Positions 1-39,850 of a stretch of DNA of 39,850 nt are shown piece by piece. The position numbers and the translations under genes were made by a program. The DNA comes from Methylophaga sp. Lineage in GTDB: Bacteria > Pseudomonadota > Gammaproteobacteria > Nitrosococcales > Methylophagaceae. Location of the stretch: contig DRHW01000016.1 in assembly GCA_011053005.1 (NCBI GenBank), positions 1 through 39,850 of the forward strand, written 5' to 3'. Below the pieces are notes generated by a model, which made no database searches, had not been told where the DNA came from, and worked only from the letters and a program-made list of their open reading frames with translations. Every line of letters begins with the position of its first letter. Within the stretch, counting starts at the first letter, position 1.

Positions 1-236
1 CACGAATGGATGGTGTATTTGATATTCAACGTGATCACATTTCACTGATTAATTCAGCTGCCAATTTACTGACCGATGATGGTATTTTATTGTTTTCGAC
101 AAACCGTCGTGATTTCAAAATGGATATCAATGCGCTATCTAATTTGACAATTAAAGATATTAGCCGTGCGACTTTACCGCAAGATTTTGAACGTAATACT
201 AAAATCCATTATTGCTGGTCGATAACAAAAGCTTGA
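1..236 (+). CDS. rlmL: 23S rRNA methyltransferase RlmKL, C-terminal fragment
   Basis: This is the 3' end of a gene cut by the window edge; the frame is open from base 3 and stops with TGA at 234-236. About 77 residues are visible. They match the end of the bifunctional RlmKL enzyme: the FDIQRDH block, a strand ending in LLFSTNRR, then LPQDFERN and a final IHYCW motif, all characteristic of the C-terminal RlmK (m7G2069) SAM-methyltransferase domain. The protein methylates 23S rRNA in the large ribosomal subunit. A second 23S rRNA methyltransferase gene, rlmJ, lies 3.5 kb downstream on the same strand. The identification rests on recalled family motifs and is secure despite the short fragment. 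Confidence 0.88.
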   Translation, partial: RMDGVFDIQRDHISLINSAANLLTDDGILLFSTNRRDFKMDINALSNLTIKDISRATLPQDFERNTKIHYCWSITKA

Positions 237-248
237 TTATCAGACGGC

Positions 249-282
249 GTGTCATTTTGATGTCATAAACTGATGATATTGT
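249..282 (+). promoter_or_regulatory. Putative PhoB-dependent promoter for the small gene at 320
   Basis: Two 7-base direct repeats, GTGTCAT (249-255) and ATGTCAT (260-266), are separated by four bases. This is the spacing of a Pho box (consensus CTGTCAT-N4-CTGTCAT/C), with 12 of 14 repeat bases matching. Exactly 10 bases downstream is TATTGT (277-282), a plausible -10 element; in PhoB promoters the box replaces the -35. The same geometry appears in front of ppk. PhoB binding is inferred. Confidence 0.55.
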
Positions 283-313
283 GCTCCTTAAGTGTTTAAT
301 TTTCTTAAGGAGC
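283..313 (+). promoter_or_regulatory. Perfect hairpin covering the Shine-Dalgarno of the small gene
   Basis: GCTCCTTAAG (283-292) and CTTAAGGAGC (304-313) are exact reverse complements around an 11-base loop. The right arm contains the AAGGAG ribosome-binding sequence (307-312) of the gene starting at 320. No T-run follows, so it is not a classic terminator. RNA reading through from rlmKL would fold and hide the ribosome site. RNA started from the Pho-type promoter would begin near 289, inside the left arm, and could not form the full stem. The structure is seen; the regulatory effect is inferred. Confidence 0.6.
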
Positions 314-319
314 AGTACG

Positions 320-484
320 ATGCTAAATGAATATAATACGCTTGATAATTGGCGAGTTGCTGGCGAGGATTTCAGTGAACACTCTTCAACGTCAATGTTA
401 TTGCAGACCTACCAACAATGGTTAGAAGAACATTTTAACTATTATCACTCTGCTAACGACGAAACTCGCTTAATGTCGCCTTAA
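320..484 (+). CDS. Small hypothetical protein (54 aa), possibly phosphate-regulated
   Basis: The ATG at 320 has a strong AAGGAG seven bases upstream; an earlier in-frame ATG at 281 lies before the ribosome site and in the hairpin, so it is not preferred. The 54-residue product is acidic and soluble, with aromatic-rich segments (LDNWRVAGEDF and YQQWLEEHFNYY) and no signal peptide or membrane span. I do not recognise the family. Its last 32 bases overlap, tail to tail, the end of the ParA-type gene on the other strand. A Pho-box-like promoter and a hairpin precede it, and ppk is next door. A role in the phosphate response is a guess from context. The good ribosome site makes it more likely real than random. 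Confidence 0.55.
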   Translation: MLNEYNTLDNWRVAGEDFSEHSSTSMLLQTYQQWLEEHFNYYHSANDETRLMSP

Positions 485-1214
485 TATCCTGCCAAAGTTG
501 TTTATAAGCTAAGCTAACGGCCGAGGAGTTGTCAAAAGCAGGTAAAGGTGCACGATGATCTCCCATTCGTTCAACAACTGCGGCGTAGGGAATAAAGGTT
601 GCTAAGCCATTTTTTAAGATAGCAGGCGGGTGTGCCAACATAATGCGATGTAAACTACGACGACGATCAACCATCGTGAAAAAAGCGTGAAGTCGTTTAG
701 GTTTTAGTTTATTTTCTTTGAAAAAATCACGAGTTTGTTCAAAGGTACGAAGCGATAAATGAGTCGGAATGATCGGCACAAATAATGAATCTGCCGTATC
801 AAATATTTGTTCAGTTAATTCAGAGAAGCTCGGTGGGCAATCAAGAATAATTAATGCGTACTTCTCACTAAACGTCGCAATAATTTTACCAATAAGATTA
901 TGCCTGCCTTGATCGTTTTGTAAGCTTAATTGCTGATCAAGGTGACGATATGAAAAATCTGCTGGAATAATATCTAAATGGGTAAAGTCTGTTGCTTTAA
1001 CAAACTCGCCAATCGGCGTTTTGCCTGACAAAAATCGTTTGGGGTCCGATTTTGTTTTGGCTTTGCTTTTTAATAACCAACTCGATGCGCCTTGCGGATC
1101 GAGATCCCAAAGTAGCGTGGGGATACCTTCATTTGCTGCGTGCCAAGCAATATTGACTGCTGACGTTGTTTTGCCCACACCACCTTTTAGATTAAAAAAA
1201 GCAATGGTTTCCAT
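453..1214 (-). CDS. ParA/MinD-family ATPase coupled to ppk
   Basis: The 253-residue protein begins with a deviant Walker A motif of the ParA type, NLKGGVGKTT at residues 8-17, including the signature lysine K10. It continues with WDLDPQG near residue 36 (Walker A') and LIILDCPPS near residue 121 (Walker B). These ATPases dimerise on ATP and usually position DNA or protein cargo on the nucleoid or membrane. No parB-like partner or centromere-like repeat cluster is present, so chromosome or plasmid partition is unlikely; this looks like an orphan member. Its ATG overlaps the ppk stop by one base (TAATG), indicating translational coupling. A link to polyphosphate granule positioning or number is a reasonable hypothesis but is not shown by the sequence. 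Confidence 0.85.
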   Translation of the reverse strand: METIAFFNLKGGVGKTTSAVNIAWHAANEGIPTLLWDLDPQGASSWLLKSKAKTKSDPKRFLSGKTPIGEFVKATDFTHLDIIPADFSYRHLDQQLSLQNDQGRHNLIGKIIATFSEKYALIILDCPPSFSELTEQIFDTADSLFVPIIPTHLSLRTFEQTRDFFKENKLKPKRLHAFFTMVDRRRSLHRIMLAHPPAILKNGLATFIPYAAVVERMGDHRAPLPAFDNSSAVSLAYKQLWQDIKATLSEFRR

Positions 1215-3379
1215 TAATAGCTGGTTGCCATTTGCTCTAATAACGTTGTTTGTGCACAGATAACTTCAGCACCTTCTTCGTGTTCTACACGTTTATAACG
1301 ACCGTCAGAAGATAAAATCCACGCTTGGGTATTATCAGCTAAATAAATATTAAGATCTTCTATCACTCTGTCACGTAAACGTTTAGATTCAATAGGAAAG
1401 CAAGTTTCTACGCGGCGTAATAAATTACGTTTCATCAAGTCTGCACTGCCTGCCCAAACCGCTGGTTCATCATTATTCGCAAAATAGAAAACGCGAGTAT
1501 GTTCTAGGAAGCGACCAATAATACTGCGAACATGAATATTTTCAGAAAGTCCGGGAATTCCTGGTTTTAGGCAACATACACCACGAACAATCAGATCAAT
1601 TTTAACGCCAGCGATTGATGCACGATAAAAAGCCTGAATGATTTCTGGCTCAACCAATGAATTGACTTTGGCAATAATATGAGCGGGTTTTCCGGCTTCT
1701 ATATTATCAATTTCATTATTGATACGGTTTAACAGACCTTCATGTAAGGTAAAAGGCGCGTGTAATAATTTGTTCATTTTTGGTACTTTACCGAGGCTTG
1801 TCAGCTGAACAAATAAATGACCGATATCTTCACCAATTTGTTTGTCTGAGGTTAATAAACCGTAATCGGTATAAATACGTGACGTACTGCGATGGTAGTT
1901 ACCGGTTCCTAAATGCACATAATGACGTAATTTATTATTTTCACGTCGTAATATAAGCAACATTTTGGCATGTGTTTTATAACCTACGATGCCATAAACT
2001 ACATGCGCTGCTGCTTGTTGTAAACGTGATGCTAAAGCCACGTTTTCAGCTTCATCAAAACGTGCACGTAGTTCGATAACCACTGTCACTTCTTTACCCG
2101 CTTGGGCTGCGGCAACTAACGCATCAACAATAGGTGATTTTGCACCGGTACGATATAGCGTCTGTTTAATCACTAATACGTTCGGGTCAGCCGCTGCTTG
2201 TTTGATAATATCAATGACCGGTGTAAATGATTGGTAAGGGTGGTGCAATAAAATATCTTGTTTTCGAATTGCTGCAAAGATATCACCGCCAGCAGGTAAA
2301 GCTGAAGGTCGACCTTGAGTAAAGGGTTTAAATTTCAAATCAGGTCTATCAACCAACGCGCACACTGCCTGCAAGCGACTCAAATTAACCGGACCATTAA
2401 CAAGATAGACATTATCTTCATGCATGCCACACTCAACACGAAGGAAATCAACCATGTCTTTTGGACAGTTGTGAGCAATTTCTAAACGAACTTCATCACC
2501 ATAATTACGATGGGTAAGCTCATCAGAAATAGCGCGTAATAAATCGCTCGTTTCTTCGGTATCAATAGCAAGATCACTGTTACGTGTCACACGAAATTGA
2601 TAAAGCCCTTTGATTTTCATGCCATAAAATAAATCTTCTGCAAAAGCATGAATGATCGATGACAGAAACACAAAGCGATGTTGTCCATCAGGTTTGAGTT
2701 CCTGTGGTAACTCGATGACGCGAGGCAAAGCGCGTGGTGCTTGTAGAATGGCATAACCACGATTACGGCCAAAAGCATCACGGCCAATTAACGAAATAAT
2801 GAAGTTTAAACTTTTGTTTAATAAACGAGGAAATGGATGCGCTGAATCTAAGCCCATAGGGCTTAAAACCGGAGCGACTTCTTCAGCAAAATAAGTCGAT
2901 AACCATTTAGTTTGTTCATCAGTCCATTCTGCTCGCGGCAATACTCTGATCGATTCTTCTTCTAATGCGGGTAGCAAGACTTCATTTAAAACTTGGTACT
3001 GTTCATCAACTAATTCATGTGCTCTGGCACTAATCAGTTTAAGTACTTCTTGCGTATTAACTTGATCTGCTTCGATGTAAGTATCACCGATTTCAAATTG
3101 CTGAATTAAGCCTGCAACACGTACTTCAAAGAACTCATCTAAATTAGTACTAGAAATACACAGATAATTTAATCGTTCAAGTAATGGTACGTTGACATCT
3201 AATGCTTGTTGCAACACACGCCAGTTGAATTCAAGTAAGCTAATTTCTCGGTTGAGATAATACTCGGGGTTGTTAATTTCGATAGTATCGATATCTTCCA
3301 AATTGCCCATATCTTCTTGAGTATCTAAATTATTTTCTTCACCCATTTCATTACTGCTCATATCTTTTATAGTATCCAT
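1214..3379 (-). CDS. ppk1: Polyphosphate kinase 1
   Basis: PPK1 reversibly transfers the gamma phosphate of ATP to growing polyphosphate chains at the membrane. The 721-residue protein has the expected order: N-terminal domain starting near residue 40 (YLNREISLLEFNWRVLQQA), head domain, then two phospholipase-D-like catalytic domains. The autophosphorylated histidine is H470 in YKTHAK, the counterpart of E. coli H435. The second catalytic histidine is H627 in EHTRVFYF, matching H592. The first ~38 residues are an acidic extension not found in E. coli PPK. Starts at 3379, 3361 or 3346 are all possible, none with a clear ribosome site. A Pho-box promoter with a perfect TATAAT lies just upstream, and the gene is coupled to the downstream ParA-type ATPase. 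Confidence 0.96.
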   Translation of the reverse strand: MDTIKDMSSNEMGEENNLDTQEDMGNLEDIDTIEINNPEYYLNREISLLEFNWRVLQQALDVNVPLLERLNYLCISSTNLDEFFEVRVAGLIQQFEIGDTYIEADQVNTQEVLKLISARAHELVDEQYQVLNEVLLPALEEESIRVLPRAEWTDEQTKWLSTYFAEEVAPVLSPMGLDSAHPFPRLLNKSLNFIISLIGRDAFGRNRGYAILQAPRALPRVIELPQELKPDGQHRFVFLSSIIHAFAEDLFYGMKIKGLYQFRVTRNSDLAIDTEETSDLLRAISDELTHRNYGDEVRLEIAHNCPKDMVDFLRVECGMHEDNVYLVNGPVNLSRLQAVCALVDRPDLKFKPFTQGRPSALPAGGDIFAAIRKQDILLHHPYQSFTPVIDIIKQAAADPNVLVIKQTLYRTGAKSPIVDALVAAAQAGKEVTVVIELRARFDEAENVALASRLQQAAAHVVYGIVGYKTHAKMLLILRRENNKLRHYVHLGTGNYHRSTSRIYTDYGLLTSDKQIGEDIGHLFVQLTSLGKVPKMNKLLHAPFTLHEGLLNRINNEIDNIEAGKPAHIIAKVNSLVEPEIIQAFYRASIAGVKIDLIVRGVCCLKPGIPGLSENIHVRSIIGRFLEHTRVFYFANNDEPAVWAGSADLMKRNLLRRVETCFPIESKRLRDRVIEDLNIYLADNTQAWILSSDGRYKRVEHEEGAEVICAQTTLLEQMATSY

Positions 3380-3406
3380 GTTATCTACGATGTCTGCGCT
3401 TGCTAA

Positions 3407-3440
3407 ATTATAAGTACCTTGTGTTACAGGTAAATGACAA
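3407..3440 (-). promoter_or_regulatory. PhoB-type promoter of ppk
   Basis: Read on the minus strand, TTGTCAT (3440-3434), four bases TTAC, then CTGTAAC (3429-3423) form a Pho box matching 12 of 14 consensus positions. Exactly 10 bases further is a perfect TATAAT (3412-3407). This is the layout of E. coli Pho-regulon promoters, where PhoB stands in for a -35. The predicted start near 3400 leaves a leader of about 20 bases before the ATG at 3379. ppk is a known Pho-regulon member in several proteobacteria. Confidence 0.72.
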
Positions 3441-3491
3441 TCGTCATCATTTTGTCATATTTAGTTTTTTGATTATTGCTAAGCGTATTAG

Positions 3492-3704
3492 CTGTTTTAT
3501 CAAGGTTTAGATGTCACTATATCAATAACGCTGATTAGCCATGCCAATACTAACACTGTTGAAGCGATACTCACGATATTGCTGCTTGGCTTACTGTTTG
3601 TTGTTGTAAAAGCGTGGTTGAATTCACTGCAAAACAAGCAGGCTATTAACAGCCATTTTGTTTGTTTGAGTTTCTCTGCGATACATTCATTACTATCAAT
3701 ATGA
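3492..3704 (+). other. Gap before rlmJ with an open frame lacking ATG
   Basis: The 396 bases between ppk and rlmJ hold the ppk promoter at one end. They also contain an open frame from 3492 to a TGA at 3702-3704 with no ATG or good ribosome site. Its translation includes one hydrophobic segment (AILTILLLGLLFVVVKAWL), so it could be the remnant of a small membrane protein gene or start at a non-standard codon. It may equally be chance. No other signal is evident. Confidence 0.2.
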
Positions 3705-3775
3705 TAATACTTAGTCGTTATGCGTTCAGCAATACTATAATAAGCCTTGATATTTGATTTATTAGGAAATTCACT

Positions 3776-4609
3776 TTGTTAAGTTACCGCCATTCATACC
3801 ACGCTGGAAATTATGCTGATGTTATTAAACATATCGTTCTTATAGAAATCCTTGAGCATTTAACTAAAAAAGAAAATGCGTTTGATTATATTGACACTCA
3901 CGCTGGCGCCGGACTTTATAACTTACACAGTGAGCATGCTGCTAAATTACAAGAATACACGCAAGGGATCGGGAAACTGCGTCGACAAGATTGGCCTGAA
4001 TTGGCGAGTTACTTTGACGTCATTGCCAGCTACAACAGTGATGATAACTTAAGTTTTTATCCCGGTTCACCGTTGATTGCATCAAATTTTTTACGTCGCC
4101 AAGATCGCAGTTGGTTATATGAATTACACCCCAGAGACGCCGAACTATTATTAGAGAATAGCGGTAAACAGAAGGGCGTGCGTGTTATGTATGAAGATGG
4201 CTTTAAAGGGATGGAGGCATTACTTCCTCCGGTTTCCCGTCGTGGCTTAGTGTTGATTGATCCGTCTTATGAGATTAAAACAGATTATGGCCAAGTCTTT
4301 GATGCGATTGATAGTGCTTATAAGAAGTTTCCAACAGGTACTTATGCACTTTGGTATCCGGTTGTTGATCGTAAAAATATTGATGTTTTGGAGCGGAGAC
4401 TTATTAAAAGTGGCATCAAAAAAATACAACAATTTGAGTTAGGTATTGCTGCTGATCAATTTGGTAGTGGAATGTCAGCCAGTGGCATGATTGTGATTAA
4501 TTCACCGTGGACGCTAAAAGATAAAATGGCCAAAGTATTACCAAAATTAGTGACTGCTTTAGGTGGTGAAGGTGGATTTTATAAATGTGCTGATTTAGTG
4601 GGCGAATAA
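3776..4609 (+). CDS. rlmJ: 23S rRNA (adenine2030-N6)-methyltransferase RlmJ
   Basis: RlmJ methylates A2030 of 23S rRNA, acting on protein-free RNA before the large subunit is complete. The start is a TTG at 3776. The family's invariant opening MLSYRHSYHAGNYADVIKH begins exactly there, and AGGA sits eight bases upstream, so an internal ATG can be ruled out. The 277-residue length is close to the E. coli protein (280). Visible SAM-methyltransferase elements are YIDTHAGAGLY (residues 39-49, SAM-binding loop) and the catalytic LIDPSYE near residue 160. The gene stands alone, downstream of the ppk promoter region and facing the efflux operon, with a shared hairpin terminator between them. Confidence 0.94.
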   Translation: MLSYRHSYHAGNYADVIKHIVLIEILEHLTKKENAFDYIDTHAGAGLYNLHSEHAAKLQEYTQGIGKLRRQDWPELASYFDVIASYNSDDNLSFYPGSPLIASNFLRRQDRSWLYELHPRDAELLLENSGKQKGVRVMYEDGFKGMEALLPPVSRRGLVLIDPSYEIKTDYGQVFDAIDSAYKKFPTGTYALWYPVVDRKNIDVLERRLIKSGIKKIQQFELGIAADQFGSGMSASGMIVINSPWTLKDKMAKVLPKLVTALGGEGGFYKCADLVGE

Positions 4610-4697
4610 CTTAAATATCGGAATAGCTGAGTTTTAAATTTATGCACAATGTTATAGAGACTAAAACCTAGTATCAGATCCAGTTCCAGATAAACAA

Positions 4698-4739
4698 TGC
4701 CGATATGACAACAAGATTTTCTGTGTTGTTATATCGGCA
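4698..4739. terminator. Hairpin between convergent rlmJ and the RND pump gene
   Basis: TGCCGATATGACAACA (4698-4713) pairs with TGTTGTTATATCGGCA (4724-4739) over 16 positions, one of them a G-U pair, around a 10-base loop. It lies between two converging genes. The T-runs on either side are short and interrupted, so termination strength is uncertain. Confidence 0.6.
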
Positions 4740-4770
4740 ATTTGTTTATAACAATGTTAATTAATAAGCT

Positions 4771-7700
4771 TTACCAAGGTTGAGCCTTAATCTTGTCACT
4801 GTTCTTATCCTTAGAGAAATAAATCTCAATTTTACGGAATAATACGTAAAACACTGGGGTGAATATTAAGCCAAAAAACGTTACGCCCAACATTCCAGAA
4901 AATACCGCCGTACCTATCGCTTGACGCATTTCAGAGCCTGCACCATCACTTATCATCAGTGGTAATACACCCATTATGAAGGCAAAAGAAGTCATTAAGA
5001 TTGGACGTAGTCTCAAGCGTGATGCTTCAACAGCCGCCTCAAATGTTGTACGACCTTGATGCTCAAGAATATGGGCAAATTCAACAATAAGTATTGCATT
5101 TTTAGAGGCTAAACCTGCCAGCAAAAATAAACTTATTTGGGTGAAAATATTATTATCACCTCCGGCAATATGTACTCCAACCATAGCCGATAAAATACTC
5201 ATCGGTACAATTAAAATAACTGCCATCGGTAATGCAAGACTTTCATATTGAGCAGCAAGCACTAAGAAAACAAGAAACAGACAAAGTGGAAATACAAAGA
5301 TTGCTGTATTGCCCGCCAAAATTTGCTGATAAGTGAGTTCTGTCCATTCAAATTCCATTCCAGCAGGCAGTGTTTCATCAAGAATTTTAGTGATTGCAGC
5401 TTGCGCTTCACCAGATGAATATCCTGGAGCAGCATCACCGTTAATATCTGCTGAACGATACGAGTTGTAATGCATCGCCACTTCAGGCCCGAAGGATTCT
5501 TCTACATTTATGATCGATGCCAAAGGCACCATTTTGCCTTCACTATTGCGTGCTTGTAAGCGGCCAATATCTTGAGGGGTGGAACGGAACTCCTTATCTG
5601 CTTGTGCAATAACTTGATAGGTACGACCAAATTGATTGAAATCATTGACGTATAACGAGCCTAAATAAATTTGTAGAGTACGAAATACTTCATCAACAGG
5701 GATGCCAAGTTGAACTGCTTTTGTACGATCTAAATTGGCAAACAACTGTGGCACATTGACGTTATAGTTCGAATAAACCCCCACTAAAGCCGGATCTTGA
5801 TTAGCTTTCGCTTTAACTTCATTCACCACATCATCTAATACTTTGTAACCCTGATCGTTACGATCTTCAATTTGCAATTTGAAGCCACCGGTTGTGCCAA
5901 GTCCTTGTACTGGTGGTGGTGGGAATATTGCAATGAACGCTTCTTGGATCGCACCGTATTTTTGCTGTAAACGACCTGCTATGGCATCGGCACTAAGATT
6001 GGGATCTGTCCGGTTTTTAAAGTCATCTAAGGTAACAAAAACGATACCCGCACTAGCTGAATTGACAAAGCCATTAACCGATAAACCTGGAAATTGAACA
6101 GCACTGACAACACCAGGTTCAGCCAACGCAGCATCTGCCATTTCTCGAATAACTTCTTCAGAACGCTCAAGTGTAGAACCGGTTGGAAGTTGGGCAAAGC
6201 TGATTAAATATTGCTTATCTTGTGCTGGAATATAACCCGGTGGCACTAAAGTAAAGCTATAAGCTGTAAGGCCGATAAGAATCGAAAATAGTGTCATCAT
6301 GATAAGTTTTCGCGAGGCAAAAACGCGTACACCTTTCACATAGCCTTTTTGACTTTTATCGAATACTTTATTGAAAAGATTAAACAGCCACCCGAACAAA
6401 AAGTCCATGATTTTAGCGAGTCTATCTTTTGGTGCATCATGAGAGCGTAGTAATAATGCACATAATGCAGGACTCAATGTCAGCGAGTTCAACATTGAGA
6501 TAAACGTTGCTATAACAATCGTTAAGGCAAACTGTTTATAAAACATGCCGGTTAAACCAGAAATGAACGCGATCGGTATGAATACACTGGCCAATACCAA
6601 AGATGTCGCGATGATCGGGCCTGTTACTTCTCGCATAGCTTGTATGGTGGCATTTCGTGGTGTTTTACCTTCACGAATATTCCGTTCGACGTTTTCAACC
6701 ACAACAATGGCATCATCGACGACAATCCCAACGGCTAATATTAAACCAAATAGTGATAAAACATTTATTGAGAAGCCAAGGAAATACATGAAGGCGAAAG
6801 TACCGACGATAGATACCGGAACCGACAATAACGGAATAATTGATGCGCGCCATGTTTGTAAGAACAAAATAACCACAAATACAACTAAGGCAATCGCCTC
6901 GAATAATGTCACGATAACCGAATCAATTGAACTACGAACAAACACTGTAGGATCGTAAACGATACTGTAATCAATACCTTGAGGAAAATTCTCTTTCAAC
7001 TGTTCCATGGTGGAACGTACATTTTTAGAAATATCTAATGCATTAGCACCGGGTGCAGCAAAAATTGGGATCGCAACGGCAGATTTATTGTCGAGTAAAG
7101 AACGTAATCCATAACTTTGGGCGTCTAATTCAACGCGTGCAATATCGCCTAATTTTGTGACTACGCCATTGGCATCGCGATTAACCAGTATGTTTTCGAA
7201 CTCTTCAACACTTTGCAGACGGCCTTGCACATTGATCGGCAGTTGTAATTCAACTTTATCTTTATATGGTGGTCCACCGATAACACCAGCAGCTACTTGA
7301 ATATTTTGCCCACGAATAGCTTCCACAACTTGATCGGGTGTCATATTACGTTCAGCAATTTTATCGGGATTGAGCCAAATACGCATCGCATAATCGCCAG
7401 AGCCAAACAATTCAACTTGGCCGATCCCTGATACTTTGGCTAATTGATCACGAACATTAAGGGTTGCATAGTTACGCAAATAAAGCATGTCATAACGATC
7501 ATTGGGTGAAAGTAAATGGACCACCATCGTTAAGTCAGGTGAGCTTTTAATCACCGTTACACCCAATTGCCGAGTGATATCCGGTAGCCTTGGTAATGCT
7601 TGTGAAACTCGGTTTTGCACTAATTGTTGTGCCAAATCGACGTCAGTACCAATGGCAAAGGTAACCGTAATCGTTAAACGACCATCGGTTGATGCTAGCG

Positions 7701-7944
7701 AGTTCATATAAAGCATGTTCTCTACACCATTAATTTGTTCTTCTAATGGTGTAGCAACCGTTTCTGAAATAACAGAAGGGCTCGCGCCTGGAAACGACGC
7801 ATCGATAATAACGGAAGGTGGTGCGACTTCTGGATATTCAGAAATCGGCAACTGAAACATCGCAACGGCGCCAAATACAAAGATCAATAAGGAGATCACA
7901 CCGGCCAAAATCGGCCTGTCAACAAAATGACTTGAAAAACTCAT
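4771..7944 (-). CDS. RND multidrug efflux permease, MexF/AcrB-like (HAE1)
   Basis: The inner-membrane, proton-driven pump of a tripartite drug exporter. Its 1,057 residues fit the HAE1 family. The N terminus (FVDRPILAGVISLLIFVFG) is the first membrane helix, followed by LPISEYPEVAPP and FPGASP, typical of AcrB/MexF. The paired proton-relay aspartates are D410-D411 in VGIVVDDAIVVVENVERN of helix 4. Duplicated helix sets and two large periplasmic loops are present. It is the third gene of a TetR-adaptor-pump operon, 103 bases after the adaptor gene. No outer-membrane channel gene is present, so a TolC/OprM-type protein from elsewhere is presumably used. The C terminus is closest in style to MexF. 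The substrate cannot be read from the sequence. Confidence 0.93.
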   Translation of the reverse strand: MSFSSHFVDRPILAGVISLLIFVFGAVAMFQLPISEYPEVAPPSVIIDASFPGASPSVISETVATPLEEQINGVENMLYMNSLASTDGRLTITVTFAIGTDVDLAQQLVQNRVSQALPRLPDITRQLGVTVIKSSPDLTMVVHLLSPNDRYDMLYLRNYATLNVRDQLAKVSGIGQVELFGSGDYAMRIWLNPDKIAERNMTPDQVVEAIRGQNIQVAAGVIGGPPYKDKVELQLPINVQGRLQSVEEFENILVNRDANGVVTKLGDIARVELDAQSYGLRSLLDNKSAVAIPIFAAPGANALDISKNVRSTMEQLKENFPQGIDYSIVYDPTVFVRSSIDSVIVTLFEAIALVVFVVILFLQTWRASIIPLLSVPVSIVGTFAFMYFLGFSINVLSLFGLILAVGIVVDDAIVVVENVERNIREGKTPRNATIQAMREVTGPIIATSLVLASVFIPIAFISGLTGMFYKQFALTIVIATFISMLNSLTLSPALCALLLRSHDAPKDRLAKIMDFLFGWLFNLFNKVFDKSQKGYVKGVRVFASRKLIMMTLFSILIGLTAYSFTLVPPGYIPAQDKQYLISFAQLPTGSTLERSEEVIREMADAALAEPGVVSAVQFPGLSVNGFVNSASAGIVFVTLDDFKNRTDPNLSADAIAGRLQQKYGAIQEAFIAIFPPPPVQGLGTTGGFKLQIEDRNDQGYKVLDDVVNEVKAKANQDPALVGVYSNYNVNVPQLFANLDRTKAVQLGIPVDEVFRTLQIYLGSLYVNDFNQFGRTYQVIAQADKEFRSTPQDIGRLQARNSEGKMVPLASIINVEESFGPEVAMHYNSYRSADINGDAAPGYSSGEAQAAITKILDETLPAGMEFEWTELTYQQILAGNTAIFVFPLCLFLVFLVLAAQYESLALPMAVILIVPMSILSAMVGVHIAGGDNNIFTQISLFLLAGLASKNAILIVEFAHILEHQGRTTFEAAVEASRLRLRPILMTSFAFIMGVLPLMISDGAGSEMRQAIGTAVFSGMLGVTFFGLIFTPVFYVLFRKIEIYFSKDKNSDKIKAQPW

Positions 7945-8047
7945 GGTACATTTACCCTCAGAACATCATGTCCTGGATGTTTAGAATAACAATTGAAAGG
8001 AAGCTGAATAAGCGCTTTCAAATAGATAAGTTTGATCTCATCTTCAA

Positions 8048-9214
8048 CTAGGATTTATCGGTTTCTTCTTCAGCTGTAGTTAATACTTTAGGGTTGACAA
8101 GCATGCCTGGCTGAATTCGCATCAGACCACGTACAATGACTTTGTCTCCTTGGTTTAACCCTGAGAGTACAATTCGGTTGCCATCGATACTGTCACCGAG
8201 AACAACTTCTCTATATTCAGTTTTATTATCATCGTTGACCACGAAAACAAATTTTCTATTTTGATCGGTTCCGATAGCACGTTCGCTAATGAGAACTGTT
8301 TTTTGTTCGGTGGCACTGCCTAGTTTTAAGTGAGCATACATACCTGATAACAATTTTTCTTTTGGATTATCAAAGATCGCTCTGGCACGAATCGTACCTG
8401 TGGTCGGATCAATTTTGTTATCAAAAGAATGTATTATTCCTTGATATACCTCGCTACCACCTTCTAAGCTAAGTATCACTGGATTTTGAACGGTGGCCGA
8501 TGCATTTTTTCGAAAACGTAGATAGGTTTGTTCATCCACTTCAAAATCAGCATAAACACGATCATTTGCCACAATAGAAGTCAGTAATGGAGCATTACCG
8601 CCTGCTGACACTAAGTTACCTACTGTTAATTCAGCGCGACTAACCGTGCCTGAAATAGGGGCTTTAATATAGGCGTAACTTAAATCTATTTCAGCAGACG
8701 ACAACTCGGCTTCAGCCAGCTTGACGTTAGAATAAGCAACCAGTTTATTATTTGTTTTGTCATCAAGAAGTTGCTGTGACAGCATTTTTTTGCTTACTAA
8801 TTCATCTGTTCTTTTATATTCTTTAATCGAGAAGTCATAGCTATCTTTTGCAGAAATAAAATTTGCTTTTTTCTGGTCGACTATCGCTTTAAGTGGACGT
8901 GGATCAATAATATATAAAACATCACCTTTATTAACATGCTGTCCATCGGTAAATTTTACTTCTGTGATTAAACCACTTGCTTGTGGTCGAACTTCAACAT
9001 AATCAACGGCTGAAAGTCGTCCTGAAAATTCTTTCCATAGTCGAGTCTCTTGATCGTCAACAACGGATACTTTTACTGGCATTGCTTGAGGTTGGCTAGC
9101 AGCGGGAGCGGATTCATCTTTTGCAAAAGCAGAATTCATAACAGTTGTAGTGCCTACCATGGCGGTGATGATTGCGGCACTTAATATTGTCATTGTTTTA
9201 AGTTTATTGGCCAT
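8048..9214 (-). CDS. RND periplasmic adaptor protein, MexE/AcrA-like
   Basis: This membrane-fusion protein bridges the RND pump and the outer-membrane channel. The 388 residues show a signal sequence ending near AFA (residues 29-31). There is no lipobox cysteine, so it is secreted rather than lipid-anchored (E. coli AcrA is a lipoprotein). Next come the first half of a lipoyl domain (VRPQASGLITEVKFTDGQ), a coiled-coil hairpin rich in K, E, A and Q, the second lipoyl half (IKAPISGTVSRA), then beta-barrel and membrane-proximal domains. Its start overlaps the last 11 bases of the TetR gene, so the two are probably translationally coupled. Confidence 0.93.
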   Translation of the reverse strand: MANKLKTMTILSAAIITAMVGTTTVMNSAFAKDESAPAASQPQAMPVKVSVVDDQETRLWKEFSGRLSAVDYVEVRPQASGLITEVKFTDGQHVNKGDVLYIIDPRPLKAIVDQKKANFISAKDSYDFSIKEYKRTDELVSKKMLSQQLLDDKTNNKLVAYSNVKLAEAELSSAEIDLSYAYIKAPISGTVSRAELTVGNLVSAGGNAPLLTSIVANDRVYADFEVDEQTYLRFRKNASATVQNPVILSLEGGSEVYQGIIHSFDNKIDPTTGTIRARAIFDNPKEKLLSGMYAHLKLGSATEQKTVLISERAIGTDQNRKFVFVVNDDNKTEYREVVLGDSIDGNRIVLSGLNQGDKVIVRGLMRIQPGMLVNPKVLTTAEEETDKS

Positions 9215-9857
9215 TTTGTTGCTCCTGAAGCATAGTGCTGATTCCTGAAATAGGTGTTTTTAAACCAAGGGTTTGAAATAAACTGATCTTTAAATCATTT
9301 TTTAAGTTACTAAGATTATTTTGAATACGTGCCATCATCACTTGACCCAAAATGGACGTACTAATTTGACAAGCAATATTTGAAATATTGGTGTTGGGTG
9401 GCAATAAGCCGGAGTCGATCATTTCTTGTAAGGTCTCTTTGAGCATATCGCTTTGACGATGTAAGATTTCATCAGCCTTTTTTTGGATGAGTTGTTCATT
9501 ACCTGCCATTTCAGAGCCTAAAGAGGCACATGGGCAACCACAGACGCGTCCATATTTTGCATAAGCCTGTTGCTGCTTTTCATAAACAAAGTCTGCTAAA
9601 GCTTCAAAACGCTGTATAGGAGGAAGGTTCGGAGACAACACGTTCATTATCTCTAGTTCATAACTCACAAAGGATTCTTCCATGGTTGCGACGGCTAGCT
9701 CTGCCTTAGAAGAAAAGTAGTAATAAAAACTACCTTTTTTTATATCTGCAGCTTTACAAATGTCATCCACACTGACGTTTCCATAACTACTTTGCCATAT
9801 TAAATCAGCTGCAGTGAGGAGAAGCTTAGATTTTGTATCGGTAGGGGAACGGCCCAT
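9204..9857 (-). CDS. TetR-family repressor of the efflux operon, with a CGCPC motif
   Basis: The 217-residue protein has a TetR DNA-binding domain at residues 9-55. Its helix-turn-helix is VSVDDICKAADIKKGSFYYYF, the hallmark recognition helix with GSFYYYF. The C-terminal ligand domain carries VCGCPCASLG around residues 105-114, giving three cysteines (C106, C108, C110) where relatives often have a single GCP or GCL. Redox or electrophile sensing, as in NemR, is therefore possible but is inferred. It is the first gene of the operon, overlaps the adaptor gene, and has an ideal dyad operator within its own promoter. It most likely represses itself and the pump until an inducer binds. An AcrR or NemR name would be over-specific. 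Confidence 0.9.
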   Translation of the reverse strand: MGRSPTDTKSKLLLTAADLIWQSSYGNVSVDDICKAADIKKGSFYYYFSSKAELAVATMEESFVSYELEIMNVLSPNLPPIQRFEALADFVYEKQQQAYAKYGRVCGCPCASLGSEMAGNEQLIQKKADEILHRQSDMLKETLQEMIDSGLLPPNTNISNIACQISTSILGQVMMARIQNNLSNLKNDLKISLFQTLGLKTPISGISTMLQEQQNGQ

Positions 9858-9888
9858 TTTAACCTTACATCAAACGAAAAATTACTGT

Positions 9889-9918
9889 ATTTTATACAAT
9901 TTGACTGACCAGTCAAAT
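9889..9918 (-). promoter_or_regulatory. Promoter of the efflux operon with TetR operator
   Basis: ATTTGACT (9899-9906) and AGTCAAAT (9911-9918) form a perfect dyad around GACC. TGACTGACCAGTCA-type palindromes are classic TetR-family operators. Read on the minus strand, TTGACT (9916-9911) is a near-consensus -35. TAAAAT (9894-9889) follows after 16 bases as the -10. The operator therefore covers the -35 and most of the spacer, as expected for autorepression by blocking RNA polymerase. An AAGG ribosome site precedes the ATG at 9857. Confidence 0.75.
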
Positions 9919-10068
9919 ACTATTTTGATCTTTTAAGACAATACGTTATTTTTATCAAATGCAATGACTAAAGTTATAGATAAATGACGAAGTGAACGGC
10001 GCAGGCAACGTAGGTAGAATATTGCTCTAAACCACCAACGGATAAATTAAAATATTTATTGATGTCAT

Positions 10069-10141
10069 TGTCATATTATTAGGAATATGACATTTTAGAT
10101 TCGCTTTGTGTATGCAAAACACTCTATGATTGAGTTTTTTT
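10069..10141 (+). promoter_or_regulatory. Inverted repeats in the leader of the cupredoxin cluster
   Basis: The 325-base gap between the TetR gene and the cupredoxin gene holds two inverted repeats besides the TetR operator. TGTCATATT (10069-10077) and AATATGACA (10084-10092) are exact complements around six bases and could be a regulator site. Further on, ACTC (10121-10124) and GAGT around a seven-base loop lead into a run of seven T (to 10141). That resembles a weak intrinsic terminator ahead of the coding region. No regulator can be named. Confidence 0.35.
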
Positions 10142-10182
10142 GTCAACAGAATTAATGGTAAATTTTAGGCTTTGATATTTAA

Positions 10183-10875
10183 ATGACAACAAATAAACAC
10201 GAAATTACACATCACAAAAAAAGCTCAAGATCGTTCTTATTCAAAATAATCTTAGTTTTTGCATCCGTTTGTTTTAATCAGTTAGCCCAAGCGTCGCCAA
10301 TCGTTATTCATGTCAACGATATGAATGGCCAACCATTAAGTCAGGCTGTGGTAGAGGTTATACGCCAAATTAATAACTCAAGGCCATCTCCTGTAAGTGC
10401 TAATCCCGCAATTATGGATCAGGTCAATAAACGTTTTTTACCTGATTTAATTTTAATCCATCAAGGACAGTCTGTCGTGTTCCCAAATAGCGATAATATT
10501 CGGCATCATGTCTATTCATTTTCTAAAGCAAAAACGTTTGAAATAAAGCTCTATGCAGGCAAGCCTGAAAAAGCGATTGAGTTTGATACAAACGGCGTGG
10601 TTATTGTCGGTTGTAACATTCATGACTCGATGGTCGGTAGTATTTATGTTGCCCAAGATAGTGCAATGATCACTGATGATAAAGGCGACGTAACATTAGA
10701 TTTTGATCCTAAGGTTGATAAAATTAGTGTTTGGCATCCATTACAAGAAAGCAATCCTGAAGAACGAAAAATCATTGATTTAAAGGATTATCCTTCAGTA
10801 GATAAACATCAATACAGTATTTCTATCGATGTAGGTGACCCTGCGCCTAGAGATACGTTTGGGGATAGTTTCTAG
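10183..10875 (+). CDS. Exported cupredoxin-like protein, methylamine-utilisation-associated type
   Basis: The 230-residue protein has an N-terminal signal or anchor sequence (hydrophobic at about 18-36, cleavage near AQAS). It then has a cupredoxin fold with a copper-site pattern: HH at 108-109, then C144, H147 and M150 in VGCNIHDSMVG. This is the His-Cys-His-Met set of a type 1 blue copper centre. Proteins of this kind are usually annotated as methylamine utilisation protein, though nothing here shows a methylamine role and no mau genes are present. The C-terminal part is a beta-rich extension. It is the first of four abutting genes; its stop codon is followed directly by the GTG of the c-di-GMP gene. 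A periplasmic electron-transfer or copper/NO-sensing role is inferred. Confidence 0.8.
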   Translation: MTTNKHEITHHKKSSRSFLFKIILVFASVCFNQLAQASPIVIHVNDMNGQPLSQAVVEVIRQINNSRPSPVSANPAIMDQVNKRFLPDLILIHQGQSVVFPNSDNIRHHVYSFSKAKTFEIKLYAGKPEKAIEFDTNGVVIVGCNIHDSMVGSIYVAQDSAMITDDKGDVTLDFDPKVDKISVWHPLQESNPEERKIIDLKDYPSVDKHQYSISIDVGDPAPRDTFGDSF

Positions 10876-13194
10876 GTGATAAAAAAAAACAGTCTTCGTC
10901 AAAGCATCATTTTTTTATGTACAGGCTTGGTACTCGTGACGTCTGTTGTTATACAGGGAGTGTCGTGGTGGTCATCGAGTCAATTCAATAAAAAACAGCT
11001 CACCGAGAGTATCGACAACGCTCAAAATGTTTTTGAACAATATACAAAAGAAAAAGAAAAAATACTGACTACCGCAGCAAGGGTATTAACTGCTGATTTT
11101 GGCTTTAAACAGGCTGTTACAACCAATGATAAAGAAACGATTGCCAGCGTTTTATTGAATCATGGTCAGCGTATTGATGCTGATTTGATGTTGTTAACTG
11201 ATTTGAAAGGCCAATTAATATCCTCAAGTATTTCAAAACTTGATCTCAATGCAGCTCAAAGTGCTTCGTTAGGGATATTGTTATTAGAACCCGGCACTAC
11301 GCATTTTATGATACTGCAAAACACGCTTTATCAATTACTCGCTTTGCCTGTCAAAGCACCTAGAACCGTCGCTTATGCCATTGTCGGTTTTGAAATTGAT
11401 TACGATATTGCAGATGAACTGAAAAGACTCACAGGACTTGATGTTAGCTTTTTTAATAGTGCGGGCGAGGTCATCACGACTTCGATGGAACTAACGAATG
11501 AAACACTCACGCCAGATTATCTAACATCAAAAATGTTACCTTGGTTACTGGGCAGTAGATCAGCTTTTGACAGTCGTCAATTTGAACTTGAAACGACAAA
11601 AAAACATCCAGTTAAACTATTTTTAACCGCTGAATTGTCAACGATTTATCAAGAACATGATCGTTTATTGTCATCAACCATCGTTATAGCTTGTTTAATA
11701 ATGCTTATCGCTATTTTACTGAGTCGTATATTTGCTAAAAATTTAACCAAGCCTTTATTGCAATTAGTTGAACAATCAAAAGCTTTTTCTAAGGGCCAAT
11801 ATGCTCATGTTGTTCCCAATCAAAACATTAGCCAAGAGGTGGCGGTATTATTCGAAGCCTTTACTGAAATGGGGAATGCCTTAGATGCACGTGAGCAAAA
11901 AATTATTTATCAATCACAACACGATACGCTGACAGGTTTATATAACCGCCACACATTTAGACAAATTATCAACAAAACCTTAATTAATGAGCAACGACAT
12001 GTCTTAATTACGATTGATATACGTGGTTTTAGCAATCTCAATGATATTTTAGGTGTGCAGGTTGGGGACCGTTGCTTACAAATGCTTGCTCAACGATTAA
12101 TCGGTATTAATGGTAACGATGTACAACATGCTCGATTGGATGGAGATGTTTTTTTATCGCTGATTCCACTGACAGAAGATGTTCATATTGATCGATATGT
12201 ACAAGAGTTTATCAGTGATCTAGCTAAGCCCTTGGATGTTGATTCTCTAACGCTTAATTTAAAGTTTTGGGCGGGTATTGCGATTTATCCACAAGATGGC
12301 AGTGATGCTGCCGCTGTTTTTCGTCGGGCGATGATTGCGCTTGATTATGCTGCTAAAGATAACACTCCGGTTCGTTATTATCATTCGGGGGAAGAAGAAG
12401 CTCGGCAAGAACATCTAACAATCATAGAAGCCTTAAGACTCGCTTTGACAAAAGCCGATGGACAGCTTTACATGAATTATCAGCCTAAACTTAACTTGAA
12501 AACGGGAGAAATAGATAAAGTTGAGGCATTAATTCGCTGGAAGCATCCCGAATTGGGCTTTGTTTCTCCAGAAGTTTTTATTAGTTATGCTGAGCAAACA
12601 GGGATAATTTTTGACTTAACGAGTTGGGTTATTGATACGGTTCTTGAACAATTAAGTAATTGGCAGAAAAATGGATTATTTATTGATGCTGCAATTAATA
12701 TTTCCGCGCAAGATATTAGTCATCCTGATTTCCAGATGAACTTAAATAATGCCGCGGTGAAACATAACATATCACCTGAATATATTACGCTAGAGGTGAC
12801 TGAACGTGATCTTATGCAAGATGAAGTACAAGCGGTTGCATTGCTTCTGGAATTAAAAGAAAAGGGCTATACCATTTCGGTCGATGATTATGGAATTGGT
12901 CAATCTTCATTAGCAAAATTAAAACAATTACCAGTAGATGAGCTTAAAATAGATAAAAGCTTCATTATGCAACTTGCTAGTTCAGAAAGCGATCAAATTA
13001 TAGTGAGTTCAACGATTACATTGGGCCATCGTTTAGGCTTATCTGTTGTTGCCGAAGGTCTTGAAAATAATGGAAGCTTAGATATACTGAGAACGATGGG
13101 ATGCGATCATATTCAAGGATATTTTTTAAGTAAACCGCTATCAGCAAATAGTTTTGTAGAATGGCTTGGGAGTTATTATAAAAATAATATCTAG
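10876..13194 (+). CDS. Membrane GGDEF-EAL protein, probable c-di-GMP phosphodiesterase
   Basis: The 772 residues run in this order: first membrane helix (about 11-30), a periplasmic sensor domain (about 31-262), second helix (265-287), HAMP-like linker (to about 335), GGDEF domain (from HDTLTGLYNRHTF near 349) and EAL domain (from about 515). The GGDEF signature is degenerate, LDGDVF at 421-426, so cyclase activity is unlikely. The EAL domain looks complete: EALIRW at 550-555, NISAQD at 608, EVTERD near 640, DDYGIG at 670, KIDKSF at 691 and VAEGLEN at 725. The likely reaction is cleavage of c-di-GMP to pGpG. It starts with GTG immediately after the cupredoxin stop, so periplasmic signals sensed by or with that protein may set its activity (inference). 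The downstream gene overlaps its end by 29 bases. Confidence 0.9.
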   Translation: MIKKNSLRQSIIFLCTGLVLVTSVVIQGVSWWSSSQFNKKQLTESIDNAQNVFEQYTKEKEKILTTAARVLTADFGFKQAVTTNDKETIASVLLNHGQRIDADLMLLTDLKGQLISSSISKLDLNAAQSASLGILLLEPGTTHFMILQNTLYQLLALPVKAPRTVAYAIVGFEIDYDIADELKRLTGLDVSFFNSAGEVITTSMELTNETLTPDYLTSKMLPWLLGSRSAFDSRQFELETTKKHPVKLFLTAELSTIYQEHDRLLSSTIVIACLIMLIAILLSRIFAKNLTKPLLQLVEQSKAFSKGQYAHVVPNQNISQEVAVLFEAFTEMGNALDAREQKIIYQSQHDTLTGLYNRHTFRQIINKTLINEQRHVLITIDIRGFSNLNDILGVQVGDRCLQMLAQRLIGINGNDVQHARLDGDVFLSLIPLTEDVHIDRYVQEFISDLAKPLDVDSLTLNLKFWAGIAIYPQDGSDAAAVFRRAMIALDYAAKDNTPVRYYHSGEEEARQEHLTIIEALRLALTKADGQLYMNYQPKLNLKTGEIDKVEALIRWKHPELGFVSPEVFISYAEQTGIIFDLTSWVIDTVLEQLSNWQKNGLFIDAAINISAQDISHPDFQMNLNNAAVKHNISPEYITLEVTERDLMQDEVQAVALLLELKEKGYTISVDDYGIGQSSLAKLKQLPVDELKIDKSFIMQLASSESDQIIVSSTITLGHRLGLSVVAEGLENNGSLDILRTMGCDHIQGYFLSKPLSANSFVEWLGSYYKNNI

Positions 13195-14011
13195 ATTAGC
13201 AACATTAGTATTTATATTTGTAGCAACGCCATTATTTGCTGCTGATGGAAAATTATTAGCAACGCCAGGCGTGTCGCAGATCGAAGGCTCAGGTGGCGGC
13301 GGTTTAGTGCCATGGGCTCAATTAGCAGGCTATGCTTCGCAAGATGAAATTGCTGCCAATGCTTTTTGTAGCCAAGCTCAACTCAGCGATTTTAGGTTGA
13401 GGTCATGCGGTGCTCAACTAAACCTTTACGATCGTATTGAACTATCTGCTGCACAACAGAATTTTAGAGTTAATGCTTTGGATACAAGTATTGACCAAAA
13501 TATTATCGGCATTAAGGCACGACTTTATGGTGATCTCGTTTACAGTAAATGGCCTATGGTGAGTTTAGGCATGCAATATAAACATCTAAACGATACTGCC
13601 ATTGCACAGTCACTGGGTGCAAAAGACACAACGGGTGTTGATTGGTATGTAGCTGCGAGTAAACTTCATTTGGGCGCGGTTGCCGGTTATAACTTATTCT
13701 GGAATGTGACTGCACGTCACACTCAAGCCAATGAAATTGGCTTATTAGGTTTCGGTGGCCCAAATCAACAAACACGACTTCAATGGGAAGCATCAACAGC
13801 ACTTTTTTTGAGTAGAGAACTTGCTGTGGGAATTGAGTATCGACAAAAACCAGATAACTTGGGTATTAAAGAGGATAACTGGTCAGATATCTTTGTGGCC
13901 TGGATGCCGAATAAGTCGCTGAGTATAACCGCTGCATGGCTTGATTTGGGATCAATTGCAGGTAATGAAAATCAAAAAGGTCCTTATTTTGCGTTGATGG
14001 GATATTTTTAG
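13166..14011 (+). CDS. DUF3034 family outer-membrane protein
   Basis: The 281-residue protein has a signal peptide (LATLVFIFVATPLFAA, cleavage near residue 25). A mature part rich in alternating hydrophobic/polar strands ends in aromatic YF (ALMGYF), typical of outer-membrane beta-barrels. The GSGGGGLVPWAQLAGY segment near residue 42 is characteristic of DUF3034, a family without known function. No ATG is available in frame; TTG at 13166 is the best start, inside the end of the EAL gene, implying coupled translation. Its stop overlaps the GTG of the haemoglobin gene by one base. A porin or assembly-site role for the cluster is an inference. Confidence 0.8.
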   Translation: MGVIIKIISRLATLVFIFVATPLFAADGKLLATPGVSQIEGSGGGGLVPWAQLAGYASQDEIAANAFCSQAQLSDFRLRSCGAQLNLYDRIELSAAQQNFRVNALDTSIDQNIIGIKARLYGDLVYSKWPMVSLGMQYKHLNDTAIAQSLGAKDTTGVDWYVAASKLHLGAVAGYNLFWNVTARHTQANEIGLLGFGGPNQQTRLQWEASTALFLSRELAVGIEYRQKPDNLGIKEDNWSDIFVAWMPNKSLSITAAWLDLGSIAGNENQKGPYFALMGYF

Positions 14012-14445
14012 TGTTTCAATTAATGCATAAATTTTTAGTAACTATCTGTGTCTTGGCATTGCTATTCGGATGTGCAACACATACCAATCAAGAAACTCTG
14101 TATGAGAAATTGGGTGGTGAAGCAGGCGTTAATGGTATCGTTACTGCATTTATTAAACAAATTGGTGAAGACAAACAAGTCTTCCATTATTTCAAAGATG
14201 CAAGTATTAGCCGATTCCGTAATCAATTAACACAACATCTATGTGCCATCACTGATGGACCGTGCGCTTATACGGGCGACAGTATGATTGATATTCATAC
14301 TGGAATGCATATCACTGAAAAAGATTTTAATCATGTAGTCAATTTATTGATCAATGCGATGAATGAACAAAAAATTTCTCATCGAATACAGAATAAATTG
14401 ATCAATAGATTAGCACCACTGAGAGCTAATATAATTTACATTTAA
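14011..14445 (+). CDS. Lipoprotein-type group I truncated haemoglobin
   Basis: The 144 residues start with a lipoprotein signal peptide whose lipobox is LLFGC, cysteine at residue 21 (or 17 if the ATG at 14023 is used rather than the GTG at 14011). A group I truncated globin follows: YEKLGGEAGVNGIV (helix A/B region), FKDASISRFR, then a loop with CAYTGDSM and the proximal haem histidine H96 in DIHTGMHI. Such globins bind O2 or NO and often detoxify or sense NO. Most are cytoplasmic, so an exported, membrane-anchored form beside a cupredoxin and a c-di-GMP enzyme is notable. Two extra cysteines (C78, C85) could form a disulphide in the periplasm. It is the last of the four packed genes. Confidence 0.85.
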   Translation: MFQLMHKFLVTICVLALLFGCATHTNQETLYEKLGGEAGVNGIVTAFIKQIGEDKQVFHYFKDASISRFRNQLTQHLCAITDGPCAYTGDSMIDIHTGMHITEKDFNHVVNLLINAMNEQKISHRIQNKLINRLAPLRANIIYI

Positions 14446-14491
14446 TTGAATAAAAATACCTATCAAGTTTAGGTTGGGAAGAAATAAGAGA

Positions 14492-15271
14492 ATGAAGATT
14501 AGTATATTAGGAAGTGGTTGGTTAGGTTTACCGTTAGCCAATGATTTGATAACCCACGGTCACACAATTAATTTGTCAACGCGTTCAGTTGATAAGATAG
14601 CGACATTCGCCAATGGCTTATTTTTACCCTATCTTATTGATATAGATAAGCTACTTGATAATATTAATGTTTTTTTGTCTGCCGATCTATTGATTATCAA
14701 TATCACATCGAAAAACAGTGACAGTTTTGCTCAACTAATTAAATATATAGAACAATCGACGATCAAAAATGTATTGTTTGTCAGTTCATCGTCTGTTTAT
14801 CAGTCTGTGAGAGGGGTGGTTGAAGAGGACAATGGATTGGAGTCGACTCACAGTACTTTATACCAAATAGAGCAAATGTTTACATCGAATACTCACTTTG
14901 AAACAACTATTCTACGACTGAGTGGTTTAATTGGGTATTCACGTCATCCTGGGAATTTTTTTAAGAATGGCAAAGTTGTGCAGCAGCCAGATGCGCCAGT
15001 TAACCTTATTCACCGTGATGATTGTATCGGCATTATTAATGCGATTATTAAACAAAAAGCATGGGGTGAAATCTTTAATGGTTGCGCTTCAACTCATCCA
15101 ACAAAGCGTAAATTTTATAGTCATGCCAGATACTTACTAAATCTATCTGAACCAGAGTATGATCGTGAGTCGGATAGGAATACTCATAAAATTGTGAGTA
15201 ACAAAAAAAGTATTGAACAGTTAAATTATCAATATCAATACCCAGATGTAATGACGATTACATACGATTAA
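14492..15271 (+). CDS. NAD(P)-binding SDR-type protein, YeeZ-like
   Basis: This is an extended-SDR/epimerase-type Rossmann protein. ILGSGWLGLPLA (residues 4-15) is the nucleotide-binding loop, variant of GxxGxxG. FVSSSSVYQ near residue 100 and LRLSGLIGYSRHP near 145 follow the YeeZ pattern. The catalytic Tyr-x-x-x-Lys is not clearly present: YQIEQM occupies the expected place. An enzyme role is therefore uncertain. An ATG at 14492 is preferred over an upstream TTG (14474) because MKISILG opens the fold and a purine-rich stretch precedes it. It follows the haemoglobin gene by 46 bases and may be co-transcribed, but no functional link is visible. The 259-residue length fits the group. Confidence 0.75.
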   Translation: MKISILGSGWLGLPLANDLITHGHTINLSTRSVDKIATFANGLFLPYLIDIDKLLDNINVFLSADLLIINITSKNSDSFAQLIKYIEQSTIKNVLFVSSSSVYQSVRGVVEEDNGLESTHSTLYQIEQMFTSNTHFETTILRLSGLIGYSRHPGNFFKNGKVVQQPDAPVNLIHRDDCIGIINAIIKQKAWGEIFNGCASTHPTKRKFYSHARYLLNLSEPEYDRESDRNTHKIVSNKKSIEQLNYQYQYPDVMTITYD

Positions 15272-15336
15272 TTTTATGTAAGCATTGCATCAGAATATGC
15301 TCTTGTTTCGATTATGAACACTCAAGGGAAAGTGAT

Positions 15337-15486
15337 ATGCTTATATTAAAGCGAGCGTATGCTTCAGTATATGATTTAATTAATAATTGTAGGTTATTGT
15401 TTTTAAATTATTTATTGAGTGAAATTGATTATGTTCTTTACAATAAACATAAACATGGATTAAGGTTGAATATTTATCGCAATTAG
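15337..15486 (+). CDS. Possible small protein (49 aa) ahead of the fds operon
   Basis: An ATG at 15337 with AAGGGA about seven bases upstream opens 49 codons ending in TAG at 15484. The product is basic and Leu/Tyr/Asn-rich (MLILKRAYASVYDLINNCR at the start) with a short hydrophobic centre. I do not recognise it. It sits alone in the 313-base gap between the SDR gene and fdsG, about 100 bases before fdsG. It could be a small regulator, a leader peptide or a chance frame. The rest of the gap is AT-rich, with no clear terminator. Confidence 0.35.
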   Translation: MLILKRAYASVYDLINNCRLLFLNYLLSEIDYVLYNKHKHGLRLNIYRN

Positions 15487-15584
15487 TAAGCATGTGGTAA
15501 TAAATTAGTATGTGATAAATTGCTGGTAGTAAGTTAAGACATCATAAATTTAATTATTTATGCATATTAAATACGAGGTAAAGA

Positions 15585-16064
15585 ATGACGATACAAGAGC
15601 CCTTATCGATTACTGATATAGTTGATGGACTAAAACATAAGCCGGGCGCGTTGTTGCCGATATTGCATGCAATTCAAGAACAATTTGGTTTTATTCCTGA
15701 GTCAGCAGTTGGCATTATTGCCAAATCGCTTAAACAAACCAAAGCTGAAATTGACGGTGTGATTAGCTTTTATCATCATTTTAGAACATCGCAGCCAGGT
15801 AATCATACTATTGAATTGTGCCGAGCCGAAGCTTGTCAATCATTGGGCAGCAGATCACTAGAAGCTCATGCAAAAACAAAACTTGGTATTGATTTTCACC
15901 ATACAACGAGTGATCGTAAATTTTCTTTAGATGCTGTTTATTGCTTAGGAAATTGTGCAAATGGTCCTTCAGTTCGAATTAATGATGATATTCATGGTCG
16001 AACTACTGTAGATAAGTTTGATCGTCTACTTGAAGAATATTCAGCTAAATCAGTGAGCGCTTAA
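15585..16064 (+). CDS. fdsG: NAD-dependent formate dehydrogenase gamma subunit
   Basis: This is the small thioredoxin-fold [2Fe-2S] subunit of the soluble molybdenum formate dehydrogenase, homologous to NuoE of complex I. The cluster ligands are C79 and C84 in CRAEACQS and C120 and C124 in CLGNCANGP. The 159-residue length is normal. Together with FdsB it forms the diaphorase part that hands electrons from formate to NAD+. It opens the operon fdsG-fdsB-fdsA-fdhD-fdsD; an AGG-rich ribosome site (GAGGTAAAGA) precedes the ATG. The next gene follows after two bases. Confidence 0.93.
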   Translation: MTIQEPLSITDIVDGLKHKPGALLPILHAIQEQFGFIPESAVGIIAKSLKQTKAEIDGVISFYHHFRTSQPGNHTIELCRAEACQSLGSRSLEAHAKTKLGIDFHHTTSDRKFSLDAVYCLGNCANGPSVRINDDIHGRTTVDKFDRLLEEYSAKSVSA

Positions 16065-16066
16065 AA

Positions 16067-17629
16067 ATGACCACACGTATCTTTATTCCTTGTGACACAA
16101 CTGCACTTTCTATGGGTGCTGATAAGTTAGTTTCTATTTTTGTGGCTGAAGCTGAAAAGCATAATTCGACGATAGAAATCGTTAGAAACGGTAGCCGTGG
16201 TATGTTTTGGCTAGAACCCTTGGTTGAAATTGAAACATCTAATGGACGTATGGCTTATGGTCCAGTTGAAGCACAAGATGTTGCTTCATTATTTGAGTCA
16301 GGACTGTTAACGGGCAGCCAGCAGCATCCTCTTGCCCTCGGTTTAACTGAAGAAATCCCTTTTTTCAAAAAACAACAACGTCTTACCTTTGCACGTTCTG
16401 GAATAACCGATCCCCTATCTATTGCTGATTACACATCGCTTGATGGCTTTAAAGGTTTAAAAAATGCTTTAAAGTCTAGCGGTCAGCAAATTGTAGATGA
16501 AGTAAAAGATTCGGGTCTGCGTGGTCGAGGTGGCGCGGCATTCCCAACAGGAATCAAATGGCAAACAGTATTAGATGTAGCTGCGGAACAAAAATACATT
16601 GTTTGTAATGCTGATGAGGGTGACTCCGGAACTTTTGCTGATCGTTTAGTGATGGAATGTGATCCATATATGTTGATCGAAGGGATGACGATTGCTGGAC
16701 TAGCTGTCGGAGCGACCGAAGGTTACATTTATCTGCGTTCTGAATATCCCGTTGCTCATCGGATTATGAATGAAGCAATATCTCGTGCAGAGCAAGCAGG
16801 TTATTTAGGTGAAAATATCCTAGGTAGCGGCCGTACGTTTAATTTAGAAGTAAGGCTGGGTGCTGGCGCTTATATTTGTGGTGAAGAAACATCATTATTA
16901 GAAAGTTTAGAAGGTAAACGCGGTTTAGTTCGTGCTAAGCCACCATTACCGGCGATTGTAGGTTTATTTAAACAACCTACTGTTGTTAATAACGTGTTGT
17001 CATTCGCAGCTATTCCTTTCATTCTTGATAAAGGTGGCAAGGCGTATGCAGATTATGGAATGGGACGTTCACGCGGCACATTACCTCTTCAGCTAGCAGG
17101 TAATGTAAAACAAGGCGGTTTAATTGAAATGGCGTTTGGTGTTTCGCTTCGCGAGATAATGGAAGAGTTTGGCCAAGGGACATACTCTGGACGCAAATTG
17201 CGCGCAGTTCAAGTGGGTGGACCACTAGGCGCTTATCTCCCTGAAAGCCAGTGGGATACTTTAGTTGATTACGAAGAGTTTGCTGCTGTAGGTGCTGTGT
17301 TAGGCCATGGTGGAATCGTTATGTTTGATGAAACCGTTGATATGGGAGAACAAGCACGATTTTCAATGGAGTTTTGTGCGGTTGAATCTTGCGGTAAATG
17401 CACGCCATGTCGAATCGGTTCTGTCCGTGGTGTTGAAGTTATCGATAAGATCCGAGCGGGTGATGATGCTGAAAAAAATCTTGAATTACTTGGCGATCTT
17501 TGTGAAACAATGCTTGATGGCTCTCTATGTGCAATGGGCGGTATGACACCATACCCCGTTGGCAGTGTTATGAAATATTTTCCTGAAGATCTACGCGCTA
17601 AGTCAATTAGCAAAGAGGTACAGCTATGA
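16067..17629 (+). CDS. fdsB: NAD-dependent formate dehydrogenase beta subunit
   Basis: FdsB carries FMN, the NAD(H) site and a [4Fe-4S] cluster, resembling NuoF. The 520 residues begin with a thioredoxin-like domain (about 1-110), as in FdsB of Cupriavidus and Rhodobacter. The NuoF-like part follows: GLRGRGGAAFPTG at 150-162 binds nucleotide, NADEGDSGTF at 181-190 and GAGAYICGEETSL near 266 form the FMN/NADH site. The cluster ligands are C442, C445, C448 (ESCGKCTPC) and C488. It overlaps the fdsA start by four bases (ATGA), implying coupled translation. The reaction is electron transfer from the FdsG/FdsA clusters to NAD+, yielding NADH from formate in C1 metabolism. Confidence 0.95.
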   Translation: MTTRIFIPCDTTALSMGADKLVSIFVAEAEKHNSTIEIVRNGSRGMFWLEPLVEIETSNGRMAYGPVEAQDVASLFESGLLTGSQQHPLALGLTEEIPFFKKQQRLTFARSGITDPLSIADYTSLDGFKGLKNALKSSGQQIVDEVKDSGLRGRGGAAFPTGIKWQTVLDVAAEQKYIVCNADEGDSGTFADRLVMECDPYMLIEGMTIAGLAVGATEGYIYLRSEYPVAHRIMNEAISRAEQAGYLGENILGSGRTFNLEVRLGAGAYICGEETSLLESLEGKRGLVRAKPPLPAIVGLFKQPTVVNNVLSFAAIPFILDKGGKAYADYGMGRSRGTLPLQLAGNVKQGGLIEMAFGVSLREIMEEFGQGTYSGRKLRAVQVGGPLGAYLPESQWDTLVDYEEFAAVGAVLGHGGIVMFDETVDMGEQARFSMEFCAVESCGKCTPCRIGSVRGVEVIDKIRAGDDAEKNLELLGDLCETMLDGSLCAMGGMTPYPVGSVMKYFPEDLRAKSISKEVQL

Positions 17630-20499
17630 ACATACAATATTTTAATCCTAATAAAGATTATGGAACGCCAGTCAGTCTTTCTACAACACTGGTGACGTTG
17701 GAAATTGATGGTGTTGAAATTACTGCGCCAGAGGGCACTTCTGTATTTCGTGCTGCAGCAATGGTCGATATCAATATTCCCAAATTATGTGCATCTGACA
17801 ATTTAGAAGCCTTCGGCTCTTGTCGATTATGTGCTGTAGAAATAGAAGGGCGACGTGGTACACCTGCTTCTTGTACGACCCCAGTAGCAGAAGGCATGAA
17901 AGTTACGACACAAAATGGCAAGCTTGCTAAATTACGCCGCAATATCATGGAATTATATATTTCAGATCATCCTTTAGACTGTCTGACTTGCCCGGCAAAT
18001 GGTGATTGTGAATTACAGGATATGGCAGGTGCTGTCGGTTTAAGGGATGTTCGTTACGGCTTTGATGGTGCAAACCATTTAGTGAGTGAAAAAGATAATT
18101 CGAACCCTTATTTTAGTTTTGATTCTACTAAATGTATTGTTTGCTCACGATGCGTACGTGCCTGTGAAGAAGTGCAAGGTACTTTTGCCTTAACTATTGA
18201 AGGTCGTGGTTTTGATTCAAAGGTTTCTGTTGGTAAAGATACCTCGTTTATGGATTCTGACTGTGTATCCTGTGGTGCTTGTGTACAAGCTTGTCCAACC
18301 TCTACGTTGATGGAAAAAAGCGTTATTGAAATGGGGCAACCTGAACACAGTATTGTCACGACATGTGCTTATTGTGGTGTGGGTTGTTCATTCAAAGCAG
18401 AAATGAAAGGTGACCAAGTTATTCGCATGGTTCCTTATAAAGGTGGCTCTGCTAATCATGGTCATTCTTGTGTTAAAGGTCGTTTTGCTTTTGGTTATGC
18501 AACACACAAAGACAGAATTAAACATCCTATGATTCGTGATGCGATCACCGATCCATGGCGCGAAGTAAGTTGGGAAGAAGCGATTGCCTTTTCAGCAAAA
18601 CGCTTAAGAGAAGTTCAAACACAATATGGTCGTGAAAGTATCGGTGGTATCACTTCTTCTCGTTGTACCAACGAAGAAACTTATTTAGTACAAAAATTAG
18701 TACGTGCTGCTTTTGGTAATAATAATACTGATACCTGTGCGCGTGTTTGTCACTCACCAACGGGCTATGGTCTTAAAGCTACATTAGGTGAATCAGCTGG
18801 TACACAAGAATTTGATTCGGTAATGAAATCCGATAATATTTTAATTATTGGTGCTAATCCAACTGATGCTCATCCCGTTTTTGCCTCATTGATGAGAAAA
18901 CGTTTACGTCAAGGTGCAGAGTTAATTGTTGCTGATCCAAGACATATTGATATATTAAATACGCCACATTTAAAAAATTCGCTGCATTTACCATTAAAAC
19001 CAGGTACTAACGTTGCATTAATAAATGCGTTAGCACATGTTATCGTCAAAGAAGGTCTTGAAGATAAAGCCTTTATCGAAAAACGTTGTGATACAAAAGA
19101 ATATAATACTTGGCGTGAATTTATTCTTGAACCACGCCATTCAGCAGAACATGCAGAAACAATCACAGGCGTGCCTGCAGCCGATATAGAAAAAGCCGCT
19201 CGTGCTTATGCTAATGCAAATAATGCAGCCATTTACTATGGTTTAGGTGTGACAGAACATAGCCAAGGTTCAACAATGGTTATTGGTATAGCAAACTTAG
19301 CAATGGTAACGGGTAACATAGGTAAAGAAGGTGGTGGTGTTAATCCACTACGTGGACAAAACAACGTTCAAGGGGCATGTGATATGGGCTCTTTCCCTCA
19401 TGAACTACCAGGTTACCAGCATGTTTCAGATGCGAATACTCGTGCAAAATTTGAAAAAATGTGGGGAGTAGAGCTTGATGATGAACCGGGTCTACGTATT
19501 CCTAATATGTTTGATTCGGCGATAGCGGGAAACTTCAAAGCATTGTATATTCAAGGTGAAGATATTGCACAATCTGACCCTGACGTACAACATGTTGAAG
19601 CGGCGCTTAAATCATTGGATTGTTTAATTGTTCAGGATATATTCTTGAACGAAACGGCGAAATTTGCCCATGTATTATTACCTGGGTCTACTTTCTTAGA
19701 GAAAAACGGCACATTTACTAATGCTGAGCGTCGGATCAATCGCGTTCGCAAAGTTATGCCGCCAGTGGCAGGTAAAGAAGACTGGGAAATCACGATGGAG
19801 CTTGCAAATGCATTAGGTCATCCTATGCACTACAATCATCCATCAGAAATAATGGATGAGATTGCGCTTCTTACTCCTACATTTTCTGGCTTAAGCTATG
19901 ACTTGTTAGATGAACGTGGCAGTATTCAATGGCCTTGTAATGAAGAAAATCCTCACGGTATGCCAACGATGCACGTTGATGATTTCCCAATTGGTTTAGG
20001 TCGATTCGTGCTTAGTGAATACATTGAAACGCAAGAGCGAACTTCGCGTCGTTTTCCTCTTGTTCTGACAACAGGACGGATCTTATCGCAATATAATGTA
20101 GGTGCTCAAACTCGTCGTACTAAAAACCAAGAATGGCATGCCGAGGATGTATTAGAGCTTCATCCTTCTGATGCAGAATTACGTGGTATTAAAGATAATG
20201 ATTGGGTCGGAATTACAAGTCGTACAGGCCAAATAGTATTAAGAGCTATTGTTAGCGATCGAATGATTCCTGGTGTGGTATACACGACCTTCCATCATCC
20301 TAGCACCGGTGCCAATGTCGTTACGACTGATAGTTCGGATTGGGCAACAAACTGTCCTGAATATAAGGTGACGGCTGTACAAGTCGAACCGGTGACGCAA
20401 CCTTCTGAATGGCAAAATGGTTTCCATATATTTGATGAGTTACAACTTGGCTTATTGAAAGAAAAAAAAGAAGAAAAGGTTGATGTAGGTTTTCAATGA
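17626..20499 (+). CDS. fdsA: NAD-dependent formate dehydrogenase alpha (molybdenum) subunit
   Basis: This catalytic subunit oxidises formate to CO2 at a molybdenum bis-pyranopterin centre. Its 957 residues carry a full cluster chain. A NuoG-like N terminus has a [2Fe-2S] (C55, C66, C69, C83) and a His-ligated [4Fe-4S] (H115, C119, C122, C128). Two ferredoxin clusters follow at C170-C180 and C213-C223. The catalytic domain has a [4Fe-4S] (C247, C250, C254, C282). The metal ligand and its neighbour are C375-H376 in CARVCHSPTG, equivalent to C386-H387 of Rhodobacter capsulatus FdsA. The cysteine rather than selenocysteine makes it a Cys-type enzyme. It overlaps fdsB and fdhD by four bases each. 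Confidence 0.96.
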   Translation: MNIQYFNPNKDYGTPVSLSTTLVTLEIDGVEITAPEGTSVFRAAAMVDINIPKLCASDNLEAFGSCRLCAVEIEGRRGTPASCTTPVAEGMKVTTQNGKLAKLRRNIMELYISDHPLDCLTCPANGDCELQDMAGAVGLRDVRYGFDGANHLVSEKDNSNPYFSFDSTKCIVCSRCVRACEEVQGTFALTIEGRGFDSKVSVGKDTSFMDSDCVSCGACVQACPTSTLMEKSVIEMGQPEHSIVTTCAYCGVGCSFKAEMKGDQVIRMVPYKGGSANHGHSCVKGRFAFGYATHKDRIKHPMIRDAITDPWREVSWEEAIAFSAKRLREVQTQYGRESIGGITSSRCTNEETYLVQKLVRAAFGNNNTDTCARVCHSPTGYGLKATLGESAGTQEFDSVMKSDNILIIGANPTDAHPVFASLMRKRLRQGAELIVADPRHIDILNTPHLKNSLHLPLKPGTNVALINALAHVIVKEGLEDKAFIEKRCDTKEYNTWREFILEPRHSAEHAETITGVPAADIEKAARAYANANNAAIYYGLGVTEHSQGSTMVIGIANLAMVTGNIGKEGGGVNPLRGQNNVQGACDMGSFPHELPGYQHVSDANTRAKFEKMWGVELDDEPGLRIPNMFDSAIAGNFKALYIQGEDIAQSDPDVQHVEAALKSLDCLIVQDIFLNETAKFAHVLLPGSTFLEKNGTFTNAERRINRVRKVMPPVAGKEDWEITMELANALGHPMHYNHPSEIMDEIALLTPTFSGLSYDLLDERGSIQWPCNEENPHGMPTMHVDDFPIGLGRFVLSEYIETQERTSRRFPLVLTTGRILSQYNVGAQTRRTKNQEWHAEDVLELHPSDAELRGIKDNDWVGITSRTGQIVLRAIVSDRMIPGVVYTTFHHPSTGANVVTTDSSDWATNCPEYKVTAVQVEPVTQPSEWQNGFHIFDELQLGLLKEKKEEKVDVGFQ

Positions 20500-21347
20500 T
20501 CGATGTCGGATTGGCAAATACTGCGAGTCAAAAATCGAATGTAGATGTTAGACAAGCGGGTTGTGATGGCACTCAATTTAAAGTTGATGATATTGCTTTA
20601 GAAGTGCCGGTCGCTTTGGTTTATAACTGTGTATCTCATGCAGTGATGATGACCAGCCCAACTGATTTAGAAGACTTTGCATTAGGGTTTAGTCTTAGTG
20701 AAGGCATTGTAAAGAATGCCGATGAAATTACTGATATCACGTGTATCAAAGAAGATGAAATGGGGTTTTCTGTACAGTTGCAAATTAGCGAGGCTAGATT
20801 GGCGGACTTGCAAACTCGTCGTCGTAATATGACGGGACGTACAGGTTGTGGATTATGTGGCACGGAATCATTGAAAGATGCTATCAGACCTATTTCATCG
20901 GTTAAAGCGATTGACGTTAAGGACACTATTATACAAAAAGCATTGACACTTTTGCCTAGTTACCAGTTATTACAACAAGCAACTGGGGCAACTCACGCAG
21001 CTGCATGGTGTGATATCGATGGCAACATAGTGTTAGTTCGTGAAGATGTTGGTCGTCATAACGCATTGGATAAGCTAATTGGCGCCATAGTTAAAAAAGA
21101 ACTTACTAGTGATCAAGGCTTTGCTTTAGTCACAAGTAGAGCAAGTTACGAAATGGTTCAAAAGTGTTGCAGTATTGGCATCGGCTGTCTTGTTGCTGTT
21201 TCTGCTCCCACGTTATTAGCTATTGAGCAAGCACGACAAGCTGGGCTGATGTTAGTAGGTTTTGCACGTAATGGACGCCATATAATTTATAACAACCCTT
21301 CTACAGCAGTTAAAGCTGAAGATGCTTTGATAGAATGTTTAGGATAA
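20496..21347 (+). CDS. fdhD: Formate dehydrogenase accessory sulfurtransferase FdhD/FdsC
   Basis: FdhD/FdsC moves sulfur from a cysteine desulfurase to the molybdenum cofactor before it is inserted in the formate dehydrogenase and delivers the cofactor. The 283 residues contain the functional cysteine loop TGRTGCGLCGTES with C118 and C121. VREDVGRHNALDKLIGA near 184 is the FdhD cofactor-binding block. The VTSRASYEMVQK and FARNGR motifs lie in the second half. Its ATG overlaps the fdsA stop (ATGA), so synthesis is coupled to that of its client. In fds operons this gene is called fdsC. Confidence 0.94.
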   Translation: MIDVGLANTASQKSNVDVRQAGCDGTQFKVDDIALEVPVALVYNCVSHAVMMTSPTDLEDFALGFSLSEGIVKNADEITDITCIKEDEMGFSVQLQISEARLADLQTRRRNMTGRTGCGLCGTESLKDAIRPISSVKAIDVKDTIIQKALTLLPSYQLLQQATGATHAAAWCDIDGNIVLVREDVGRHNALDKLIGAIVKKELTSDQGFALVTSRASYEMVQKCCSIGIGCLVAVSAPTLLAIEQARQAGLMLVGFARNGRHIIYNNPSTAVKAEDALIECLG

Positions 21348-21353
21348 GACGAA

Positions 21354-21596
21354 ATGAGCAAAAATCAACTTGATACATTAATTTCAATGGTCAATCAAAT
21401 TTCTATGAATAATCAGCATTACACGGCTGAGGAAGCAGCTGGGCGTATAGCGAAACACTTGAAAGCATTTTGGGCAAGAAGTATGAAACAAATGATTATC
21501 ACATATAGCATTGAAAATGGTTCGGAACTGAGCTCTCTTTCAAAACTATCTATTGCGTTATTGAGCAAGGATTATCCAGAAATGACACGTACATAA
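21354..21596 (+). CDS. fdsD: Formate dehydrogenase delta subunit
   Basis: The 80-residue protein matches FdsD, the small delta subunit of the NAD-dependent formate dehydrogenase complex, in its operon position and length. Family-like segments are LISMVNQI near the start and HLKAFWARSMKQMI in the centre. FdsD helps stability or assembly; it has no cofactor motif here. It begins six bases after fdhD and ends the operon. The 157-base gap after it has a T-run directly at its stop. A 9-position imperfect hairpin (about 21671-21696) could contribute to termination. Confidence 0.88.
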   Translation: MSKNQLDTLISMVNQISMNNQHYTAEEAAGRIAKHLKAFWARSMKQMIITYSIENGSELSSLSKLSIALLSKDYPEMTRT

Positions 21597-21753
21597 ATTT
21601 TTTTCTGTATCTATATTTATTAAGTTCATCAAATTTAATATTAGTTAATTTACACTCATAAAGCCCGTTTCTTCTGATGTCTGACTGCATCAGAGGAGTG
21701 GAGTGGCAAAATCTATTTTGTCTTATTTTTTAAAAGGTAAATACTTAAATTGC

Positions 21754-22221
21754 CTACGAAGATATTGGCAATGCGCTTTTATCTATTACTTTACGCAATA
21801 CAAAACTAGAACGCACACCCGTCACACCAGTGATATGCGTCACTCGATTTAATAATAATTCCTGATACGCATCCATATCTTTAACGATGACTTTAAGCTG
21901 ATAATCTGCATCTTGTCCTGTTATCAATAAACACTCTAAAACCTCAGGTATTTCACTAATATCCGCTTCAAAACGAGTGAATCGCTCTTGTGTGTGTTGA
22001 TCCATAGAAATATGTATTAACGCCATTAATGATAAACCTAATTTTTTGGCATCTATAAAGGCTCGATAAGCAGTAATAACGCCAGCTTCTTCAAGTGCAC
22101 GAACCCGCCGAAGACAAGGAGAGGCTGATAGCCGAATACGGTCAGCTAAATCTTGATTACTGATACGACCTTCATTTTGCAAGATGTTCAAAATCTGCAC
22201 ATCGTAATTGTCTAATTCCAT
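21754..22221 (-). CDS. Lrp/AsnC-family transcriptional regulator
   Basis: The protein has an N-terminal winged helix (LDNYDVQILNILQNEGRISNQ up to LRRVRALEEAGVI) and a C-terminal RAM effector domain (GLSLMALIHISM to the end). This is the feast/famine layout. The ATG at 22221 is preferred over one at 22239 because GGAG sits seven bases upstream of it, giving 155 residues. It diverges from leuA with 172 bases between the two starts. A dyad in that interval (22276-22290) could be its site. Regulation of leuA by leucine or a related amino acid is inferred from position. Confidence 0.88.
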   Translation of the reverse strand: MELDNYDVQILNILQNEGRISNQDLADRIRLSASPCLRRVRALEEAGVITAYRAFIDAKKLGLSLMALIHISMDQHTQERFTRFEADISEIPEVLECLLITGQDADYQLKVIVKDMDAYQELLLNRVTHITGVTGVRSSFVLRKVIDKSALPISS

Positions 22222-22275
22222 AAAATCACTCCATCTCATATTATTGAATAATTATGCCATTAATATAGTAAATGT

Positions 22276-22290
22276 AGCAATTATATTGCT
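22276..22290. promoter_or_regulatory. Dyad in the lrp-leuA interval
   Basis: AGCAAT (22276-22281), TAT, then ATTGCT (22285-22290) form a perfect dyad, flanked by T and G that extend it towards the AG...CT-ended Lrp-type consensus (YAG-A/T-rich-CTR). It sits between the divergent regulator and leuA, where a Lrp/AsnC protein would control both. Binding is inferred. Confidence 0.45.
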
Positions 22291-22393
22291 GTATTTGTGT
22301 TTTTTAGATAGTAAAACGCAAGCACCTGCTAACATGATTTGCGTACAATTTGTCACATAACATTCACACAAAAGTACTAGGAGTAATACCGTT

Positions 22394-24067
22394 ATGTTGC
22401 AGGATCCATCTACTAAATATCAGCCATTTCCAGTGATAAAATTAAACGATCGCCAATGGCCTACAAAAACCATAACTTCACCACCCATTTGGATGAGTAC
22501 CGATCTACGTGATGGCAACCAGTCGCTTTTTGAACCGATGAATGCACAACGTAAAATGCAAATGTTCACGATGTTATGCGAAATTGGCTTTAAAGAAATC
22601 GAAGTGGCATTTCCTGCTGCATCGAAAACTGATTTTGATTTTGTACGCTCGCTAATTGAAGATGACCACATTCCAGAGGATGTGACTATTGAAGTCTTAA
22701 CGCAGGCGCGTGAACATTTAATTATTCGTACGATGGAATCACTTAAAGGTGCTAAAAAAGCCATAGTGCACATTTATAATGCGACTTCAAAACCGTTTCG
22801 TGACGTTGTTTTTGGCATGAGTAAAGATGAAGTGATTAATATGGCGGTGTCTTCGGTACAGCTAGTCAAATCATTAGCAGCTAAACAACCTGAAACACAA
22901 TGGACACTTGAATATAGTCCAGAAACCTTTACGGCAACTGAATTAGATTTTGCTTTAGAAATCTGTAATGCAGTAACAGAAGCCTGGGGTGCGACGTCAG
23001 ATAATAAAGTCATCCTTAATTTACCTGCAACAGTAGAAGTGGCAACACCTAATGTTTATGCAGATCAAATTGAATGGATGCATCGTCATCTTGATCGTCG
23101 AGATAGCGTTATTTTGAGCTTACATCCGCATAATGATCGTGGTACAGCCGTTGCTGCAGCTGAGTTAGCATTAATGGCAGGTGCTGATCGCGTAGAAGGC
23201 TGTATGTTTGGTCATGGTGAACGGACAGGTAATGTAGATATTGTTACACTTGCTTTAAATTTATATACACAAGGTGTATCGCCTGGCTTGGATTTTTCGG
23301 ATATTGATGCGATTGGTCGAACGGTTGAAGAATGTACACAATTGCCTATTCATCCTCGGCATCCTTATGTCGGCGATTTAGTGTTCACTGCGTTTTCAGG
23401 CTCGCATCAAGATGCGATTAAAAAAGGCTTAGCAGTGCAAAAGGACGATGCTATTTGGGCTGTGCCATATTTGCCGATCGATCCTAAAGATGTTGGGCGA
23501 AGTTATGATTCCGTGATTCGCGTAAATAGCCAATCAGGCAAAGGGGGTATTGCTTATTTAATGGAGTCAGAATATGGCGTTGTGATGCCGCGTCGTTTAC
23601 AAGTTGAATTTGCTGGTATTGTCCAACAACATACGGACAGTAATGATGGTGAAATAATTGCTGCTGATATTTGGCAGCTTTTTTCGACCACCTATTTAGA
23701 TAATGTTGTAGGCACTACGATAAGCTATAAGTCACATCGTCTTTATGATGAAGACGGTAAGCAGGGCATTGATTTGAATGTTGATATTAATGGCGAATCA
23801 CATAGCTTAAAAGGTCAGGGTAACGGGCCTATTGATGCCAGCGTTCAAGCTTTTAAAACAATTGGTTTTAGCGTTAATGTTCGAAATTATGAAGAACGCT
23901 CAATGAACTCAACGGTAATGGGATCGGATGCCAATGCGTGTGCATTTATCCAAATTACTGATCCCAATGATCAGGCGATTAAAGAAGTATATGGTGTGGG
24001 TATCGATCCAAGTATTATCACCGCATCCATTAAAGCATTGATTAGTGCAGTCAATCGCATGAATTAA
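22394..24067 (+). CDS. leuA: 2-isopropylmalate synthase
   Basis: LeuA condenses acetyl-CoA with 2-oxoisovalerate, the first committed step of leucine synthesis. The 557 residues fit the long type-2 LeuA. The TIM-barrel has [11 protein letters not shown] (residues 35-45; D37, R39 and D40 for metal/substrate) and [11 protein letters not shown] near 241-251, the His-x-His metal site. [16 protein letters not shown] comes shortly after. The C-terminal third is the allosteric regulatory domain that senses leucine ([24 protein letters not shown]). TAGGAG lies 11 bases upstream. No leader peptide with leucine codons is visible. It stands alone, ending in a strong terminator shared with the ABC transporter gene. 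Confidence 0.96.
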
Positions 24068-24082
24068 GTCTAATTAGAATTA

Positions 24083-24126
24083 GAGCAACGAAAATAGAAT
24101 GCTTATTTTCGTTGCTCTTTTATTTT
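24083..24126. terminator. Rho-independent terminator after leuA
   Basis: GAGCAACGAAAATA (24083-24096) and TATTTTCGTTGCTC (24104-24117) pair perfectly over 14 bases with a 7-base loop. TTTTATTTT follows directly. It ends leuA and may also serve the converging ABC transporter gene, although the A-rich run on that side is shorter. Confidence 0.9.
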
Positions 24127-24135
24127 GTCAGGTAA

Positions 24136-25941
24136 TTACACTTGCTTAGCATAAAGGGTTTTATATAAGCCTTCTTGGTCGATTAATGAATCATGATCAC
24201 CATCCATAATGATTTCACCGCCATCAAATACAACGATCCTATCAGCTTGTTTAACCGCGCTTAGGCGATGTGCAATGATAATTGTTGTACGATTTTCTAA
24301 ATAGCTTTCAAGTGCGGTATGTAATTGATATTCAGTATCGCTATCTAATGAAGATGTTGCTTCATCGAGTACTACGACACTAGGATTAATCAATACCATT
24401 CGAGCTATTGCTAAACGTTGTCGTTGACCACCTGATAACTTTACCCCATCACGGCCAATAATCGTATCAAGTTGTTTTGGCATCGCTTCAATAACACTTT
24501 CTAACTGAGCTATATTAATTGCATGCCAGACCGCCTCATCGTCATAGTTACGTCCCATGGTAATGTTTTGCCGAATACTATCATTGAATAAAGCTGGGCT
24601 TTGTAACACCGTGGCAACATGTTCACGTACAGTGGCTAAGCCAATTTCGCTGACGGGGATCTCATTAAAAAATACCATGCCTTTGTCGGCAGGATACAAA
24701 CCTAATAATACATTGACCAAGGTCGATTTTCCGGCACCACTGGCACCAACTAAGGCTATTTTTTCACCGGCTTTGATATTGAGTGAAACACCATTAAGCA
24801 CCTTAGTATTATCTCCATAGCGAAAATGAATATCCTCAATACGAATACTAGAAGGTTTGCCGGCTTCAAATGGATTAATGTTACTTGGATAATGCTGTTC
24901 TTGTTTCATTGAAAACAAGCTATTAAGACGCGTTACTGCAGCACTAGCTGAATAAAACGAATATTGAATATTAAGAATTTCTTGCACTGGCCCCATCATG
25001 AACCAAAGATAGCCAAATACAGCAAACATTTGACCTATAGTGAGATCAGAATAGACTACCATCAACATGGCAACCGCTCTAAAAATATCAAAGCCAAATA
25101 AGAAGATTACAAATGACAAACGGTTGGCGGCATCACTTTTCCATGTGAATTCAGATGCATGATTTCTAAGGAGACGCGCCTTACTAATCACACGGCTTAA
25201 ATAATAATTTTCACGATTAGCGGTACGTACTTGTTGAACAGCATCTAAGGTTTCAGTCAGGCTTTGCTGGAATATTTCAAAAGCAGAATTTTCGTTTTTT
25301 TTCAGCTCTTTAACACGCTTACCTACAACAGTAGTGAAGTAAATAACCAGTGGATTTAAGAATAATATAAGTAATGCTAATTGCCAATGCAGAAATAATA
25401 AAATAATGGCGGTGCCAACAATACTTAAAGTTGCCACAATAGAACGACTAATTGTATTACCAATAAAATTATCAATAACTTCGATATCAGTTACAAAATG
25501 AGAGGCAATTCCTGCACTGCCACGGGTTTCATATTCACTAATTGCAATTGTGCCTAAACGACGAATCAAACGACGGCGAATGCGGAAGGTAATACGTTTG
25601 GCAATTAATGTGAAATAACGAGATTGAACGACATTTAATAACACCGACGCAATGCGTAAAACTAAGGTTACCAATAATATGGCCAATACATATAAAACGG
25701 GACCATGCCATATTTCAGGTGTCAGTTTTTCAATAAAATGAATCGTTGCATCCGGCTTGTCGAGTAATACTTCATCAACAATGAGTGGTAATAGCAGGGG
25801 AACTGGCACAGCACAAATGGTTGCTAATAATGCGATTAAATTAGCTTTAAATAAATGCTTTTTATAAGCAAAAGCTTGTTTGATTAGGCCTTTTAACTCG
25901 TAACTATTTTCTTGTGGCATTGGTACTCGAATTTTTGTCAA
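24136..25941 (-). CDS. ABC transporter, fused permease-ATPase (MsbA-like half-transporter)
   Basis: The 601 residues combine a six-helix type I exporter membrane domain (about 30-325) with an ATPase domain. ATPase motifs are Walker A GASGAGKST (399-407), the Q-loop near VLQSPA, signature LSGGQRQR (502-509), Walker B VVVLDEATSS (522-531) and the switch histidine H558. Such half-transporters work as dimers and export lipids, peptides or drugs. The family includes MsbA, but no lpxK or other lipid A gene is nearby, so the substrate is open. It is a single-gene unit convergent with leuA, separated by a terminator. The region upstream (299 bases to htpX) is AT-rich and holds both promoters, but no motif stands out. 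Confidence 0.88.
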   Translation of the reverse strand: MTKIRVPMPQENSYELKGLIKQAFAYKKHLFKANLIALLATICAVPVPLLLPLIVDEVLLDKPDATIHFIEKLTPEIWHGPVLYVLAILLVTLVLRIASVLLNVVQSRYFTLIAKRITFRIRRRLIRRLGTIAISEYETRGSAGIASHFVTDIEVIDNFIGNTISRSIVATLSIVGTAIILLFLHWQLALLILFLNPLVIYFTTVVGKRVKELKKNENSAFEIFQQSLTETLDAVQQVRTANRENYYLSRVISKARLLRNHASEFTWKSDAANRLSFVIFLFGFDIFRAVAMLMVVYSDLTIGQMFAVFGYLWFMMGPVQEILNIQYSFYSASAAVTRLNSLFSMKQEQHYPSNINPFEAGKPSSIRIEDIHFRYGDNTKVLNGVSLNIKAGEKIALVGASGAGKSTLVNVLLGLYPADKGMVFFNEIPVSEIGLATVREHVATVLQSPALFNDSIRQNITMGRNYDDEAVWHAINIAQLESVIEAMPKQLDTIIGRDGVKLSGGQRQRLAIARMVLINPSVVVLDEATSSLDSDTEYQLHTALESYLENRTTIIIAHRLSAVKQADRIVVFDGGEIIMDGDHDSLIDQEGLYKTLYAKQV

Positions 25942-26240
25942 AGGATGGATGCTGGTTTTGTGAGTGAATTATACCTTGTTAAATCTTTATCTTAGTATTA
26001 CATGCTAATAATCAGAAGAATTTTAAAGAAGGTTATTTTTTATAGAACGTTAGCACAAAAAAAGTTATTAATGATGGATATTTTTGATGCTACTAACAGT
26101 CAAAAATCTGATTATTATCTACTGAAAAAGAGCATTTTTTAAGTTGTGCAATCCCGTCATTACTATAAAATAGTGGGTTAGTTGTTTATTTCAAAAAGTC
26201 TATCTGCTTCAAAACTTTTAAATTTTAAATAGGAACAATA

Positions 26241-27131
26241 ATGAAACGAATAATGTTATTTATTATGACCAATATTGCCATTATGGTGGTATTAAGCATT
26301 ACGTTAAGAATACTCGGGGTTGATAGTATCTTGGCTGAAAATGGTTCGGATCTTAATATTCAGTCATTAGTTATACTTTCTGGAGTGATCGGTTTTGGTG
26401 GCTCATTTATTTCCTTATTGATGTCAAAATGGATGGCGAAACAAATGACGGGAGCGGTTGTCATTAAAAATCCATCAACAAATATGGAGAAATGGTTAAT
26501 CAGTACCGTTGAAAAACAAGCAAAAATTGTTGGTATTAAAATGCCTGAAGTTGCGATTTTCCCAGCACATGAGATGAATGCTTTTGCAACGGGCGCGACT
26601 AAAAACTCAGCGCTTATGGCGGTATCACAAGGCTTATTAGATAACATGGCACAAGGCGAAATTGAAGCGGTTGTCGGTCATGAAATGAGTCATATTGCTA
26701 ATGGTGATATGGTCACCTTGGCATTGATTCAAGGTGTCGTAAATACGTTTGTTGTGTTCTTATCACGCATTGTCGGTCACGTTGTTGACCGTGCAATCTT
26801 AAAAAATGAGAGCGGTCATGGCATCGGTTATTTTGTGACGGTACTCGTATCGCAAGTCATTTTATCGGTATTAGCATCGATTATCGTCATGTACTTCTCA
26901 CGAAAACGTGAGTTTATTGCCGATACGGGTGGTGCTGATTTAGCTGGACATCAAAATATGATCAATGCGCTTAAGCGTCTTGGTCAGGTAAAAGAAACAG
27001 TAGCATTACCAGAACAAATGGCGGCTTTTGGCATTAGTGATAAAGGTGGTGTTATGTCTTTATTTTCATCACATCCGCCAATTGAGGCAAGAATCGAAGC
27101 TTTAGAAAAGCGAGCTGTAAGACGTTCATAA
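26241..27131 (+). CDS. htpX: Membrane zinc metalloprotease HtpX
   Basis: HtpX is an inner-membrane heat-shock protease that degrades misfolded membrane proteins with FtsH. The 296 residues start with two membrane helices (about 5-25 and 42-60). The zinc site is HEMSH at 147-151 with third ligand E224 in [12 protein letters not shown]. Another pair of hydrophobic segments lies at about 158-178 and 195-218. Length and layout match E. coli HtpX (293). An AGGAA ribosome site precedes the ATG. No clear sigma-32 or CpxR site is visible upstream. A bidirectional terminator follows. Confidence 0.96.
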
Positions 27132-27157
27132 ATTAACGTTTCAGACACAAGATAAAG

Positions 27158-27190
27158 AAAAAAGCCATCTCAAATGAGATGGCTTTTTTT
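27158..27190. terminator. Bidirectional terminator between htpX and the VPIPA-CTERM gene
   Basis: GCCATCTC (27164-27171), loop AAAT, GAGATGGC (27176-27183), flanked by A6 on the left and T7 on the right. It can terminate both htpX and the converging gene at 27231. The same stem, with one changed base, follows the second VPIPA-CTERM gene at 32499-32518. Confidence 0.92.
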
Positions 27191-27230
27191 GTGGGCTAAG
27201 TTAAATGACAATGACGTTGAACGTCTTGAA

Positions 27231-28250
27231 CTAAACAGTCTTTGTTTTACGACGTAATCCCATAAAACCTACTAATGCGGGTGTGAATAAAAAAGCAGCC
27301 GCTGGAATAGGTACAGCACTGATGTTCGAAGAAAGCACGATTAACTTAGACATGTCACCGCCTAAAGCAAACTCATCTTGAAGCTGTTCTGCTACTAAAT
27401 AAATGGTGCCATTGGCATCAATAGTAACGCCTTCGATACCGTTATTAGCCAATATCATTGATAAATCAAGGCTACTTAATAAATGACCAGAACGATCTAC
27501 GGTCACTAATTTGCGTGATCCTAGGCTCAATATTAATAAATCATCACTGTCTAAAATACCTAATGTTTGTACATCTGAAAGTGTTGATAAGCCCAATGCT
27601 GTAGGATCAAACGCTTCTAACATTGTTGATGTGCCACCTCCGTTCGGCGATTGACCTTGTTTAGGTAAGTCTGAAGGTAAACCACCTGTCGCCGCTGAAA
27701 ACGATAATGTTCCAGAATATACCGCTTCTGGAGAGTCTTGTTTGATAGTGACAAAACTACCATTACGTTGATCATAACTGATACCTTCGATGCCACTATT
27801 TTTAACTTCTGTATTGCTCATCGATACGAAGTTATCTGCTAATGTCGCGGTTCCTTTATCTTGATAATCAAACTGGTAAGCATCTTGTAAACGTTCTTCA
27901 CTGACGACTAACTTACCGTTGCCAATATAGGTTAATCCTTCCGTGTCATGTTTCGTACTACCTGTCCCATCCCAATTAAAATTCATGTAGCCTAAGGTTT
28001 GACCCGTTAGTGATGTTTCAACTACCCCCGTACCTTCATCACCTACAATAAAGAGTGAATTACGGTCTGCAGCATAAGTTACTGCAGAAGCTTCTAAGCC
28101 AGAAATACCGCCGTTAGTACCATTTAAGATATCTAAATCATAGATGGCGCTGACAGAGTAGGTGTTTAAATTAGGCGTGCCAGCAGCATGCACGCTATTC
28201 ATGGTCAATAATACTGTCGAAACAGCAAATAATAGTTTGTGATAGGTCAT
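27231..28250 (-). CDS. VPIPA-CTERM-anchored beta-propeller-like protein
   Basis: The protein has an N-terminal signal peptide (KLLFAVSTVLLTMNSVHA). Repeated blade-like motifs follow (ISGLEASAVTYAADRNSLF, DTEGLTYIGNGKLVV, IEGISYDQRNGSFV, IEGVTIDANGTIYLV), resembling SdiA-regulated/esterase-like propeller proteins. The C-terminal sorting signal is VPIPAA, a hydrophobic segment and an RRK tail, the PEP-CTERM/VPLPA-CTERM class handled by exosortases. It is thus predicted to be exported and processed at the envelope. The ATG at 28250 has AAAAGGA at good spacing; ATGs at 28259 and 28256 are too close to that site. The gene stands alone. Its 3' end is similar to that of the gene at 32587. Function of the propeller is unknown. 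Confidence 0.78.
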   Translation of the reverse strand: MTYHKLLFAVSTVLLTMNSVHAAGTPNLNTYSVSAIYDLDILNGTNGGISGLEASAVTYAADRNSLFIVGDEGTGVVETSLTGQTLGYMNFNWDGTGSTKHDTEGLTYIGNGKLVVSEERLQDAYQFDYQDKGTATLADNFVSMSNTEVKNSGIEGISYDQRNGSFVTIKQDSPEAVYSGTLSFSAATGGLPSDLPKQGQSPNGGGTSTMLEAFDPTALGLSTLSDVQTLGILDSDDLLILSLGSRKLVTVDRSGHLLSSLDLSMILANNGIEGVTIDANGTIYLVAEQLQDEFALGGDMSKLIVLSSNISAVPIPAAAFLFTPALVGFMGLRRKTKTV

Positions 28251-28276
28251 TATCATCATCCTTTTGAGACGTTTAA

Positions 28277-28300
28277 AATCAGCAGATTTAAAGGCTGATT
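28277..28300 (-). other. Hairpin in the leader of the first VPIPA-CTERM gene
   Basis: AATCAGC (28277-28283) and GCTGATT (28294-28300) are exact complements around a 10-base loop, just ahead of the ribosome site. No c-di-GMP aptamer signature is present here, unlike the leader of the second VPIPA-CTERM gene. Confidence 0.35.
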
Positions 28301-28965
28301 TGAATGTTTAGAATAGTGCATAGAAGTAAGTTAATTTTTTATCAGAATTAGTTATAGCTAATGGTATTGCAGTGATCTCCTTAAAACGTATTAATCAAGT
28401 GCAATCTAGAAGCATCATATAGTAGAGATGTGACAAATTAGTGTCAGAAGCTAAGCAATCAAAGAGCTCAAGTCAATATAAATAGGAATGATTAATGACT
28501 GGATGCTAAATATGAATAATGACGGAAAAATATACGATTAAGCAGTAAGTAGACTTGATTAGGTCAGTGGATTTTAAATGTGATGTGGCTTATGAATTAA
28601 CGTGGTATATGGTTAGGATGTAAGAACATGTGATATGAATAAATAGCTAATAAGGAAAGGAGGGAATTGCTTATTTAATAGCATTTGAATATAGCATTTG
28701 AATATAGCGTTTGAATATAGCGTTTTAATGTCGCATCGTTTATTAAGTCAAATAAATCGAATGACGTGAGCTTTAAAATAAAGCAAGGTAAATATAATGA
28801 TGTGGTCTCCTTGCTATAAATATTTTGGTGTTGTCTGATCAGGTTGTTGCTTATCTGCTTTCCAAATGAAACAAAAAACTTACTTTAAGGTAGATGGATT
28901 ACTAATGTGCGTATACTATCTTTAGAATTATAAATTTAGGCTACATCTATTGCCTATAAGTCTCA
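28301..28965. other. Gene-free interval of about 660 bases
   Basis: AT-rich sequence with no convincing coding frame, RNA gene or mobile element. It contains the four-copy 13-base tandem repeat described separately. Near the right end, TATACT (about 28913-28918) could be a -10 element for the chemoreceptor gene. The rest shows no recognised signal. Confidence 0.5.
28679..28730. repeat. Four tandem copies of a 13-base repeat
   Basis: TAGCATTTGAATA occurs at 28679 and again at 28692. TAGCGTTTGAATA follows at 28705 (one change) and TAGCGTTTTAATG at 28718 (three changes). The array lies in the gene-free stretch upstream of the chemoreceptor gene. It could be a slippage product or a set of binding sites. 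Confidence 0.85.
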
Positions 28966-29001
28966 TTGCTGACATTCCATCAGATACTAAAGGGGAATAT
29001 T

Positions 29002-30861
29002 ATGACTCTCAAAAAGCGATTTAGCATACTCTTATGCCTAGTCATTCTTGCAATGGTCATAACAAATATTGTTAGTCAAGTGAATATTAAAACCCTCTTA
29101 CAACTTGAGGAACAACATCAAACACTAGAAAAAATCAAATCAGCTATGCTGATGTTAAGGCGAAATGAAAAAGACTTTATCCTCAGGCAGGATCCAAAGT
29201 ATCTAGCAGAATTTGATAAGAATAATCAGGTTTTAGGCAAACTTCTTGATGACTTTACAATACGTTTAGAACAAGTTGATATGTCTTCAGAAAGTGTCCG
29301 TTCGCTCAAAGAAGCTTTATCTACCTATGAAAGCAACTTCCACAGCTATGCTTTAACTTCACAACAAATCGGTCTAAGCCCCGAGCTTGGGCTATATGGC
29401 AATTTGAGAAAATCAGTTCATGAAGTAGAGACTCTGGTCTCAGATCAAGATGATCGTTTATTGGCGGATATGCTGATGTTGAGAAGAAACGAAAAAGACT
29501 TCATGTTACGTAAAGATATAAAGTATTTAGATAAGTTCAATACCAATCTAACTAAATTTGAAACCGATTTATCATCTAGTTATATATCAGCAGATCTTAA
29601 ACAGTCTATTTCACAAACGCTTTCTGTTTACCAAAAAGAATTTTTATTATTTGTAGCAGGCCAGCAAAAGCTAGGTTTATCTCCAGATCAAAACATTCAA
29701 GGGGCAATGAGAGCCAGTGTTCATAAGAGCGAAGTTTTAATAGAAGAATTGTATTCGGTCATCTCAACAGCTATACAAGATAAGACGAATGATGTCAGGA
29801 TTTTTTCAGCATTAATTGGTTTAGCATTGACGTTACTTATTGGATTTGTCGTTTATTTATTATCAAAGGCGATATTAGGGCCCGTTCAATCGTTTTCTAA
29901 AATCATGAATGATTCAGCAAATAACCGAAATTTAACCATTAGAAGTAATATTCAAGATAACTCTGAAATTGGCCAGATGGGTATTGTTTTTAACAATATG
30001 ATGGAAGCATTTCAAACGATGTTTAATCAGGTGGCCACGAGCAGTACCAAAGTTCAATCTGCATCTGAAATACTGAAAACGGTCATTGATGCAACTTTGA
30101 GTGCGGTGAGTAAACAACATTCAGAAAGTGAGATGGTTGCGACAGCAATGACAGAAATGGCTTCATCAGTGAGTGAGGTGGCTAGAAGTGCAGCACTGGC
30201 CGCCGAAGCTTCGAACAAGGCTGATGCCGAAGCCGATGCAGGTAATAAAGTCGTATTTGCATCCGTCGAGGGAATTGAGTTGCTGGCACGAGAAGTAGAA
30301 AATGCAGTTAATACGGTCAATGAACTAAAACAAGAAAGTGAAAATATTGCAACCGTATTGACTGTTATTACGGGCATAGCCGAACAAACCAATTTACTAG
30401 CGCTCAATGCAGCCATTGAAGCCGCTAGAGCAGGGGAGAAAGGTCGTGGTTTTGCTGTAGTTGCCGATGAGGTGAGAACACTAGCTCAACGCAGCCAAGA
30501 AGCGACAGGAGAAATTAAAACCATTATTGAGCGATTGCAATTATCAGCATCAAGTGCTGTAAATGTAATGGCTGAAGGTAAAATAAAAGCTAAAGAATCT
30601 GTTGTCTTAGCACAACAAGCTGGCTCATCACTGAAAAATATTGTCATTTCAATCGCAACTATCAGAGATATGAATACTCAAATTGCAAGTGCTGCAGAGC
30701 AACAAGCTGCTGTAGCGGAAAGTATCAATAAGAGTATTGTGCAGATTTCACAAATTGCTGAAGAGAATACAGAAAATACCGAGAAAACAAGCCTTACGAG
30801 CGGCGAACTTGCTGAACTTGCTAATCAACTACAAGTAAAAGTGAAAGAATTTACTTATTAA
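29002..30861 (+). CDS. Methyl-accepting chemotaxis protein with a duplicated HBM sensor domain
   Basis: The 619-residue receptor has a first membrane helix (8-27), a periplasmic domain (28-265), a second helix (268-290), a HAMP linker, and a signalling domain. The domain tip contains [19 protein letters not shown] near 456-474, the conserved CheA/CheW-contact hairpin. The sensor is a helical bimodular (HBM) domain. [13 protein letters not shown] occurs at 50-62 and again as [13 protein letters not shown] at 158-170, and GLSP...SVH recurs at 124-140 and 225-241. HBM receptors such as Pseudomonas McpS bind TCA-cycle acids. ATG at 29002 is preferred since AAGGGGA precedes it; an in-frame TTG lies upstream at 28966. 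No che genes are near. Confidence 0.92.
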
Positions 30862-30888
30862 GGAGATTGCCAGTTAATGTAAAAGAAC

Positions 30889-30973
30889 CAAATTATAAAG
30901 CGCCCATTGTCATGGTTTACAGACATTATTGGAGTTCAGTTCACAAGAAAATGGACCTATCGCTTTGTAATTG
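30889..30973. repeat. Imperfect inverted repeat, 85 bases, after the chemoreceptor gene
   Basis: CAAATTATAAAGCG (30889-30902) and CGCTTTGTAATTG (30961-30973) are inverted copies, with one mismatch and one extra base, flanking about 58 bases. It lies between the chemoreceptor and the HAD gene. It may be a small mobile element (MITE-like) remnant or a long-stem terminator; no target duplication is clear. Confidence 0.4.
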
Positions 30974-30991
30974 TTTAAAATGACAAAAGAT

Positions 30992-31735
30992 TCACTGCTG
31001 ATGTAATTGATAGATTAGTGCAGGAATTTCACTGGGGTGTAGCACGGTATGGTGTGGGTTAATACCAAGTTCTGCATCCAGTGGTTGCTGATGCTGGATC
31101 CAAACTGAAGTAATTCCACTATTAAGTGCGCCAGCAATATCTGTCGCAAGACTATCACCAATATGAACGGCTTCATGAGCTTGGCAATTAGCTAGTTTTA
31201 GCGCTTTGTTGAATATAGACGTTGCGGGTTTTTGTTCTGGCTCTTGACCACCAATAATGATGTGGTCAACATGTTTAGCAAGCTTTACGCGTTCAACTTT
31301 AGGAACTTGTGAAAACTCTGGACCATTAGTGATAACGACTAAGCTAAACAACTTACGAGCTTCAGCAAGAAACGCTACGATGCCAGGATAAAAATCAAAT
31401 GCTTTAAGACGATCACTATCAAACTTATTTTGAAAGGCTTGAGCTGTTTCGTGGCTAACATTATTGATGCCTCGTTCAGCGAGCAAGTCACTAATCAATT
31501 GTAGTCGAAATGCTTCTTCGCTTTGTTGCTCTATAATCGGCATATATCGTGCACGTTGAACATCCGTCCAGTCACGATAAATCCCTGTAACATACGCATC
31601 GGCAAAAGCTAAACCATTAAAATCTTGACCATGCTTTTTTTCAAGATCATTTGCCATGGCAAGTTTTGCCTGAAAATTTGCGCCTTCGGTATCGCATAGC
31701 GTTTCATCTAAATCTAGCAAAAGTGCTTTAAGCAT
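30992..31735 (-). CDS. HAD-superfamily hydrolase, YjjG/phosphatase-like
   Basis: This is a cytoplasmic HAD phosphatase with the nucleophile motif LLLDLDETL (D8 and D10). An alpha-helical type C1 cap follows. Motif II is VVITNGPE near residue 112, and the end is the IGDSLATDIAGALNSGI block near 177 that binds Mg2+. Subfamily features resemble YjjG-type nucleotidases and N-acylneuraminate-9-phosphatases. Substrate cannot be assigned. The ATG at 31735 is chosen because the conserved strand starts directly after it; another ATG at 31756 lacks a ribosome site. The gene appears monocistronic. Confidence 0.85.
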   Translation of the reverse strand: MLKALLLDLDETLCDTEGANFQAKLAMANDLEKKHGQDFNGLAFADAYVTGIYRDWTDVQRARYMPIIEQQSEEAFRLQLISDLLAERGINNVSHETAQAFQNKFDSDRLKAFDFYPGIVAFLAEARKLFSLVVITNGPEFSQVPKVERVKLAKHVDHIIIGGQEPEQKPATSIFNKALKLANCQAHEAVHIGDSLATDIAGALNSGITSVWIQHQQPLDAELGINPHHTVLHPSEIPALIYQLHQQ

Positions 31736-31836
31736 CAGGTAATTCCATAACAGCATTTAAAAGAGTAATTAGTCGCAAACACGTTAGTAAAAAGGATATC
31801 TGGACTCGAACAATATTTAACATCCATTGCCCTAAA

Positions 31837-31886
31837 CTTTAATCGATGAGGTTTAAATGAAACTTAAACACCAAAAACGATTAAAG
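31837..31886. repeat. Nested inverted repeats between the cupin and HAD genes
   Basis: CTTTAATCG (31837-31845) and CGATTAAAG (31878-31886) are perfect complements. Inside them GTTTAA (31851-31856) and TTAAAC (31864-31869) form a second stem. The position is downstream of the cupin gene and upstream of the HAD gene, both on the minus strand. It might end cupin transcription, although no T-run follows. Confidence 0.4.
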
Positions 31887-31928
31887 ATTATAGCTGGGCG
31901 AATGTAATTTTTATTGTTAATAGTAGAC

Positions 31929-32279
31929 TTATTTCAACAGGGATTTAAACGAATTTGATATTATTTTCATGCGGTTAAAGGCGCATTTAACAAAATTACC
32001 GCCATTGTGTTTGAAGCGCTTTTTAAGTGTTTTCTTTACTTCCCATGTACCTTTGTAACCTAATGGAAAAACAACCAAATCACCCGCTTTAAATGTTGTC
32101 GGGGCACTGCCATCAGCAGGTGTCATGATGCATTCACCTTCTACAATCAGCGCTGTTTCGGTTGTAACAAATTCCCATGGAAATACTGATACTTCTTTTT
32201 GCCATGTTGGCCAGTGAGCAACCCCCATTTTTTTTAAAAGTGCAGCACTTGGGTTGCTATCAACTGTGATTTTTTTCAT
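31929..32279 (-). CDS. Small cupin_3 domain protein
   Basis: A 116-residue single cupin of the DUF861/cupin_3 type. Family features are WPTWQKEVSVFPWEF, ETALIVEGECIMTP (metal-site strand region) and GDLVVFPLGYKGTWEV. Most relatives stop soon after the WEV...KKR strand, but this one carries about 20 extra basic residues (from HNGGNFVKCAF onward). The tail may be a real extension or a frameshift product. Function within this family is usually unknown. Neighbours give no hint. It starts at an ATG with a weak AGGAAT ribosome site. Confidence 0.8.
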   Translation of the reverse strand: MKKITVDSNPSAALLKKMGVAHWPTWQKEVSVFPWEFVTTETALIVEGECIMTPADGSAPTTFKAGDLVVFPLGYKGTWEVKKTLKKRFKHNGGNFVKCAFNRMKIISNSFKSLLK

Positions 32280-32586
32280 GTTATTCCTAATTATTTGATT
32301 TATGCCCAGAATCAGAATGATTTGAGATCCATCATAGTATGATGTTTGGCTTATTTTTCCTAACTTTTATGAGTAATCAACGCTAGTTTTGTAAGAAGTT
32401 TGCATGGTTTAAAATGGTTTATACAGTCATAATCATCTTAATTTTATTTCGCTTATATAGAGCAGTTTGATTAGGATGCTTTTTCTTAAAAATAAAAAGC
32501 CACCTCGGTTGAGATGGCTTTCGTTTTAAAACCTATAAATCAGTGAATTGAATACAGGTCAAATCAACAGCTTGATCAGTAGAGGT
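32280..32586. other. Interval between the cupin and second VPIPA-CTERM gene
   Basis: This 307-base stretch holds the cupin promoter region (no clear boxes) and the terminator at 32488-32518. No coding frame or RNA gene is apparent. Confidence 0.5.
32488..32518 (-). terminator. Terminator of the second VPIPA-CTERM gene
   Basis: Read on the minus strand: GCCATCTC (32518-32511), loop AACC, GAGGTGGC (32506-32499) with one G-U pair, then TTTTTATTTTT (32498-32488). The stem copies that at 27164-27183, after the other VPIPA-CTERM gene. Confidence 0.85.
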
Positions 32587-33351
32587 TTATATCGTTTTTT
32601 TAAGACGACGTAATCCTACGAAACCTAATAATGCTGGGGCAAACATCAATGCTGCAGCTGGAATAGGTACAGCGCTTGGAGGAACGATATCTTCTTGAAT
32701 TCCAGCATATAAAACGTCAGCTTGGCTGTAATTATAAAAACCAAACGAACCGTTATTAAATGTACCTGTGATACTGAGCTCTTTATTTCCGTTTACAAAT
32801 ACTTCTACAAGCGAGGCGGTGAAAATCAAATCGAAATCATACGTTGTATTGTCTAGCCAACCTGTAGATCCCAAAGTCGCTGCACGTTGAAGTTCTGTTA
32901 CATTATTTGATGGATTATGTGACCAAGCACCAGAATCATCGCTTAGAGCGCCAGTGACTTGAGAGATTGCTAAGCCCTTAGGTGCAAAACCATAAAAACT
33001 TTGATCTATTTGCTTCCAGTCGATTAATAAATAATTTGCTGAGCTATTATTTAAATCGCCATCGTTATAACCCAGTACAAATCCGATAAAATCATCATCG
33101 GCGGTTGTTTGAACTGTAATCTGGCCTGACAAGGCGTTACCTTGACTATTTTGATTATTATGAAAGACTGTTGGGTTACCATTTACTGTCTGCTTAACAG
33201 CGTTATTAGCTGATTGTAGGTTCCACGTGCCTGTGCCGTTGACCGACCAAGGAGAAAGATCGACGGGTCCAGCGAAGACGGTGCTACTTAGTAAGCTTAA
33301 AGAGAGGATAAGTGCGCTAGATTGAAGGAATGTGTTTATTTTTATTTGCAT
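32587..33351 (-). CDS. VPIPA-CTERM protein with a thrombospondin-C-like domain, under a c-di-GMP riboswitch
   Basis: The protein starts with a signal peptide (hydrophobic to about residue 27, cleavage near VFAG). A beta-sandwich resembling the thrombospondin C-terminal/LamG type follows: DDDFIGFVLGYNDGD, YLLIDWKQ, VEVFVNGNKEL and GSFGFYNYSQ are typical. The end is the sorting signal VPIPAA, a hydrophobic segment and a basic RRLKK tail. It is likely displayed or secreted after exosortase processing and may act in adhesion or matrix. The ATG at 33351 is chosen (254 residues) because AGGTGAG lies six bases upstream; an in-frame ATG at 33384 falls inside the riboswitch. A c-di-GMP-I aptamer precedes it. 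Confidence 0.82.
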   Translation of the reverse strand: MQIKINTFLQSSALILSLSLLSSTVFAGPVDLSPWSVNGTGTWNLQSANNAVKQTVNGNPTVFHNNQNSQGNALSGQITVQTTADDDFIGFVLGYNDGDLNNSSANYLLIDWKQIDQSFYGFAPKGLAISQVTGALSDDSGAWSHNPSNNVTELQRAATLGSTGWLDNTTYDFDLIFTASLVEVFVNGNKELSITGTFNNGSFGFYNYSQADVLYAGIQEDIVPPSAVPIPAAALMFAPALLGFVGLRRLKKTI

Positions 33352-33370
33352 GAGGCTCACCTGTTTTAAA

Positions 33371-33448
33371 TGCAACCCAGCCATCTTTATTGATTACAAG
33401 CTAAAGACCTGAAGCTTTCCGTTCCTTAGTTCACACCAAGGTTGGCAG
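33371..33448 (-). ncRNA. c-di-GMP-I (GEMM) riboswitch
   Basis: Read on the minus strand, the leader matches the GEMM-I aptamer of Vibrio cholerae Vc2 element by element. CCAACC is followed by a 7-base-pair hairpin with a GUGA (GNRA) tetraloop (33434-33431). Next is GGAACGGAAAGC (33425-33414; Vc2 GGGACGCAAAGC), then a second stem CAG-G-UCUUUA ... UAAAGA-UGG-CUG. It keeps the Vc2 stem-internal-loop-stem layout with compensating base pairs. GGGUUGC (33378-33372) closes the element. The three ligand-contact bases align: G20 at 33446, A47 at 33417, C92 at 33372. It ends about 20 bases before the ATG, so it probably controls translation initiation. Alignment is by eye against remembered Vc2. Confidence 0.85.
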
Positions 33449-33470
33449 TTAAGTATATGATGCAAATAGA

Positions 33471-33476
33471 ATTATA
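33471..33476 (-). promoter_or_regulatory. -10 element ahead of the riboswitch
   Basis: A perfect TATAAT on the minus strand, about 22 bases before the first aligned aptamer base. The predicted start near 33464 puts the whole aptamer in the leader. No good -35 is visible at 17 bases, so an activator may be needed. Confidence 0.5.
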
Positions 33477-33624
33477 GAACCTAGAAAATATTTTGTATAC
33501 ATTTAAAATTTGAATAAGTTCCCGTTGTATTATTTATAATCATTCCAACAAACTCAGTCACTAAACAGCCTTTTTAGGTGGTTTATATAATAAGTTTAAA
33601 AAGAAATAAGTCTGTTTCGATTGA

Positions 33625-36084
33625 TTAAAAATCACGTAATAAATGCATAGGCGGCACTTTTAATACCGTTCTGCTAGCAAATAGACCAATGGCACTAATA
33701 ATACAAACACCGATTAATGGACCTAATATCCATAATAATGGATGCCATACCGCTTGTGCCTTAAATACAAACACTTGCAAACCATAGAGACTGGCCTCTG
33801 CACCAGCCGCTGCAATAAACCCTGAAAACAACCCGAGTGCGCCAAATTCTACAAACAAAGCTTGTCGTACAAGTGCTTTTCTTGCTCCTAACACCCGTAA
33901 AAGCGCACCTTCTTCTAAGCGTTCCTCTAAGGTTGAACGTACGCTTGCAAGTAAAACCAATGCGCCCGCACTCAAGATACACAGCAATACAAGTTGAATA
34001 GCCTGAGATAATTGGCCGATAATCGTTTGTATTTGTTTTAACAGATCGCCGACATTAAGAATCGAAACCGTCGGAAACTCAGACATCGCTTTATAAAAGG
34101 CCTGAGCACTGTCAGCACTAATAAATACGCTACTCACAAAATTAGCAGGCGAATCTTGTAATGCTGATTTTGGCAAAATGAGATAAAAATTAGGCTGCAT
34201 TGAACCCCAATCAACTGTACGAATTGACGTAATAGGTAACGTCACCGTATTACCACCAATATTAATCGTTAATATATCGCCCATGTTCAAATTCGCTTCT
34301 TTTGCGACATTTTGCTCGATGGATAAACCATTAGCTGCAAAATCACCCGAAACGAGATCATTGCCTTTACCTAAGCTAGCTGACCAAGTGAGATTCAGTT
34401 CTCGTTCATATATTTCTGGTTCACCTTTATCTTCAGGGTAAAGCGTTTGTACAGATGTGCCATTAACCGAGACGACTCGACCTCTCACCATTGGAAACCA
34501 GTCAGATCTCAAAATCTTTAATTGATCCGTCGCGGTGTTGATTTGATCTATTTGATCGGCTTGAACGTTAAATAAATAATGATTAGGTGCATCATCTGGC
34601 AATTGTTTTTGCCAATCAGATAATAGACTCGTTTTTACGCCTACTAAAATTAATCCGAGCATTATGATCAGCGTAAACACCAATAATTGAAAAAGATTGG
34701 GCACAAGTCTTCGATAAAGCGAAGCTAAACCAATTTGCCAACCGCTTGTAGCGCCTGATGTTAAAGAACGACCTAACTTAAAGACGAGGTAGCCGATGAT
34801 GGTGACCAAAATGCCGATGCCTAATATCGCTAGCATCATAATGCTTGGCAATAAAAATCCCTTTGTATACAAACACATTAGTCCATACATACCGATGAAA
34901 CCAATGCTATAAATGAATAAAGTATTCTGCTCTAGCTTTAAGCTAGGTTGTAATACTGACATTGGCGATATTTTGATAAGACGTTGCATCAAAGGCAAGC
35001 AAAAAGCCACCATAGAAATCAAACCCGTAGCAACGCCTAACCATAAACGACTGATCGATGGTTCGGGTAAGGAGGCCGACATTAAGCCTGCTAATAGCGA
35101 TGAAATAATGCCCTGCACGCCCCAGCCGACAGCTAAACCAATTGCTGAGCCTATTATAAATAGAACGATGAATTGAATAAAAAACAACTTAATCAAAGAC
35201 TTTGGTGTGGCACCTAAAGTCTTTAATATTGCTACTTGCATTAAGTGGCGTTTAACAAACCTGGCAGAGGCGAGCGCCATTGCAATGCCAGATAAGATAA
35301 CGGCTAGCGTGCCAGATAATAATAAAAAGGATTCTGCTTTTCCTATAGTATCGCCAATACGTTCACCTTTTTGGGTTGGTGTTCGCCAGCGTTGCCCATC
35401 ATTTAATTGGGGTGTTACCCACGCTTCATAATCATCTAGATCATCACGTTTGCCAGCTAATAAAAGCGAATAACGGACTCGGCTACCCGGAATAATGACT
35501 TGAGTCGATGCGAGATCGGCCATATTCATTACTGCACGTGGCGCGATAGCAAAAGCTGAACTGCTTGAACCCGGATCACGAACCAAATATTTGGCAATGG
35601 TTAATGTCGTTTCACCGACTTCAACTTTATCGCCAATATTGACATGTAATAGACTGGCAAGCCTAGATGACAACCAAACCTCGCCTTTTTTGGGTGGTTG
35701 AGAAAAAGGTTGTCCGATACCAAATAAAGTATCGTCTACTAAATAACTGCCTTTGAGTGGATAACTGTCCGTTACCGCGCTCAATTGGCTTAATTGCAAA
35801 TTATCACCGGCAAATATCATCGTGCTAAATGAGGTGTTTTCAGCCTGTTGTAGTGATAAAGCAGTGGCTTTGTCATGCCATGTTTGCGGAATCTCATCAT
35901 CAGAACGTATCAAGCGATCAGCCGCTAATAGGCTGGCTGATTCTTGCTCGAAAGAAAGTTGTAATCTATCGATAAATAAACCGATTGAAGTCACCGTGCC
36001 TACCGAGATAATCAGCGCGATAATCAGCGTTAAAATATCGCCACTACGCAAATCTCTTAACAATAATCTTAGTGCAAAATTCAT
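33625..36084 (-). CDS. ybbP: ABC exporter permease, YbbP/FtsX family
   Basis: An 819-residue membrane protein of the FtsX/MacB superfamily. An N-terminal helix (12-33) is followed by a large periplasmic domain. FtsX-type helices lie at about 255-375, then extra helices (390-480), a second periplasmic domain and a final FtsX block (690-810). The blocks VAILKTLGATPKSL and GALLRVLGARKALV are the paired coupling-helix motifs that contact the ATPase. It pairs with ybbA, whose stop codon overlaps this ATG by one base (TAATG). The length and position next to tesA match the E. coli ybbP-ybbA-tesA locus. The substrate is unknown; a lipid or lipoprotein role has been suggested for the family. Confidence 0.9.
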   Translation of the reverse strand: MNFALRLLLRDLRSGDILTLIIALIISVGTVTSIGLFIDRLQLSFEQESASLLAADRLIRSDDEIPQTWHDKATALSLQQAENTSFSTMIFAGDNLQLSQLSAVTDSYPLKGSYLVDDTLFGIGQPFSQPPKKGEVWLSSRLASLLHVNIGDKVEVGETTLTIAKYLVRDPGSSSSAFAIAPRAVMNMADLASTQVIIPGSRVRYSLLLAGKRDDLDDYEAWVTPQLNDGQRWRTPTQKGERIGDTIGKAESFLLLSGTLAVILSGIAMALASARFVKRHLMQVAILKTLGATPKSLIKLFFIQFIVLFIIGSAIGLAVGWGVQGIISSLLAGLMSASLPEPSISRLWLGVATGLISMVAFCLPLMQRLIKISPMSVLQPSLKLEQNTLFIYSIGFIGMYGLMCLYTKGFLLPSIMMLAILGIGILVTIIGYLVFKLGRSLTSGATSGWQIGLASLYRRLVPNLFQLLVFTLIIMLGLILVGVKTSLLSDWQKQLPDDAPNHYLFNVQADQIDQINTATDQLKILRSDWFPMVRGRVVSVNGTSVQTLYPEDKGEPEIYERELNLTWSASLGKGNDLVSGDFAANGLSIEQNVAKEANLNMGDILTINIGGNTVTLPITSIRTVDWGSMQPNFYLILPKSALQDSPANFVSSVFISADSAQAFYKAMSEFPTVSILNVGDLLKQIQTIIGQLSQAIQLVLLCILSAGALVLLASVRSTLEERLEEGALLRVLGARKALVRQALFVEFGALGLFSGFIAAAGAEASLYGLQVFVFKAQAVWHPLLWILGPLIGVCIISAIGLFASRTVLKVPPMHLLRDF

Positions 36085-36764
36085 TATATTTTTTCCACTA
36101 ATTGACCAGCAGACATCACTAACTGACGATCACATTTCTGAGCCAATTCATTATCATGCGTGACCATCACTAATGTTGTGCCTTGAGATTTATTCAGTTC
36201 GAAAAGTTGTTCAATAATCACCTTGCCATTTCCCTCATCCAGATTACCTGTTGGTTCATCGGCAAATAGAATTTTAGGATTAGAAGCAAAGGCACGAGCA
36301 ATAGCGACACGTTGTTGTTCGCCACCAGAAAGCTGGTTGGGATAATGTGTTAAGCGATGCGCTAAGCCGACTTTTTCTAATAAGGCTTCTGCTTTTTTAC
36401 GTGCATCTTTGTCGCCTTTTAACTCAGCGGGCAACATGACATTTTCAACTGCTTGCAGGCTAGGTAAAAGATGAAACGATTGAAAAATAAATCCAACATA
36501 TTGCCCACGCATTAAGGCGCGCTGTTCTTCATCTAAGCTTGAAAATGCTTGGTCATAAAGCGTTATATCGCCAGAAGTATTGACATCCAATCCTGCTAAT
36601 AAACCAAGTAAGGTCGACTTACCTGAGCCAGAAGCACCGACAATTGCAACTGATTCACCTTCCTTGATGTCTATGTTAATTCCGTTCAGTATGGTTAAGT
36701 CACCTGTATTTGCAGTAACAGTATGAGTTAAATTACTTACTTTAATTGCAGTTTTTACAGCCAT
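36084..36764 (-). CDS. ybbA: ABC transporter ATP-binding protein, YbbA (LolD/MacB-type)
   Basis: A 226-residue soluble ATPase of the MacB/LolD class. It shows Walker [10 protein letters not shown] (43-51), Q-loop [12 protein letters not shown] (about 90-101), signature [13 protein letters not shown] (about 144-156), Walker [14 protein letters not shown] and switch VMVTHD. It drives the mechanotransmission-type permease encoded by the overlapping downstream gene (one-base overlap). It diverges from tesA: the 5' ends are 29 bases apart, so the two promoters overlap. Confidence 0.93.
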
Positions 36765-36793
36765 GTTTTTTTCACTCGATATTTAAGGAAATT

Positions 36794-37414
36794 ATGTTTT
36801 TTATAAGACGATTATTACTTGTTTTGACCATTAGCTTGTTGTTGACTAAGGTGACCTTAGCATCAACATTGCTCGTTATGGGAGATAGTCTCAGTGCAGC
36901 CTACAACTTAAGACAAGAAGCGGGGTGGGTTAGTTTACTAGAAAATAAGCTTTCGACAGCTAATCCCGATATAAAAATAGTCAATGCCAGCGTTAGCGGT
37001 GAAACTACGCAAGGCGGTTTATCACGTTTCACTCAGTTATTAGCAGAACATAAACCAGATTGGATTATTTTAGAGCTTGGTGCCAATGACGCACTGCGCG
37101 GTTATCCACTAAAGAAAACGACGAGCAATCTTGAAACAATGATTGAACAGGCCCAGAAAGCCAAGGCAAAAGTACTGTTAATTGGCAATAGAATTCCACA
37201 AAATTATGGTAAACGATATACAGACATGTTTTTTACGTTGTACGAAAATATTGCAAACAAATATAACGTAGCCTATTTACCTTTTATGCTTGAAAACGTT
37301 GCACTCGATAAAGCCTTAATGCAAGATGATGGACTGCATCCAAATAAAGAGGGTCAGCCGCTGATACTACAAAATATTTGGCCTTATTTACAACCACTTT
37401 TAGATGATAAATAA
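36794..37414 (+). CDS. tesA: Periplasmic GDSL lysophospholipase/arylesterase TesA
   Basis: A 206-residue SGNH hydrolase with a signal peptide (FFIRRLLLVLTISLLLTKV, cleavage near LAS, residues 22-24). Catalytic blocks are GDSLSAAY (S32), the block II glycine in ASVSGETT, GANDALRG (N98) and DDGLHPN (D179, H182). TesA hydrolyses lysophospholipids, thioesters and aryl esters in the periplasm. The ATG at 36794 has TAAGGAA four to ten bases upstream; an in-frame ATG at 36746 would overlap ybbA and lack the signal-peptide layout. It diverges from ybbAP, an association conserved in proteobacteria. Confidence 0.95.
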   Translation: MFFIRRLLLVLTISLLLTKVTLASTLLVMGDSLSAAYNLRQEAGWVSLLENKLSTANPDIKIVNASVSGETTQGGLSRFTQLLAEHKPDWIILELGANDALRGYPLKKTTSNLETMIEQAQKAKAKVLLIGNRIPQNYGKRYTDMFFTLYENIANKYNVAYLPFMLENVALDKALMQDDGLHPNKEGQPLILQNIWPYLQPLLDDK

Positions 37415-37467
37415 GCTGTTGCAAGTTTAAATAAATTTAAGTTTGGTCAATCAATCAGAGAGCTTTA

Positions 37468-38226
37468 ATGATGGCGTTTGAAACAAACAAATTAGCATGG
37501 ATTACCGGAGGCGGCTCAGGTATCGGAAAAGCCTTAGCAACAGCTTTGGCTGATTTAGGTTGGCATGTCATTATCTCAGGCAGAACGGCACCGAAGCTGC
37601 AAGCGCTATCAGATAACTATCCATTAATTGATTATCTAACACTTGATGTGACAGACAAGGATGCCAATATTGGCGTGTTTGACTCTATTTTAACGCAATG
37701 GGGTTGCCCGTCATTAGTCGTGCTTAATGCTGGCGCTTACACGCCAATGCCGGCAGACCATTTAGATTTAGACTTAATTTACAAATTAAATTCGGTTAAT
37801 TATCTGGGGGTAATGAATGGCCTAGCGAGTGTTTTACCTGCAATGAAAGCGCAACGCAAAGGACAAATCTTATTGATGTCGAGTGTGGCAGGTTATCGAG
37901 GTTTGCCCGATGCCGCACCTTATGGTGCAACAAAAGCTGCATTAATCAATTTTGCTGAAGCATTACATATGCCGCTTAAAAAAGAAGGCGTATTACTACG
38001 AGTGGTGAATCCAGGTTTCGTTACTACCGAATTAACCGCACAGAACGATTTTAAAATGCCGGCACAAATATCGGCTGAACAAGCAGCTGAAAAAATTATT
38101 GATGGTTTAGATAATGATAGTTTTGAAATTACGTTTCCAAAACGATTTACTTATATTTTGAAGTTATTGCGTTGCCTACCTTATAGCTGGTACTTTTATC
38201 TCATTACAAAATTAACAGGAAAGTAG
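37468..38226 (+). CDS. Short-chain dehydrogenase/reductase
   Basis: A classical SDR of 252 residues. GGGSGIG (14-20) binds NAD(P), LNAGAY (86-91) is the NAG motif, and the catalytic set is S138/S139, Y152 and K156 in the APYGATK block. NPGFVTTEL follows. The C terminus ends in a hydrophobic stretch (LKLLRCLPYSWYFYLITKL) that could bind membrane or lipid. The next gene begins seven bases later, so the two are probably one unit. In related gene sets this enzyme accompanies NTF2-like, chalcone-isomerase-like and DUF3833 proteins beside cyclopropane-fatty-acid-synthase-like genes; the substrate is unknown but lipid-like is plausible. Confidence 0.88.
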   Translation: MMAFETNKLAWITGGGSGIGKALATALADLGWHVIISGRTAPKLQALSDNYPLIDYLTLDVTDKDANIGVFDSILTQWGCPSLVVLNAGAYTPMPADHLDLDLIYKLNSVNYLGVMNGLASVLPAMKAQRKGQILLMSSVAGYRGLPDAAPYGATKAALINFAEALHMPLKKEGVLLRVVNPGFVTTELTAQNDFKMPAQISAEQAAEKIIDGLDNDSFEITFPKRFTYILKLLRCLPYSWYFYLITKLTGK

Positions 38227-38232
38227 ATTGCT

Positions 38233-38661
38233 ATGGCTAATCATCAACGTGCTTTAAATGATTATGTATCTTTATATGAAACGATGAACCTAGGCGATCT
38301 AGGTCATTTAGAACGTTTTTTTGCATCTAATGCACGTTTCAAAGATCCTTTTAATGATGTGCAAGGTTTAGATAAGATCCAGCGTGTTTTTGAGAATATG
38401 TTTAGTGATTTGGATTATCCAACATTCTCTGTTGATGAAGCCTATTTAAATGATGATATTGCTTATCTTAAATGGCGGTTTAACGCGCAATTGAAAGGTA
38501 AGCAAATATTGATCGTCGGCTTAAGTCGGGTTGTTTTTAATGATCAAGGCTTGGTCTCAGAGCATATTGATTACTGGGATGCCAGCGAACAGTTTTATAT
38601 GAAATTACCCATTATTGGGGCGGTACTTAGATTTGTTCAACGTAAAGTAAGTGCTAGCTAG
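38233..38661 (+). CDS. NTF2-like/SnoaL-fold protein
   Basis: A 142-residue protein with the cone-shaped NTF2-like fold. FFASNARFKDPFNDVQG is the early helix/strand signature with F-K-D-P-F; IAYLKWRFNAQLKG and SEHIDYWDASEQFY are the later strands, where D and H residues line a pocket in this fold. No signal peptide. It may be a small lyase or isomerase acting with the SDR immediately upstream, as in other SDR-NTF2 pairs, or a binding protein. Its stop lies 8 bases inside the end of the opposing chalcone-isomerase-like gene. Confidence 0.82.
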   Translation: MANHQRALNDYVSLYETMNLGDLGHLERFFASNARFKDPFNDVQGLDKIQRVFENMFSDLDYPTFSVDEAYLNDDIAYLKWRFNAQLKGKQILIVGLSRVVFNDQGLVSEHIDYWDASEQFYMKLPIIGAVLRFVQRKVSAS

Positions 38662-39199
38662 ACCAGTTAAGTAACGCATCGCGAACATCATCTGATAATG
38701 GATTTTCACCCAACCAAAGTCCCACATAATATTCAGCAAAATCTAAACTAGGATTTTGATACTGTAATTTATCATTAAAATAGAGTGATAAACCCGAGTC
38801 TGGTCTGATATCAAGTCTAAACCTATCGCCTTCTTTAACATCTTTATAAAACTTATGTAGTGCAGCAACAGAATCTTGATATTTTTTGTTGGTGGTTTTG
38901 GAATGTTGACGTTCTAATGCCACATTTGCCGCTTCCGTTAATTGCGCTTTGGTAACACCGACTTTGTAGCGTATTTCAAGTGTTATCGGTGTGTCTTTAT
39001 TCAGCACATCACTAGATTTAGCTTCAGGGTTAGCATAAAGTCCTGCATCATAAACGGATACAAAGACCATCCATTTTGCTGTCGCAGCCGCCTTTAATTC
39101 AAGCGAGTCTCTTGTCGACTGGAAATCTGGATGAGAAATTGGCGCCGCTTGAGCCAATGACATAAATAAACTAGAAATTATAAGCAGTAATAAACGCAT
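38654..39199 (-). CDS. Periplasmic chalcone-isomerase-like protein
   Basis: A 181-residue protein with a signal peptide (RLLLLIISSLFMSLAQA) and a chalcone isomerase-like fold, seen in the SVYDAGLYAN strand, LEIRYKVGVTKAQL and the final FAEYYVGLWLGENPLSD segment. The bacterial members lack proven isomerase activity and bind fatty acids in some relatives. It is encoded two bases after the DUF3833 lipoprotein gene (GGAG ribosome site overlaps its end) and so is co-translated with it. Tail-to-tail with the NTF2-like gene. Confidence 0.85.
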   Translation of the reverse strand: MRLLLLIISSLFMSLAQAAPISHPDFQSTRDSLELKAAATAKWMVFVSVYDAGLYANPEAKSSDVLNKDTPITLEIRYKVGVTKAQLTEAANVALERQHSKTTNKKYQDSVAALHKFYKDVKEGDRFRLDIRPDSGLSLYFNDKLQYQNPSLDFAEYYVGLWLGENPLSDDVRDALLNWSS

Positions 39200-39201
39200 T
39201 A

Positions 39202-39726
39202 TTATTTCTCCCTTTTTTGAAACATGATGGTGACTTCACCAAGATAGATACCAAACTTGGTCATTTTTGCTTTATTAATCATGACGCCATCTGTTTGTAA
39301 AAACATCCAGTCATTAAATTGAACTTTGATCGTGCTGTCTTTGTAAGGCAAGTCCATCGTGTAAGTCCAATTTAGTGCATTGCCATAGGTTTTACCTGTT
39401 GCAAAGCCGACTACATCAGCAGCACGACCTTGGTAATTATGTTCATCAATTTTATTTATCGTCCATACTCGACTGTCTCGCGTACCATCGTTGTAAAGAA
39501 AATCTTCTGTTAGCACTAAGTTGTCGCCATCCATCTCTCCATTGATATCGACACTAAATTGTTTTTCAATTTGGCCATTACGGCCTTGAAAAAATCCCCA
39601 AGCTTTAGTGTGACCAATAAAATAATCTTCTATAACCAAACGTGGAGAGGTATTTCGATAGTTTTCAACATTCATACTGCTGCACCCAGATAAAAGAACT
39701 AGTATTAATAGGAAGTAATTTTTCAT
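39202..39726 (-). CDS. DUF3833 lipoprotein
   Basis: A 174-residue lipoprotein with lipobox LLSGC, cysteine at residue 15, and a lipocalin-like beta-rich body (YFIGHTKAWGFFQGRNG, FSVDINGEMDGDNLVL, NALNWTYTMDLPYKDS). This matches DUF3833, of unknown function, usually encoded beside chalcone-isomerase-like and fatty-acid-modifying enzymes. A ligand or lipid carrier role is inferred. Its GAGGA ribosome site overlaps the end of the gene upstream. Confidence 0.85.
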   Translation of the reverse strand: MKNYFLLILVLLSGCSSMNVENYRNTSPRLVIEDYFIGHTKAWGFFQGRNGQIEKQFSVDINGEMDGDNLVLTEDFLYNDGTRDSRVWTINKIDEHNYQGRAADVVGFATGKTYGNALNWTYTMDLPYKDSTIKVQFNDWMFLQTDGVMINKAKMTKFGIYLGEVTIMFQKREK

Positions 39727-39736
39727 TAGACGATCC

Positions 39737-39850
39737 TCATTCGAGTTGTTGACGAAGCACTTGGTGTTGAGCGCGATTTAGTGGAAAGCTCCACATTGAC
39801 CATGCAGCCATCAGTTTAAATGGAATAGGTAGCAAGCCATAGAGGAGTGA
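39737..39850 (-). CDS. C-terminal end of a membrane protein, probably an MFS transporter
   Basis: The frame is open from the window edge to a TGA at 39739-39737, giving 37 residues. They are a hydrophobic segment (LLYGLLPIPFKLMAAWSMW) followed by a basic/polar tail (RAQHQVLRQQLE). This resembles the end of the MFS-type transporter that often precedes DUF3833 in such clusters. It ends 10 bases before the DUF3833 ATG, so it belongs to the same operon. Only the tail is visible. Confidence 0.5.
   Translation of the reverse strand, partial: SLLYGLLPIPFKLMAAWSMWSFPLNRAQHQVLRQQLE

Follow-up and report, generated by a model that had tools for sequence, protein, structure and literature searches.

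A conserved four-gene set in Methylophaga sp. and other Pseudomonadota places a MauL-like cupredoxin and a GGDEF-EAL protein beside a predicted outer-membrane barrel and an exported-looking globin

Four genes lie in succession on the forward strand of Methylophaga sp. contig DRHW01000016.1, whose coordinates we use throughout; "the window" denotes the whole 39,850-nt stretch that was analysed.

10183..10875, + strand: MauL-like cupredoxin, 230 aa (ORF call, ligand conservation, structure model)
10876..13194, + strand: dCache_3-GGDEF-EAL protein, 772 aa (Pfam and residue alignment)
13166..14011, + strand: predicted DUF3034 outer-membrane beta-barrel, 281 aa as ORF (PF11231 356 bits, 12-strand model)
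14011..14445, + strand: group 1 truncated globin (trHb) with a lipobox (PF01152 60.7 bits, residues, PDB group 1 matches)

The earlier note had described these genes as abutting or overlapping. This holds for the first junction, at which the GTG start of the GGDEF-EAL ORF immediately follows the TAG of the MauL ORF, and is less certain for the other two. Since the nearest relative has ATG at the DUF3034 site where the window reads ATA (13187–13189), the start of DUF3034 is uncertain and possibly lies near 13187, and the 29-base overlap with the GGDEF-EAL gene may therefore be shorter. The family alignment favours ATG 14023 over GTG 14011 as the globin start, and translation probably begins there, which would replace the one-base overlap with an 11-base gap. 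In a sequence scan, promoter-like sites were at chance level (15 observed, 17.6 expected), and terminator-like sites, slightly above chance (5 observed, 2.8 expected, sd 1.6), all lay inside genes (5/5).

Export signals and the globin lipobox were judged by eye, and by this means the MauL-like protein starts with a signal sequence. It has no Pfam match. A putative ligand set, H108/C144/H147/M150, is invariant in 56/56 homologues and in 4/4 hold-outs, and in the AlphaFold2 model (pLDDT 75.9) residues 74–157 match plastocyanin (Z 9.0, rmsd 2.3, 84 aligned), a score modestly above the Z of 7–8 common by chance; Foldseek returned pseudoazurin (E 4.2e-4) and amicyanin (E 8.9e-4). Because the ligand set is invariant and the modeled fold matches, we conclude that this protein is, as sequence and model present it, a MauL-like periplasmic cupredoxin carrying the ligands of a type 1 copper site and predicted to bind copper, in agreement with the blue-copper assignment proposed earlier. 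Amicyanin, plastocyanin and pseudoazurin share with MauL the His, Cys, His, Met ligands and the predicted fold, and the C-x2-H-x2-M spacing of the amicyanin ligands, as given in the accessible part of PMC12723479, is that of MauL. Unlike these proteins, MauL has its cupredoxin domain (~74–157) nested, by prediction, in a transthyretin/CnaB-like sandwich (~37–60 and 160–219), and its neighbour is a c-di-GMP enzyme. A search of PDB sequences with the MauL profile gave one chance-like match (E 0.23) and no cupredoxin. A Novosphingobium homologue is annotated as 'carboxypeptidase regulatory-like domain-containing protein'.

The second protein matches dCache_3 (52 bits), GGDEF (92 bits) and EAL (231 bits) in Pfam, with HAMP (20 bits) below its cut-off of 25. 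The residues E550, N608, E640, D670, D671, K691, E727 and Q747, which we take to be the EAL catalytic set, are each conserved in 48/48 relatives, while a canonical GGDEF is found in 21/48 and is degenerate in the window protein (DGDVF), whose GGDEF domain lacks the diguanylate cyclase active-site signature. Since the EAL residues are complete and the GGDEF signature is often lost, the protein probably breaks down c-di-GMP as a phosphodiesterase. It might instead work from the inside out, as LapD does, by sensing cytoplasmic c-di-GMP and acting outward on MauL and thence on the barrel and the globin. The membrane layout and degenerate GGDEF resemble the LapD plan and the NCBIfam LapD model does match, but at 125 bits against an equivalog cut-off of 1020, below the scores of DibA (309) and DosP (273), which also miss their cut-offs; moreover, LapD has incomplete EAL catalytic residues, unlike the protein here, and the periplasmic domain matches dCache_3. 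We regard inside-out signalling as distinctly improbable. The P. marina gene cdgB was considered as a link to the locus, and the accessible part of PMC10994910 compares it with PA1727/mucR and gives no tie to the locus.

The DUF3034 protein has a signal sequence, a final Phe (by eye) and a predicted even number of membrane strands. Its structure model (pLDDT 64.6) is a 12-strand barrel matching FapF (Z 17.4) and KdgM (Z 16.5), and on these features the protein is, by prediction, an outer-membrane beta-barrel. While its predicted fold resembles the barrels FapF, KdgM and NanC, it has no credible sequence match to any solved structure, and it carries a conserved Gly-rich N-terminal stretch in which model confidence is low. 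The DUF3034 profile found one chance-like match among PDB sequences (E 0.25).

The fourth protein scores 60.7 bits against PF01152 (Bac_globin; cut-off 21). Among the 54 members from DUF3034 loci, of which 16 are the window protein and its close relatives, F8 His and CD1 Phe are each present in 54/54, and two cysteines (C78 and C85 in the window protein) are invariant; by sequence, it is an exported-looking group 1 truncated haemoglobin. The earlier note had called this globin anchored. The window protein does have a lipobox, LLFGC, but the feature is not universal, the lipobox Cys being aligned in 41/54 members. The placement of the set in the envelope is borne out by sequence and predicted fold. 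HbN and Tetrahymena trHb share PF01152, F8 His and CD1 Phe with this globin and differ from it in that it has a signal or lipobox sequence, the invariant cysteines and, in the window protein, apolar B10 and E11 residues.

The pocket residues bear on a narrower form of the sensory reading developed below, in which the set would be a dedicated NO sensor: an apolar-pocket globin would bind NO over O2 and, via MauL, activate the phosphodiesterase and disperse biofilm. The window globin has Ile at B10, Phe at E7 and Leu at E11, and thus departs from the NO-dioxygenase-type trHbN signature (Tyr B10 plus Gln E11); among the 54 members B10 is never Tyr (I/L/V/M in 53, N in 1) and E11 is always Leu or Phe. 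By contrast, Tyr stands at B10 in three further truncated globins encoded by the same genome (of 30 control globins, 18 could be aligned and read), and a title cited in PMC3820574, the part of that source used here, calls the B10-E7-E11 network critical for bound O2 in Tetrahymena trHb. The Methylophaga sp. genome also has NnrS and no H-NOX match. However, NnrS is not enriched with DUF3034 (20/39 DUF3034 genomes, 190/359 others), so that a link to NO metabolism through NnrS was rejected, and Tyr does occur at B10, together with Leu at E11, in three of four hold-out globins, all of them Caballeronia proteins, which rules out a loss of Tyr B10 across the whole family. A dedicated NO sensor seems improbable to us.

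All four genes occur in the same order in 15/15 relatives, which are close ones only, since similarity to the window DUF3034 was the criterion by which their loci were collected. A search for DUF3034 beside truncated globin and GGDEF-EAL across 398 Pseudomonadota genomes, of the kind the earlier note had proposed, found the neighbourhood conserved. DUF3034 is present in 39 of them, the window included, at one locus each, and trHb adjoins it on the same strand in 39/39 loci; within 6 kb lie MauL in 33, GGDEF-EAL in 31 and all four genes together in 30, the distances being measured from stop codons because the ORF starts are the longest ones. These counts exclude a broken DUF3034/trHb copy (L084, left out of the 54 globins as well) and, for GGDEF-EAL, cover the fetched stretches around loci at a threshold of 600 bits. 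Locus L002 and genome G403 are apparently one assembly, and the group of loci in which this came to light was not used any further. The set was found in three arrangements, MauL-EAL-DUF3034-trHb (23), DUF3034-trHb-MauL-EAL (1) and divergent pairs (6); among 13 plasmid matches, of which four were viewed, the second also occurs in Caballeronia and the third in Novosphingobium, so that the recurrence suggested for other gammaproteobacteria extends beyond them. Two apparent trHb/DUF3034 fusions in GC-rich loci (L058, L070) proved to be long ORFs that overlap in separate reading frames, an artefact of crude ORF calling. A PHROGs search gave no match.

The trHb subfamily is present in 39/39 DUF3034 genomes and 2/359 others, and MauL in 38/39 and 12/359; Fisher values for these comparisons ignore shared ancestry, the high scores inside the set arise partly by construction because members of these loci served to build both models, and absence from a genome is not absolute, since alignment searches scored no more than 7 or 10 candidates in each genome. 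The idea that the genes cluster by chance, or are unrelated and simply transcribed together, could draw on the two uncertain junctions, but the three arrangements, which argue for joint function over a frozen order, and the near-perfect co-occurrence of DUF3034 and trHb already make it unlikely, and we consider it scarcely credible. Judged from this conservation among relatives and DUF3034 genomes, the four-gene set is conserved beyond chance, as a single unit of the kind first proposed. Correlations of family distances (Spearman 0.45–0.70, 34 loci) do not single out the pairs proposed below, MauL and the sensor (0.53) correlating less than MauL and trHb (0.59).

The set is also modular, since MauL stands beside GGDEF-EAL at 13 loci with no DUF3034 nearby. 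At eight of these, six of them in genomes lacking DUF3034, a porin-like protein of ~410 aa takes the place of DUF3034. This family is weakly identified: porin or barrel Pfam matches, all below cut-off, were found in four of eight members, in a scan that covered 18 neighbour proteins from other loci and two window proteins, and 10 of 13 members end in Phe, Trp or Tyr. A kinship with DUF3034 was unsupported (HH probability 18%, E 0.0013 in a single comparison). Counting matches of at least 150 bits, which leaves out L091 and L111–L115, there are 56 MauL genes, of which 46 lie beside DUF3034 (33) or a porin-like gene (13).

GGDEF-EAL adjoins 43 of the 56, which would be hard to explain if signalling were incidental. 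It is this proportion that argues against a reading in which cupredoxin, barrel and globin form a working device that transfers electrons, handles copper or haem, or detoxifies a reactive small molecule, and GGDEF-EAL regulates it or couples it to growth on surfaces. In favour of such a device, some MauL loci have no GGDEF-EAL nearby (five with a porin-like gene, three with DUF3034 and trHb) or none of the families nearby (five); one with a porin-like gene (L096) adjoins genes for a TonB receptor and a PKHD-type hydroxylase, and L098 has unannotated genes of the same sizes and order. A working device is possible, if rather unlikely in our view.

We tentatively favour, at somewhat less than even probability, an envelope sensory unit in which a periplasmic redox or gas sensor would drive a c-di-GMP phosphodiesterase, the signal and the protein contacts being inferred. 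MauL may partner the dCache domain in the periplasm, since their genes stand side by side at the 13 places without DUF3034, and DUF3034 with trHb may constitute an outer-membrane input module, since they are adjacent in 39/39 loci even where the other two genes are elsewhere. The trHb haem would react with a small diatomic or redox-active molecule and feed MauL; a shift in the redox or ligand state of the MauL copper would alter the dCache domain, and this would switch the EAL phosphodiesterase, with the degenerate GGDEF serving as a regulatory domain. The dCache domain is without cysteine (by eye), so that sensing of the MauL state would require some other contact. Several observations count against this sensory unit. 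MauL, GGDEF-EAL or both are missing nearby in 9/39 DUF3034 loci; two genomes (G142, G019) have MauL with DUF3034 and trHb and no GGDEF-EAL of at least 600 bits in the fetched stretch, although the first has one of ~500 bits nearby on the opposite strand; one (G078) has DUF3034 and trHb and no MauL match; and in MauL genomes without DUF3034, GGDEF-EAL adjoins MauL in only 6/12. The lack of an NnrS association, the family-distance correlations and the Tyr B10 of the hold-out globins weigh the same way. In favour of the unit, five genomes without the MauL/GGDEF-EAL pair beside DUF3034 (G213, G225, G246, G261, G389) have it elsewhere.

The nearest parallels are partial. In YfiBNR of Pseudomonas aeruginosa the enzyme is a cyclase and its partners are YfiR and the OmpA-like YfiB. 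YfiBNR likewise links control from the periplasm to c-di-GMP and includes a lipoprotein of the outer membrane; unlike it, the set here has a phosphodiesterase-type protein with cupredoxin, barrel and globin, and none of the four proteins has a YfiR- or OmpA-type Pfam match. Globin-coupled sensors and H-NOX-type regulators are cytoplasmic. They too link a haem protein to c-di-GMP enzymes (PMC8846402, accessible part), but in the former the globin is fused to the enzyme, whereas here a separate gene encodes an exported-looking group 1 truncated globin.

The top-ranked matches of a literature search contained no description of the four-gene system, the accessible portions of papers containing the term DUF3034 do not describe the locus, and by term counts the available main text of PMC8846402, a census of c-di-GMP stimuli from 2022, is without 'copper', 'lipoprotein' and 'outer membrane'. 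The set may represent a widespread, undescribed form of trans-envelope signalling, in which barrel and exported haem globin would relay a redox or gas signal by way of a periplasmic type 1 copper protein, with a c-di-GMP phosphodiesterase as its target and with the barrel/globin input exchangeable for a porin-like barrel in other lineages; we hold this broader proposal to be doubtful, though worth stating. Because the genes co-occur in modules, the partners can be tested directly. If the proposal is true, periplasmic copper redox chemistry and haem ligands would gain a route to setting c-di-GMP, and DUF3034 and the proteins labelled 'methylamine utilization protein' would gain a context.

ORF calls in the window place four genes head to tail on the + strand:

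10183-10875, +, protein 1 (MauL, cupredoxin-type), ORF call with no Pfam match
10876-13194, +, protein 2 (GGDEF-EAL), Pfam dCache_3, GGDEF and EAL, with HAMP under the cut-off
13166-14011, +, protein 3 (DUF3034), Pfam DUF3034, start uncertain
14011-14445, +, protein 4 (trHb, truncated globin), Pfam Bac_globin

As the earlier note had read from the TAG-GTG junction, the stop of gene 1 abuts the start of gene 2. The DUF3034 start is uncertain because the nearest relative has ATG where the window has ATA (13187-13189), and that of trHb may be the ATG at 14023, where the family alignment puts Met.

The four-gene grouping was confirmed and proved stronger than first stated, the set being conserved across genomes and in several gene orders. 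In all 15 close-relative loci (12 Pseudoalteromonas, a Methylophaga MAG, Teredinibacter waterburyi and one Pseudomonadota MAG), which were picked out by their likeness to the DUF3034 of the window, the four genes keep the same order. Of 398 Pseudomonadota genomes searched, 39 gave a DUF3034 (PF11231) match, spread over 28 of 213 genera; we compared a single locus from each, making 39 loci that include the window and one partial locus. The proposed search for DUF3034 beside trHb and GGDEF-EAL revealed a conserved neighbourhood, with all four genes in 30 of the 39 loci: same-strand trHb adjoins DUF3034 in every locus, MauL lies within 6 kb in 33, and this GGDEF-EAL is near in 31. The order MauL-EAL-DUF3034-trHb occurs in 23 loci, DUF3034-trHb-MauL-EAL in one (L058), and divergent pairs in six. 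Four of 13 plasmid matches were viewed; three Caballeronia records have the order DUF3034-trHb-MauL-EAL, two with full-length GGDEF-EAL and the third (L153 7953-8369) with a short 'cache domain-containing protein' adjoining MauL in its place, and the single Novosphingobium record is divergent. Complete sets that recur in permuted order argue more strongly for joint function than a frozen order does.

Within Methylophaga the set is patchy (DUF3034 in 3/29 genomes). MauL, GGDEF-EAL or both are not nearby in nine of the 39 loci; five of those nine genomes carry the MauL/GGDEF-EAL pair elsewhere, one (G126) has GGDEF-EAL at the DUF3034 locus and MauL elsewhere, and two (G142, G019) have MauL there without this GGDEF-EAL. 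Genome G078 has neither at its DUF3034 locus, and a search of that genome gave no MauL match; it also holds a second, broken DUF3034 and trHb copy (L084 7180-8410).

Across the 398 genomes, trHb (at least 140 bits; next score 94 bits) occurs in 39/39 DUF3034 genomes versus 2/359 others, and MauL (at least 160 bits) in 38/39 versus 12/359. When all 56 MauL genes reaching that score were sorted by neighbours within 4 kb, 30 had DUF3034, trHb and GGDEF-EAL, eight GGDEF-EAL and a porin-like gene (about 410 codons), five the porin-like gene alone, five GGDEF-EAL alone, three DUF3034 and trHb alone, and five none of these families. Of the eight loci with both GGDEF-EAL and the porin-like gene, six come from genomes that lack DUF3034; among the 12 MauL genomes of that kind, six have this GGDEF-EAL adjoining MauL. 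At eight loci (L094, L097, L089, L107, L099, L100, L102, L101) the porin-like gene follows MauL-GGDEF-EAL at the DUF3034/trHb place. The porin-like family is weakly identified (porin or barrel match in 4/8 scanned, all under the Pfam cut-off); 10 of 13 members end in an aromatic residue. Because of these neighbour classes, we read MauL and GGDEF-EAL as the putative core pair and the outer-membrane part as exchangeable, DUF3034 being the version that brings a globin. Distances of the four families over 34 loci gave Spearman values of 0.45-0.70, which do not favour the proposed pairs (MauL with the GGDEF-EAL sensor, DUF3034 with trHb) over the others. In one further locus (L096 1883-6836), genes for a TonB receptor and a PKHD-type hydroxylase stand ahead of MauL and its porin-like neighbour, and this type of GGDEF-EAL is absent from the surroundings; genes of another (L098 1997-7106), not annotated, match it in size and order.

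In the AlphaFold2 model of MauL (pLDDT 75.9, built on 16 sequences), residues 74-157 form a cupredoxin that fits plastocyanin over 84 aligned positions of a 97-residue target (Z 9.0, rmsd 2.3). It is inserted into an enclosing transthyretin/CnaB-like sandwich, for which one of the matches spans model residues 38-219 (77 aligned, Z 9.6, rmsd 2.5). Foldseek places the model closest to pseudoazurin, at E 4.2e-4, and to amicyanin, at E 8.9e-4. The copper ligands H108, C144, H147 and M150 are unvarying in 56/56 homologues (at least 150 bits) and in all four plasmid hold-outs; the C-x2-H-x2-M spacing equals that of amicyanin, whose ligands are given as His53, Cys92, His95 and Met98 (PMC12723479). 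Three plasmid relatives are annotated 'methylamine utilization protein' and one 'carboxypeptidase regulatory-like domain-containing protein'.

The predicted DUF3034 model has 12 long strands (pLDDT 64.6) and resembles the outer-membrane barrels FapF (Z 17.4, rmsd 3.1, 208 aligned) and KdgM (Z 16.5, rmsd 2.5, 170 aligned), matches that suggest a barrel and not a function. A conserved Gly-rich stretch near its N-terminus has low model confidence.

The EAL site is intact: the full set of catalytic residues is present in 48/48 proteins from these loci. The GGDEF signature is DGDVF in the window and canonical in 21/48, and by its residues protein 2 is most likely a phosphodiesterase whose GGDEF has a regulatory role. 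Against the LapD equivalog it scores 125 bits, far under the cut-off of 1020. Two same-type GGDEF-EAL genes flank MauL in L046 (1555-7200) and L047 (8749-14347), probably through local duplication.

The best PDB matches of protein 4 are group 1 truncated haemoglobins. In 54 trHb, including the window and its 15 close relatives, the haem ligand F8 His, CD1 Phe, C78 and C85 are unvarying, and the lipobox cysteine aligns in 41. The window's distal pocket is apolar (B10 Ile, E7 Phe, E11 Leu). All 54 carry Leu or Phe at E11 and none has Tyr at B10, versus Tyr at B10 in the genome's other three truncated globins. All four hold-outs keep both cysteines, F8 His and E11 Leu. A non-Tyr B10 is not family-wide, because three of these four, all Caballeronia, have Tyr. 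Group 1-like truncated globins from Methylophaga genomes without a DUF3034 match (L137, L139-L142, L144-L146) have either Trp or Phe as their B10 residue, while E7 and E11 are both Val. Exported-type truncated globin domains fused to multihaem cytochromes are described in cable bacteria (PMC11976967).

Export and topology of the locus proteins are predictions from signals read by eye. As to the function of the locus, we infer that MauL would contact the dCache domain of GGDEF-EAL and that redox or a gas may be the signal read. That this signal is NO seems improbable, since NnrS occurs in 20/39 DUF3034 genomes versus 190/359 others, even though the host genome itself carries NnrS and gave no match to H-NOX. 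The NnrS gene (G000:C16:78928-80064, -) shares a contig with the locus but lies outside the window, some 65 kb away. Separately, the window contains another c-di-GMP element, some 19 kb beyond the four-gene locus:

33368-33456, -, c-di-GMP-I riboswitch (45.2 bits), just upstream of a TSP_C-type gene

This gene (start 33351 by eye; TSP_C 43.7 bits versus a cut-off of 25.6) encodes a PEP-CTERM-like C-terminus, by eye, and its product is possibly a c-di-GMP-controlled surface protein.

Excerpts of two open-access papers name DUF3034 in contexts unrelated to this locus, and the matches listed for truncated haemoglobin, cupredoxin, c-di-GMP and Pseudoalteromonas include no description of it. In the main text of a 2022 census (PMC8846402) 'copper', 'lipoprotein' and 'outer membrane' are absent and globins appear as globin-coupled sensors. 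The four-gene set, whose description was not found among those matches, would represent a variant, conserved across genomes, of c-di-GMP signalling under periplasmic control.
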